A stretch of 53,262 nucleotides of DNA from an uncultured Prevotella sp. Lineage in GTDB: Bacteria > Bacteroidota > Bacteroidia > Bacteroidales > Bacteroidaceae. The notes under the pieces are model-generated. The model did not search any database, was not told the origin of the DNA, and saw nothing but the letters and a program-made list of their open reading frames with translations. A program made the translations under genes and the position numbers. Within the stretch, counting starts at the first letter, position 1, and every line of letters starts with the position of its first letter. The DNA lies in assembly GCA_944321295.1 (NCBI GenBank), contig CALUKU010000024.1, positions 1-53,262 on the forward strand, given 5' to 3'. Below, in pieces: positions 1 to 53,262 of this stretch.

Positions 1-319
1 CAACCAACCGAGAATAAAGCTTATCATAACTACCGTCTGGCGACACACGCTTGACGAACTCCACCGAAATCACATCGTCAGCACTATAAGTCTTCACATC
101 ATCGCTTCCAGGTGTCGGCGTCATGGTGAACGTCGTGTTCATTCGCTTAAAAAGCTTACCTTGCGTCCAATATGTCTGTACATACCCTTCAACTACGCTG
201 CCGTCGGTTAATGTTACTTTAACATGGTCGTTCTCCGGGTCGTAATCCGTAGCTTTTTGCGCCATTGAGAATGTACACAACAGCGACACGGCAAACAATA
301 AAGACAAAATACGTTTCAT
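1..319 (-). CDS. Secreted hypothetical protein, partial (C-terminus outside window)
   Basis: The reading frame opens with ATG at 319-317 and runs off the left edge. The first 20 residues (MKRILSLLFAVSLLCTFSMA) form a classic signal peptide with cleavage before QKA. About 85 mature residues are visible; they are polar and include a stretch resembling a small beta domain (VKVTLTDGSVVEGYVQ, then DDVISVEFVK). I do not recognise the family. It lies 13 bp downstream of menA on the same strand, so co-transcription with menA is likely. Probably periplasmic or outer-membrane associated. Function unknown. Confidence 0.75.
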   Translation of the reverse strand, partial: MKRILSLLFAVSLLCTFSMAQKATDYDPENDHVKVTLTDGSVVEGYVQTYWTQGKLFKRMNTTFTMTPTPGSDDVKTYSADDVISVEFVKRVSPDGSYDKLYSRLV

Positions 320-332
320 CAAACCTTCCGAT

Positions 333-1232
333 TTAACCTAACAAAAATCCAACTGATACGAGTATGCCGTAAAAAAACATGTTGCGGGCCGTAGTGCCAA
401 GAACCATGTTGAGAGCCTTCCCCTTGTTGATACGCACCATACTGCGATAAGCAGCAACATGTAGAACTGCGTAAACCAACGGCAACACTGCCGCCCAGAC
501 ATGCCCATAGTACACGAACGCAGAACCCAATGCGACGGCGGACAAGCCCGAAACTAAATAAGCCATGCGCCCGAACCTATGACCAAGCCTCACGACAAGT
601 GTCTTCTTGCCGGCAGCTGCGTCGTTGTCGATATCACGATAGTTATTTACCAGTAGTAAAGTGTCTATAACCAAACCGCAAGACAGCGAAGCCACAACAG
701 CCTCAGCCGTAACGCATCCCGTAAGAATATAAAACGTTACGCACACTGGAACAACACCGAAAAAAACAAGCACGAGCACGTCGCCAAGCCCGAGATACGA
801 CAGCGATGTGGTATATAGGAAACAGAACAATACGCACAGAGCACCCACACCAAGCGTCCACATTCCGGCATACATCACCAACGGCAAACCAACGGCACAG
901 GCAACAAGCGTAGTCAGAACAATGGCCCGCAACATTGCGCGGGGCGAAATCCATCCTTGGGCGCATGCCCGCCGCGGCCCGAGGCGCATATCGTCATCGT
1001 TGCCTCGCATGAAGTCGAAATAATCGTTTACAAAATTAGCGTCAATCTGCATTATCAACGCAAAAAGCACGCACAGCGCAGCAGGCAGCGCCTTAAACTG
1101 AGCAGCGCCCGTCGTAGCATACGACAACGCCAAGGCTATCATCACGGGTACCGCAGCACCCGAAAGAGTCTTAGGACGCATCGCCAGAAGCCATGCCTTT
1201 GGCGAACCGGGAATTACAACTTTTTCTTTCAT
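333..1232 (-). CDS. menA: 1,4-dihydroxy-2-naphthoate polyprenyltransferase (UbiA family)
   Basis: Membrane prenyltransferase of menaquinone synthesis; it joins a polyprenyl chain to 1,4-dihydroxy-2-naphthoate. The MenA-type N-terminus (RPKTLSGAAVPV) is at about residues 19-30. The first Asp-rich metal/diphosphate motif NDYFDFMRGNDDD is at about 69-81. The second conserved segment NNYRDIDNDAAAGKKTL lies near 200, with 8-9 hydrophobic segments around these. I use the ATG at 1232 (MKEKVVIPG), giving 299 residues; an in-frame ATG 10 codons upstream is possible but adds a non-family tail. The cognate men genes are not adjacent. Family call is firm; chain length of the substrate cannot be read from sequence. 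Confidence 0.93.
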   Translation of the reverse strand: MKEKVVIPGSPKAWLLAMRPKTLSGAAVPVMIALALSYATTGAAQFKALPAALCVLFALIMQIDANFVNDYFDFMRGNDDDMRLGPRRACAQGWISPRAMLRAIVLTTLVACAVGLPLVMYAGMWTLGVGALCVLFCFLYTTSLSYLGLGDVLVLVFFGVVPVCVTFYILTGCVTAEAVVASLSCGLVIDTLLLVNNYRDIDNDAAAGKKTLVVRLGHRFGRMAYLVSGLSAVALGSAFVYYGHVWAAVLPLVYAVLHVAAYRSMVRINKGKALNMVLGTTARNMFFYGILVSVGFLLG

Positions 1233-1246
1233 TAGATGCGAATGTC

Positions 1247-1277
1247 TTGCAAAAGTAAACATTTAATAGTATATTTG
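1247..1277 (+). promoter_or_regulatory. Bacteroidetes-type promoter for the HD-domain/cyclophilin pair
   Basis: A -7 element TATATTTG sits at 1270-1277, with TTGC at 1247-1250 nineteen bases upstream, close to the Bacteroidetes TTTG-N19-21-TAnnTTTG consensus. It would start transcription near 1283, about 60 nt before the ATG at 1347. It overlaps the 5' end of the divergent menA. Confidence 0.6.
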
Positions 1278-1346
1278 CAAGTAATTTACATTATTAAACG
1301 CCACGGCTCAACGCTGGTGACGGCACCCCGAAACTCAACACGCCTT

Positions 1347-1982
1347 ATGGATAATATCGTAAACCTTGATTTAATGGCTTTTGTCGAAACAGACATCCTG
1401 CCACGCTATTCGGCCTTCGACAAGGCCCATGGCCTGCCACACGTAACAAACGTCATAAGGAAATCAATAAAGTTGGCCCAAACCATAGGCGCCGACGTCA
1501 ACATGGCCTATGCCGTGGCCGCCTATCATGATCTTGGGCTTGAAGGTCCTCGAGCCATACACCACATAACAGGAGGAAGAATAATCGCATCTGACGCAAG
1601 ACTGAAAAAATGGTTCTCTCCCGAACAAATAAAGATTATGAAAGAAGCCGTAGAAGACCACCGAGCCTCTGCATCACACGCGCCGCGCAGCATTTACGGA
1701 AAGATTGTAGCCGAAGCCGACCGAGAGCTTGAGCCTGAAACGGTGATACGACGGACTGTGCAATTCGGCTTGGGCCGTTATCCCGAAAAGGGAAAAAACG
1801 AGCAGTGGGAGCGCTTTGCCGAGCATCTTGGCAACAAATATTCGCAACACGGATATATACGCCTATGGATTCCAGGCTCGGAAAACGAGGCCAACCTCAA
1901 ACAGCTTAGGGAACTGATGACAAAAAAAGACGAACTAAGAAAGATTTTCAACAGAATATATGATGAAGAGAAAAACCTTTGA
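1347..1982 (+). CDS. HD-domain phosphohydrolase-like protein
   Basis: A 211-residue protein with an HD-type metal-binding signature: a His in HGLPHVTNV, the HD pair in AVAAYHDLG, two His in HHITGG, and a later Asp in AEADRELE. HD-domain proteins of this size hydrolyse phosphomonoesters or phosphodiesters of nucleotides, but the substrate cannot be inferred here. I start at ATG 1347 (MDNIVNLDL) because the TAnnTTTG promoter at 1270-1277 lies inside the longer frame and the extra 37 residues look non-coding. Its 3' end overlaps the next gene by 23 bp, implying translational coupling with the cyclophilin. Confidence 0.82.
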   Translation: MDNIVNLDLMAFVETDILPRYSAFDKAHGLPHVTNVIRKSIKLAQTIGADVNMAYAVAAYHDLGLEGPRAIHHITGGRIIASDARLKKWFSPEQIKIMKEAVEDHRASASHAPRSIYGKIVAEADRELEPETVIRRTVQFGLGRYPEKGKNEQWERFAEHLGNKYSQHGYIRLWIPGSENEANLKQLRELMTKKDELRKIFNRIYDEEKNL

Positions 1983-2682
1983 CATTATCTATGTTTTCGT
2001 TATTATGGTTGCCATGTCAACCGTAATTATGACATCCACCACGATGCAGGCGCAAACGGCAGACACGCTAAGGCATGAGGTCTTACTCGAAACAGACATG
2101 GGCAACATACGCATAGCCCTATATAACGAAACGCCGCTTCATCGCGACAATTTCATAAAACTGGTAAAACAAGGTTTCTACGACGGACTATTGTTCCACA
2201 GGGTGATGCAGCGCTTCATGGTTCAGACGGGCGACAGCGCCAGCCGCCACGCCCAACCGGGACAAATACTCGGAATGACTGTCAAAGGCGAGAAGATACC
2301 TGCCGAGATACGGTATCCCCGACTTTTTCATAAGCGTGGAGCCGTAGCTGCAGCCCGTGAGGGGGATAATACAAATCCCGAACGAGCCTCGTCAGCCACA
2401 CAGTTTTACATCGTCTACGGACGAAGGTTCAACGACACCATGCTTGACGACGAGCAACTGAAGCTGAACAGGATTACGAACGGACAAGTAAAACTGACAC
2501 CCGAGGTAAGAGAAGCCTATAAGAGCACAGGCGGCACTCCTCACCTTGACGGTCAATACACAGTATTCGGCGAGGTGGTTGAAGGCCTTGACGTTGTTGA
2601 TAAAATACAATGGGTCGAAACCGATAAGAACGGTCGACCGCTAAATGACATCAGAATAATAAAAGCAACGATTGTTAAGTGA
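1960..2682 (+). CDS. Cyclophilin-type peptidyl-prolyl cis-trans isomerase, exported
   Basis: A 240-residue protein with an N-terminal hydrophobic export segment (about residues 8-32, cleavage probably after QAQ) followed by a cyclophilin domain. Recognisable family elements are ETDMGNIRIALY, RDNFIKLVKQGFYDGLLFHR (catalytic Arg of the FHR motif) and a late FGEVVEGLDVVDKI. It catalyses proline isomerisation in protein folding, here most likely in the periplasm. The start ATG at 1960 lies inside the HD gene. A Bacteroidetes-type insertion separates FHR from the ATQFYIVYGRRF strand. Transcription ends at the strong inverted repeat just downstream. Confidence 0.92.
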   Translation: MMKRKTFDIIYVFVIMVAMSTVIMTSTTMQAQTADTLRHEVLLETDMGNIRIALYNETPLHRDNFIKLVKQGFYDGLLFHRVMQRFMVQTGDSASRHAQPGQILGMTVKGEKIPAEIRYPRLFHKRGAVAAAREGDNTNPERASSATQFYIVYGRRFNDTMLDDEQLKLNRITNGQVKLTPEVREAYKSTGGTPHLDGQYTVFGEVVEGLDVVDKIQWVETDKNGRPLNDIRIIKATIVK

Positions 2683-2683
2683 A

Positions 2684-2767
2684 AAGTGAAGGACGAAAAA
2701 TGAAAAATCCATGTGCTCAATTGCTGTAAGGTAAGCACATGGATTTTTCATTTTTCGTCCTTCACTT
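2684..2767. terminator. Bidirectional terminator: perfect 34-bp inverted repeat
   Basis: Arms 2684-2717 and 2734-2767 are perfect reverse complements over 34 bp, separated by a 16-nt loop. The element fills the space between the convergent cyclophilin (+) and pyrophosphatase (-) genes. A/T-rich arm ends give a U-run in either direction. The perfect match is much longer than an ordinary intrinsic terminator. Confidence 0.85.
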
Positions 2768-2770
2768 AAT

Positions 2771-4972
2771 TCATGCCATTGCGACGGTCAGACCGGCCAT
2801 AACAATGCTGACCATTGACATAAGCTTGATGAGTATGTTGAGAGACGGTCCCGACGTATCTTTAAACGGATCGCCAACAGTGTCGCCAACCACTGCCGCC
2901 TTATGACACGGCGAGCCTTTACCTCCGAAATTGCCCTCCTCTATCATTTTCTTGGCGTTGTCCCAAGCCCCACCCGAGTTTGCCATGAAAACGGCAAGCG
3001 TAAATCCTGTTGACATACCGCCTACCAACAGGCCGAGCACACCGGCTACGCCCAGCACCATGCCCGCCACTACGGGGATGGCTATAGCCAACACCGACGG
3101 AAGAATCATCTCACGAAGAGCCGAACGGGTGGAAATCCTTATGCACCGGTCATAATCGGGAACGGCCTTACCCTCAAGTATACCTTTAATCTCACGGAAC
3201 TGACGGCGAACTTCCTCAACCATTGCACCAGCGGCACGCCCTACGGCCCCCATCGTTATGCCGCTGAACAAGAAGGCTGCCATAGCCCCGACGAATACAC
3301 CTACAATCACGTTGGGATTCATCAGATTGACCTGGAAGAAATCAATCATATCCAAAAGCCCGGCATTTGACGGATTGAACACGTCGCCAGCATTGTCGAC
3401 GAACACCCTACCCTCATTCACGGCCCTCACCATGTTAATCTTTATCTCTTCTATGTATGAGGCCAAAAGCGCCAATGCCGTAAGCGCCGCACTACCTATG
3501 GCGAAACCTTTGCCCGTGGCGGCCGTAGTATTGCCGAGGGCGTCAAGGGCGTCGGTGCGTCGGCGCACCTCAGGAGGAAGGCCACTCATTTCGGCATTAC
3601 CGCCGGCATTATCAGCTATAGGGCCGTAAGCATCAGTAGCAAGCGTTATGCCTAACGTCGAGAGCATGCCCACGGCCGCTATGCCAATGCCGTAAAGTCC
3701 CATGGATATGCTCGACGAGCTCATCGACAAGTCAAAGCCGTTGGCGCAAAGATAGCTTGCCATTATGGCTACTGAAATGGTTACTACCGGCACCATTGTC
3801 GAAATCATGCCGGTGCCAATGCCTTTAATGATGACCGTGGCCGACCCTGTTTCAGACGATTCAGCAATACTCTTCGTCGGGCGGTAACTCTGACTGGTAT
3901 AATACTCTGTGGCCCACCCTATTATCACGCCGGCAGCAAGACCGCTGATTACAGAGAATGATACGCCTATCCAATTGTCAATCTTCAAAAGATATAGTAT
4001 TACGAACGTCGCCACGGCAATCAGGCAGGCTGAAACGTTTGTGCCAAGGCTAAGCGAATGGAGAAGATCCTTCATTGTGGCACCATCCTTAGTCTTCACC
4101 ATGAATATGCCCGCCAGCGACAAGAAAATGCCGACGGCGGCGATAAGCATTGGAGCGATGACGGCCTTGAGCTGCATATCGCCATTCATGGCGAACGCCG
4201 TAGCCCCGAGCGCCGCCGTACTCAGGATACTGCCGCAATAACTTTCGTAAAGGTCGGCGCCCATGCCAGCAACATCGCCCACATTGTCACCAACGTTGTC
4301 GGCTATCGTTGCCGGATTGCGTGGGTCGTCCTCGGGAATGTCGGCCTCAACCTTACCGACAAGGTCGGCACCTACGTCGGCGGCCTTAGTGTAAATACCG
4401 CCTCCTACACGGGCGAACAAGGCTTGGGTGGACGCTCCCATACCGAAAGTCAACATTGTTGTGGTTATCGTCACGAGAGCCGTGTTATCTCCTTCGTAAA
4501 ACATGCTAAGAAGCACAAACCAAACGGCTATGTCAAGCAGGCCGAGCCCCACGACGACAAGTCCCATCACAGCACCGCTCCTGAAGGCAATGCGCAAACC
4601 TCGGTTAAGACTCTTGCTGACGGCATGAGCCGTTCTGGCAGACGCATAGGTTGCGGTCTTCATGCCGAAGAATCCGCAAAGTCCCGAAAAGATTCCCCCG
4701 GTAAGGAAAGCAAAGGGAACCCACGGATTCTGCACATGCAAGACATACGACATAAAGGCGAACACAAGGCACAAGGCCACAAAGATGAGAGCCACAACCT
4801 TATACTGCTGCTTAAGATACGCCATGGCGCCGATACGCACATATCCGGCAATCTCTTTCATGCGGGGCGTACCCTCGCTCTCCTTCATCATCGACTTGAA
4901 AAAATACCAAGCCATGGCCAACGCGCATACCGATGCGAACGGAACCAGCCAAAATACCATAGGAATATTCAT
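2771..4972 (-). CDS. hppA: Membrane-bound ion-translocating pyrophosphatase
   Basis: A 733-residue polytopic membrane protein that couples pyrophosphate hydrolysis to H+ and/or Na+ pumping. Family motifs are clear: VGADLVGKVEADIPEDDPRN and NVGDNVGDVAGMGADLYESY in the middle (acidic Mg-PPi ligands), GNTTAATGKGFAIGSA, and GDTVGDPFKDTSGPSLN near the C-terminus. The Ala after GNTT (not Lys) indicates the K+-dependent subfamily. Bacteroidetes members include Na+ and dual Na+/H+ pumps, so ion choice stays open. Start ATG is at 4972. The porin gene lies upstream on the same strand with a 126-bp gap, so a separate promoter is possible. Confidence 0.97.
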   Translation of the reverse strand: MNIPMVFWLVPFASVCALAMAWYFFKSMMKESEGTPRMKEIAGYVRIGAMAYLKQQYKVVALIFVALCLVFAFMSYVLHVQNPWVPFAFLTGGIFSGLCGFFGMKTATYASARTAHAVSKSLNRGLRIAFRSGAVMGLVVVGLGLLDIAVWFVLLSMFYEGDNTALVTITTTMLTFGMGASTQALFARVGGGIYTKAADVGADLVGKVEADIPEDDPRNPATIADNVGDNVGDVAGMGADLYESYCGSILSTAALGATAFAMNGDMQLKAVIAPMLIAAVGIFLSLAGIFMVKTKDGATMKDLLHSLSLGTNVSACLIAVATFVILYLLKIDNWIGVSFSVISGLAAGVIIGWATEYYTSQSYRPTKSIAESSETGSATVIIKGIGTGMISTMVPVVTISVAIMASYLCANGFDLSMSSSSISMGLYGIGIAAVGMLSTLGITLATDAYGPIADNAGGNAEMSGLPPEVRRRTDALDALGNTTAATGKGFAIGSAALTALALLASYIEEIKINMVRAVNEGRVFVDNAGDVFNPSNAGLLDMIDFFQVNLMNPNVIVGVFVGAMAAFLFSGITMGAVGRAAGAMVEEVRRQFREIKGILEGKAVPDYDRCIRISTRSALREMILPSVLAIAIPVVAGMVLGVAGVLGLLVGGMSTGFTLAVFMANSGGAWDNAKKMIEEGNFGGKGSPCHKAAVVGDTVGDPFKDTSGPSLNILIKLMSMVSIVMAGLTVAMA

Positions 4973-5063
4973 AGCACTTGATTTTTAAGGAGCTTCTTCC
5001 GCACGACCGCCGAAAAGTCCGACGCATCATGCCGGCTGACAATCATGCGGAAGAGCGTTTGTT

Positions 5064-5076
5064 ATTGTGACACAAT
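5064..5076. promoter_or_regulatory. 13-bp palindrome upstream of hppA
   Basis: ATTGTG-A-CACAAT is a perfect odd-centred palindrome in the 126-bp gap between the porin stop and the hppA start. It could be an operator or a short hairpin. No regulator can be assigned from sequence. Confidence 0.3.
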
Positions 5077-5098
5077 CATATATCTTACCATGCACCGG

Positions 5099-6205
5099 TC
5101 AGAACCGGAACGACAGCTGGGTGTCAATCATGCTGTAATTCTGACGGGCAAGCGAACGGTCGTTCACGAAAGCGTATTCGGCATTAAACTGCAAGTTCTT
5201 CACTATCACATAGTTAAAGCCTACTTCATAATAAGTCTTTCCAGTGCTCCATTCGGCCTGCGGACGATAAAGGTCGTAACGGGCCTTTACATAAAGCTTC
5301 TTCTTGATTACAGGAGCCACGGCCAAGGCGTAAAAGCCGTCGGCCTTATTGCCTGCGGCATAATTAACATCGTCTTTCTTGGCGTCGCCGCTCTGATTGT
5401 AAACCGTGGTGAAACCATAACCAGTAGAATGAACGTACTCCGAACGGAACGTCCAATCGTTTACGACATACTCGCCGCTTATGGCATAACGGTGCTTGGG
5501 CAGGCTCGTAACGCCGTTTTCACCCTTTCGGGCATAAGAGCCGGTCCAGCCGAACGCGCCTATGCGCAGCCCCTTGACGGGCATAACCCAAGCGCCACCG
5601 ATGACGTCCTTACGATTGTCAACATCCTTAGTATTGATACCTTGGCCGTTGAACACGCCTAACTGATAATGGAACAGCGGACGGCCTGAGGCAGTCTTAA
5701 ACAGATCGCCCTGTATCTGCACGCCAATATCACGTCCGTTTGACGAATGTTCCCCCACCCTGTCGTTAAAGCCAACAAGCTTCATGATGTTTTGCGAATA
5801 TCCCATGAAGGCCTGGTCAATAGGGTGCATGGGGTTCTCGAAGGTGAACGGACGCTTGAACTGTCCTGCCTTAACGTTAAGGAAGGGAAGCTTCTGCCAC
5901 TCGACAAACGCGTCTACAATGCGGGGACTTTCGCCAAGTGTCGACGTGTTGCCGTTAACCTGTGCCTGAACCCTGTAAGCGAAATCGTTAAGTATTCGTC
6001 CGTCAACGGAGAAACGTATCATTCGCAAGTTGAACGTGTTGCTCTCGGCGTCATGCTGGCCGCTATATTGGTATTGCCCGATGACATAACCGCTGAACTT
6101 AGGTTTGCTGAAAATCTTTGCCTTGTCCTGCGCAAACGCCGAAAAAGACATAAGACACGCAACGGCAACGGCATAAGTACGAACTTTACTGAAAAAACAA
6201 TACAT
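5099..6205 (-). CDS. Phosphate-selective porin O/P family outer-membrane protein
   Basis: A 368-residue protein with a signal peptide cleaved after FSAFA, then alternating hydrophobic/polar beta strands throughout. It ends in a C-terminal Phe (QLSFRF), the usual outer-membrane insertion signal. Strand motifs such as FSGYVIGQYQYSG, FNLRMIRFSVDGRI and VKAGQFKRPFTFENP match the porin O/P family of Bacteroidetes. It probably forms a passive channel for anions or small solutes. The name phosphate-selective comes from Pseudomonas relatives and is not evidence of specificity here. It begins 32 bp after the rlmD stop on the same strand, so the two may share a transcript. Confidence 0.88.
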   Translation of the reverse strand: MYCFFSKVRTYAVAVACLMSFSAFAQDKAKIFSKPKFSGYVIGQYQYSGQHDAESNTFNLRMIRFSVDGRILNDFAYRVQAQVNGNTSTLGESPRIVDAFVEWQKLPFLNVKAGQFKRPFTFENPMHPIDQAFMGYSQNIMKLVGFNDRVGEHSSNGRDIGVQIQGDLFKTASGRPLFHYQLGVFNGQGINTKDVDNRKDVIGGAWVMPVKGLRIGAFGWTGSYARKGENGVTSLPKHRYAISGEYVVNDWTFRSEYVHSTGYGFTTVYNQSGDAKKDDVNYAAGNKADGFYALAVAPVIKKKLYVKARYDLYRPQAEWSTGKTYYEVGFNYVIVKNLQFNAEYAFVNDRSLARQNYSMIDTQLSFRF

Positions 6206-6237
6206 GACTTAATACATTATAATCGTTTAATTTAAAA

Positions 6238-7656
6238 TCATCTGAGTTCCAACAAAACCACGTTCTCAACGTGAGGCGTATGCGGGAACATGTCGACAGG
6301 CTGCACGGCCACAACTTTATAATATGCGTCCAACATCGACAGGTCACGGGCTTGCGTAGCCGGGTTGCAGCTGACATACACTATGCGTCCGGGGCGCGCC
6401 CCGATAATCGTCTGTACGACATCGGCGTGCATGCCTGCGCGTGGCGGGTCGGTTATGATTACGTCCGGACGGCCATGCTCGGCAATAAACCCATCGGTTA
6501 GTATGTCTTTCATGTCGCCGGCAAAGAACATGGTGTTGTCAATTCCGTTTATTTCAGAATTAACCTTAGCGTCCTCTATGGCCTCTGGAACATACTCAAT
6601 ACCTACAACCTTGCGGGCGTAACGCGAAACAAAGTTGGCAATTGTACCCGTACCTGTATAAAGGTCGTAGACAAGTTCGCCTCCCGTAAGGCCGGCAAAA
6701 TCACGGACAACAGAATAAAGGCGGAAAGCCTGTTCGGTATTTGTCTGATAAAAGCTCTTGGCGCCTACCTTAAACTTCAAGCCGTCCATTGTTTCGTATA
6801 TGTGGTCATTACCCTTAAACACCTGTAAGTCAAGGTCATTATACGTGTCGTTAAACTTTTGGTTGTCTACATATAACAACGATGTTATCTCAGGGAAAGT
6901 GTCGGCGACATGCTGCAACAATGCCTTGGCACGCTGTTCGTCGCCGTCTTCGTCATAATGGAATTGTATTAAAACCATCCATTCACCCGTGTCTGAATTG
7001 CGTATCACGATGTCGCGCAGCAGGCCGTGTTTGTTGCGAAGGTCGTAAAATGTCATGCCTGATGAATATGCGTAATCACGTATCTCATTCCTTATGCGGT
7101 TATGCAGGTCATCCATCAAGTAACACTTCTCTATCGGCAATATCTTATCAAACGCGCCGGTTATGTGAAAGCCGATGGCGTTCATCTGCGAATACTCCGT
7201 GCCTGATGATATCTCGTCTTTCGTGAGCCAACGCTTGTTGGAGCAACCGAACTCAAGCTTATTCCGGTAGCAGAACGTCTTTTCCGACCCGAGTATGGGA
7301 TTCATCTCGGGCAGTTCGATCTTACCTATGCGGGTTAACTGGTCATACACCTGCTTCTGCTTCATTTTCAGCTGCTCTTCGTAAGGAACGTTCTGCCATT
7401 TGCAACCGCCGCACACGCCGAAATGTGCACACTTCGGCGCTATGCGCATGTCGCTCGGTTTAACCATCCTGGCAATCTCTGCCTCGCAATAGCTGTGTTT
7501 CTTGCGGCGCACCTGCAAGTCGACGACGTCGCCCGGCACGGCAAAAGGTACAAATACTACGAGGTCGTCAACCCTTGCGAGCGACTTACCTTCAGCCGCA
7601 TAATCAGTTATGGTTACGTTCTCAAGAAGAGGTAACGGTTTTTTCTTTCTACTCAT
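6238..7656 (-). CDS. rlmD: 23S rRNA (uracil-C5)-methyltransferase, RumA/RlmD type
   Basis: SAM-dependent RNA m5U methyltransferase of 472 residues. An N-terminal TRAM domain (about 8-65) is followed by the iron-sulfur ligands C76, C82 and C85 (CAHFGVCGGC), with a fourth likely Cys in PIEKCYLMD. Then comes the SAM fold (LVYDLYTGTGTIANF) and the catalytic segment ITDPPRAGMH plus VYVSCNPATQARDL, which carries the nucleophilic Cys. The complete Fe-S set points to the RumA/RlmD group rather than TrmA, though the target uridine (1939 or another) cannot be proven. A promoter-bearing repeat lies directly upstream. Confidence 0.92.
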   Translation of the reverse strand: MSRKKKPLPLLENVTITDYAAEGKSLARVDDLVVFVPFAVPGDVVDLQVRRKKHSYCEAEIARMVKPSDMRIAPKCAHFGVCGGCKWQNVPYEEQLKMKQKQVYDQLTRIGKIELPEMNPILGSEKTFCYRNKLEFGCSNKRWLTKDEISSGTEYSQMNAIGFHITGAFDKILPIEKCYLMDDLHNRIRNEIRDYAYSSGMTFYDLRNKHGLLRDIVIRNSDTGEWMVLIQFHYDEDGDEQRAKALLQHVADTFPEITSLLYVDNQKFNDTYNDLDLQVFKGNDHIYETMDGLKFKVGAKSFYQTNTEQAFRLYSVVRDFAGLTGGELVYDLYTGTGTIANFVSRYARKVVGIEYVPEAIEDAKVNSEINGIDNTMFFAGDMKDILTDGFIAEHGRPDVIITDPPRAGMHADVVQTIIGARPGRIVYVSCNPATQARDLSMLDAYYKVVAVQPVDMFPHTPHVENVVLLELR

Positions 7657-7732
7657 GTCTTACTTTCAAATATGAAGGCAATCCGTCCCTTATTAACCGG
7701 GCCGGTAATTACCTGCTCAAATCTTTGGCAAA

Positions 7733-7870
7733 GATAATGCAAACGAGAGGAAAAGAAAGTTTACTTTCTGTTTCCCGAGTGCAGCTTATCTTATGAAATG
7801 ATAATGCAAACGAGAGGAAAGAAAATTTACTTTCAGTTTCCCGAGTACAGCTTTATCTTATGCAAAGATA
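7733..7870 (-). repeat. Tandem 67-bp intergenic repeat carrying promoter elements
   Basis: Two imperfect copies, 7733-7799 and 7800-7866, share GATAATGCAAACGAGAGG at the left and TTTCCCGAGT in the middle. Read on the minus strand, TATCTTTG -7 boxes occur at 7870-7863 and 7736-7729, the latter well placed to drive rlmD. Each copy contains a GAAAGT-TT-ACTTTC-type hairpin. The single change in copy 2 keeps pairing as G-U on the minus-strand RNA. I recall similar units between genes in other Bacteroidales, so this is likely a dispersed element. Confidence 0.7.
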
Positions 7871-7976
7871 AGACAAAAAAAGGAAACTCGGGGCTATTGT
7901 GCAAAATATCACGAAAAAGAATTGCTTTAACCATACGCAAGTTCTGTATAAGTTTTTATGTCAAAGAATATAGAAA

Positions 7977-8104
7977 CACCCTCGCGGAGGGACATAATTT
8001 ATTATGTCCGCACGCTCCGAAAGAGCGTATGAGTGGTCAATGTCAATAAAATACGTTTCTGCGAAACATGCGGCCATAATAAATTATGTCCCTACACGAG
8101 GGTG
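7977..8104. repeat. Nested palindromic element, copy 1 (GGACATAAT core)
   Basis: The outer arms CACCCTCG/CGAGGGTG (7977-7984, 8097-8104) enclose 24-bp inner arms (7988-8011, 8070-8093) with one mismatch. Each inner arm is itself a palindrome of the form GGACATAAT-NN-ATTATGTCC. Two small hairpins fill the centre (8012-8028, 8055-8067). The architecture is the same as at 25064-25196. It lies in the gap between the rlmD and glutamine synthetase genes. Confidence 0.8.
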
Positions 8105-8211
8105 CTCACTTATATTTCAGGCATAAAAATTTATACCGAATTCACGTTAACTATATACTAAAACAAAGACATGTTATATCATAAAAAAGTCTGCATCCCG
8201 CCAGGCACTCT

Positions 8212-8300
8212 GCAAAAGCTTACCTTTAACCATACAAAAGGTAAGCTTTTAAACGCAAAAAGGCCGCCTTTGGCAATGCCAAAGGCGGCCTTTTACAAAC
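8212..8300. repeat. AAAAGGCCGC word array, locus A
   Basis: Four units of about 20-23 bp, each beginning GCAAAA or CAAAA and containing a purine/GGC/TTT pattern. They pair into two hairpins: AAAAGCTTACCTTT with its complement, and AAAAGGCCGCCTTTGGC with its complement. It lies 118 bp past the end of the glutamine synthetase gene and may serve as its terminator. Related arrays occur at 14902, 22345, 30769 and 38896. Confidence 0.7.
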
Positions 8301-8417
8301 CTTCTTATAAATATCTGAAAAGCAATGGTAAATCAGCCTGCGTCAGATAACCGGCAAACGGATTACCGATATATTTCTTTCAGCAAATTTACTCCTAAAA
8401 TATTATGCGTCAATGAA

Positions 8418-9917
8418 TTATCCACAATAGAACGTTCCACGCACAAGCTTCTGCATAAGCTCGGTATCCTTCTCTGCAGCCTCACGCAAATTAGCGTCGT
8501 CAAAACTGCGGAGTTTCTTTATGATACCGTCAATCATGCGCGGCGAGAACACTCCGTGAGCCTCATACATGCCACGATGGCGCTCAAGCCAGTCGGCAGA
8601 AGCCACGCAGCTGTCGGGCAGTTGTTCGAACTTATCGTTGTCGCTACCACTCTCGCCAAGTCCGACATACATTGCATCAGCTACGTCAAGCGCCAGCTTT
8701 TCGTCCATCTCCAGTCCTCGACGGCATGCCACACACAATCCGGCCATAAGCTGGTAAACGTCTGCCGAGCCGTCCGGCGAACGCATCTCTACGGTTTGCT
8801 TCAACGTTGTGTCACCCTTATATTCAGCTTCCAAAGTGTTTACCTGCACGCACATGTCCTTACCTGAAGTCCATCCTAACGGCACACGTACAAGCACCGA
8901 ACGGTTGCAGTCGCCCCAGCACACGCTTGTAGGCGCCTCCTGATGAGGCACAAGACGGAAGTATGACACAGGCGTCTTATTGCCGAACGCCGTAATTGAC
9001 GGTGCAAGCTCCATCATTCCGGCAATAGCGCGGCGTGCTTCAGCCGAAAGTTTTCCGTCGCTAATCATGCAGTTGTGACCGTCTTTCATCATCCTCATGT
9101 GGATGTGCAAGCCTGAACCAGCCTTGCCCACAGTTATCTTCGGAGCAAAAGTTATGTCGAAACCATATTCATAAGCCAGGTTGCGGATAACCCACTTGGC
9201 CAGCAACAACTGGTCGGCGGCCGTTTCAACGGGATTAGGCAAGAACTCTATCTCATTCTGCTCAAATATCTTTCCGTCAGCTGTGAAGTTGCCGACCTCT
9301 GAATGTCCGTACTTAATCTGTCCGCCCGTCTGTGCTATATAAGACATGCACTTCTTACGGAAGTCGTTGAACTTGGCGAAAGGATCCGACTCGTGATAAC
9401 CGCGTTGGTCGACAGCGGGGAACATCCCGTCGTCTTCATAAATAACATAATACTCAAGTTCACCCATTGCCTCATAAGTCATGCCCGTAGCTTCGGTAAA
9501 GGCTGTTGCGGCACGATGAAGCGTCTGCTCGGGAGAGCAAGCGAACGGCTGGCCGTCCTTATCAAAGAATGAGCAAAGAAGACACAACGTAGGTATTTCA
9601 GAGAAGGGGTTGACGAATGCCGTCCTAAAACGCGGAATGACATAAAGGTCGCTGCTTTCAGCCTCTACAAACGAGGGGAAAAGGCTTGAACCGTCAACAC
9701 GCTCACCATCAGTAAGTATAGTTTCAAGGTAAGCGAGATTGTTAATCATGAAGTTAAGCGTTTTCACCCTTCCGTCCTCAGCAGGATACATGAAATCTAT
9801 CATCTTAATGCCTTTCTCACGCACAAAGGTGATAATGTCTGCTTTTGTCAACTCCGTGGCTGGTTTGCCGAAAAATGCTACCAATTCATTGGCACTCATT
9901 TCAACAGTCTTGTTCAT
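8418..9917 (-). CDS. Glutamine synthetase family protein (type I-like)
   Basis: A 499-residue enzyme of the glutamine synthetase family (ATP-dependent ligation of ammonia to glutamate). Visible elements: the N-terminal beta-grasp part with DGERVDGSSLFPSF at about 73-86, the catalytic-domain start GELEYYVIYEDDG, the ATP/metal segment GSGLHIHMRMMKDG, and SYFRLVPHQEAPTSVCWG near the glutamate site. The length is that of GSI-like enzymes, not the 700+ residue GSIII also common in Bacteroides. Because some family members act as gamma-glutamyl ligases on other amines, I give no gene symbol. It has its own consensus promoter upstream. Confidence 0.88.
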   Translation of the reverse strand: MNKTVEMSANELVAFFGKPATELTKADIITFVREKGIKMIDFMYPAEDGRVKTLNFMINNLAYLETILTDGERVDGSSLFPSFVEAESSDLYVIPRFRTAFVNPFSEIPTLCLLCSFFDKDGQPFACSPEQTLHRAATAFTEATGMTYEAMGELEYYVIYEDDGMFPAVDQRGYHESDPFAKFNDFRKKCMSYIAQTGGQIKYGHSEVGNFTADGKIFEQNEIEFLPNPVETAADQLLLAKWVIRNLAYEYGFDITFAPKITVGKAGSGLHIHMRMMKDGHNCMISDGKLSAEARRAIAGMMELAPSITAFGNKTPVSYFRLVPHQEAPTSVCWGDCNRSVLVRVPLGWTSGKDMCVQVNTLEAEYKGDTTLKQTVEMRSPDGSADVYQLMAGLCVACRRGLEMDEKLALDVADAMYVGLGESGSDNDKFEQLPDSCVASADWLERHRGMYEAHGVFSPRMIDGIIKKLRSFDDANLREAAEKDTELMQKLVRGTFYCG

Positions 9918-9989
9918 AGTTTCTTAATTTAAAGTCAAATATTTTAAGATTAGATTTATCTCTAAAACAACAGAGCAATAAGCACTGCA

Positions 9990-10021
9990 CAAAAGTAAGT
10001 CTTTTTATTACACAAAACAAA
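9990..10021 (-). promoter_or_regulatory. Consensus promoter of the glutamine synthetase gene
   Basis: On the minus strand a TTTG box (complement of 10018-10021) is followed after 20 bp by TACTTTTG (complement of 9990-9997). This is a full match to the Bacteroidetes TTTG/TAnnTTTG pattern, about 73 bp before the start codon. The rest of the 9918-10389 gap is AT-rich, with no credible gene. Confidence 0.75.
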
Positions 10022-10261
10022 TATAATTCATTATATTTTCATTAAATAAGAAAAAAATATTCATTGGCATCGTTTTGACACATTGTCACGCTTAGACGTT
10101 AAGAACGAAAGAAACACGTTCAAAATCAGCTACAGCAGCCAGTTGACGCACCCTAAAACTATCAAAATGCAACCAAGGAATATATTTCAAGTAAACAAAG
10201 CGCACTATTGCACACGCATTAAGAAGGGAATACGAAACGATGCAACAAACACACATAATAA

Positions 10262-10305
10262 AGTCTGCAAATTCCTGTGATTATCATCACTGAAACTTGC
10301 AGACT
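10262..10305 (-). terminator. Hairpin downstream of the PpiD-like gene
   Basis: Arms AGTCTGCAA (10262-10270) and TTGCAGACT (10297-10305) form a 9-bp stem about 85 bp past the PpiD stop codon. They are followed on the minus strand by T-rich sequence, so this is probably a transcription terminator. Confidence 0.55.
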
Positions 10306-10389
10306 AAATATTAAGAATATAAGATTTTACCTTATATCACTATTCAAATCTAAAACAGCAAAAAAACGCTTCTATACGTTTAAACGCAT

Positions 10390-12531
10390 TTAGAAGAACA
10401 TGTAACGATTGTCCTTAACGTTAGCGTTGATGTAAAGTTCCTGCATGAAGTTGCCGGCAAACTGCATCACTTTCTGACGCTGACGCTGCTCATACTCCTT
10501 AGCATTGAACTTAACGGGGCGCATCTTCTTGTCGGTTACCTGGAAGAGATAAACACCTCCATTACCCTTAACAGCCTGTGATGAGAACTTGCCTTTAGCT
10601 GTTGCTGAAACTGCTCCGCTTAATGCTTGCTCGCTCATGCCTGTTGCCTGAACGAAAACAGGAGCTGCAAAAGTCACCTGATTTACCGTAGAAACCTTAG
10701 CGCCCTTAGCCTTAGCGCCAGCCATATCCTTAACGCCCTTCACCTGAGCCATCAGCATTTCAGCCTTCTTATCGCGCATAACCTCGTTGCGAACATAACT
10801 CTTCACGCCTTCATCATCAAGCGAACGATATCCTTCCTTGTTGATCTTCGTAAGCACTACAACCAAAAGATGGTCGTTTTCGCCACATTCATAAAGCGGA
10901 GAAACTTCATTTTCCTTAGCCTCGAAGAGCCATTTCATAGCTTCACGGGTATCGCTTATTCCTGCGACATAATGCTCGGTGTTGCTAATGTCAGCGCGTT
11001 CTTTTACTGTAAATCCATACTTTGACGCGTTTTTCTGCATGGCGTCGAGCGATTGATTCTCGCTAACGAAGCGGCTGAACTTATTATATGCTGCAGAATA
11101 AGTGTCCCGTGAGAACTCAATAGGCTTCTTAATGACGGCAGCTACATACTTGTCAGTCATCGCCCTACGGTCAGTTACCTGAAGAATGATATTGCCTTGA
11201 AGCATTTTCAAATTCTTCATTTCGTTCACTCCTAACGTATTGAGAGCCTGGATGTAAGACCTTGTATCATTATCCATTGAAGGAGCATTCTGATATTGTG
11301 CCGAAGTAATCCAATTCTTTGCACCTGTCTGTCCATACTTCTTGGCAATCGTTTCAAAATCGGCACCAGCCTGAAGCGCTGTATAAATGCTGTCTGCACG
11401 CTTAACCGTTTCAGCTGCGGTAGCACCACCTACCTGAATTGCACGGAACTGAACAGAGTCGGGCATCTGAGTCTTTGAAATAAGGCGTATGATATTCAGC
11501 GTATTGTCAGCCTTGTTCTCTACGGGAGCCGTGGTAGAACCTACAGCTATTGAATCAAGACGTGCGGCAATGTCTGAAGGGAAAGCGGCCTTTGTCTGAG
11601 GAATACCGAGGTAAGCAATCACCGAACCGCTCTTTCTTACGATTCCGGAAGGATCTGCCGTATCCCTTAAAGCCGTCATATAACCATTAACGGTCTTATT
11701 CAATGCAGTGCGGTCAGCCTGCGAAGGAACAACCTGATATTCAACATATTTTATTGAACGGGTTTCCTCATACTGCTTGAAACGAGGCTTAAGCTCATTA
11801 TATTTAGCCTTAAGGTCGCTCTCGGTAATAGTCACCTTGTTGTCGTTAATCGAAGAATATGCGAATGAGGCAAGCTGAATGTTGCTTTCCTGGTTTTCGT
11901 CATTATAAGCCATCTTGGCCGAAACAGGATTTGAAAGCAGGCAACCTGCAAACAACACCTGATACTTTTGTGCAAGCAGCTGCTGGCGCAAAGTCTTCTC
12001 GATAAACGTCCAGAAGTTGTAAAGGTTCCTGTACTGGTCAGCCAACTGGGGGTTTGCGCCCTGAGCCTGCTTATACTCAGCAAGGAATTGCTTAAGCATG
12101 TTTGCGTCAAAACGTCCCGTCTGCCTGTTGACGAAAGGCGTCTGGAGGAGCATGGGATTCGTACCCGCATCGAGCACGTTCTGAAGCTCCTGGTCGGTAA
12201 CCTTAAGTCCAAGTTTCTCAGCCTCGTGGCTAACGATTTCGTTCTGGACGAAAGTATTCCAAACCACATCCTTAATCTGATTGAGCTCCTCATCAGTCAG
12301 ATTGTCACGACCTTGGGTCATTCTGATGACGTTGGTATATTCGTCAACAAGCTTCTGGAAGTCCTGCACGTTGACCTTGTCACCCAAAACCTCGCCTACT
12401 TGCGCCCTTCTCTCGTTGCTTGCGGCATCACAAGAGCGGAACAACTCTTCGGCAATAAACGCAAAAAGGGCGAATCCTATCACGCAGATAAGGATTACGC
12501 CTTTGCTCCTGATTTTTCCTAATACTGCCAT
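10390..12531 (-). CDS. Membrane-anchored PpiD/SurA-type periplasmic chaperone
   Basis: A 713-residue protein with a short cytoplasmic N-terminus (MAVLGKIRSKG), one transmembrane anchor (about 12-31), and a large periplasmic part. Residues 40-200 match the SurA/PpiD N-terminal chaperone fold (ADxxR-rich helices, NEIVSHEAEKLGLKVTDQEL). A parvulin-like domain follows around 350-470 (FRAIQVGG, AGADFETIAKKYG, ILQVTDRRA). It helps newly secreted outer-membrane proteins fold. Bacteroidetes annotate this family as peptidylprolyl isomerase or SurA N-terminal domain protein; whether the parvulin site is active is uncertain. The gene follows lptC on the same strand but has its own -7 box. Confidence 0.88.
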   Translation of the reverse strand: MAVLGKIRSKGVILICVIGFALFAFIAEELFRSCDAASNERRAQVGEVLGDKVNVQDFQKLVDEYTNVIRMTQGRDNLTDEELNQIKDVVWNTFVQNEIVSHEAEKLGLKVTDQELQNVLDAGTNPMLLQTPFVNRQTGRFDANMLKQFLAEYKQAQGANPQLADQYRNLYNFWTFIEKTLRQQLLAQKYQVLFAGCLLSNPVSAKMAYNDENQESNIQLASFAYSSINDNKVTITESDLKAKYNELKPRFKQYEETRSIKYVEYQVVPSQADRTALNKTVNGYMTALRDTADPSGIVRKSGSVIAYLGIPQTKAAFPSDIAARLDSIAVGSTTAPVENKADNTLNIIRLISKTQMPDSVQFRAIQVGGATAAETVKRADSIYTALQAGADFETIAKKYGQTGAKNWITSAQYQNAPSMDNDTRSYIQALNTLGVNEMKNLKMLQGNIILQVTDRRAMTDKYVAAVIKKPIEFSRDTYSAAYNKFSRFVSENQSLDAMQKNASKYGFTVKERADISNTEHYVAGISDTREAMKWLFEAKENEVSPLYECGENDHLLVVVLTKINKEGYRSLDDEGVKSYVRNEVMRDKKAEMLMAQVKGVKDMAGAKAKGAKVSTVNQVTFAAPVFVQATGMSEQALSGAVSATAKGKFSSQAVKGNGGVYLFQVTDKKMRPVKFNAKEYEQRQRQKVMQFAGNFMQELYINANVKDNRYMFF

Positions 12532-12593
12532 TATTACAATTATTTATTTTTTAATTTATTCTTATTTAATTATCGTATAATCCATTTAGCGCA

Positions 12594-12601
12594 CAAAAGT
12601 A
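12594..12601 (-). promoter_or_regulatory. -7 promoter element for the PpiD-like gene
   Basis: TACTTTTG on the minus strand, about 63 bp before the ATG, in an A/T-rich leader. The -33 position is weak (TTGT about 18-20 bp upstream). Confidence 0.5.
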
Positions 12602-12681
12602 CAAAAAAGAAAATAAAAACAATTACTTTTCTGTTAAAAACTTTTCAGCACGGCGTCATTAATCCGGCGATATTGCTGTTT

Positions 12682-13317
12682 TCATTGCGCTTTCTTTGCC
12701 GACGGGGTCGTTGGCAAACGCTTCTTCGCCTTTACCGTGTCGGGCGCCGCCAAGATACTGTCACCTTCATTTTCGCCCATTCCGCCCTTGACGAACGAGC
12801 CTTTCGAGTTAGAAATAGTATAATGCGTCATGCGTTCGTCGCTGAGGAAATAAGAGCCCTCCATCTCCCTGTCTGGCGTAACCAGCCGTGAATATTTATG
12901 GCTGTAAAGCTCGTGCTCGGTTTGGTCCCAATACAACTCCTCGCTCGAAAATCGCAATCCGTCAATCGTCCTGATGCGCACGCGCCCGCGCAACTCCCAA
13001 AGTTTCTGCTTGTCAAAATAATAAGCCGTGTCACATTGGATGTAGGCTTCGACATGGAACTTATCGTCAAACTGCTCAAGGAACAATCCCTTCTCGAATA
13101 TCCACCGTGAAGGGTCCTTTACCTGGTTGACTTCCCAACACTCAGCAACAATGCGGTATTTCATCATTCCCGAATCGGATATAAGCGTGTTGACGCCGTA
13201 AGATACCATCATCGACACCGAATCGCGTGGATTTACCGCCGGAGCTATATGTTCACGCTTTTCCTGGCAGGCGGCCAAGAAAAGCGTTATTATAAATATG
13301 TATGGTATTACCTTCAA
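12682..13317 (-). CDS. lptC: LPS export lipoprotein LptC
   Basis: A 211-residue lipoprotein: the first 17 residues end in the lipobox LAAC (Cys17). The mature part matches LptC, with YGVNTLISDSGMMKYRI, WIFEKGLFLEQFDD and the beta-jellyroll core YFDKQKLWELRGRVRI followed by GLRFSSEELYWDQTEHEL. LptC links the inner-membrane LptBFG ATPase to periplasmic LptA during LPS transport. Bacteroidetes forms are typically lipoproteins with a polar C-terminal tail, as here. It starts 22 bp after the FadL-like gene on the same strand, so they are probably one transcript. Confidence 0.88.
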   Translation of the reverse strand: MKVIPYIFIITLFLAACQEKREHIAPAVNPRDSVSMMVSYGVNTLISDSGMMKYRIVAECWEVNQVKDPSRWIFEKGLFLEQFDDKFHVEAYIQCDTAYYFDKQKLWELRGRVRIRTIDGLRFSSEELYWDQTEHELYSHKYSRLVTPDREMEGSYFLSDERMTHYTISNSKGSFVKGGMGENEGDSILAAPDTVKAKKRLPTTPSAKKAQ

Positions 13318-13339
13318 TTTTCCCTTGGTATTAGGCGCA

Positions 13340-14644
13340 TCAGTTGACCTTCCACTTCATGAACCAACGCTCGTTGAACGTTATGCCGACATTAATGCGG
13401 AAAGTGTTTTCAGTAAGCATGCCTTTGGCTGAAGAGTGCACCCATTGGCCTGAAACGTTCAAAAACGAACGGTTGTTATACGCATTAATAATAGGTATGC
13501 CGAAACCAATGCTTGCGCTTATCTCATCAGGACCGTCAAGTCCGTTGATCTTATAATATGATGTGGCATAGGACACGCCCGCACGGAAACGCACCCTGTC
13601 AAAGAAGCTTCTACTCATCTCATTATTACAGAACTCGCCGCCGAAAGTCACCTTGTAACGGTCTGAATAATAATCGTCAGTCAACTCATACGATTGTTCA
13701 TCATTGATGACACGATAAACAGGATACTTTATGCCGCCCCACTTCTGAAGCGTGAAGTCGGCTCCCACCTTAAGTTTGTTGTTATGATTCCACATGAGGC
13801 CGGCTCCGTAAGATGTCGGCAGCTCAAATCCGTTGTTGACGGTAAACGACGTGGTGTCGGCAATGCCGGTATTGGAGTTGGTTGATATGACCATACAGGT
13901 AGGGTCAGCGTTAAGCTTATGTCCTAATCCGTACGTAAGTCCCACAGCTAATGCGTTTTTCTTATTCAAGTTAAATGAATACTGCAAGCCTATGTCAAGC
14001 TTATAGTTGCTGACCGTAGCCGTATAATATTTCGACAAGGTGTTGATATAGCCGTCGCTGTAACTATTGACGACAGAACGGTCGATGTCGCCCCATAAAT
14101 AAGCAATGTTAGCTCCGACCGACAGGCCTTTCACAAACTCCCATCCGGCACCCACGTACACCTGATGGATACCGCCGCTGCCATTGTAAGTATTTGTATA
14201 AGTAGTATTCCTGTCGCCGTCAAGGAAATCGCTGATTGAATAGTTATAGCCCACGTTCGTGAACGGCACTATACCGAAACTTACGCCTACGTGCTTAAAA
14301 ACGCGGAAGCCGGCCACTGCATACTCGAAGTCGGCGTTCTTGGCATTAATCCTTTGGCCGTTCTCACTGAAGTTTGTAAGCTGTCCTGACAAACCGGCGT
14401 CGAAAATGAACGTCAACGAGTCAATAGCCGAATATGACGCAGGATTAAGATAATTCACCTGATTATGTTCCCTGAAACCCAATCCCAAACCGTTCATGCC
14501 ACGGTTGAAACCACTCGACTGCTCGTTCAGCAAGCCCAATCCGTATTGGCTGTAAGGAGAGTTTGTGCCGCTCTGCGCAGCAACAGGAGTCACGCAAGCA
14601 ACTGCTATGATTGCCGCGGCCGATATCTTTTTATAAAAATTCAT
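13340..14644 (-). CDS. FadL-like outer-membrane beta-barrel protein
   Basis: A 434-residue protein with a signal peptide cleaved after VAAQ/SG and strong beta-barrel periodicity to the C-terminus. The N-terminal part SPYSQYGLGLL...GMNGLGLGFRE...VNYLNPASYSAID resembles the FadL/TodX-type family of Bacteroidetes, in which an N-terminal plug precedes the barrel. It is likely involved in uptake of hydrophobic compounds or in envelope assembly; the substrate is unknown. The link to lptC suggests an envelope-biogenesis transcription unit. I know this barrel/LptC/PpiD neighbourhood from other Bacteroidales, where extra genes are often interleaved. Confidence 0.78.
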   Translation of the reverse strand: MNFYKKISAAAIIAVACVTPVAAQSGTNSPYSQYGLGLLNEQSSGFNRGMNGLGLGFREHNQVNYLNPASYSAIDSLTFIFDAGLSGQLTNFSENGQRINAKNADFEYAVAGFRVFKHVGVSFGIVPFTNVGYNYSISDFLDGDRNTTYTNTYNGSGGIHQVYVGAGWEFVKGLSVGANIAYLWGDIDRSVVNSYSDGYINTLSKYYTATVSNYKLDIGLQYSFNLNKKNALAVGLTYGLGHKLNADPTCMVISTNSNTGIADTTSFTVNNGFELPTSYGAGLMWNHNNKLKVGADFTLQKWGGIKYPVYRVINDEQSYELTDDYYSDRYKVTFGGEFCNNEMSRSFFDRVRFRAGVSYATSYYKINGLDGPDEISASIGFGIPIINAYNNRSFLNVSGQWVHSSAKGMLTENTFRINVGITFNERWFMKWKVN

Positions 14645-14901
14645 TTTATCTTAATATAATCACGTTACAGCCCCGCAGGGCGACAATACCGCCTGCAAAG
14701 TTGGGCATTTTTTTCTTAAAAACCAAATCAATAGCCGCACGTTGCCGTAAAATTAACAAAAAGTTAAGGATATTTTTCACATCAACCATTGTTAATCGCC
14801 ATCGGTTCCCAACGTCATCCCCCACCGCCTAACTACACGGCAAAAAGCCTCAGTACGACGGAAAAAAAGCCTGTACTCAACGACCGCTCAGCCTGCTTTT
14901 T

Positions 14902-15015
14902 CTAAAAGGCAACCTTTTCGTCAGCAAAAGGCCGTCTTTCGTCGTTTAAAAGCTTAGCTTTCACACCGTAAAACGCGGCCTTTCACGCATAGCATGGTAA
15001 GCCTTTGGCCTTCAG
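14902..15015. repeat. AAAAGGCCGC word array, locus B
   Basis: The 507-bp divergent gap between the FadL-like gene and DUF4105 holds at least four units of about 21-24 bp: TAAAAGGCAACCTTTTCG, GCAAAAGGCCGTCTTTCG, TTTAAAAGCTTAGCTTTCAC and GTAAAACGCGGCCTTTCACG. The same word grammar is seen at 8212, 22345, 30769 and 38896. The rest of the gap shows no gene. Confidence 0.65.
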
Positions 15016-15166
15016 CACGATACGCATCGCCACGCAGCATGCCACGCAACAACCTTCATACAAGGCCTCGCCGAAGAGCAAGTGGAGCAGTAGCGCGCCG
15101 CTCATACTGCGTGCAAAATTATTGATTTTTTTGAAATAATCGTATGCCTAATTGAGAAATATAAAC

Positions 15167-15174
15167 TATTTTTG
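15167..15174 (+). promoter_or_regulatory. -7 element abutting the DUF4105 start
   Basis: TATTTTTG ends only 5 bp before the GTG at 15179. If it is used, transcription would begin at or next to the start codon. There is no TTTG box at the usual distance, so this is tentative. Confidence 0.4.
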
Positions 15175-15178
15175 CAAC

Positions 15179-16396
15179 GTGAAACGTTTAAGAAACATCA
15201 TTACGACAACTGCGGTTTGCCTTATCGCCTTGATTTGCAGCGAAATACAGGCCGCCAATAGTGCGACGCCTGGCAATGCGGAAAGGGATTCGATAAAAAT
15301 AAGCCTGCTCACCTGTTCGCCCGGAACTGAGGTTTACAGCCTTTACGGGCACACGTCCATAAGACTGACCGACTACGGCAGAGGCGTAGACGTTGCCGTA
15401 AATTACGGTATGTTCTCGTTCGGCAAGCCCTTCTTCGTGCTGCGTTTCATTTTCGGCATTACCGACTACGAAATGGGTATCATACCTTTCGAATACTTCT
15501 GCAGGGAATACGAGAGCGAAGGACGCTCGATATACCAACAGGAACTGAACCTCACGGCGGACGAAAAACTTGCCATACGTGACGCGTTGGCCGTCAATTA
15601 CATGCCGCAAAACCGTGTCTACCGCTACAATTACTTTTACGACAACTGCACCACGCGCGCCCGCGACATACTCATCAACAACATCAAGGGCAAGACGGAA
15701 GTTGCAGATGCAAAAGAGGAATATCCGTCTTTCCGCGAACTGACGTACATGTTCAACAAAGACTATCCGTGGGCACGCTTCGGCAATGATATATTATTAG
15801 GTGTAAAGTCTGACAAAAAGACAGACCTTAAAGAACACCAGTTCCTGCCGTCGCTTTTGCAGGAGGATTTCTCCAATACCATTATAAAAAATGCCGACGG
15901 CACGGAAAGACCGCTCGTACTGTCAGAGGGATACGTCATAAAAGAAGGGCCGAAAGCCATCGGGAAAGGATTTCCGTTGCGTCCAAGCTCATGCGCATGG
16001 TTAATATTCGCCGTCACCGTGGCCGTATCGCTGCTCGAAGCACGCAAGGGTTACAGATTGTGGCCGTTTGACACGTTCATGATGATATTCTACGGCTGCA
16101 TGGGAGTCATCGTCTTTATGATGTTCTTCTCCCAACACCCTACAACAAGCACTAACTTGCAGGTACTCCTGTTCAATCCCCTACCCCTGTTCTTTGCATA
16201 TCGCACGGCAAAACGGGCAATGGCAGGCAGGCCTGACCCGTTCTGGAAATATGCCATAATCTTTACGGCGCTCTTCTTTATCGGCGGTTTTTTCCAAGAC
16301 TACGCCGAGGGAACATACGTTTTGGCATTATCTTTGCTGGTAAGAAGTGCATGGAACATTTTCCGTCAACATAAGCTTATATCTACGAAAGGATGA
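15179..16396 (+). CDS. DUF4105 protein with C-terminal membrane domain
   Basis: About 405 residues. The GTG start (VKRLRNIITT...) gives a proper signal peptide ending near SEIQA; a TTG 9 codons upstream is also in frame, but no ATG is. The periplasmic domain has the DUF4105 hallmarks SLYGHTSIRL (conserved His) and NYFYDNCTTRARDIL (conserved Cys), reminiscent of a papain/NlpC-like Cys-His pair; the enzymatic role is unproven. After about residue 265 come four hydrophobic segments, so the protein is membrane anchored. Its stop overlaps the next start (ATGA), indicating translational coupling to the phosphatase-like gene. Confidence 0.85.
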   Translation: MKRLRNIITTTAVCLIALICSEIQAANSATPGNAERDSIKISLLTCSPGTEVYSLYGHTSIRLTDYGRGVDVAVNYGMFSFGKPFFVLRFIFGITDYEMGIIPFEYFCREYESEGRSIYQQELNLTADEKLAIRDALAVNYMPQNRVYRYNYFYDNCTTRARDILINNIKGKTEVADAKEEYPSFRELTYMFNKDYPWARFGNDILLGVKSDKKTDLKEHQFLPSLLQEDFSNTIIKNADGTERPLVLSEGYVIKEGPKAIGKGFPLRPSSCAWLIFAVTVAVSLLEARKGYRLWPFDTFMMIFYGCMGVIVFMMFFSQHPTTSTNLQVLLFNPLPLFFAYRTAKRAMAGRPDPFWKYAIIFTALFFIGGFFQDYAEGTYVLALSLLVRSAWNIFRQHKLISTKG

Positions 16397-17832
16397 TTAA
16401 TAAATACATAACAGCCACAATCTTGGCGATAGCTGCCGGCAACGTGACCGTTGCACAGGTGTCAAGACCCGTGCCGCGGCTCGTCGTCAACATCGCCATT
16501 GACCAGTTGCGGTCTGATTACATAGAGATGTTCATGCCGTCTTACGGCGCGAACGGATTTAAGAAGCTGCTCGGCAACGGCGTGGTTTACCCCAACGCGC
16601 AATACACGTTCTTCCCCGTAGACAGAGCTTCGGCGATAGCATCGATAAACACAGGCACGTCACCCTCGAACAACGGCATAACCGGAATGAAATGGCTCGA
16701 CAAGAGCACGCTCATCCCCGTAAACTGCGTTGACGACCATGACTATGACGGCATATACACCGACGAAAAGTCGTCACCCAAAAACATCGCCACGACGACA
16801 ATCAACGACGAGCTCAAAATAGCCACCGACGGCGAAGCAATCGTCTACAGTATCGCCATGGACAGGGACGCCGCCGTTATAAGCGGAGGCCATGCGGCCG
16901 ACGGCGCAATATGGTTCAACGAAGACAGCAAGTGTTGGTGTTCGTCGAAATATTACTTTAAGAAAGCTCCGCAATGGCTTGAGGGATACAACCTTATGTA
17001 CACCAATGCCGTTACGGCTGACAATATAAACGCCAACATCACCAACATAGCGCTGCAATGCATAGCCTCGACAGGCATGGGCAAAGACAACGCCCCAGAC
17101 ATGTTGTCGCTGACATACGACGCAAAGATACCTATCGACGAGGACATCCTCAACAAGCAGCTGCTGCAATACAAATACATCCAGCTTGACAAGGAATTAG
17201 ACAAGCTCATCAGCGGCATTGAAAGCAAGATTGGCAAGAACAATGCGCTGTTCGTGGTGACGAGCACCGGCTATTGCAACGAAAAGGAAATAGACTACGC
17301 CAAATACCGTATTCCCAACGGAACGTTCTACGTAAACCGCACCGCCCATCTTCTCAACATGTATCTCGGCGCGATATACGGCCAGGACAAATACGTTGAA
17401 AGCTGTTTCTACAACCAGCTATTCCTCAACATAAAGAAAATAGAGCAAAAGCGCATCAACACGAGCGAACTGCTAAGCCGCGCCCAGACGTTCATCATGC
17501 AGCTGTCGGGCGTAAGCAACGTGTTCACCAGCAAGAACCTGTTGCTGTCTGTTGACGGCAACAGCTCAAGGCTGCGCAACTGGTTCTACCCTAACAACTG
17601 CGGCGACCTTGTTGTGGAAGTTTCGCCGGGATGGAAACTTTTCAACGAGGAGAACTTTCAGGAATACACGTCGAAAGAAAGCACAATGCCGTTCCCGCTC
17701 ATATTCTACGGCACGGGAATAACGGCTAAAGAGATAACAACACCTATCACAATCGACCGCATTGCACCGACAATAGCCAAGTCGATACGCATCAGGGCGC
17801 CAAACGCATGCTCGGTGACACCTTTATATTAA
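16393..17832 (+). CDS. Alkaline-phosphatase-superfamily protein, probably catalytically inactive
   Basis: A 479-residue exported protein (signal peptide ending VTVAQ). The family framework is clear: IAIDQLRSDYIEMF (first metal Asp), ASINTGTSPSNNGITG, GGHAADGAIWF, and the closing PLIFYGTGITAKE with DRIAPTIAKSI. Compared with PafA-type phosphatases as I know them, several catalytic positions differ. The nucleophile Thr in the TGPGHASIYTG context aligns with Arg in DRASAIASINTG. The D-x-x-x-H metal motif reads YDAKIP. The ADHG motif reads STGYC. The late HGSPY region lacks His. It overlaps DUF4105 by 4 bp and precedes secA. Likely a structural or scaffolding envelope protein. Confidence 0.78.
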   Translation: MINKYITATILAIAAGNVTVAQVSRPVPRLVVNIAIDQLRSDYIEMFMPSYGANGFKKLLGNGVVYPNAQYTFFPVDRASAIASINTGTSPSNNGITGMKWLDKSTLIPVNCVDDHDYDGIYTDEKSSPKNIATTTINDELKIATDGEAIVYSIAMDRDAAVISGGHAADGAIWFNEDSKCWCSSKYYFKKAPQWLEGYNLMYTNAVTADNINANITNIALQCIASTGMGKDNAPDMLSLTYDAKIPIDEDILNKQLLQYKYIQLDKELDKLISGIESKIGKNNALFVVTSTGYCNEKEIDYAKYRIPNGTFYVNRTAHLLNMYLGAIYGQDKYVESCFYNQLFLNIKKIEQKRINTSELLSRAQTFIMQLSGVSNVFTSKNLLLSVDGNSSRLRNWFYPNNCGDLVVEVSPGWKLFNEENFQEYTSKESTMPFPLIFYGTGITAKEITTPITIDRIAPTIAKSIRIRAPNACSVTPLY

Positions 17833-17892
17833 TATTGTACTAAACTCCATAAAAACAAGAATATTCCGGACGCAAATAAGGAATAAAATCAC

Positions 17893-17900
17893 TACCTTTG
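17893..17900 (+). promoter_or_regulatory. -7 element of the secA promoter
   Basis: TACCTTTG followed by GCATCC, a typical Bacteroidetes -7 box, lies 41 bp before the secA ATG at 17942. The -33 region is not a clear TTTG. Confidence 0.6.
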
Positions 17901-17941
17901 CATCCGATTATCATCAACATCTAAGAAAACATTAACATAAA

Positions 17942-20900
17942 ATGGGATTAAATAGTTTCCTTAAGTCACTTTTCGGTGACAAATCAGCAAGGGATATGAA
18001 GCAGATTCAGCCTATCGTGGAGAAAATAAAGGCTGCATATCCTGAAATAAAGGCTCTCGACAACGACGCATTGCGCGCACGCACAAAAGAAATACAGAGA
18101 TATGTGCAAGACTCGGCTGCGGAGCAGAAAAAGCAAATTGAAGAACTCAAGGCAAAAATAGAAGACACTCCGATTGACGAGCGCGAAACCATCTTCAATC
18201 AAATAGACAAACTTGACAAGGAAGTTCTCGACCTTTACGAAAAGGCGCTGAATGAAGTCATGCCCGTCGCTTTCAGCATTATGAAAGATACGGCAAGGCG
18301 TTTCGCCGAAAACGACGAGGTCGTTGTAACAGCTAATGATTTTGACCGCGAGCTTGCTACGACAAAGGACTTCGTACGCATAGAGGGCGACAAGGCCATA
18401 TATAACAACCATTGGATTGCCGGCGGCAACGACATGAAATGGGACATGGTACATTATGACGTGCAGCTGTTCGGCGGCGTAGTGCTCCATCAGGGAAAAA
18501 TAGCCGAAATGGCGACAGGTGAAGGTAAGACCCTCGTGGCCACCTTGCCCGTGTTCCTCAATGCATTGACGGGCAACGGAGTACACGTAGTCACCGTCAA
18601 CGACTATCTTGCCAAGCGTGACTCGGAATGGATGGGACCGCTCTATGAGTTCAACGGACTTTCCGTCGACTGCATTGACAAGCACCGTCCCAACACGCCT
18701 CAAAGGCGAAAAGCATACCAAGCGGACATTACATTCGGAACGAACAACGAGTTCGGTTTCGACTACCTTCGTGACAATATGGCAATATCACCGGCCGACT
18801 TGGTGCAGCGCAAGCATAACTACGCCATTGTCGACGAGGTTGACTCCGTGCTTATTGACGACGCACGTACGCCTCTTATCATTTCCGGCCCCGTGCCTAA
18901 CGGAGACGACCAAATGTTTGAGGAATACCAGCCTCTTGTTGAGCGCCTCGTTGAAGTGCAAAGGAAACTTGCTACGCAATATCTGGCAGACGCGAAACAG
19001 AAAATCACAGAAGGCCGCGAAAAGAACGACCAGAAGCTTCAGGACGAAGGTTTCTTGAGCCTGTATCGCTCCCACAAGGCTCTGCCTAAGAACAAGCCTC
19101 TCATTAAATACCTTTCAGAAGAAGGCATTAAGGCAGGCATGCTCAAGACGGAAGAGATATACATGGAGAACAACAACCGCCGTATGCCCGAAGCGGTAGA
19201 GCCTCTTTACTTCGTTGTCGACGAGAAATTGAACTCCGTTGACCTTACGGACAAAGGTACGGACTGGCTCGCACAGCAGGTGCACGACAAGGATTTGTTC
19301 GTCCTCCCCGATATAACGACGCAATTGTCGGCGCTCGAAAACGAGAAGGATCTTGACGACCAGCAGCGTCTTGACAAGAAAGACAGCCTGCTAAGTCATT
19401 ACGCCGTGCAAAGCGAACGCGTACATACCTTGCAGCAATTGCTGAAGGCTTACACGATGTTCAACAAGGATGATGAGTACGTAGTCATGGACGGCGAGGT
19501 TAAAATCGTTGACGAACAGACCGGCCGTATCATGGAAGGACGCCAATGGAGCGACGGATTACACCAGGCAATTGAAGCTAAGGAGCATGTCAAGGTGAAA
19601 GAAGCCACGCAGACATTCGCGACCATCACCCTGCAGAACTACTTCCGTATGTACCATAAATTATCAGGTATGACGGGTACGGCCATAACCGAAGCCGGAG
19701 AGTTTTGGGATATTTATAAGCTTGACGTAGTGGAGATTCCTACGAATAAGCCCGTTATCCGCCATGACATGGACGACCGTGTGTATAAAACCGCACGTGA
19801 AAAATACAATGCGGTAATCGAGGAAATCGTTGCCATGCGCAATTCGGGACGTCCTTGCCTCGTTGGTACGACATCAGTGGAGATATCTGAATTGTTGAGC
19901 AAGATGTTGCAGATGCGCCACATTCCGCATAATGTACTTAATGCAAAACTCCACCAAAAGGAGGCAAACATCGTTGCGGAAGCAGGCCAAAGCACAATGG
20001 GCCAGGTAACCATAACCGCCCCCGACGGAACTACACACACCGAAGAAAGACTGCTCGGAGCCGTAACCATTGCTACTAACATGGCCGGTCGTGGTACCGA
20101 CATCAAGCTTTCGCCTGAAGTAAAAGCTGCCGGCGGTCTTGCCATCATCGGCACCGAACGCCACGAAAGCCGCCGTGTAGACCGCCAGTTGAGAGGTCGT
20201 GCAGGCCGCCAGGGCGACCCGGGAAGTTCAGTATTCTACGTAAGTCTTGAAGACAAGCTGATGCGTCTGTTCGCAAGCGAGCGCATTGCCCGCGTGATGG
20301 ACCGCCTCGGATTCAAGGAAGGCGAACGTATCGAAAGCCCGATGATTACGAAGAACATCGAGCGTGCACAAAAGAAAGTCGAGGAAAACAACTTCGGCAT
20401 ACGTAAGCGCTTGCTCGAATACGACGACGTTATGAACAAGCAACGTACCGTAGTCTACGAGAAACGCCGCCACGCGCTGATGGGTGAACGCATAGGAATG
20501 GATATAACAAACATCATCTGGGACCGCGTTGTTGAGATTATCGACAAAAACGACTACGAAGGATGCAAGGACGAGTTCCTCAAGGTGTTGGCAATGGAAT
20601 GTCCGTTCACGTTTGAAGAATTCACGAACGAGAACCACGAAACCCTTGCCGAGAAGGCTTTCCAGATGGCAATGGCCGACTTCAAGCGCAAGACCGACCG
20701 CATACAAGCCGTAGGCTGGCCGGTAATAAAGGATGTTTACGAGAACCAAGGCGACAGGTACGAGCGCATAATGGTGCCCATCACCGACGGCAAACGCATA
20801 TACAACATTCCGTGCAACCTGAAGGAAGCATACGACACAGAGTGTAAGAGCGTTGTAAAGCAATTTGAAAAAACAATCTTGCTGCACATCATCGACGACT

Positions 20901-21316
20901 GCTGGAAGGAAAACCTGCGCGCTCTCGACGAACTGAAGCACAGCGTGCAGAACGCATCTTACGAGCAGAAAGACCCGCTGGTGATATTCAAACTGGAGAG
21001 CGTCAAGCTGTTTGACGACATGGTAAACCAGATGAACAACCGCATCGTAAGCATATTGATGCGCGGACAAATCCCCGAAATACAGCAAGAGGAAGTGCGC
21101 GAAGCGGCTCCTGAAGAGCGTAGCCAGAGGTATAACGAACAAAAGGACGACCTCACCGACCCGGCACAAAAGGCTGCCGCCAGCCAGGACACGCGCCAGA
21201 ACGCCGAAGCAAGGCGCCAGCCAATCCGTAAGGACAAGCTGCCCGGACGCAACGACCCATGCCCATGCGGAAGCGGTAAGAAGTTTAAGAATTGTCATGG
21301 AAGGGGCTTAGTTTAA
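17942..21316 (+). CDS. secA: Preprotein translocase ATPase SecA
   Basis: A 1124-residue SecA, the motor that drives proteins through SecYEG. Walker A is [15 protein letters not shown] at about residues 189-203; the DEAD-type motif is [20 protein letters not shown] near 296-315; the second nucleotide fold carries [14 protein letters not shown] and [16 protein letters not shown]. The zinc-binding tail [14 protein letters not shown] (about 1107-1120) binds SecB or ribosomes. It is longer than the about 900-residue proteobacterial protein, owing to the insert between motifs (about 330-520) that Bacteroidetes SecA shares. It has its own promoter and ends in a strong hairpin. Confidence 0.98.
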
Positions 21317-21339
21317 GCCAACGCTTCCACACAAAAAAG

Positions 21340-21404
21340 AATTAACAATTAAAAAGTAAGCGCATAATGAACAACAATCGTGCCTTACTTTTTAATTGTT
21401 AATT
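21340..21404 (+). terminator. secA terminator: perfect 21-bp inverted repeat
   Basis: Arms 21340-21360 and 21384-21404 are perfect complements (AATTAACAATTAAAAAGTAAG type) around a 23-nt loop, followed by TTATAATA. It separates secA from the ABC ATPase gene. Confidence 0.75.
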
Positions 21405-21443
21405 TTATAATATCACCTTATAACACAATCACCCACCACCCTC

Positions 21444-22178
21444 ATGAACATCCGTATCAACAACCTGAATAAGGCTTTCGGCGAAAAGACCGCCGTTGAT
21501 ATTCCACAACTCACGATAAACAACGGTGAGATTGTCGGCATTGTAGGCAATAACGGGGCAGGAAAGACCACGTTGTTCAGACTAATGTTGGACTTAATAA
21601 AAGCCGACGGAGGCGACATCTCGATACAGGATGATTCGGAAAAAGGCGCTAGCGTTGAAATTAATCCTGCAAAATCAGAAGACTGGAAAGTGTTCACCGG
21701 GGCATATATCGACGAAGGCTTCCTCATCGACTTCCTTACTCCTGAAGAATTTTTCGCGTTCATCGGCAAGGTTAACGGACTGACTGAACATGAAACTTAT
21801 GAGCGCACGGACATGTTCAAGCAGTTTATGAACGGCGAAATACTTGGCCAGGAGAAGCTTATACGCAGTTTTTCGGCCGGCAACAAACAGAAAATAGGTA
21901 TCATATCAGCATTTATCAACCGGCCGAAAGTGGCAATACTTGACGAGCCTTTCAATTTTCTCGATCCGTCAAGCCAAAACAGCCTGAAGCACATAATCAA
22001 GAACTATCACGCTCAAAACGATGCGACAATACTGATTAGCAGCCACAACCTTTATCACATAATCGACGTGTCAAGCCGCATAATCCTGCTCGAAAACGGC
22101 AGAATAATAAAAGACATGCCAAACACCGGCGACGACACGAAGCGCGAACTGGAAGAATATTTCAACATCGCGCAATAA
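21444..22178 (+). CDS. ABC transporter ATP-binding protein (orphan)
   Basis: A 244-residue ABC ATPase. Walker A is GNNGAGKTTLFRL at about 35-47; the signature loop reads SFSAGNKQKIG (a variant of LSGGQ); Walker B is VAILDEPFNFLDPSS; the H-loop is ISSHNLYHI. This subgroup (CcmA/NatA-like) normally works with an ABC-2-type permease. In Bacteroidetes the partner is usually next door, but here the neighbours are secA upstream and a 400-bp non-coding gap plus feoAB downstream. The transported substrate is unknown. No promoter stands out in the short gap after the secA terminator. Confidence 0.88.
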   Translation: MNIRINNLNKAFGEKTAVDIPQLTINNGEIVGIVGNNGAGKTTLFRLMLDLIKADGGDISIQDDSEKGASVEINPAKSEDWKVFTGAYIDEGFLIDFLTPEEFFAFIGKVNGLTEHETYERTDMFKQFMNGEILGQEKLIRSFSAGNKQKIGIISAFINRPKVAILDEPFNFLDPSSQNSLKHIIKNYHAQNDATILISSHNLYHIIDVSSRIILLENGRIIKDMPNTGDDTKRELEEYFNIAQ

Positions 22179-22344
22179 CATCAAGCGCGACAACCACATC
22201 ACCAACCGACTATACCAAGCCACAACCAACACGATAACAGGCATATCCGCCACGGACATGCCAAGACACTACCGTAAGCAATCAGAAGACACGGAATAAC
22301 GTTATCAAACAAAATTCATAACCGCTTAATAATCAACGCGTTAT

Positions 22345-22433
22345 AAAACGTTGCTTTTTACCTCGTAAAAGGCCGCTTTTCGCAATGCAAAAGGCCGCTT
22401 TTCATGAGAAAAAAGGCCGCTTCGCAATTTGCG
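22345..22433. repeat. AAAAGGCCGC word array, locus C
   Basis: Three consecutive units, GTAAAAGGCCGCTTTTCGCAAT, GCAAAAGGCCGCTTTTCATGA and an AAAAAAGGCCGCTTCGC unit, sit in 21-22 bp spacing, preceded by a degenerate one (GTTGCTTTTTACCTC). They lie in the 400-bp gap between the ABC ATPase and feoAB. No gene is visible in the remainder of the gap. Confidence 0.7.
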
Positions 22434-22545
22434 ACACGACGCATGACGACAAAATAGCAATACCAAGCCGCGGCATACACTGTGCTTAGTATCACTATTA
22501 GTAGGTATTTTAAGGCCAATCAACCTATAAGTCCATAATTTTTGT

Positions 22546-22553
22546 TACTTTTG
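22546..22553 (+). promoter_or_regulatory. -7 element of the feoAB promoter
   Basis: TACTTTTG followed by CACTAC lies 26 bp before the ATG at 22579, giving a very short leader. No clear -33 TTTG at the usual distance and no recognisable Fur box. Confidence 0.5.
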
Positions 22554-22578
22554 CACTACTTGAAATAAACTGACAGAA

Positions 22579-25008
22579 ATGAGATTATCCGAACTTAAGA
22601 CAGGAGAAAAGGGAGTAATCGTTAAAGTGCTGGGACACGGAGGTTTCCGCAAGCGAATTGTCGAGATGGGCTTCATCCGCGGAAAAATCGTGACCGTGCT
22701 GCTCAACGCTCCGCTGCAAGACCCTGTGAAGTACAAAATAATGGGCTACGAAATATCATTAAGACATTCCGAAGCCGCTATGATTGAAATAATATCCACC
22801 GACGAGGCACGCAAGCTTGAGGAGGAAGAGGCGCAGAAGCTCGGACTTACCGAGGTGTCCGAAAAATACGGCGACGACGACTGCCGGCTGAGCGACGAGC
22901 AGCTGCATAAGGCCGCGCTGAAGAAAAGCCTCACGATAAACGTTGCCCTCGTGGGCAACCCTAACTGCGGAAAGACATCGCTGTTCAACTTCGCGTCGGG
23001 CGCCCATGAGCGCGTGGGCAACTATTCGGGCGTAACCGTAGACGCAAAGGAAGGCCGCGCCGAATTTGACGGCTATCAGTTTAACCTTGTCGATCTGCCC
23101 GGAACTTATTCACTATCAGCCTATAGTCCGGAGGAACTTTACGTCAGGAAACAAATCATTGAAAACACTCCCGACGTCATAATCAACGTTATCGACGCAA
23201 GCAACCTTGAGCGCAACCTGTATCTTACGACGCAGCTTGTCGACATGAACCTCAAGATTGTGGGCGCGCTGAACATGTTTGACGAGTTTGAATCGCGTGG
23301 CGACAAACTCGACTACGACAAGCTTGGCGAGCTGTTCGGTATTCCGCTCGTTCCGACCGTGTTCAAGAACGGCCGAGGCGTCGACGAGCTTTTCAGGACC
23401 GTCATCAGCGTGTACGAGGGCGAGGCTCAGCCGGGCAAAAAGCTGCAGAGGCACGTCCACCTAAACCACGGCAAATACATTGAGCAGGCTATCGACGACA
23501 TAAAAAAGGAAATCCAAAAGGACGAGCACATAAGATATAAATACTCTACACGCTTCTTGTCGATAAAGCTGCTTGAGAAAGACTCTAAGGTAGAGGAATT
23601 CATCAAGACCCTGCCCAACGGCAAGGAAATAATGGCTACGCGCGACCGCGGCGCCGAATTCATAATGCGCGAAACCAAGGAAGACAGCGAAACCGCCATA
23701 ATGAACGCCAAATACGGCATCATACACGGCGCCCTACACGAGGCGGGCTGCGAGGAGGGAACGCGCACGGATACATACCAGATGACGCATGCGCTCGACG
23801 CGATAATAACAAACAAGTATGTAGGCTTCCCCCTGTTCTTCCTTTTCCTTTACATCATGTTCGAGGCGACGTTCACGATAGGACAATACCCGATGGACTG
23901 GATTGACGCCGGCGTGACGGCACTGTGCGACTTCGTAAAATCCGTCTTGCCCGACGGCCCGCTGAAAGACATGATTGCCGACGGAGCCATAGCCGGCGTA
24001 GGTGCAGTAATAGTGTTCCTGCCGCAAATCCTCATCCTGTATTTCTTCATTTCGTTCATGGAAGACTCGGGCTACATGGCGCGCGCAGCCTTCATCATGG
24101 ACAAACTGATGCACAAGATGGGCCTTCACGGCAAGTCGTTCATCCCGCTGATAATGGGCTTCGGCTGCAACGTTCCCGCCGTAATGGCAACCCGCACGAT
24201 TGAGAACCGCCGCAACAGGCTGATTACCATACTCGTATTGCCGCTGATGAGCTGCAGCGCAAGGCTGCCCATTTACATCATGATCATCGGCACGTTCTTC
24301 GCGGCTAAATACCAGTCGCTCATAATGATCTCACTATACGCAATAGGAATCATACTGGCCATACTGATGAGCAGGCTCTTCAGCAAGTGGATGATAAAAG
24401 GCGACGACACACCGTTCGTAATGGAGCTGCCGCCCTACCGCTTCCCTACGGGTAAAGCCATCGCAAGACATACTTGGGAAAAGGGCAAGCAATACCTTAA
24501 GAAGATGGGCGGCATAATCCTTGTGGCCAGCATAATAGTGTGGGCGTTGGGCTACTTCCCTCATAACGACAATCTTGACAGGCAGACACAACAGGAGCAA
24601 AGCTACATCGGACGCATAGGCAAGACGATTGAACCGGTGTTCCGTCCGCAAGGGTTCGACTGGAAACTTGACGTGAGCCTTATTGCCGGCGTCGGTGCAA
24701 AAGAAATAGTAGCCTCAACTATGGGAGTGCTCTACGCCGACGACGAAACCGTAGCCGACGAAACCGAGGACAACTCACGCAAATATGAAGTGTTACGGCA
24801 AAAGATGGAGGCCGACGGCATAACGCCGCTTATAGCCTTCTCTTACTTACTCTTCGTGCTGATTTACTTCCCTTGCATAGCCACGATTGCCGCAATAAAA
24901 GGCGAAACGGGCAGTTGGCGCTGGGCCGCGTTCGCCGCCTGCTACACCACAGCCTTGGCATGGATAGTTTCAGCATGCGTCTACCAGATTGGCAGCATGT
25001 TCATGTAA
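22579..25008 (+). CDS. feoB: Ferrous iron transporter, FeoA-FeoB fusion
   Basis: An 809-residue inner-membrane Fe(II) importer in which a FeoA SH3-like domain (residues 1-75, RIVEMGFIRGKIVTV) is fused to FeoB. A charged linker leads to the G domain: G1 VALVGNPNCGKTSLFN at about 120, G2 SGVTVDAKEG, G3 VDLPGTYSLSAYSPEE, G4-like ALNMFDE. From about 415 there are the Gate/core membrane segments (PLIMGFGCNVPAVMATRT with the conserved Cys, and GAKEIVASTMGVLY). The fused arrangement is usual in Bacteroidetes. No separate feoC or regulator gene is nearby. Confidence 0.97.
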   Translation: MRLSELKTGEKGVIVKVLGHGGFRKRIVEMGFIRGKIVTVLLNAPLQDPVKYKIMGYEISLRHSEAAMIEIISTDEARKLEEEEAQKLGLTEVSEKYGDDDCRLSDEQLHKAALKKSLTINVALVGNPNCGKTSLFNFASGAHERVGNYSGVTVDAKEGRAEFDGYQFNLVDLPGTYSLSAYSPEELYVRKQIIENTPDVIINVIDASNLERNLYLTTQLVDMNLKIVGALNMFDEFESRGDKLDYDKLGELFGIPLVPTVFKNGRGVDELFRTVISVYEGEAQPGKKLQRHVHLNHGKYIEQAIDDIKKEIQKDEHIRYKYSTRFLSIKLLEKDSKVEEFIKTLPNGKEIMATRDRGAEFIMRETKEDSETAIMNAKYGIIHGALHEAGCEEGTRTDTYQMTHALDAIITNKYVGFPLFFLFLYIMFEATFTIGQYPMDWIDAGVTALCDFVKSVLPDGPLKDMIADGAIAGVGAVIVFLPQILILYFFISFMEDSGYMARAAFIMDKLMHKMGLHGKSFIPLIMGFGCNVPAVMATRTIENRRNRLITILVLPLMSCSARLPIYIMIIGTFFAAKYQSLIMISLYAIGIILAILMSRLFSKWMIKGDDTPFVMELPPYRFPTGKAIARHTWEKGKQYLKKMGGIILVASIIVWALGYFPHNDNLDRQTQQEQSYIGRIGKTIEPVFRPQGFDWKLDVSLIAGVGAKEIVASTMGVLYADDETVADETEDNSRKYEVLRQKMEADGITPLIAFSYLLFVLIYFPCIATIAAIKGETGSWRWAAFAACYTTALAWIVSACVYQIGSMFM

Positions 25009-25063
25009 GAACTTATTAAATAAACGTAAGTTCAGTATAAACTTATTTACTTGTAAACATTTT

Positions 25064-25196
25064 AAACAGCCACCGTAGTGACATAATTTATTATGTCCGC
25101 ACGTTCTGTAAAGAACGTTTTTATGTACAAAATCAACTGAATACGCCTCTTCGAGGCGTGCGGACATAATAAATTATGTCCCTACGGTGGCTGTTT
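25064..25196. repeat. Nested palindromic element, copy 2 (GGACATAAT core)
   Basis: The 40-bp arms 25064-25103 and 25157-25196 match with one mismatch. Their inner part GACATAATTTATTATGTCCGC is shared with the element at 7977-8104, while the outer part (AAACAGCCACCGTAG) is different. Two short hairpins fill the centre (about 25101-25119 and 25143-25159). It lies between the convergent feoAB (+) and DUF6057-like (-) genes. Confidence 0.82.
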
Positions 25197-25234
25197 GCTT
25201 ATATCGAACTCACTGATATAAGTATTACCAAAAC

Positions 25235-25276
25235 AATCGGCCCAGGAAAACTCCTTTCGTTTTTCCTGGACCGATT
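25235..25276 (-). terminator. Terminator of the MORN-yhcH-glgB operon
   Basis: The 16-bp arms 25235-25250 and 25261-25276 (AATCGGCCCAGGAAAA type) differ by one position that forms a G-U pair in RNA, with a 10-nt loop. It starts 9 bp past the last stop codon and is followed on the minus strand by GTTTTGG. Confidence 0.8.
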
Positions 25277-25284
25277 GCCTTATT

Positions 25285-26439
25285 TTAAGACTTGTTCTTA
25301 TGGTAGAAATAATAAAACCAGTACGTTCCTCCATACGAATCCCTGACATGCGACTCACGCTCCTCGGCGTTTGAGTATTTACGCACAAGCTTCTGGAAGT
25401 CTGCATAATCAGCGTCCATAACCTCATTATGGAACACCAATATCGGATTAGAACGAAGATGGGTGTATAAGGTCAAGGCCTCACGATAATGCTTTGGCAG
25501 CGACGGAGAAGACAAATTATACCTTCGCCTAACCTCGTTGACAAACCCGTCAAGGTTCTTATCCAACAGGTATCCGCATAAAATATAATCTGTCGCAGGC
25601 CTCATGGCAAGTCCGTTACGCTCAATATAAGCCAGATACCCCATAGGTTTCATAACGCCTTTTTTGCGTATGCTCAATGATTTGACAATCCTTTCTTCGG
25701 GATAAAAAAGACAACGAACGTCTTTACCGTCGGGCAATAATGCATCAGAACCACCCTCCAACGGATATTCAAAAAGCTCTTCACCAAGCAATTTGCTCTT
25801 TGACAAAGCGTATATCCTCAGCATTGTCAGACTCTTGTCCGTATCATAGGCATCTTTCCCAACCTGCAATGCCGCAGAATAACTGCCTGATGACAGCAAC
25901 TTCTCCACCCTAAGGCGGTAATGGAAAGTCTGGTTGCTGTTGCTGCACATGCAAACGGCAATGAACATGCACGCCATGGGAAGGAGGTTCTTCCACAGCA
26001 AGCCTACAAAAATATCATTCGTGGCCGTCCGCCCGCTACCCATCGACTTGAACAACAATGACAAGCATACGTACACGCCAAGCAACAAAGGCGTCAACCA
26101 CAGCCAAAAGCCGTTAAATGGTATTGACGTGAAACCGCTATCGACACCGGTAAGGGCCGTCAACAGCAGCAGCGACGGAAAGAACGTCAGCCAATACAGT
26201 CTGTCACCGAAATCGGAAATCCTCCTTGCACCTACATGCACTAAGTAAAGTATCAAGGTAATGACGACCGAACCTATCAGTGTGTCATAATGCGTAGTCC
26301 CTTCAGACAAGACATGCTGCACCATGAAAAGCAGGTCCGCCTGAAATGAATACAGATAAAAGAAAACAAACAATACGAAAACAATAGCACACGCCGAATG
26401 TAGCAGTGTGCTATTGTTTGTTCTCATGCCATACGTCAT
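25285..26439 (-). CDS. DUF6057-like membrane protein
   Basis: 384 residues. The N-terminal half (about 1-185) has five or six hydrophobic helices, for example CAIVFVLFVFFYLYSF and SVVITLILYLVHVG. The C-terminal half is soluble, with helical-repeat character (LLSSGSYSAALQVGKDAY, then LGEELFEYPLEGGSDALLP), which I associate with DUF6057 of Bacteroidetes. No catalytic motif is seen. The start ATG at 26439 lies 1 bp past the glgB stop, so it is certainly co-translated with glgB. Its function, perhaps envelope or cell-size related, cannot be stated from the sequence. Confidence 0.7.
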   Translation of the reverse strand: MTYGMRTNNSTLLHSACAIVFVLFVFFYLYSFQADLLFMVQHVLSEGTTHYDTLIGSVVITLILYLVHVGARRISDFGDRLYWLTFFPSLLLLTALTGVDSGFTSIPFNGFWLWLTPLLLGVYVCLSLLFKSMGSGRTATNDIFVGLLWKNLLPMACMFIAVCMCSNSNQTFHYRLRVEKLLSSGSYSAALQVGKDAYDTDKSLTMLRIYALSKSKLLGEELFEYPLEGGSDALLPDGKDVRCLFYPEERIVKSLSIRKKGVMKPMGYLAYIERNGLAMRPATDYILCGYLLDKNLDGFVNEVRRRYNLSSPSLPKHYREALTLYTHLRSNPILVFHNEVMDADYADFQKLVRKYSNAEERESHVRDSYGGTYWFYYFYHKNKS

Positions 26440-26440
26440 A

Positions 26441-28504
26441 TTAATTCTTCTTTAACACGACAGCCGAACGGGCCGGTATGTACAACTTCAGCCACTCCTT
26501 ATGGTCTTTCACATAAAGAGGGTCGTAATTCGTCACATGCGTCATCGTGTCGTCGGCAAAGCCGTTGCCTCCAAAGTCTTTCGAATCAGTGTTAAGCACA
26601 ACGTCATACGAGCCTGTCGGCACAAGGAAGCCGTAATCGGTGAACGAACGCGTAGGACTGAAATTGAATACGAATATCAGATCACCGCGCATGAACGCAA
26701 GCACTTGGTCGCCGTCATTATGCCAAATCTCCTGCACTGGAGTGTTCTGGAAGTTGCGCACGCTCTTTATTACCTTAAGCATTTCACGGTCGAAGTCGCC
26801 GAGATAATGGTAACAAAGCTCATGATTGTCTACAAGGTTCCATTGTCTGCGCGCATATTTATAGCTCCATCCGTTGCCCTCGCGCGGGAAGTCAATCCAT
26901 TCGGGATGACCGAACTCATTACCCATGAAGTTGAGATAACCACCATTAATGGCCGCAGCGGTAACCAAACGTATCATCTTGTGCAAGGCTATGCCGCGAC
27001 GAACGGTTTCATTCTCGTCGCCTTTCTTGAAATGCCAATACATATCGGCGTCGATAAGACGGAATATTATCGTCTTGTCACCAACCAACGCCTGGTCGTG
27101 ACTTTCGCAATAACTTATCGTCTTCTCGTCGGGACGACGGTTTTTCACTTCCCAGAAAATGCTGCTCGGCTTCCATTCCTCGTCGCTCTTCTCCTTTATC
27201 GTCTTAATCCAATAATCAGGAATGTTCATTGCCATACGATAATCGAAGCCGAAACCACCGTCCTCGAACTTCGCAGCGAGGCCCGGCATGCCGCTCACCT
27301 CTTCGGCGATGGTTATAGCGTCGGGGTTTACTTCATGTATAAGCTTATTGGCCAACGTAAGGTAACAAATGGCATTGTCGTCCTCATGACCGTTGAAATA
27401 ATCGCCATAATTACAAAACGCCTCACCCAAACCATGGCTGTAATACAACATCGAGGTCACTCCGTCGAAACGGAAACCGTCAAAATGATATTCCTTAAGC
27501 CAATACTTGCAGTTGCTCAACAGGAAATGTATTACGTTGTCCTTGCCGTAATCGAAGCAAAGGCTGTCCCATGCCGGATGTTCATGCCTGTCGCCGGGAT
27601 AGAAATACTGGTTGGGATCGCCGGCAAGATTGCCAAGTCCCTCAACCTCGTTCTTTACAGCATGGCTGTGCACGATGTCCATTATTACGGCAATACCATT
27701 CCTGTGCGCCTCGTCGATAAGAGCCTTAAGCTCCTCGGGAGTGCCGAACCTGCTTGAGGGAGCGAAGAAACTGCTGACATGATAGCCGAAGGAACCATAA
27801 TAAGGATGTTCCTGTATGGCCATTATCTGAATACAATTATAGCCGTCGGCTATGACACGCGGCAAGACATTGTCCTTAAACTCGGTGTAAGAACCAACCT
27901 TCTCTGCATCCTGGGCCATGCCAATGTGGCACTCATATATCAAGAGGGGATTCTTGCTCGGCTTGAACTTGCGCTTCTTCCAGACGTAAGGTGTTTCGGG
28001 ATTCCAAACCTGCGCGGAGAAGATTTTCGTCGTTTCGTCCTGCACTACCCTCTGCGCCCACGCCGGAATTCTTTCGCCATGTCCGCCGTCCCAGTAAACA
28101 TGCATTTTATAAAGGTCGCCATGCTTTATGCCTTTCTCTGATATCTTAAGCTCCCAGTTGTCGGTGCCTTCAATTCGCTTCGCCTTATACCGCTCTGACT
28201 CCTCCCAGTTGCTGAAGTCGCCGACAAGATATATTGCCGTGGCGTTAGGCGCCCACTCCCTGAACACCCATCCGCGCGACAACTTGTGCAAGCCGTAATA
28301 ATCATATCCGCTGGCAAAATCCTCAAGGGTGCTTTTGCCGTCACGCGTAAGCTGGTTAAGCTTCCATACGGCGTGGTCATGGCGTCCTCGTATGGCGTCT
28401 TCGTATGGAGCAAGATATCCATCGTTTGCCACTAATCCGATATGCTTAGGCTGTTTGCCTGACGCTCCAGCCTCTTTTTTCGATACATTTTTCCTTGCAG
28501 CCAT
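26441..28504 (-). CDS. glgB: 1,4-alpha-glucan (glycogen) branching enzyme, GH13
   Basis: 687 residues. It transfers alpha-1,4 glucan segments to alpha-1,6 positions in glycogen. A CBM48 module (about 60-160, FREWAPNATAIYLVGDFSNW) precedes the GH13 barrel. Barrel motifs: DIVHSHAVKN (region I), FRFDGVTSM (nucleophile Asp), ITIAEEVSGMP (acid Glu) and SYCESHDQ (region IV). The arrangement and HHAVKN-less region I resemble the eukaryotic-like subfamily (GH13_8), which Bacteroidales use. A C-terminal all-beta domain follows (RSFTDYGFLVP). It is third in a minus-strand operon behind the MORN protein and YhcH. No glycogen synthase or phosphorylase is adjacent. Confidence 0.95.
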   Translation of the reverse strand: MAARKNVSKKEAGASGKQPKHIGLVANDGYLAPYEDAIRGRHDHAVWKLNQLTRDGKSTLEDFASGYDYYGLHKLSRGWVFREWAPNATAIYLVGDFSNWEESERYKAKRIEGTDNWELKISEKGIKHGDLYKMHVYWDGGHGERIPAWAQRVVQDETTKIFSAQVWNPETPYVWKKRKFKPSKNPLLIYECHIGMAQDAEKVGSYTEFKDNVLPRVIADGYNCIQIMAIQEHPYYGSFGYHVSSFFAPSSRFGTPEELKALIDEAHRNGIAVIMDIVHSHAVKNEVEGLGNLAGDPNQYFYPGDRHEHPAWDSLCFDYGKDNVIHFLLSNCKYWLKEYHFDGFRFDGVTSMLYYSHGLGEAFCNYGDYFNGHEDDNAICYLTLANKLIHEVNPDAITIAEEVSGMPGLAAKFEDGGFGFDYRMAMNIPDYWIKTIKEKSDEEWKPSSIFWEVKNRRPDEKTISYCESHDQALVGDKTIIFRLIDADMYWHFKKGDENETVRRGIALHKMIRLVTAAAINGGYLNFMGNEFGHPEWIDFPREGNGWSYKYARRQWNLVDNHELCYHYLGDFDREMLKVIKSVRNFQNTPVQEIWHNDGDQVLAFMRGDLIFVFNFSPTRSFTDYGFLVPTGSYDVVLNTDSKDFGGNGFADDTMTHVTNYDPLYVKDHKEWLKLYIPARSAVVLKKN

Positions 28505-28537
28505 AATGATTAGTTTTAAATACCGAACGTATTATCG

Positions 28538-28981
28538 TTAAGCCAACACCTTGAATATGGCTTTCTTTATCTCGCTCTCGTCAGAGATGCATGGCGCATG
28601 GCCGTCCTGCGGGAAGAAGATGGCAAACTCTCCGGGCCTGCATGTCACGTAAGTGTCAGCCAAGCCTTCGTATTTAGTGATGTCTTTTGTTTCATTATAT
28701 TCAGCCTCCGGCAGCCTGCACAACGGTGTGTAGCCGTATGTTTCAGACGTGCTCAAGGGTATCTGTATGTCAATCATTTTCTTATGGGTTTCCAAGACGG
28801 CGGCCGCCTTGTCCTTACCCTTAGCCACTTGGACGTTGACAAACAAGTCAGCACCTTTAATCTCATGCTTTCCAGCCTCAAGAGTGTTCAAATCGTTAGC
28901 CTTGATGAACTCTACAACGTCTTTGAACAACGGATTAAGAGATGCGTATTTCTCCAAATTCTCAAGCGTATCTATTACCAT
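28538..28981 (-). CDS. YhcH/YjgK/YiaL family protein
   Basis: 147 residues matching the YhcH/EbgC cupin family throughout, with HKKMIDIQIPLSTSETYGY and the metal-site region EFAIFFPQDGHAPC. Characterised relatives include sugar anomerases (N-acetylneuraminate anomerase NanQ) and EbgC, a beta-galactosidase subunit. A role in opening or anomerising a sugar intermediate is plausible, but the substrate is unknown. It lies between the MORN gene (21 bp upstream) and glgB (33 bp downstream). The link to glgB suggests a carbohydrate setting. Confidence 0.9.
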   Translation of the reverse strand: MVIDTLENLEKYASLNPLFKDVVEFIKANDLNTLEAGKHEIKGADLFVNVQVAKGKDKAAAVLETHKKMIDIQIPLSTSETYGYTPLCRLPEAEYNETKDITKYEGLADTYVTCRPGEFAIFFPQDGHAPCISDESEIKKAIFKVLA

Positions 28982-29002
28982 AACATTAAATTTTAAAAAT
29001 GA

Positions 29003-30121
29003 TTATTGAACTCTGTTTCCTAATATATACATTCCTTGCGCCACAATACTGCCATTACGGTCTTTCTCGATGTACTTGCCGTCGCGCAGGTCGTCTTTAT
29101 ACGTACCCTCGAAACGGCGTCCGTCCTTATCAACCTCGATGGCCGCGCCGTTTCTTTTGCCATTACGGTATATGCCCTTAAACTTTGCGCCGTCGGCATA
29201 ATGGATTATTATCTCGCCGTCGAACACGCCGTCCTTGAATTTGCCTTCGTAGACGTCGCCGTTCTTCTTTGTAAGCTTACCGTGGCCGTTCTGACGGTCG
29301 TTCTTCCAGTAACCGCTATACACGTCGCCGTTTTTCCATTGCAATACGCCATAACCGTCCTTGTCGCCGCCGGTAAAATGGCCTGTGTACCTGTCGCCGT
29401 TGGCGAACGTAAAAATGCCTTCGCCTGTGCGTTTCCCGCGCAGATAATCGCCTTCGTAAACGTCGCCGTTCTGGAATTTATAAATACCCTTGCCGTTTTG
29501 CACGTCTTCAAGCCACTCTCCGGTGTAGACGTCGCCGTCGGCGTAATGGTTAGTGCCTTTACCCGAACGCAGGTTGTTCAGCCACATGCCGTCGTAGGTA
29601 GTGCCGTCGGCCCAGTCGAAAAAGCCTTTTCCGCTCTTCTGGTTGTCCTTCCATTCGCCCTCGTAGTAAGCGCCCCCGCTATACGTGTATTTTCCTTTTC
29701 CGTTGCGCTTGTCCTGGTACCACTCGCCGTCATACTTATCGCCGTTATAATAATACATCACGCCGTGGCCCTGCTGATAGTCACGGAACCACAGGCCTAC
29801 GTACTTATTATTATTGATAAAGTAATAAGTGCCACGGCCGTGCTGCTGGTCTTGAAACCACTCGCCGTCGTATTTCTCGCCGTCAGAGAACGTATATACG
29901 CCATAACCCTGGCGCTTTCCTTTCACGTAAGAACCTTCATAGGTGTCACCGTTCTTGAAAACGGTCTTCCCTTTCCCGTGAGGCTTACCCGAGGCCATCT
30001 CGCCTTGGTACATGCCGCCGTCCCTTGTTTCGCACGAACCTAAGGTGATTTTCTGCGCACTGCACACCAAAGGCATGAAACATATAATAAAAAGTAGTAT
30101 ATTAGTCTTCACTTCAGTCAT
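29003..30121 (-). CDS. Secreted MORN-repeat protein
   Basis: 372 residues from ATG 30121 (MTEVKTNIL). The longer frame upstream crosses the promoter and is rejected. A signal peptide ends at VCSAQ. The rest is about 14 consecutive 23-residue MORN repeats of the form YEGxWxxGKxxGxGxxxxxxGDx, only drifting in the last three. MORN repeats form an elongated beta array and often bind lipid or protein partners. Bacterial secreted versions are mostly uncharacterised. It heads the operon MORN-yhcH-glgB-DUF6057, all within 1-34 bp of each other, and has a full consensus promoter. Confidence 0.9.
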   Translation of the reverse strand: MTEVKTNILLFIICFMPLVCSAQKITLGSCETRDGGMYQGEMASGKPHGKGKTVFKNGDTYEGSYVKGKRQGYGVYTFSDGEKYDGEWFQDQQHGRGTYYFINNNKYVGLWFRDYQQGHGVMYYYNGDKYDGEWYQDKRNGKGKYTYSGGAYYEGEWKDNQKSGKGFFDWADGTTYDGMWLNNLRSGKGTNHYADGDVYTGEWLEDVQNGKGIYKFQNGDVYEGDYLRGKRTGEGIFTFANGDRYTGHFTGGDKDGYGVLQWKNGDVYSGYWKNDRQNGHGKLTKKNGDVYEGKFKDGVFDGEIIIHYADGAKFKGIYRNGKRNGAAIEVDKDGRRFEGTYKDDLRDGKYIEKDRNGSIVAQGMYILGNRVQ

Positions 30122-30136
30122 CTTAAAAATTATCAC

Positions 30137-30168
30137 CAAAAGTAATAAAAATTCATCAGACGCCCAAA
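30137..30168 (-). promoter_or_regulatory. Promoter of the MORN-yhcH-glgB operon
   Basis: On the minus strand TTTG (complement of 30165-30168), 20 bp spacer, then TACTTTTG (complement of 30137-30144), 16 bp before the ATG at 30121. This leaves a leader of only about 10 nt. Confidence 0.7.
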
Positions 30169-30217
30169 ATATTTCATAAAAAACTACAGCTCCATCCCAT
30201 TTATTGGGAAATATTAG

Positions 30218-30225
30218 TATCTTTG
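30218..30225 (+). promoter_or_regulatory. -7 element for the folK-like gene
   Basis: TATCTTTG about 100 bp before the ATG at 30327, divergent from the MORN promoter; the two -7 boxes are 73 bp apart. No clear -33 box. Confidence 0.5.
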
Positions 30226-30326
30226 TAAAAATATTAAACCTGGGCTTAAGGCTTCTTTTACACGAGCAAGCGGTTCTTGAAACAGGATTTAAAAGGCCGC
30301 ATGAGCCAAGGGATATTGGTTTGATT

Positions 30327-30719
30327 ATGAACGAAAAGAAAGAGCTGATATTAGCTTTAGGCAGCAATTACGAACAAGAGAAGAGCTTGGCTGACGCCAT
30401 GTCGAGGCTGCGCGACCTGTTCGGGCACGACACCATCTTCAGCAAACGGATGTGGACGGAGCCTATCGGCATTGAGTCGGAACGGTTTCTTAACTGCCTT
30501 GCCTTCACACACACTTCCCACAAACTTGAACATCTGTACAGGTCAATAAAATACCTCGAGCGGACTTGCGGCGACAGGAAACGGGCGCGAGCCAACAATA
30601 TCGTTAAGATTGACATTGACATACTGAAATACGGTGAGCTGAAGTTGCACGAAAAAGACTGGTCGCGCTATTATATTAAAGAACTGATGAAGGATTGTCC
30701 GTTCAACGACTGGATGTAA
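30327..30719 (+). CDS. FolK-like (HPPK) protein, short Bacteroidetes form
   Basis: 130 residues from ATG 30327 (MNEKKELILALGSN). The frame extends upstream, but a -7 element lies inside it. The HPPK core is recognisable: ALGSNYEQEKSLADAMSRL, IGIESERFLNCLAFT and KIDIDILKYG (metal-binding DxD). HPPK transfers pyrophosphate to 6-hydroxymethyl-dihydropterin in folate synthesis and is usually about 160 residues. The canonical RWGPRTLDIDIL loop is diverged here (RKRARANNIVKIDIDIL), as in other short Bacteroidetes members, so the activity is inferred and not assured. No folate gene is adjacent. Confidence 0.75.
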   Translation: MNEKKELILALGSNYEQEKSLADAMSRLRDLFGHDTIFSKRMWTEPIGIESERFLNCLAFTHTSHKLEHLYRSIKYLERTCGDRKRARANNIVKIDIDILKYGELKLHEKDWSRYYIKELMKDCPFNDWM

Positions 30720-30768
30720 CTTCAACCCCGACGTGCATCTTTCAATTTTACATAAGCCGCCTATTAGC

Positions 30769-30851
30769 TCGTGAAAGGCGGCAAAACAGAACGTGAAAGG
30801 CGGCATTTCAGGCTGTAAAAGGCCACGTTTTGCAACGCCGTAAAAACCGTA
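30769..30851. repeat. AAAAGGCCGC word array, locus D
   Basis: Units CGTGAAAGGCGGCAAAACAG, CGTGAAAGGCGGCATTTCAG and GTAAAAGGCCACGTTTTGC at 22-24 bp spacing, in the short gap between the folK-like gene and the M64 peptidase. Same word grammar as the other four loci. Confidence 0.65.
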
Positions 30852-30896
30852 ACCAAATCAAGCCGAATAGTATCAAATTAAATTCCACAGCAACAT

Positions 30897-32165
30897 ATGA
30901 GATTTGTTTTCATCATAATGACGTTAGCCGCGACGGCCTTTGCAAGCGCGCAAGACTTCAACGAATATTTTACCGACCGCACGTTGCGCATCGACTATAT
31001 TTTCTCCGGCAATACGGCACGGCAGGACATCAGCGTGGCCAACATTTACTCAATGCCGCATTGGTACGGAAAAAGGAAGCGGCTCGGCGACATTCCTCTT
31101 GAAGGCAACGGACAAATAACCATGCGCATACACAACAGGGACTCTGTAATTTACCGCAACTCGTTTTCCACCCTATTCCAAGAATGGCTCTCATACGACG
31201 AGGCTAAGACGGAAAAACGCTCTTTTGAAAACGTTTTCCTCATGCCAATGCCCAAGGATACGGTCGACATTACGATAGACCTGCGTGACAACAGGCGGCA
31301 AATAAGCGCAACGCTGACCCACACGGTTGCGCCTGACGACATACTCATCAGGCATACAGGCGAACGCCACGTCACGCCGTATGAAACAATACTGCAGGCC
31401 GCCGACACTACGAGATGCATCCATGTGGCATTTGTCGCCGAAGGATACACGGCCGAAGAAATGCCGATATTCATAAAAGACGCCCGAGAGGCAACCGAAG
31501 CCATATTCTCGCACGAACCGTTTAAGTCGTCACGTGAGAAATTCAACATTGTCGCCGTAAAAGCTCCGTCAGAGGAAAGCGGCACAAGCGAGCCGGCCGA
31601 AGGGATATGGAAAAACACTGCGCTGAACTCGAACTTCGACACGTTCCATTCAGACAGATACCTCACTACGCTAAACCTCTTCAAACTGCACGACCTGCTT
31701 GCCGGCACGCCTTACGAGCATATAATAATACTCGTCAACACTGATAAATATGGCGGCGGAGGAATATTCAACTCTTACGTCCTCTCGGCGGCCCACCACA
31801 CGATGTCAAAGCCTGTCATCGTGCACGAATTCGGACATAGCTTCGGCGGCCTTGCCGACGAATACGCTTACGACTTCGAGCAACTGCCTGTTTACCCGCA
31901 CGACATCGAGCCGTGGGAACCTAACATAACAACGCTTACTGACTTTAGCGGGAAATGGGAAGAAATGATAAACGCCGACACGCCCGTACCTACCCCCGCG
32001 AACGGCAATATTGACACTATCGGGATATACGAAGGGGCCGGATACAGTATTAATGGCGTTTACCGCGGAGCGCAGGACTGCAGGATGCGCTCAAACGAAA
32101 CCGGTGAGTTCTGCCCCGTTTGCCGAATGGCATTGGAGAAACTGATTAATTTTTACGCTAAGTGA
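30897..32165 (+). CDS. M64 family (IgA peptidase-like) metallopeptidase
   Basis: 422 residues with a signal peptide (cleavage after FASAQ), an N-terminal beta domain typical of M64 proteins (about 20-160), then the peptidase domain. The zinc motif HEFGHSFGGLADEY lies at about residues 309-322, with the two His ligands and catalytic Glu intact and the expected Asp/Glu downstream. C-terminal Cys in QDCRMRSNETGEFCPVCR are probably structural. The family name comes from an IgA-cleaving Clostridium enzyme; the substrate of Bacteroidetes members is unknown. Secreted or periplasmic. It overlaps the TPR gene by 4 bp (GTGA), so they are translated together. Confidence 0.9.
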   Translation: MRFVFIIMTLAATAFASAQDFNEYFTDRTLRIDYIFSGNTARQDISVANIYSMPHWYGKRKRLGDIPLEGNGQITMRIHNRDSVIYRNSFSTLFQEWLSYDEAKTEKRSFENVFLMPMPKDTVDITIDLRDNRRQISATLTHTVAPDDILIRHTGERHVTPYETILQAADTTRCIHVAFVAEGYTAEEMPIFIKDAREATEAIFSHEPFKSSREKFNIVAVKAPSEESGTSEPAEGIWKNTALNSNFDTFHSDRYLTTLNLFKLHDLLAGTPYEHIIILVNTDKYGGGGIFNSYVLSAAHHTMSKPVIVHEFGHSFGGLADEYAYDFEQLPVYPHDIEPWEPNITTLTDFSGKWEEMINADTPVPTPANGNIDTIGIYEGAGYSINGVYRGAQDCRMRSNETGEFCPVCRMALEKLINFYAK

Positions 32166-32749
32166 AAATCATTGTTACGATAATTACCTTATTGTTATGC
32201 CTGCCCGTAAACGCAGGCAAACCCAATGGCGACGACGTGCCCGACTCACGTAAGTTGGGCATGGCCATCGACTATTTCGGGGGAGGTAAGTATCACGAGG
32301 CGTTGGTCCTGTTCGTCAAACTGGATAAGAAATACAAACTTAATCCTCGTTTCAAGGCGTATATCGGAATATGCTACTACCATGAATGGGAATATGACAA
32401 GGCGTGCGAATATCTTGACGAGGCAATTCCTCACCTCGACGTCTACTCTCCCGCCGAACGCAACGTCTATTATAACGCTGCGGCGGAAAGCCATTTCCTC
32501 ATCAACGAGTTTGACAAGGCCATTCCGCTATATGAGAAACAGCTCCTCGTATGCCATGACAACGAAAAAGGGGATATATTCTACCGCCTTGGGTTTTGCC
32601 ACATGTTCTTAAACAATTGGCTCAACGCTTCAGATTATTTCAAGTCGGCACTGTCTTATTATGACAGATACTCAGCCAACGGCAAGTCTGCACGGATTAT
32701 CCAAATAAAAAACATGATTAAAGGATGTGACGACAAACTGTCAAAATAA
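32162..32749 (+). CDS. Exported tetratricopeptide-repeat protein
   Basis: 195 residues starting at GTG 32162, which overlaps the M64 stop (GTGA). A signal peptide ends near VNAG. Three to four TPR-like helical pairs follow (AIDYFGGGKYHEALVLFVKL, YHEWEYDKACEYLDEAI, LINEFDKAIPLYEKQL, FLNNWLNASDYFKSALSYYD). TPRs mediate protein contacts, so it may be a partner or adaptor of the coupled metallopeptidase; that pairing is inference from overlap. A bidirectional hairpin follows 4 bp after the stop. Confidence 0.82.
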   Translation: MKIIVTIITLLLCLPVNAGKPNGDDVPDSRKLGMAIDYFGGGKYHEALVLFVKLDKKYKLNPRFKAYIGICYYHEWEYDKACEYLDEAIPHLDVYSPAERNVYYNAAAESHFLINEFDKAIPLYEKQLLVCHDNEKGDIFYRLGFCHMFLNNWLNASDYFKSALSYYDRYSANGKSARIIQIKNMIKGCDDKLSK

Positions 32750-32752
32750 AAA

Positions 32753-32778
32753 AAAGAGATAAGCAAGCTTATCTCTTT
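32753..32778. terminator. Bidirectional hairpin between the TPR gene and tRNA-Ser
   Basis: Arms AAAGAGATAAG (32753-32763) and CTTATCTCTTT (32768-32778) with a CAAG loop. The A-run on the left and T-run on the right allow termination of both the TPR gene (+) and the tRNA (-). Confidence 0.8.
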
Positions 32779-32787
32779 CGCTCGTTG

Positions 32788-32875
32788 CGGAAGATGAGGG
32801 ATTCAAACCCCCGATACCCGTAATGGGTATACCGGATTTCGAGTCCAGCGCATTCGGTCACTCTGCCAATCTTCC
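32788..32875 (-). tRNA. tRNA-Ser (anticodon CGA)
   Basis: An 88-nt class II tRNA. The acceptor stem GGAAGAT/ATCTTCC is perfect with discriminator G. The anticodon stem CTGGA/TCCGG holds the loop CTCGAAA, giving anticodon CGA (reads UCG). The long variable arm ATACCC/GGGTAT is characteristic of tRNA-Ser. The T arm contains GGTTTGAATCC. The 3' CCA is not encoded (the gene continues CAA), so it is added post-transcriptionally. A full consensus promoter lies immediately upstream. Confidence 0.96.
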
Positions 32876-32887
32876 TTAATTCGCATG

Positions 32888-32918
32888 CAAAGGTAATACT
32901 ATTTTTTCATTCGGCAAA
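32888..32918 (-). promoter_or_regulatory. Promoter of tRNA-Ser
   Basis: TTTG (complement of 32915-32918), 19-bp spacer, TACCTTTG (complement of 32888-32895), with the tRNA 5' end 12 bp downstream. It lies in the 3' region of the yigZ gene, giving the tRNA independent expression. Confidence 0.75.
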
Positions 32919-32925
32919 AAAAATC

Positions 32926-33516
32926 TCACTCAAATGAAAGTTTTTCCAAACGTGCCTTCAATTGCGGGGCCTCTGATTTTCTGATACTGAGCTTTATCTC
33001 ACACGTGCTGTCGAAGTCTTGTGACACTATTCTTGGCTTCATCTCCTTAACTACACGCATGACGGCGTTCATCATAACATAAGGAAAACTGAACGTCACA
33101 ACTTCTTCAACCTGCCTTATTTCCACATTTGAGGCTTCCAACGCCTCGTCGGCCGCCGTCCTGTAAGCAACAATCAGTCCGCCAGTGCCAAGGTTTACGC
33201 CGCCGTAATAACGCACTACTACAACCAACACATCTGTCAGCTCACGGCTGTTTATCTGTCCGAGAATGGGCTTTCCCGCAGTGCTGCTAGGCTCTCCGTC
33301 GTCATTCGCCCTAAAAACGTCACGCTCAGGCCCTAACACATAAGCATAGCATACATGCCTTGCGTCGTAATATTTTTTGCGGTATTGCTGGATGAGCTCT
33401 TTAACCTCATCCACGCTCTCCACATGATGAGAAAAAGCGAGGAACTTACTCCTTTTCTCAGTGTAAGTTCCCTCGCCTTCATTAGTTATTGTCTTATATT
33501 CGTCTATACCCATCAA
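32926..33516 (-). CDS. YigZ/IMPACT family protein
   Basis: 196 residues of the UPF0029/YigZ family. Conserved blocks are KRSKFLAFSHHVES, RHVCYAYVLG, NDDGEPSSTAGKPILGQI and VRYYGGVNLGTGGLIVAY, followed by the small C-terminal DUF1949-type domain (about 125-196). The family is related to eukaryotic IMPACT, linked to translation and stress control. Bacterial function is not settled. The start is MMGID or MGID one codon later. It is the last protein gene of the serC-serA-DUF1015-yigZ run, 14 bp after DUF1015. Confidence 0.9.
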   Translation of the reverse strand: MMGIDEYKTITNEGEGTYTEKRSKFLAFSHHVESVDEVKELIQQYRKKYYDARHVCYAYVLGPERDVFRANDDGEPSSTAGKPILGQINSRELTDVLVVVVRYYGGVNLGTGGLIVAYRTAADEALEASNVEIRQVEEVVTFSFPYVMMNAVMRVVKEMKPRIVSQDFDSTCEIKLSIRKSEAPQLKARLEKLSFE

Positions 33517-33530
33517 TAACGTCCGAATTG

Positions 33531-34778
33531 TTATGACAGCTTGTGGATAATCAGACCCGAACGCAGTTTAGGCTCGAACCATGTAGCCTTAGGAGGCATG
33601 ATCTTGCCGCTGTCGGCAATGTCCATAATCTGCTTCATCGTTACGGGATACAATGCCAAAGCCATGCGCATCTCGCCGCTGTCAACCCTACGCTTCAACT
33701 CTTCCAAGCCGCGCAGACCGCCGACAAAGTCAATACGCTTGTCAGAACGCAAGTCCTTTATACCAAGGATTTCGTCCAAAATCAAGCGGCTCGAGATGTC
33801 AACGTCAAGCACTCCGATAGGATCGGTATCGTCAAACGTACCTGCCTTAGCGGTAAGGCTGAACCATTTGCCGTCAAGATACAATGAGAAGTTATGCAGA
33901 TGATCGGGCTTATAGATGTCAGCACCTTTCTCTACGACGTCAAAGTTCTTCTTCAAAGCGTTGATAAACTCTTCTGAAGACAACCCGTTCAAATCCTTGA
34001 CAACACGGTTGTAATCAAGAATCGTCAGCTGTGAAGCCTGGAAACATACGGCCATGAAGTAGTTGTACTCCTCAGTTCCGTTGTGATTGGGGTCTTGCTT
34101 TGCCTTCTCAGCGCCTACAAGTGCTGCTGCGGCAGAGCGGTGGTGACCGTCGGCGATATACAATGAAGGCATTGCTGCAAACTCCTTAGTAACGGTTTCA
34201 ATGTCCTTATCGTCCGAGATAACCCAGAACTGATGACGGAATCCGTCAATAGGAGCTATGAAATCATATTCGGGCGCAGTCTTGGCATACTTCATTATCA
34301 AGGCGTCCAGAACGCTGTTGTCAGGATATGCGAAGAACACCGGCTCTATATTAGCGTTGTTTACGCGGACATGCTTCATGCGGTCCTCTTCCTTATCACG
34401 ACGTGTAAGCTCGTGCTTCTTGATTACGCCGTTAAGATAATCCTCGACAAACGCGCACACAACAAGTCCGTATTGCGTCTTGCCGTTCATTGTCTGAGCG
34501 TAAATGTAATACTGCTCCTTGTCGTCTTGAACGAGCCAACCTTTCTCCTGGAACTTCTTGAAATTCTCAGCAGCCTTCTCGTACACACGCGGATCATACT
34601 CGCTTGTACCGGGCTCGAAGTCAATTTCAGGCTTTATGATATGGTAAAGGCTCTTTTCGTTGTTGCCGGCCTCAATGCGTGCCTCTTCAGAATCAAGCAC
34701 GTCATACGGTCTTGACTCTACCTCTTCAACATACTGCTTCGGAGGGCGCACGCCCTTAAAAGGTTTAATAGTTGCCAT
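33531..34778 (-). CDS. DUF1015 family protein
   Basis: 415 residues covering the whole DUF1015 family: N-terminal IKPFKGVRPPKQYVEEV...PYDVLDSEEA, central KHELTRRDKEEDR, the signature SLYIADGHHRSAAAA at about 200-214, and C-terminal DVLDVDISSRLILDEIL-type segments. Distantly ParB/Srx-like (GHHRS), it has been suggested to act as a kinase or hydrolase. In Bacteroidales and Clostridia it is repeatedly found beside serA and serC, as here, suggesting a role in or near serine metabolism. It starts 17 bp after serA ends. Confidence 0.92.
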   Translation of the reverse strand: MATIKPFKGVRPPKQYVEEVESRPYDVLDSEEARIEAGNNEKSLYHIIKPEIDFEPGTSEYDPRVYEKAAENFKKFQEKGWLVQDDKEQYYIYAQTMNGKTQYGLVVCAFVEDYLNGVIKKHELTRRDKEEDRMKHVRVNNANIEPVFFAYPDNSVLDALIMKYAKTAPEYDFIAPIDGFRHQFWVISDDKDIETVTKEFAAMPSLYIADGHHRSAAAALVGAEKAKQDPNHNGTEEYNYFMAVCFQASQLTILDYNRVVKDLNGLSSEEFINALKKNFDVVEKGADIYKPDHLHNFSLYLDGKWFSLTAKAGTFDDTDPIGVLDVDISSRLILDEILGIKDLRSDKRIDFVGGLRGLEELKRRVDSGEMRMALALYPVTMKQIMDIADSGKIMPPKATWFEPKLRSGLIIHKLS

Positions 34779-34795
34779 ATTTACTTATCTTTGCA

Positions 34796-35713
34796 TTATT
34801 TATTTACCTGGAACTTAGTGCAACCGTCGCTAAAGTAAGCGTTTATCTGCTTAGCGGCAGCTATGCCCGCGTTGATGTTTGCCTCAGCTGTCTGGGCGCC
34901 CATCTTCTTCGGCGTGCTGAAATAACGGCCTTCAAACTTAGCGAAGTCAGCGTCTGCATCGGGCTTGATGTCAGTGATATACTTCAAGTCCTCACGCTCG
35001 CCCATGAGCTTAATCAGTTCAGGTTCGTTGATAACTTCCTTGCGTGCGGTGTTGACAACTATGCCACCCTTCTTCATCATGCCGACCAAAGCATAGTTAA
35101 TGCTGCCTTTTGTTTCAGGTGTTGCAGGAATGTGCAATGAAACCACGTCGCAGTTCTTGAACAATTCTTCCTGTGAATCAACAGCATGTACGCCGGCTTC
35201 TTCAATCACAGCCTTCGGGCAGAAAGCGTCATAAGCGTAAACTTCCATGCCGAAGCCTTTAGCTATGCGTGCCACATTGCGGCCAACGTTTCCGAAAGCC
35301 AAGATACCCAACTTCTTCTCCTTAAGCTCGGTGCCTGCCTTGCCGTTAAAGAAGTTGCGGACCGTGTAAACCAAAAGACCGAAAACAAGCTCGGCAACAG
35401 CATTAGAGTTCTGTCCGGGAGTGTTCTCTACGATAACGCCCTTCTCCTTAGCGTAAGCAGTGTCAATGCTGTCATAACCGGCACCTGCACGTACGACAAG
35501 CTTCAGGTTCTTAGCTGCGTCAAGGACTTCGGGAGTAACCTTGTCAGAACGTACAATCATCGCATCAGCGTCTTTAACAGCGTCAAGAAGCTGAGCCGTT
35601 TCAGTATATTTCTCAAGAAGCACAAGCTCGTGTCCTGCACCTTCAATTTCTTTTCTAATACCTTCAACTGCTACTGCTGCAAACGGTTTTTCAGTTGCTA
35701 CTAAAACTTTCAT
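34796..35713 (-). CDS. serA: D-3-phosphoglycerate dehydrogenase, short Lys-type
   Basis: 305 residues; the first step of serine synthesis (3-phosphoglycerate to 3-phosphohydroxypyruvate, NAD). The Rossmann motif KLGILAFGNVGRNVARIA is at about 133-150 and the substrate Arg is in NTARKEVINEPEL. The active-site loop normally TPHxGA reads STPKKMGAQTAEA, so the catalytic His is replaced by Lys. This is known for a class of PGDHs that includes Entamoeba and Bacteroides enzymes. There is no C-terminal ACT domain, so no serine feedback through that module. Downstream of serC after a palindromic spacer. Confidence 0.95.
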   Translation of the reverse strand: MKVLVATEKPFAAVAVEGIRKEIEGAGHELVLLEKYTETAQLLDAVKDADAMIVRSDKVTPEVLDAAKNLKLVVRAGAGYDSIDTAYAKEKGVIVENTPGQNSNAVAELVFGLLVYTVRNFFNGKAGTELKEKKLGILAFGNVGRNVARIAKGFGMEVYAYDAFCPKAVIEEAGVHAVDSQEELFKNCDVVSLHIPATPETKGSINYALVGMMKKGGIVVNTARKEVINEPELIKLMGEREDLKYITDIKPDADADFAKFEGRYFSTPKKMGAQTAEANINAGIAAAKQINAYFSDGCTKFQVNK

Positions 35714-35751
35714 GTTATTTGATTTTTAATGGTTATTTTGTGCCAAAACGC

Positions 35752-35775
35752 AGGGGCGTACAACAATACGCCCCT
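35752..35775 (-). terminator. Palindrome between serC and serA
   Basis: AGGGGCGTA (35752-35760) and TACGCCCCT (35767-35775) form a 9-bp GC-rich stem with a 6-nt loop inside the 99-bp serC-serA gap. It could attenuate transcription into serA or stabilise the serC message. The motif GTAGGGGCGTA resembles GTAGGGACATA of the nested palindromes at 7977 and 25064. Confidence 0.5.
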
Positions 35776-35812
35776 ACGCATTTTTTGACAATCTTTATAA
35801 GAATGATTAAGA

Positions 35813-36880
35813 TTAGTGCTGAGCCTCGAAGTCCTTCATGCACTTAACAAGAGCCTGAACGCCTTCAACAGTCATGGCGTTGTAGCAGCTTGCGCGGAAA
35901 CCTCCGACTGAGCGGTGGCCCTTAATGCCGACCATGCCCTGAGAAGTAGCATACTCAAAGAACGGCTTCTCAAGTTCAGCATACTCGTCGTTCATCACGA
36001 AGCAGATGTTCATGACAGAGCGGTCCTCTGTTGCAACGGTTCCGCGGAACAGCTTGTTCCTGTCGATTTCAGAGTAGAGGATGTCTGCACGCTCAAGAGC
36101 ACGCTTGTCCATAGCCTCTACGCCGCCCATCTTCTTAATCCAACGGAGAGTTTCGAGAGCTGTGTAGATGGGAAGCACGGGAGGAGTGTTGAACATTGAA
36201 CCCTTCTCTACATGGGTCTGATAGTTAAGCATTGTCGGGATCTGACGGGGAGCCTTGCCTAAAGCGTCGTTCTTCACGATAACGATAGTAACACCTGCCA
36301 TAGAGAGGTTCTTCTGTGCTCCGGCATAGATGCAGTCATACTTAGCAACGTCAACGGGACGGCTGAAGATGTCTGACGACATGTCACCGATCAACCTTAC
36401 GGGCACATCAAGATCCTTACGGATTTCCGTACCGTAGATGGTGTTATTAGTGGTGTAGTGCAGATAGTCAACGTCAGTCGGGCAAGTCCAGTCCTTCGGA
36501 ATGAACGTATAGTTAGCGTCAGCAGAAGAAGCCACTTCAACAACTTCGCCGAAGAGCTTAGCCTCCTTCATTGCCTTCTTTGCCCAAGTACCAGTGTTAA
36601 GGTAAGCGGCTTTCTTGATGAGGAAATTATAAGGTACCATGCAGAATTCGAGTGAAGCTCCGCCGCCGAGGAAGAGAACTGAATAGCCCTCGGGAACATC
36701 GAGCAACTCCTTGACAAGCGCTTCGGCTTCGTCGATTACAGGCTGGAAATCTTTTGACCTGTGGCTTATTTCAGCCAATGACAAGCCGATACCGTTAAAG
36801 TCTAAAATCTGCTTTGCTGTGTTTTCAATCACCTCGCGGGGAAGGATTGAAGGACCTGCGTTAAAGTTGTACTTCTTCAT
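35813..36880 (-). CDS. serC: Phosphoserine aminotransferase
   Basis: 355 residues, full family length; the PLP enzyme converting 3-phosphohydroxypyruvate to phosphoserine with glutamate. It starts [16 protein letters not shown]. The glycine-rich phosphate-binding segment is [17 protein letters not shown] at about 69-85. The PLP Lys is in [13 protein letters not shown] at about 190-202. The C-terminal [14 protein letters not shown] carries the substrate Arg. It is first in the serine operon, with its own consensus promoter. The last step (serB) is not in the window. Confidence 0.97.
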
Positions 36881-36915
36881 ATTTACAATAGTTTTATAAG
36901 GTTATTTCTAATTTG

Positions 36916-36947
36916 CAAAGTTACATTATTTATTCCTATTACGCAAA
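36916..36947 (-). promoter_or_regulatory. Promoter of the serine operon
   Basis: TTTG (complement of 36944-36947), 20-bp spacer, TAACTTTG (complement of 36916-36923), about 36 bp before the serC ATG. A full match to the Bacteroidetes consensus. Confidence 0.75.
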
Positions 36948-36984
36948 AAATCTAGTTAAATTATCTTAAATCAGTGACATTTTG

Positions 36985-38310
36985 TCACTTAATAAGCTCA
37001 ACAACTGTCTTTATGCCTTTAAGCTTTTGCCCGGAGGTACGCTCTACTACGTCTTTCCATTTGGCTATGTCAACCGCCGCGTACGAGCACCTCTCCCTCA
37101 CGTCAATTCGTCCGATGTCGCCGCCTGAAAGTCCGCCCACCTTACATAAGAAGCCAAGCACGTCGCCTTTAGACACCTTGTCATGCTTGCCTTTACCTAT
37201 ATATAATGTGGCCGTCTTCGGGCGCGGAGGAACACCCGTTCCCTCGCCGAAGCTATAACCATCGACCGCATCCGTCACATAAGCCGGCAGCTCCTCGTCA
37301 GGACCGAGCAGGAAGAACGCCCTACCCTCGGCTCTCCACCGGGCCGTGCGCCCCGTGCGGTGAACATACTCATCCTCGCCAACGGGTATATGGTAATGCA
37401 CTATATTGTCAACGTCGGGCATGTCCAAGCCCCGCGAGGCCAAGTCAGTCGCCACAAGCACGCTTGACGAGCCGTTGGAAAACTTGAACACGGCATCCTC
37501 ACGCATCTTCTGGTCCATACCTCCATGCAACGAGCTTACCACAAATCCCCTGTCAGCCAGATAACCGCTTACCCGTTCAACGCTGTCACGGTAATTCAAG
37601 AAGACGATTGTGCTCGCCTCACCGAAACTGCAAAGCAGGTTGTAAAGCGTTTCAAGCTTGTCCTTACCTGCGCTTTTCACGACATACGTGCATACACGGC
37701 CTGCAACAGTGCTTTCGTCAAGATAGTCAAGGCGCTCGGCATTACGCATATTGACGAACGACGGTATCTCGTCGGCGTCAGTTGCCGACAGCAGGAAACG
37801 CCTTCTCACGCCCGGCAGCATGCTCACGGCACGTTTCATCTCGTCGCTGAAGCCCATCTTCAAGCACTTGTCGAACTCGTCGATAACAAGATACCTTACC
37901 GCGTAAGGACTGATGTTGCCCTTTGCGAGATGGTCAACAAGGCGCCCCGGAGTGGCAAACACGACTTGCGGCGATACCTTCCGCAACTCCCTGTGCTCGT
38001 CCATGGCCGGGCGGCCGCCATAGAGGCATATCGACCTCAGCCCGCTGCCCATGCTCTTGAACACCTCATGCGACTGCAAGGCGAGCTCGCGTCCGGGAAC
38101 CACAACCACGGCCTGCAACGCGTCAGACTCCGCATCGAGCATCATTGTCAAAGGCAACAGATATGCCAACGTCTTACCGCTGCCTGTGGCCGACAGCAAC
38201 ACAACGTCACGGTCGCCGCCAAGCATTGCGTCCTTCATGCCAAGTTGCATATCGCTCAGCGCCTCAATGCCGAGCCTCCGCAGCACATCCACCTTTTTTT
38301 TCTCACGCAT
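36985..38310 (-). CDS. DEAD-box RNA helicase, DbpA-like
   Basis: 441 residues from ATG 38310 (MREKKKVDVL); the upstream in-frame extension crosses a -7 promoter box and is rejected. Motifs in order: short Q-motif region (IEALSDMQLG), Walker A LLSATGSGKTLAYLL, VVVPGRELAL, Walker B variant IDEFDK (DEFD instead of DEAD), LLSAT, IVFLNYRDS, ATDLASRGLDMPDVDNIVHY and HRTGRTARW. The C-terminal about 75 residues (TLYIGKGKHDKVSKGDVLGF) look like the DbpA RNA-binding RRM. The parent family acts in 50S ribosome assembly; that target is inferred from the C-terminal domain. Confidence 0.88.
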   Translation of the reverse strand: MREKKKVDVLRRLGIEALSDMQLGMKDAMLGGDRDVVLLSATGSGKTLAYLLPLTMMLDAESDALQAVVVVPGRELALQSHEVFKSMGSGLRSICLYGGRPAMDEHRELRKVSPQVVFATPGRLVDHLAKGNISPYAVRYLVIDEFDKCLKMGFSDEMKRAVSMLPGVRRRFLLSATDADEIPSFVNMRNAERLDYLDESTVAGRVCTYVVKSAGKDKLETLYNLLCSFGEASTIVFLNYRDSVERVSGYLADRGFVVSSLHGGMDQKMREDAVFKFSNGSSSVLVATDLASRGLDMPDVDNIVHYHIPVGEDEYVHRTGRTARWRAEGRAFFLLGPDEELPAYVTDAVDGYSFGEGTGVPPRPKTATLYIGKGKHDKVSKGDVLGFLCKVGGLSGGDIGRIDVRERCSYAAVDIAKWKDVVERTSGQKLKGIKTVVELIK

Positions 38311-38350
38311 ATACCTAATGGTTGTTTTTCTAGTATCGGTGTTTCCGTGG

Positions 38351-38358
38351 CAAAGATA
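38351..38358 (-). promoter_or_regulatory. -7 element for the helicase gene
   Basis: TATCTTTG on the minus strand, 41 bp before the ATG at 38310. The -33 region has only TTGG. Confidence 0.5.
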
Positions 38359-38448
38359 CAAAACAAATTTGAAACCAACGAATAAAAACGGAATAATAAT
38401 TTTACGACAACAAAAATTAAAACCACCGGCATATTTGTTTGCGTTCAC

Positions 38449-39127
38449 ACACCGACACGAACGCCCTTAGCCCCTATCGCCAACGTTATTCTTTTGATTT
38501 AAAAGCTATGTAAACCTGCCGTGCAGCAAGCGTTGCCGAACATAATAACGACCTGGTAAATGCCACCTTATTATAATATATAACAAACGTGCAACAGCCG
38601 CAGCCGAAAAGCAACAACAGCAAAATGACACACAGCCACATTTCCGCCAAAAACGCTTACATTATGATTTAGCTTAATGCTCTCAGAAGGGCCTCGCCCG
38701 TAAGCCGCAAGTCAATTGACGGGAAAAACGCAAGGAAAAGTGTGCAACATCAAACCACTAACAATCAACGATTTATATGCATACAAGGGCAAGATGTGCA
38801 ATAAAACATCTGATTTTCAGCACGAAAACAGACGGTCTTCACACCCAAAGTCACCCTGTGTTGCACCCCTGAGCACGACGGAAAGCACCCTAAAACATGA
38901 CCTTTTACAACGGAACAGACCGTGAATGACGCCGCAAAAGGCCGCGTTTGACGGCTCCAACCGCCATGTCAGCCCCCGTAAAAGAGCCGGTTCGTCAAAA
39001 CAGCCTGACATATACGGAATGACATATTGCAACGCCTCACGGCGTTAAGGCTTACGCCATGCTCGGCGCAAAGGACACGGTTGAAATAAGAAAAATTATC
39101 CCGTCAAACAAAAACAGCCTTAAAACA
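38449..39127. other. Long non-coding gap between helicase and ppdK
   Basis: About 680 bp with no credible gene. The 69-codon frame at 38716-38925 has an unconvincing composition. It contains a GTGCAACATC...GATGTGCAATAA stretch (38741-38800) with repeated GTGCAA words, the word array at 38896, and a CGCCTCACGGCG hairpin near 39033. Confidence 0.5.
38896..39000. repeat. AAAAGGCCGC word array, locus E
   Basis: The most degenerate of the five loci: GACCTTTTACAACGG, GCAAAAGGCCGCGTTTGACGG and GTAAAAGAGCCGGTTCGTC, spaced irregularly. It is in the helicase-ppdK gap. Confidence 0.5.
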
Positions 39128-39158
39128 TTTGGATTTTTATTTTATTTAAGTATATTTG
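39128..39158 (+). promoter_or_regulatory. Consensus promoter of ppdK
   Basis: TTTG at 39128-39131, a 19-bp spacer and TATATTTG at 39151-39158, then 43 bp to the ATG. Exact Bacteroidetes consensus. Confidence 0.8.
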
Positions 39159-39201
39159 CAAACTATAAATGACAATTCTGAAAACCTACTGATTTATAAC
39201 T

Positions 39202-41925
<2,724 letters not shown>

Positions 41926-41946
41926 AAAGACGCTGATTATCAGTAA

Positions 41947-41989
41947 AATAGGCGGCAGGTGCTTGTAAATCAACACTTTGCCGCCTATT
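41947..41989 (+). terminator. ppdK terminator
   Basis: AATAGGCGGCA (41947-41957) and TGCCGCCTATT (41979-41989) form an 11-bp stem with a 21-nt loop. This is the last clear host feature before the integrated element. Confidence 0.75.
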
Positions 41990-42045
41990 ATAGTTAATAA
42001 AGGCACGAGCATTACGATGCACTTTTTGTGCAGAATGAACGCAAA

Positions 42046-42098
42046 TGTTGTACAAATGTTGCACAGTTTCTACAACGCTGTTGTACACGTGTTGTACA
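42046..42098 (+). promoter_or_regulatory. Helically phased TGTTGTACA box array before the integrase
   Basis: TGTTGTACA occurs at 42046, 42079 and 42090, and TGTTGCACA at 42057: spacings of 11, 22 and 11 bp, in one orientation and on one face of the helix. A degenerate TTTCTACA sits in the gap. A TGCAC-TTTTT-GTGCA hairpin lies just before it (42018-42032). The position 66 bp upstream of the integrase ATG suits arm-type recombinase sites or an operator. No factor is identified. Confidence 0.6.
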
Positions 42099-42163
42099 AT
42101 GGCATTTAAGGAGTTATCGGTATTTGCAGATTTTTCATATAAACAAATTGGAACACAGATAAT

Positions 42164-43645
42164 ATGGCAACATTAAAAGCAGTGGTAAGGACGATGAGAG
42201 CGGACGGCTTTTATCCCGTGTATATACGGATAACACATCATCGTGCTTCAACCTTCATCAAGACAGACAAAATGGTAACTCGTAGGGAGCTTACCAAGTC
42301 CAACGAAATCAAAGACCCGTTTGTGCTGCAATTCTGTACACAGCGCATACTGGAGTACAACGAGAAGCTGAACAAGGTGAACATTGAACACTGGACGGCA
42401 AAGGAGGTGGCAGAGTTTCTGATAAGAGAGGATAATGACATCTGCTTCTCTGACTATGCCCGGAAGCATATCGACCGCATGATAGACCGGGGACAACAGC
42501 GCAACGCGAAGAACTACCAGCTTGCGCTGAACCACATGGAGCGGTTTGCCGGCACAACGAAGGTGATGTTCTCTCACCTGACATCTTCATTCGTGAACAA
42601 ATGGATTGAATCGTTGGAGCAGACGCACAGGGCAAAGGAAATGTACCCTATCTGTATGCGTCAGGTATTCAAGGCGGCGACAATGGAGCTGAACGACTAC
42701 GACAACGGGCTGATCCGAATAAAGACAAACCCGTGGGTGAAGGTAAGCATCCCGAAGGCGGACCGCACGGAGAAGCTGGCGATAACGCCGGAGGCCTGCC
42801 GGCGGTTCTTCTCGTTTCCTCTGCCTGAAAGCAAGATGAAGTTTCCGCTTGCGGAGCTGGGTCGGGACGTGGCGATGATGGTGCTTTGCCTGGCAGGTAT
42901 CAACACGGTAGACCTGTTCAATATGCGCAAGGAGGACTACCACGGCGGCATCATCCACTACCAGCGTGCCAAGACCAAGAAGTTCAGGGCTGACGGTGCG
43001 TATATGGAAATGCGTGTTCCGCCCATTATCCTGCCGTTGTTCGAGAAGTATGTCAGTAAGGACGAGAAAGACGAGCATCTGTTTGTGTTCAGCGAAAGAC
43101 ATACGACCAACGACAGCTTCTGTGCAAACGTGAACGGCGGCATAAGGCAGATATGCCGGGCAATGGGCATGACAAAGGACGAGGACTATTCGGCGTACAC
43201 GTTCAGGCACACGTGGGGCACGGTGGCGCAGAACGACTGCGGAGCGTCAATCAGTGAGGTTGCATTTGCCATGAACCACAGCAGCGGGCACAAGGTAACA
43301 CGTGGATATATCAAGATTGACTTCACCCCGGCATGGGAGCTGAACGAGAAGGTCGTGGACTTCATTTTCTTTTCCGACAAGCCGTCAGTCAGAGAACGCC
43401 ACGAGGAAGAACCTCATTTCCGCCTGTCCTACCGCTACCAAGTACACGGCGAGGCATTTTTTCAGGGCAGGAAGGTGGCGGAGCTTACGGACACCGGCTA
43501 TAACAACGTGGATGAGGTCATAGACAAGCTGGCGGCGGAGCTGCCTGAAGAAATACCGGCACGCTCAATGGTAATGTTCAAGATAGAAAACATGGACAAA
43601 GGGCAGACGGTCGTTTACCAGCGAATGAAAGGAAAGGGATTTTGA
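42164..43645 (+). CDS. Tyrosine recombinase/integrase with C-terminal extension
   Basis: 493 residues. An N-terminal arm-binding domain (about 1-60, TLKAVVRTMRADGFYPVYIR) is followed by a SAM-like core-binding domain (about 85-190) and the catalytic domain. Box I reads CLAGINTVDLFNMR, where the usual Arg is absent (as also reported for the CTnDOT integrase). The HxxR motif reads YTFRHTWGT. Then come MNHSSGHKV and the catalytic Tyr in TRGYIKID at about 382. Some 110 residues continue after the Tyr (VDFIFFSDKPSVRERHEEE, then FRLSYRYQVHGEAFFQGRKV), far more than usual. It integrates/excises the element. A strong terminator follows. Confidence 0.9.
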   Translation: MATLKAVVRTMRADGFYPVYIRITHHRASTFIKTDKMVTRRELTKSNEIKDPFVLQFCTQRILEYNEKLNKVNIEHWTAKEVAEFLIREDNDICFSDYARKHIDRMIDRGQQRNAKNYQLALNHMERFAGTTKVMFSHLTSSFVNKWIESLEQTHRAKEMYPICMRQVFKAATMELNDYDNGLIRIKTNPWVKVSIPKADRTEKLAITPEACRRFFSFPLPESKMKFPLAELGRDVAMMVLCLAGINTVDLFNMRKEDYHGGIIHYQRAKTKKFRADGAYMEMRVPPIILPLFEKYVSKDEKDEHLFVFSERHTTNDSFCANVNGGIRQICRAMGMTKDEDYSAYTFRHTWGTVAQNDCGASISEVAFAMNHSSGHKVTRGYIKIDFTPAWELNEKVVDFIFFSDKPSVRERHEEEPHFRLSYRYQVHGEAFFQGRKVAELTDTGYNNVDEVIDKLAAELPEEIPARSMVMFKIENMDKGQTVVYQRMKGKGF

Positions 43646-43661
43646 CTTCGTGTTTTTTCAG

Positions 43662-43698
43662 CCCACAAGGATTTTTTCTTTGTGGGTTTTCTTTTTTC
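43662..43698 (+). terminator. Integrase terminator
   Basis: CCCACAA (43662-43668) pairs with TTGTGGG (43680-43686) and is followed by TTTTCTTTTTT. It lies 17 bp after the integrase stop codon. Confidence 0.8.
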
Positions 43699-43708
43699 GA
43701 TTTTTCCT

Positions 43709-43767
43709 CGCACGCACGCATACGCGCGCACGCGCTGTAGACGTAGATGGAGTATATTATATATATT
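43709..43767. other. Alternating Y/R run followed by AT-rich tract
   Basis: 43709-43735 is 27 bp of strict pyrimidine-purine alternation, nearly all CG/CA steps (Z-DNA-prone). Eighteen bases later 43753-43767 is pure A/T (TATATTATATATATT), the sort of tract that melts easily. Both lie directly before the 21-bp repeat blocks, in a non-coding gap of 525 bp. Confidence 0.6.
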
Positions 43768-43793
43768 CTCTTTTCTTTTCTTTGTTCCCCAAA

Positions 43794-44044
43794 TTCCGAA
43801 GAAATGCCCTTTTCTTCGGAAGGAATACCCTTTTCTTCGGAAGGAATACCCATTTCTTCGGAAGAAATGCCTTTTTCTTCGGAAGAAATAAGCCTGTTTT
43901 TTCACCCGTTTTTTGCCCGAAAACAGCCCTTTTTTACCCTGTTTTTTCCAATGTTCGGAAGAAAAGGCGATAACTTCGGAAAGAATACGCATTTCTTCGG
44001 AAGAAATACCCTTTTCTTCGGAAGGAATAATAATAACTTCGGAA
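43794..44044 (+). repeat. Two blocks of five near-palindromic 21-bp repeats
   Basis: The TTCGGAA core starts at 43794 (as TTCCGAA), 43815, 43836, 43857 and 43878, then at 43954, 43975, 43996, 44017 and 44038: exactly 21 bp apart within each block. Most units read TTCTTCGGAAGAA or GGAA, an odd-centred palindrome with arms up to 9 bp (43851-43869). The 69-bp spacer between blocks holds four T6 tracts starting at 43897, 43909, 43930 and 43942. Spacing of two helical turns suggests a protein-binding iteron array. As RNA each unit could also make a C(UUCG)G tetraloop hairpin. Because 21 is divisible by 3, several frames stay open, but none looks like a gene. Confidence 0.85.
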
Positions 44045-44060
44045 GAAATGCCTATAAATG

Positions 44061-44084
44061 GGTAAGGAATGGCGATTCCTTACC
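44061..44084. terminator. Hairpin closing the repeat region
   Basis: GGTAAGGAAT (44061-44070), loop GGCG, ATTCCTTACC (44075-44084): a perfect 10-bp stem directly after the last 21-bp repeat. It may terminate transcription or mark the edge of the control locus. No T-run follows on the plus strand. Confidence 0.55.
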
Positions 44085-44170
44085 AAGAAAAAAGCGATGC
44101 CAGTAACATGACCGGCACCGCCTCGATTATGAACACAAAATGAAAAAGAATCCTGTCAAAGTATAGTGGC

Positions 44171-44386
44171 TTATCCTAAGATTGTAATACTCCGGCCGCC
44201 TTCCTGTGCGAGCAGCTTCAGTTCATTAACCGTCAGAATGTCATTGCGGCACTCCACCGTGAGCATTGCACCTTTACGGGCTGCTTCCCTTGCGAATGTG
44301 CGCAGCTGATTAAACGAGTACACGTTTGCGTTGATACTGACATTCGCCCCTTGTTCAAGAATTGTGATGACTTTGTTGTAATCCAT
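44171..44386 (-). CDS. Small element-encoded protein, unknown function
   Basis: 71 residues, ATG 44386 to TAA 44171. Sequence begins MDYNKVITILEQGANVSI; it has a mixed alpha/beta pattern with ANVYSFNQLRTFAREAARKG in the middle and a hydrophobic close (RSITILG). I recall comparable small proteins beside terminase-like genes in Bacteroidales prophages, but I cannot name a family. It follows the terminase small subunit-like gene by 47 bp on the same strand and is probably co-transcribed from the promoter near 44757. Confidence 0.6.
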   Translation of the reverse strand: MDYNKVITILEQGANVSINANVYSFNQLRTFAREAARKGAMLTVECRNDILTVNELKLLAQEGGRSITILG

Positions 44387-44433
44387 ATTGTTTTATTTTT
44401 AAGTTGTAATCTAAAGTAGACGGAAATAGACGG

Positions 44434-44718
44434 CTAAGCCTCGCCGTCGTTTTCGGAAAGCTCAAGAAGTTTGTCCTCGATTGTCTTGCGTGTCTCGACC
44501 GTTGCGTCAATGGTAGTTGATTGCATCTTCGGCACAACGTAACTGGTCAGTTTCTCAATTATCATTAAACGGTCTTTCGGGTCGAGGACGGCCAAATCCT
44601 TTGCGAACTGTTCAGAATTATAGTATTCGCTCGTTGTCTCGATAAGTATATCACGTGCCGTCTTTGTCGTCCTGTTCGGTGTGCCCTTTGTTCTTCCTCC
44701 TGTTTTCTTGCCCCTCAT
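44434..44718 (-). CDS. Terminase small subunit-like protein
   Basis: 94 residues from ATG 44718 (MRGKKTGGRTKGTPNRTTKT). The basic GGRTKGTPNRTT start followed by helical ARDILIETTSEYYNSEQFAKDL and LDPKDRLMIIEKLTSYVVPKM is common in small proteins of Bacteroidales prophages, often annotated DUF5681-like or terminase small subunit. Such proteins bind phage DNA to begin packaging. The in-frame extension to 44880 overlaps the divergent gene and is rejected. It points away from the virion operon, so the terminase large subunit is not adjacent. Confidence 0.65.
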   Translation of the reverse strand: MRGKKTGGRTKGTPNRTTKTARDILIETTSEYYNSEQFAKDLAVLDPKDRLMIIEKLTSYVVPKMQSTTIDATVETRKTIEDKLLELSENDGEA

Positions 44719-44749
44719 ACTCCATGCGTAAAAAGTTAAACTGCAAGTG

Positions 44750-44757
44750 CAAAGATA
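44750..44757 (-). promoter_or_regulatory. -7 element for the minus-strand element genes
   Basis: TATCTTTG on the minus strand, 31 bp before the ATG at 44718, in the 79-bp divergent gap. The TTTG upstream is only 15 bp away. On the plus strand TAACTTTT at about 44782 may serve the virion operon. Confidence 0.45.
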
Positions 44758-44797
44758 AGGTTTTAGTTTTGCCAAATAATGATAACTTTTAATAGAT

Positions 44798-45277
44798 ATG
44801 GGACTTATAGGAAGCGCACTGGGTGCCGCAGGCAGCATATTCGGCGGCATATCCGCATCGAAAGCGATGAAGAAAGCCAAGAAGAATGTGCAGGAACAGA
44901 TGCAGAAGAATCAGGACTGGTATGACCGGCGCTATAACGAGGATGCCACACAGAGGGCAGACGCACAGCGCATACTGACCATGACAGAGGAAAGCATTAA
45001 GAACCGCAACAGGCAGGCGGCAGGTACGCAGGCCGTAATGGGCGGGGCAGACGAAAGTACGGCAGCAGCCAAAGCCGCCAACAACCAAGCGTTGGCAGAC
45101 GCCACGGCGCAGATAGCCGTGAACGGAGAGCAGCGTAAAGACCAGATAGAGCAACAGTATCTGCAACGTGATGCAGAGCTGAACGAACAGTTACAGCAGC
45201 TCGAAGTGGGACGGGCACAAGCCATATCAGGTGCTGTGCAGGGCGTAACACAGGCCGCATCATCAATGCCATTCTAA
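44798..45277 (+). CDS. Putative virion/ejection protein
   Basis: 159 residues. A Gly/Ala-rich hydrophobic N-terminus (MGLIGSALGAAGSIFGGISA) is followed by a long Gln/Ala/charged helical region (KKNVQEQMQKNQDWYDRRY, then QIEQQYLQRDAELNEQLQQL). This layout is shared by DNA-pilot or internal ejection proteins that insert in the host membrane during genome delivery; I infer that role from architecture only. It starts the plus-strand operon, 12 bp before the next gene, divergent from the terminase-like gene. Confidence 0.65.
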   Translation: MGLIGSALGAAGSIFGGISASKAMKKAKKNVQEQMQKNQDWYDRRYNEDATQRADAQRILTMTEESIKNRNRQAAGTQAVMGGADESTAAAKAANNQALADATAQIAVNGEQRKDQIEQQYLQRDAELNEQLQQLEVGRAQAISGAVQGVTQAASSMPF

Positions 45278-45289
45278 AATTCATGCAAT

Positions 45290-46339
45290 ATGTCTACAAC
45301 GCTTAACACGATATTGAATACGGAGCCTGCCACCACGCCGCCCGGCAGCGGCCAGCAGGAACAGACACCGCCGCAGGCCCCTCCGGTCGAACAGGTGGGC
45401 GATGCTGTCAGTAAGACGACACCGACGGTAACAGATGTCAAGAATACAGCCGAGCCTAAGAGGATGAGCTATGAGGAAATGTTCAAGATGCTCAATCCGT
45501 ATCAGCCGCCGACAAAAGAGGAACTGGAGAAAGAGCGCAAGAAGCAAAAGAGAGAGCAGATTTTCGCAGCCATCGGCGACGGCATATCTGCCCTCTCCAA
45601 CCTGTATTTCACCACGCAGTACGCACCGAATATGTATACAGGCGTAAATAATGCCTCAAAGCGGACACGTGAACGCTGGGACAAGCTGACGGCGGAGCGC
45701 AATGCGAACATGACGGCATACATCAACGGACTCATGCGTGCCCGGCAAGCCGATGATGCCTACAACGACAATGAGCGTGCATGGGCACGTCAGATAGGAC
45801 TTGACAAGGTAAAAGCCGAGCGAGACAAGGCAGCGGATGAGCGTGCGGCGGCCAAAGAGCAGCGTGACCAAGAAATGCACGACCTCGACAAGCAGTTGCG
45901 TGCCAATCAGATAGACAAGGCTGCTTATGATGCCAAGAAAGCCGAGATAGAGGCCAAGTATGCCCCACAGCTCGAAGAAAGCAAGATTGGACGCAACAAG
46001 GCGGCAGCCGGAGCTTCCAATGCGTCTGCAAGCGCATCGAGGGCAAGGGCACGATATTACGACCGTGGCGGCGGTTCAGGAAACAAAGAGGATAAGCAGA
46101 AGGCTTACGATTACTGGATGTCCTTGTCGCCCGAGCAGAAGCAACAATACAGAGACTGGAACAACCGTGTTACGAAATACCAGTACAACAGCAAGACGAA
46201 GAAACGGGAGCCGGTCAATATGAAAGACGATGACGACTTCATACAAATGGTATGGAAGCAGCGTCAAGGCTATCTTAACAATCCTGAAAACAATACGATG
46301 CCGGGTGTAGGCGGTAACACGATGCCCGGAGTTGAATAA
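45290..46339 (+). CDS. Putative virion-associated coiled-coil protein
   Basis: 349 residues. A Pro/Thr-rich N-terminus (about 10-45) leads to YEEMFKMLNPYQPPTKEELE, a small hydrophobic stretch (FAAIGDGISALSNLYF), then about 120 residues of charged coiled coil (KAERDKAADERAAAKEQRDQ, YDAKKAEIEAKYAPQLEESK), an Ala/Ser linker and a basic C-terminus. It ends with an imperfect NTMPGV duplication (NNTMPGVGGNTMPGVE). I do not recognise a named family. Its position between the ejection-like protein and the polyvalent gene suggests a virion internal component. The next start is 15 bp downstream. Confidence 0.65.
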   Translation: MSTTLNTILNTEPATTPPGSGQQEQTPPQAPPVEQVGDAVSKTTPTVTDVKNTAEPKRMSYEEMFKMLNPYQPPTKEELEKERKKQKREQIFAAIGDGISALSNLYFTTQYAPNMYTGVNNASKRTRERWDKLTAERNANMTAYINGLMRARQADDAYNDNERAWARQIGLDKVKAERDKAADERAAAKEQRDQEMHDLDKQLRANQIDKAAYDAKKAEIEAKYAPQLEESKIGRNKAAAGASNASASASRARARYYDRGGGSGNKEDKQKAYDYWMSLSPEQKQQYRDWNNRVTKYQYNSKTKKREPVNMKDDDDFIQMVWKQRQGYLNNPENNTMPGVGGNTMPGVE

Positions 46340-46354
46340 TGAAAAACAATAGCT

Positions 46355-49300
46355 ATGCCAAAAGATAACGAAAGCACCAAATGGCTGTATGAGCAGCTCA
46401 AGAGCAAAGGATATAATGTCGGCAAAGACCAAGCCGAGTTTGACAACCTGATGCGTAACAACAAGGCTTCGCGCGAGTGGGCGTACAAGACCGCCACGTC
46501 AGCCGGTCTGAACGTCGGCAAAGACCAGTCAGAGTTTGACAACCTTGTCGCACCACGGCAGCAGGCTCCCGCACCAACGCAGGAACCGGCCAACGACACG
46601 CAAGAGAGTACGGAAGAAACAGCGTGGAAGCCTACCATGCAGGAAAAACTGGCTATGAACGCACGCTTGAACGCAATAGGACGCTCGGCACAACGTACAA
46701 TGGACGACTTCAATACGCACATTGACAATCTGAATGAGTACGGAAAGACGTTAGGCGACGGACATACGGTAAACAGCGGCTACCGGTTTAACCCAGACAG
46801 CAAGAGAATGGAGCGCACCTACCTGACACCGACAGGCGAGCGGACATTCAACAAGGCCGCGGCGGATGCTGCCAGCCGTGAATACCGTGATGCCGTGGAC
46901 ATGACCGTAGGCGGACAGATACGCCGGGCGCAGAACCGCCTTCAGGAACTTAAAGACAAGGCAGCGGCACGCCAGCAGGAGCTTCACGACAAATGGGAAC
47001 AGGATTACAAGAACAATAAAGCCCCTCTTGCGGCTGTGCTTGCAAGAGACACTTACGTTCCTTCCATTCAGAGCGACCATACTTTCAGGGCATTGCAGGC
47101 AGCCATACATCAGACGGAGGAACAGATTAAGACGCTCAACGAGCAGAAAGACCGTGAGAACGGTGTTGATGTAGGCTTTTGGCGAGGCTTCATGCGCACG
47201 GCAGGCGATTTGCGCTCGTGGGATTTCGGCATCAACGACATGCTGGACGCAATGACCATGCTCCACGCACAGGACAAAGACCGTCCGCAGACCGAGCAGG
47301 AGAAAGATGCCAATCAGGACATGATGCGTGCCATTCATGAATACCAACAGACAGAGGCCATGTACGGCGGTAATGCCAGCTTTTGGAACAGAGCCGGCAT
47401 GATGACCGGCTACATGCCCTCGTTCATGCTTGACTTCGCCCTTACCGGCGGAGGATATGAAGGTATCAACGTGGCTTCGAGAGTGGCAGGCAAGGCAGCC
47501 AACTGGACCATAAAGGCACTCGGAACGACAACCGATGAATTGCTTATCCGCGCGCCGCTGATGACGAATACCGTACAGGCCGGAGACACAGCGGCTGACA
47601 TCATCAACAGGAAGCTCGGTGATGTAACGGTAGACGAGAACGGAAACTATGATTTCACCAACGACAAGACTTGGGGAAGTGCCATTTGGCAGGGCGAGGC
47701 AAACTCAATCGTAGAGAACTATTCGGAAATGTTCGGCACGCACCTGCCCGAAGTGGCATCGCTGAAAAACTTAGGCAAACTGGCCAACGTCATAGGAGCA
47801 AAACGCCTCAGCGGTGTGTTGTCTCGTGCCAATGCCGGTGCGCTGGGCGGCATCACGGACACAACACGCAGGATATTCGGGCAAATGGGTGTCAGCGACT
47901 ATCTGGGCGAGGTGTCAGAGGAATACTACGGCCAGTTATGGCGCACCATGCTTAACCTTGATGACGCATACCAGCAGAACGCAGACGGCACACGTACCAA
48001 TCTTTTCGCCACAAAACAGTTCCACGGCGATATATGGGGCGGCATGGCATTGTCTATGGGACTTATGGGAGCCGGAAAGACTACCATGAGCGCAGCCGGT
48101 TATCTCTCGATGAAGCACGATGTGAACAAAGCGGACGCAATGGCGAGCGAGCTACTTACTCCTGACGTGTGGGAGCCGTTGCGCAGTATAATCGACATGG
48201 CGACAAACGACAATGTGGGTGATGTGGCCGAGAGAATAGTGTCAGACAAAGAGCTTACCAATGAGGAGAAGGCAGCCGTCCTCAATTATATGGAACGCTC
48301 GCTGTATCTCCGGGGCGCGAACCTTGCGGAGCTTGTCAAGTCTCGTGGCGGCGAACAGGACGAGAACACCCAGCGTGCCAACGACAGCTACATAGACGGA
48401 TACAACGCAGCAACCGACGAGGAAAAGCAGAACGCCAAGAATATGTACGACTTGCAGCGTCAGAAGGCTGAACAGATATTGTCTCCCGAAACGCTTGCGG
48501 AGATAGACAACGACCCGATGGGCGCATTGCGGCAGCTCGGAGACGACGAGGAAGCCAATCATGCCATTATTGACTATATCAACGCAAAACAGGTGTATGA
48601 CGGCATGATACAGCGTGTAAGAGACGATATTGACAGCCGTATCGAGCAAAGTAACACGATGATTGACAGCCGTGTGAACCGTGCGACAGGAGCAATTCAA
48701 GGCGTGACGATGAAAGTGCAGGATGACGAGGGCAAAGACCGCCGGGCATACGTGCTGGAAGGAAACCTTGTCATGCTTGACGACGGCACAGGCATAGACC
48801 ATGACAATTCTGATGAGAGTATCGTCATACGTGATGCGGCGACAGGAGCCATTGAAATGGTTTCTCCTGATGCCATATTGAGCATGGAGCAGCCGGTAGA
48901 CCCTGAACTGGAGAAACAGACAGCGGCGGAAGCCATACGCCAGCAGTTCGCCGACGAAGCCGCCAACCGCATAGACGGTGTACTTCCGTTCAATCAGGGC
49001 GACACCTATACGCTTACGGACGGGAGCGGACAGCAATCACAAATTCAGATTGTGCCCAATCAGGACGGAATCGTGGACAACGGAGACGGCACGGTGAATG
49101 TCAGCTCTAACGGCGGCGTGACGGTCGTCCCGATGAGCAAGGATGACATTCAGCTCATGTCTGATGCCACGAACCGTGCCCGTGTACTCCAGTCGGAACA
49201 GCAGCGTGAGGCGGCACGATTAGAACAGGCGCAGCCTGAATACAGCCTGAACACCGAAGTAACCTTGCGTGATGAGGCCGGCAATGCCGTGCGTGGCAGC

Positions 49301-52300
49301 ATTACAGCCGACATGAACGATGACGGCCAGTATGAGGTATATACAGAAAGCCCCATTAACGGCAGGAAAGTAAACCTGTTTACAGCAGACGAGCTTAATG
49401 CACTCAATTATGAACAGCCTGAACAGGCTGACGGTAACAATGGCGGGCAGAATATTCCTGAAAATGGCAACATTGGACAGGAGAATATTCCTGAAAACGG
49501 CGACATTGGACAGGAGAATATTCCACAAAGAAATGTTGCAGGATATTCTGTCAATGAGGAAGCCGTCAATGGTATTACTTTGGATGACTTCATGAAAACG
49601 GACAGCTCATACGTTGAGAGTTATTATGCAGAGCATCCTGAAAGTATGGCGACTGAAATACAGGAAAAAGCAGAGGCAACCGCTGATTATTTGAACGGTA
49701 ATCTGTCAGCACATGATTATCTTGCCGCTCTTGGTTATGTGACAGGCGAAAAATCATGGCTTGATAATAGTGCGACAGAAGAAGAAATCGAGCAAACGGC
49801 AAGTGATAGAGTTGCAGCATATACGCCTTTCCTCAATCAGCCGGCAGCAACAGAAGCGGTACAACCTGCCACTACCGAAGTCGTATCACAGCCTCAACAG
49901 TCAGCCCTTGAACGCATCCCGAAAGATGACAAGGGCGAGCCTGTCTATGAACAGGCAGATGCCGATACGGCATGGGATGCCATTGTAGAACAGGCCGAAG
50001 GCGACGAGGCGACGGCAAAGGCGGTGGCTGACAGCATGGTGGCAGACAAGGAAGCCGAACTGAAGAAGGTGGAGAAGGCCAAGCCGAAAGGCGGAACGAC
50101 CGTTGCAGAGAAGATTGCGGCTGAACGTGAGCGTAAGAACGCCGTAGAACAGGCAAAAGCCACCCTCTCCCATTGGCAGAGGATTGCACAGACCGCTGAA
50201 CGCAGGCGGCAGGCAGCAATGGCAGAGCAGGCAAACGCAGCAGCGGAAGCCGCACGCTTACGGCGCGAACAGGAAGAAAAGGAACGTGCCGAGCGTGAGG
50301 AAGCCGACCGTATACGGAGAGAAGCGTTGAACGGTGTGCCCGACATCATCGACGACAAACCGCAGGATGCCCGTGCAAGAGGCTACCGCAGGGTAAACGG
50401 TGAAAAGGTAGACCGCCAGCAGCCGTTACAGGCAAAGCAAGGTAAGGAAGTGCAGGTGAAGTTCGACGACAAGAACATCCCGACCGGACATGTGTCGCTT
50501 ATAGAGGCGGAGCAGTTGCAGCCCAGCCATGTGAACGGACGAAGAAATCCGTTGCACTTTATTGATGAGGCACAGCCGAAAGAACGCAATGACGAGGCAA
50601 GCGTAATGTCAGCCCGGAACATTGCCGCTAACATACGTCCCGAAGAGATAACATCATCCGTAACGGCCTACACCGGCGCACCGACGGTAAACGCACGTGG
50701 TGAAGTGATACAGGGCAACAACCGCAGCGCGGCATTAAGAGAAATGTGGGCAGGCCAGCCCGAACAGGCTGCAAAGTACAAGCAATACCTTGCAGACCAT
50801 GCGGCAGACTTCGGCCTTACTCCTGAAGATGTGGAAGCCATGCAGCACCCTGTACTGGTGAATATGATTGACGTGGCTGACGATGACGCCATCACGCTTG
50901 GCCAGTTCGTTGCACAGGACACCGAAAGTGGCGGTGTGGAACGCATCAAGCCTAAGAATATCGTTCAGAAAATGGGAGGCAACATGCGCAGCTATGCCAA
51001 CCTGTTGCTCAAATCCACGGATGATGAGATGTCGTTTGCCGAGCTTGTGGACCGTAACGGCATGGACGTATTGAAATGGATGCAGCAGAAAGGCTACATC
51101 ACTTCCACACAGTACAAGAGTGCGTTTGACAGCAAAGGTAATCTGACGGCAGAAGCCAAAAATGACCTGAAAGGCATCATGTATCAAAGCATTTTCCAAA
51201 ATGGAAATACCCACTTGGAAGAAATGTTCGGTGCTTTGCCGGTGAAGGCACAGAAGGCTATCCTCGCCACGGCATACCGTGATTATGACAGTCCCAATGC
51301 GGAGCGTATGAACATGGAGCTGCAAGACTCGATAAGCGCATACTATGCTTTGTCGCAGATGCCCGAATTTGCCAATGCTAAGAACTACAAGGAAGCCCGG
51401 ATTGCAGCCGAGGCGTGGAAAAGGCAGCTTGCATTAGACGATGTTACGGGCGAAAGTTATCTTCCTTCGGAAAGATATAGTAACTTTGCCATATTGCTTG
51501 CAACAATGTATAAGGGACAGACGCAGATGTTCATACAAAACACGTTCAAGAACATCTACGACCTTGTGCAGGGTACGCAGGAAGAAACACTGTTTGAAAC
51601 GCCTGACAACACACCTCGCACGCTTGTCGCTGCTATCAACAAGGCTATAAACAGCGTACGTTCAGAACTTTTAATAAACGAACAATTTACATACAATAAT
51701 GGACAACGGAGAAGCAATGTACTGGCTGGCAGTAGTACAACAGGCCAACAAGGGGGACAAGGAAGCCCTGGAAGTCTTGAGACAGGAGAACGAGTTGAGA
51801 ACGGAGACGCAACAGCCGACCGTTCAGGAGGAACTGAAAGCGATAGCGGAGAGGAAGAAATAATCCGCCGCGAGGAAGAACTGGCCTCACGGGTTGAGGT
51901 GAGTGATGACGACTGGCAAGAGGGTGATGCCGAAAAGCCGACTTACAAACGGAGCATCATTATTGACGGAAAGCATACCGCCACGCAAATAGACCAACCT
52001 GACGAGGGCGGGCATTATACAGGCTCCTATTTTGAGTTTGACAACAAGCGTTTCGGTGATATTGCTGAAATCATTGATTACATAGACAATGGCAATACGC
52101 TCGCCTCTAAGATTGCAGAGGAAGAAGCAAAGGTAAATGTCAATCCTACTGAAGCACAGAAGGAAGCCGGCAACTATAAGAAAGGACACGTCCGCATCGG
52201 CCAGTTTGATGTGAGCATTGAGCAGCCGAAAGGCAGCGTGCGCAGCGGTGTGGATGCCAGCGGCAACAAATGGGAGACGACCATGCAGAACACCTACGGC

Positions 52301-53262
52301 TACATACGTGGCACGGAGGGCGTGGACGGCGACCATATAGACGTATTCCTCACGAATGACATCGACGGCTGGAACGGCCGGCGTGTCTACATCGTAGACC
52401 AGTACAACGAGGACGGCACATTTGACGAGCATAAAGTAATGCTCGGTTTCAATGATGAAGCCGACGCACAGGACGCTTATTTATCCAACTATGAAAAGGG
52501 CTGGGAGAATAAGCGCAAACTTGTCATGACTTCCGTGAACCTGCCCGACTTCGAGAAATGGGTAAACAGCAGCCACCGAAAGACGAAACCTTTTGCGGAA
52601 TATCAGTCTGTAAATGGAGAGCAGAAAACAATCAGTCCGACAGACAGAGCGACCGAAATAACCAATAGAATGTCGGAGCTGAAAAAACAGGCAGATGAGG
52701 CACACGGACGTAGCGATATATTCGAGGAAGCCCGGCTGATAGCGGAGAGTAACGAGCTTTACGCAGAACTTCGCAGATTGCAGCAGTCGTCTAAAACAGA
52801 TGAGGCAAGCGCAAACCTTTCTCCTGAAATAAAATCATTTGCCGAAAAGCTCGCCGAGCGTACAGGCATGGATGTCGAGAAACTTTCGTCGATGCTTGCA
52901 GATCCTAAAATGACACCTGAACGGATAAATGAGTTCGGGAGATACGACAGTCTTGTAAGCACGGCAGACCATAGCAAGGTTTCCGCTTTCATTTCTGAAA
53001 TAGAAGGAAAAGAAGTACCCACCCGACTTGTTATGCCGAAGTTCGACAAGCTGTTACGTGAGTTTATTTTGCCTGATACACGTAGTAAGGCAATGGATGC
53101 CATGTCAAAGCCGGCAAATGTTGAGCAAGCCAAGAATGAGCTTGAAACAGAACAGCAGCCAGTTCAAACTGACGGTTATACCGTAGAACGTCGCTATCAT
53201 AAAAAGAACGGCACATACATCAATGCCGTGAAGTTTACAGAGCAAATGCCGCGTGAACGTTT
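46355..53262 (+). CDS. Giant polyvalent protein, partial (>2300 residues)
   Basis: One uninterrupted frame from ATG 46355 to the window end (2302 complete codons seen). Two related N-terminal motifs, LKSKGYNVGKDQAEFDNLM and SAGLNVGKDQSEFDNLV, lie within residues 1-70. A mostly helical region follows to about 700, with charged coiled coil at about 1250-1330. A DdrB/ParB-like domain has TVNARGEVIQGNNRSAALRE at about 1444-1463. An inorganic-pyrophosphatase-like domain sits at about 1925-2060 (AGNYKKGHVRIGQFDVSIEQ, then DGDHIDVFL). The visible end (YTVERRYHKKNGTYINAVKF) starts another large-polyvalent-protein-associated domain. Polyvalent proteins are thought to enter the host with element DNA and counter defences. 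Function of the individual domains is inferred. Confidence 0.85.
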   Translation, partial: MPKDNESTKWLYEQLKSKGYNVGKDQAEFDNLMRNNKASREWAYKTATSAGLNVGKDQSEFDNLVAPRQQAPAPTQEPANDTQESTEETAWKPTMQEKLAMNARLNAIGRSAQRTMDDFNTHIDNLNEYGKTLGDGHTVNSGYRFNPDSKRMERTYLTPTGERTFNKAAADAASREYRDAVDMTVGGQIRRAQNRLQELKDKAAARQQELHDKWEQDYKNNKAPLAAVLARDTYVPSIQSDHTFRALQAAIHQTEEQIKTLNEQKDRENGVDVGFWRGFMRTAGDLRSWDFGINDMLDAMTMLHAQDKDRPQTEQEKDANQDMMRAIHEYQQTEAMYGGNASFWNRAGMMTGYMPSFMLDFALTGGGYEGINVASRVAGKAANWTIKALGTTTDELLIRAPLMTNTVQAGDTAADIINRKLGDVTVDENGNYDFTNDKTWGSAIWQGEANSIVENYSEMFGTHLPEVASLKNLGKLANVIGAKRLSGVLSRANAGALGGITDTTRRIFGQMGVSDYLGEVSEEYYGQLWRTMLNLDDAYQQNADGTRTNLFATKQFHGDIWGGMALSMGLMGAGKTTMSAAGYLSMKHDVNKADAMASELLTPDVWEPLRSIIDMATNDNVGDVAERIVSDKELTNEEKAAVLNYMERSLYLRGANLAELVKSRGGEQDENTQRANDSYIDGYNAATDEEKQNAKNMYDLQRQKAEQILSPETLAEIDNDPMGALRQLGDDEEANHAIIDYINAKQVYDGMIQRVRDDIDSRIEQSNTMIDSRVNRATGAIQGVTMKVQDDEGKDRRAYVLEGNLVMLDDGTGIDHDNSDESIVIRDAATGAIEMVSPDAILSMEQPVDPELEKQTAAEAIRQQFADEAANRIDGVLPFNQGDTYTLTDGSGQQSQIQIVPNQDGIVDNGDGTVNVSSNGGVTVVPMSKDDIQLMSDATNRARVLQSEQQREAARLEQAQPEYSLNTEVTLRDEAGNAVRGSITADMNDDGQYEVYTESPINGRKVNLFTADELNALNYEQPEQADGNNGGQNIPENGNIGQENIPENGDIGQENIPQRNVAGYSVNEEAVNGITLDDFMKTDSSYVESYYAEHPESMATEIQEKAEATADYLNGNLSAHDYLAALGYVTGEKSWLDNSATEEEIEQTASDRVAAYTPFLNQPAATEAVQPATTEVVSQPQQSALERIPKDDKGEPVYEQADADTAWDAIVEQAEGDEATAKAVADSMVADKEAELKKVEKAKPKGGTTVAEKIAAERERKNAVEQAKATLSHWQRIAQTAERRRQAAMAEQANAAAEAARLRREQEEKERAEREEADRIRREALNGVPDIIDDKPQDARARGYRRVNGEKVDRQQPLQAKQGKEVQVKFDDKNIPTGHVSLIEAEQLQPSHVNGRRNPLHFIDEAQPKERNDEASVMSARNIAANIRPEEITSSVTAYTGAPTVNARGEVIQGNNRSAALREMWAGQPEQAAKYKQYLADHAADFGLTPEDVEAMQHPVLVNMIDVADDDAITLGQFVAQDTESGGVERIKPKNIVQKMGGNMRSYANLLLKSTDDEMSFAELVDRNGMDVLKWMQQKGYITSTQYKSAFDSKGNLTAEAKNDLKGIMYQSIFQNGNTHLEEMFGALPVKAQKAILATAYRDYDSPNAERMNMELQDSISAYYALSQMPEFANAKNYKEARIAAEAWKRQLALDDVTGESYLPSERYSNFAILLATMYKGQTQMFIQNTFKNIYDLVQGTQEETLFETPDNTPRTLVAAINKAINSVRSELLINEQFTYNNGQRRSNVLAGSSTTGQQGGQGSPGSLETGERVENGDATADRSGGTESDSGEEEIIRREEELASRVEVSDDDWQEGDAEKPTYKRSIIIDGKHTATQIDQPDEGGHYTGSYFEFDNKRFGDIAEIIDYIDNGNTLASKIAEEEAKVNVNPTEAQKEAGNYKKGHVRIGQFDVSIEQPKGSVRSGVDASGNKWETTMQNTYGYIRGTEGVDGDHIDVFLTNDIDGWNGRRVYIVDQYNEDGTFDEHKVMLGFNDEADAQDAYLSNYEKGWENKRKLVMTSVNLPDFEKWVNSSHRKTKPFAEYQSVNGEQKTISPTDRATEITNRMSELKKQADEAHGRSDIFEEARLIAESNELYAELRRLQQSSKTDEASANLSPEIKSFAEKLAERTGMDVEKLSSMLADPKMTPERINEFGRYDSLVSTADHSKVSAFISEIEGKEVPTRLVMPKFDKLLREFILPDTRSKAMDAMSKPANVEQAKNELETEQQPVQTDGYTVERRYHKKNGTYINAVKFTEQMPRER
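49451..49525 (+). repeat. 33-bp tandem repeat in the polyvalent gene
   Basis: Units 49451-49483 and 49484-49516 differ at two positions, and a third begins at 49517. They encode NIPENGNIGQE / NIPENGDIGQE / NIP, a hydrophilic linker whose copy number may vary. Confidence 0.8.
51699..51863 (+). CDS. Candidate overlapping small gene inside the polyvalent gene
   Basis: A 54-codon frame, +1 relative to the polyvalent frame, from ATG 51699 to TAA 51861-51863. Its product (MDNGEAMYWLAVVQQANKGD... to ...ELKAIAERKK) is a charged, helical, normal-looking protein. Over the same bases the main frame reads only Ser/Gly/Gln/Thr-rich linker. Either this is a genuine overprinted gene, or the two frames are remnants of a gene junction fused by a frameshift. 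No clear ribosome binding site is visible. Confidence 0.4.
   Translation: MDNGEAMYWLAVVQQANKGDKEALEVLRQENELRTETQQPTVQEELKAIAERKK

Follow-up and report, generated by a model that had tools for sequence, protein, structure and literature searches.

The window (the whole 53,262-nucleotide stretch of DNA that was analysed) contains the left end of a Bacteroidota prophage, which lies beside the host gene ppdK (ending at 41925) and bears an array of palindromic repeats. After the integrase and the gap come two small minus-strand genes, followed by a virion-like gene of 159 aa, a gene of 349 aa and finally a giant DarB-like ORF. The integrase is 77% and 75% identical to those of Bacteroides phages BKO1-TP3 and BS-TP4, respectively, the nearest annotated phages. 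The 525-bp gap (43646–44170) is convergent, with a terminator-like hairpin on either side, and therefore contains the start of neither neighbouring gene. These hairpins are weak calls, since two were found against 1.1 expected in shuffles. The gap length given in an earlier note on this DNA, and the alternating run, AT tract and 10-bp hairpin that it had placed there, were all recovered. The features, in window coordinates, are as follows.

42164–43645, plus strand: tyrosine integrase, 493 aa, the last gene before the array (Pfam PF13102; phrog_1 integrase)
43660–43688, plus strand: terminator-like hairpin after the integrase
about 43711–43736: alternating purine/pyrimidine run, seen by eye; also in the gaps of relatives with other iterons
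43750–43785: AT/pyrimidine tract ending in CTTTGT (AT part 43750–43779), 8 bp from the first core
43790–43888: putative iteron block 1, five 15-bp palindromes; cores at 43794 (TTCCGAA), 43815, 43836, 43857 and 43878
43889–43949: spacer between the blocks, with phased T tracts
43950–44048: putative iteron block 2, five 15-bp palindromes; cores at 43954, 43975, 43996, 44017 and 44038 (TTCGGAA)
44061–44084: perfect 10-bp-stem hairpin to the right of block 2, without a T run
44091–44124, minus strand: terminator-like hairpin for the minus-strand genes
44171–44386, minus strand: small protein, 71 aa; a relative adjoins one other array phage (L034/L072)
44434–44718, minus strand: small conserved phage protein, 94 aa, terminase-small-subunit-like (TerS-like) by look only
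44798–45277, plus strand: 159-aa protein, weakly like the T7 gp14 internal virion protein (below the Pfam cut-off), the marker used for finding relatives
46355–53262, plus strand: giant DarB-like ORF of at least 2302 aa, truncated where the contig ends; carries ddrB-ParB and InPase domains

The array comprises ten TTCSGAA cores in two blocks of five, with an exact 21-bp step within each block, and the pattern count bears out the register and the 5 + 5 arrangement that had been reported. The pattern TTCSGAA-N14-TTCSGAA has eight matches in the window against 0.00 expected from 100 dinucleotide-preserving shuffles, which excludes chance. The unit had been described as a TTCGGAA-centred near-palindrome; the cores stand, and the unit is refined to an odd palindrome of 15 bp, TTTCTTC-N-GAAGAAA, plus a linker of 6 bp. 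The T6 tracts of the spacer start, as claimed, at 43897, 43909, 43930 and 43942. The spacer holds five A/T tracts of at least 4 bp, where mononucleotide shuffles have 1.0, and these tracts are in helical phase (R 0.84), suggesting that the spacer is probably intrinsically bent. The least stable 40-bp segment of the gap begins at 43744 (rank 139 of 53222 in the window), and the AT/pyrimidine tract at 43750–43785 is a probable DNA unwinding element. The locus thus has two features of an iteron-type theta origin, namely a series of direct repeats with a period close to two helical turns (ten cores in 21-bp register) and an unstable AT-rich element adjoining block 1.

Several further observations concern the surroundings. 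The 94-aa TerS-like protein has no Pfam match and only weak PHROGs matches, to families of unknown function, and its structure model is of low confidence. A TCTAAAGTAGA...TAGA-like sequence (44417–44440) lies just beyond the 3' end of the TerS-like gene, recurs at the same position in several relatives irrespective of their iterons, and could be a packaging or other signal. A GTAGATGTAG / TAGTAGTAG run, which may resemble DnaA-trio elements, adjoins a TATATA tract in gaps with different iterons (window 43737–43752; L008:32992-33010). The giant ORF contains a 33-bp tandem repeat at 49449–49524. Elsewhere in the host assembly, a distant homologue (30–34%) of BKO1-TP3 gp34 on contig C17 (G000:C17:22681-25890; L367, L368) may mark a second prophage.

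Recurrence and geometry of the array in related phages

Scanning IMG/VR for the array pattern gave 41 stretches. The array lies near both the TerS-like and the 159-aa gene in 11 of them, within about 2 kb of the TerS-like gene, and no relative of these genes was found in the other 30. A marker alignment search provided 160 loci (the best 80 of 104 viral and the best 80 of 95 genome loci), from 63 of which the integrase-to-TerS gap could be extracted (59 distinct). The array is found repeatedly at a single position within a phage family, in records titled Bacteroides, Phocaeicola, Prevotella, Muribaculaceae and others. BS-TP4 carries the same palindromes at the corresponding position, where their spacing is irregular and TGTACATTTAT motifs alternate with them; the integrase–TerS gap of BKO1-TP3 is only about 150 bp long and has no array.

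The array had been linked to its integrase neighbour. This neighbour matters less than assumed, because in the IMG/VR stretches the array also adjoins integrases only 19–24% identical. As regards an integrase arm-type or excision site, the array accompanies distant integrases and is absent beside close ones such as that of BKO1-TP3. The expectation that relatives would carry the array had a mixed outcome, as many lack gap sites: in 29/160 loci the 6 kb upstream of the marker contain at least two CTTCNGAAG sites (downstream, in 2/160). The unit spacing elsewhere is not always 21 bp, yet it is not random. The three-core pattern occurs in the host genome only at the array, and the two-site pattern in 2/200 sampled genomes of the genus, one of them the host genome. 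We therefore rejected a selfish or chance host-genome repeat, which has nothing but repetitiveness in its favour and conflicts with recurrence at one place in a phage family; its probability is negligible.

The geometry was compared across 17 gap arrays with distinct patterns (the window pattern being that of L064). Among 100 neighbour spacings, 54 are of 21 bp, 11 of 31 bp, six of 42 bp and four of 52 bp, with two each of 63 and 73 bp. Spacings of 21, 31, 42 and 52 bp are helical multiples, as expected for proteins bound on one face of the DNA. The five-and-five layout is also found in L064 and L159. Spacer A/T tracts exceed those of shuffles in most dense arrays; they are well phased in the window, L064, L078 and L148, and not in L071, L080, L170, L193 and L211. 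An AT/pyrimidine tract lies 8 bp before the first core in 13/25 gaps, the window included (also L064, L067, L144, L148 and L073), and in 7/13 in-gene copies (L277 and L298, for example); matches in this register in L113 and L305 were set aside, since the tract itself is missing there. The register is absent in 12/25 gaps and 6/13 genes. The sites are helically phased, and about half of the cases share a common tract register.

Other repeat classes occupy some of these gaps. A second palindrome class, TTGTACAATTAT / ATAAATGTACATTTAT, is interleaved with TTCNGAA in BS-TP4 (L008:33030-33440) and in the gaps of L149, L158, L071, L080, L170 and L147, and occurs without any TTCNGAA in that of L068. 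The L155 gap contains non-palindromic AACCCCAAA-type repeats, direct in block 1 and inverted in block 2, an orientation that suggests two half-origins facing opposite ways.

Repeats in initiator genes and the placement of the sites

In BKO1-TP3, two sites 21 bp apart lie within gp19, annotated as a replication initiation protein. The arrays of L026, L030, L045, L049 and L040 (L297, L276, L277, L303 and L298 as gene records) also lie within gp19-type genes. The in-gene-array proteins have the Pfam domain Lin1244_N (PF14297), as tested in all but L040, and they match PHROGs replication-initiation families, including an O-like family. The repeats are in-frame heptads in the initiator linker, such as ISSEEKx, so that 21 bp amounts to seven codons and two helical turns alike. 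Inspection by eye of 14 further linkers revealed seven-codon repeats in 10, several with other sequences, and in most of these 10 the repeats are followed by AT-rich sequence, for example AGTACACAAAGTAAAG. Scanning initiator ORFs for a general period of 21 was discarded as evidence; it was not specific (13/47 against 8/47 in the control), because AAAGTAAAG tracts lift the control periods too. A VRR-NUC neighbour was found in just 4/17 records.

In the AlphaFold2 model of the L258 initiator (23 rows; mean pLDDT 72.9), the N-domain is predicted with confidence, the linker, to which in-gene repeats would correspond, is disordered, and the C-domain is helical. The Lin1244_N model weakly matches CodY, DnaD N-domains and the initiator structures 4pt7 and 4pql, which we take to be RepA_N proteins. 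Foldseek returned no match for the initiator model at E ≤ 0.001, and the initiator alignment gave 0 matches at E ≤ 1 against the sequences of solved structures.

Initiators were searched for in 25 records with gap sites (three with a single site) and in 26 chosen as lacking them, with E < 1e-50 as a strong match. Strong initiators were found in 16/25 gap-site records, seven of the 16 being whole genomes, where the match is in the same genome but perhaps in another prophage. None of these 16 has CTTCNGAAG in or around the initiator gene (L234 has three scattered TTCNGAA), so that the linker repeats of Lin1244_N initiators with an internal origin are absent from all of them. Among the 26 records, matches were strong in three, weak in six and absent in 17. 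The three strong ones comprise L247, with in-gene repeats, L249 (gap L073), with two TTCNGAA, and L248 (gap L147), whose gap sites are degenerate and mixed with TGTACA sites. Nine gap-site records showed no true initiator. Six are 24–49 kb long and probably fragments; the contig of G215 apparently stops shortly beyond a gene that in BKO1-TP3 comes before the early region, G220 resembles a prophage remnant, and G223 has one gap site only. Similarly, three of four 20-kb stretches have no recognisable initiator, the records being probably fragments.

A cognate initiator encoded on the same replicon would be a further feature of an iteron-type theta origin. Among viral records of at least 50 kb, a strong initiator is present in 8/8 with gap sites versus 1/11 without. 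A search with one query protein gave 0 matches in the assembly of the window phage, whose initiator type is therefore taken from its relatives. The closest initiator-bearing one is L064 in G200 (integrase 88%, marker 92%), and the window phage itself would likewise encode an initiator of the Lin1244_N type.

Close (type-A) initiators, defined by an N-domain score of at least 162, occur in 46 records, many of them short, and an exact 21-bp pair of sites is found in 14/46. Of the type-A records of at least 50 kb, 4/10 have no exact pair; in-gene repeats of a variant kind are present in two of the four, L282 and L302. With G263 (pair elsewhere) and G287 and G288 (pair in the N-domain part of the gene) set aside, the remaining 11 pair records have the pair in the gene only (seven) or in the gap only (four), and none has both. 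As an independent control, 21 records with a distant Lin1244_N initiator (score at most 124) have no exact pair. Nor was a pair found in 29 marker records without gap sites, which are not an independent control as they were picked from loci without CTTCNGAAG upstream; the initiator search covered 14 of them. The records are related to one another, so that p-values are nominal. On the initiator tree there are five label changes for the gap and seven for in-gene repeats, and 19/53 inner forks are open, so that the tree does not resolve the number of origin moves. The labels of the tree were set by hand (L248 as gap despite the degenerate L147 sites, L304 as in-gene A despite mixed repeats), and some in-gene rows carry variant repeats. 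The repeats in the gene and in the gap are identical, their placement is either/or in the records seen, and they are associated with the initiator.

This placement bears on whether the array could be a second origin, mainly stalling forks for the switch to concatemers, with the primary origin elsewhere. The model would be SPP1, where, according to excerpts of the source, gp38 binds oriL within its own gene as well as the noncoding oriR about 13 kb away, and bound oriR is proposed to stall forks (PMC6316719). A second origin of this kind seems rather unlikely here, as the 16 initiators of gap-site records lack this iteron type in the gene and no record has both.

The type of iteron follows the type of initiator. 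A divergent Lin1244_N subgroup (L113, L176), whose initiators pair with support 100/93, has GTTTCCTC-type repeats in the gap, and strong DUF6291 matches in six records are accompanied by other repeats. At least two TTCNGAA are present in the gap or upstream of the TerS-like gene in 14/15 type-A phages versus 1/12 with other initiators, a count that is not independent of the 16/25 result, since many of the 15 were picked for their arrays; it leaves out three type-A side-branch phages (two, one and two sites) and L145 (in-gene repeats, none in the gap). Excess 9-mer repeats are found in 48/50 distinct gaps of at least 450 bp, in 5/5 of 300–450 bp and in 1/4 shorter ones. The two long gaps without them, L075 and L157, are near-identical and belong to the DUF6291 group, which has no common iteron sequence (L069 and L070 differ from L075). 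The match between initiator and iteron is therefore best for types A and B. Separately, DUF6291 (L344:9778-10368) and Lin1244_N (L228) N-domains are joined to the same DUF7833 C-domain within one phage family, an initiator domain swap.

The same comparison weighs on a packaging (pac/cos) site bound by the neighbouring TerS-like protein. Although the array keeps within about 2 kb of that gene in the 11 IMG/VR stretches, even where the integrase is distant, the repeats follow the initiator: the TerS-like protein is 55% identical in BKO1-TP3, which has no gap array, and 42% identical in L027, which has one. Moreover, the same repeats occur in initiator genes with no TerS-like neighbour detected by tblastn in the part of each record covered, and the TerS identity of the 94-aa protein is itself putative. 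We consider a packaging site improbable.

Dimeric regulators typically have odd palindromes in phased spacing as their sites, and the array would fit an operator array for the phage repressor or another regulator (stoperator-like), or a prophage partition site. Such a role is very unlikely, given that the convergent gap contains neither neighbour's start and that sites are missing from the repressor region in both phage records examined. In BS-TP4 (54 of 64 kb examined), the gap accounts for 7/7 CTTCNGAAG sites, leaving none close to the repressor gene; of the three in complete BKO1-TP3, two belong to the initiator gene and the third is elsewhere, again none of them close to the repressor gene. 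The partition, repressor and excision readings that the earlier note had entertained gained no support, as the sites track the replication initiator across records.

A candidate replication origin outside the initiator gene

Judged from sequence comparison, the array is very probably the iteron replication origin of a temperate Bacteroidota phage, lying outside its initiator gene; the first guess of an iteron-type replication site with an AT-rich tract is thus backed by comparative evidence. We propose that dimers of a Lin1244_N-type initiator would bind the 15-bp palindromes through an N-terminal winged-helix-like domain, and that sites two (or three, four and so on) helical turns apart would align the dimers along the same side of the helix. 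Block 1 would be brought round towards block 2 by the phased T-tract spacer, and the assembled complex would melt the adjacent AT/pyrimidine tract. Upon induction or infection, the helicase loader and helicase would then be recruited for theta replication. In many phages the origin would lie within the initiator gene, in the linker-coding stretch. In the window lineage, the initiator gene would be free of iterons and the origin would consist of two blocks in a convergent noncoding gap; the origin would have moved from the gene to the gap.

The lambda origin has four iterons with an AT-rich tract on one side; we know of no pair of five-site blocks in that phage. PHROGs ties Lin1244_N proteins to the O-like family, and the placement within an initiator gene is shared, the lambda origin lying in gene O (PMC6022878). 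Five tandem repeats of about two turns each are also known from the Rep_3 plasmid pSK639, whose five 22-bp repeats are its likely origin; by the excerpted account, its initiator differs and its repeats form one block upstream of rep (PMC5703833). For the RepA_N plasmid pSK41, the same excerpts report that boxes situated midway along the rep gene, coding there for a dispensable linker, are bound by the N-terminal 120 residues (PMC5703833). The likeness lies in an origin within the linker-coding part of an initiator gene and in the weak match of the Lin1244_N model to 4pql/4pt7, and the dispensable linker makes a loss of in-gene repeats plausible. However, pSK41 is a plasmid whose origin remains in the gene, and the excerpts describe no relocated two-block array (PMC5703833).

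By analogy, the array is best read as most like SPP1 oriR, as far as the excerpted description goes (PMC6316719). Both systems combine direct repeats with an AT-rich unwinding element and have in-gene and noncoding placements. SPP1 carries both copies, whereas the records here have one or the other; its repeats differ, and the two-block palindrome layout belongs to the phages described here, so that the likeness rests on layout and not on kinship of the initiators. In the paper collection searched, literature searches on Bacteroides phage origins or iterons, BKO1-TP3 and Salyersviridae gave nothing on point among the matches listed; those on Lin1244/Lin1753 gave none, and DUF4373 gave only two iron papers among the matches listed.

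It seems that several types of initiator have their origin site in this gap. We lean slightly towards a broader reading, in which a large family of temperate Bacteroidota phages uses the integrase–TerS gap as an exchangeable site for the origin. Each origin would have two blocks around a spacer, keyed to the phage's own initiator (Lin1244_N type A or B, DUF6291 or others). The origin would have left, or be able to leave, the initiator gene, freeing the DNA-binding domain for swapping while the shared DUF7833 part stays.

To conclude, our work puts forward a specific candidate origin, together with its predicted initiator and binding site, for common phages of gut bacteria, for which we found no described replication start. 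The origin would lie at different places in related phages, and the natural initiator–iteron pairs may provide material for reading a recognition code. The two-block, probably bent and phased layout makes a looped or bidirectional origin complex directly testable.
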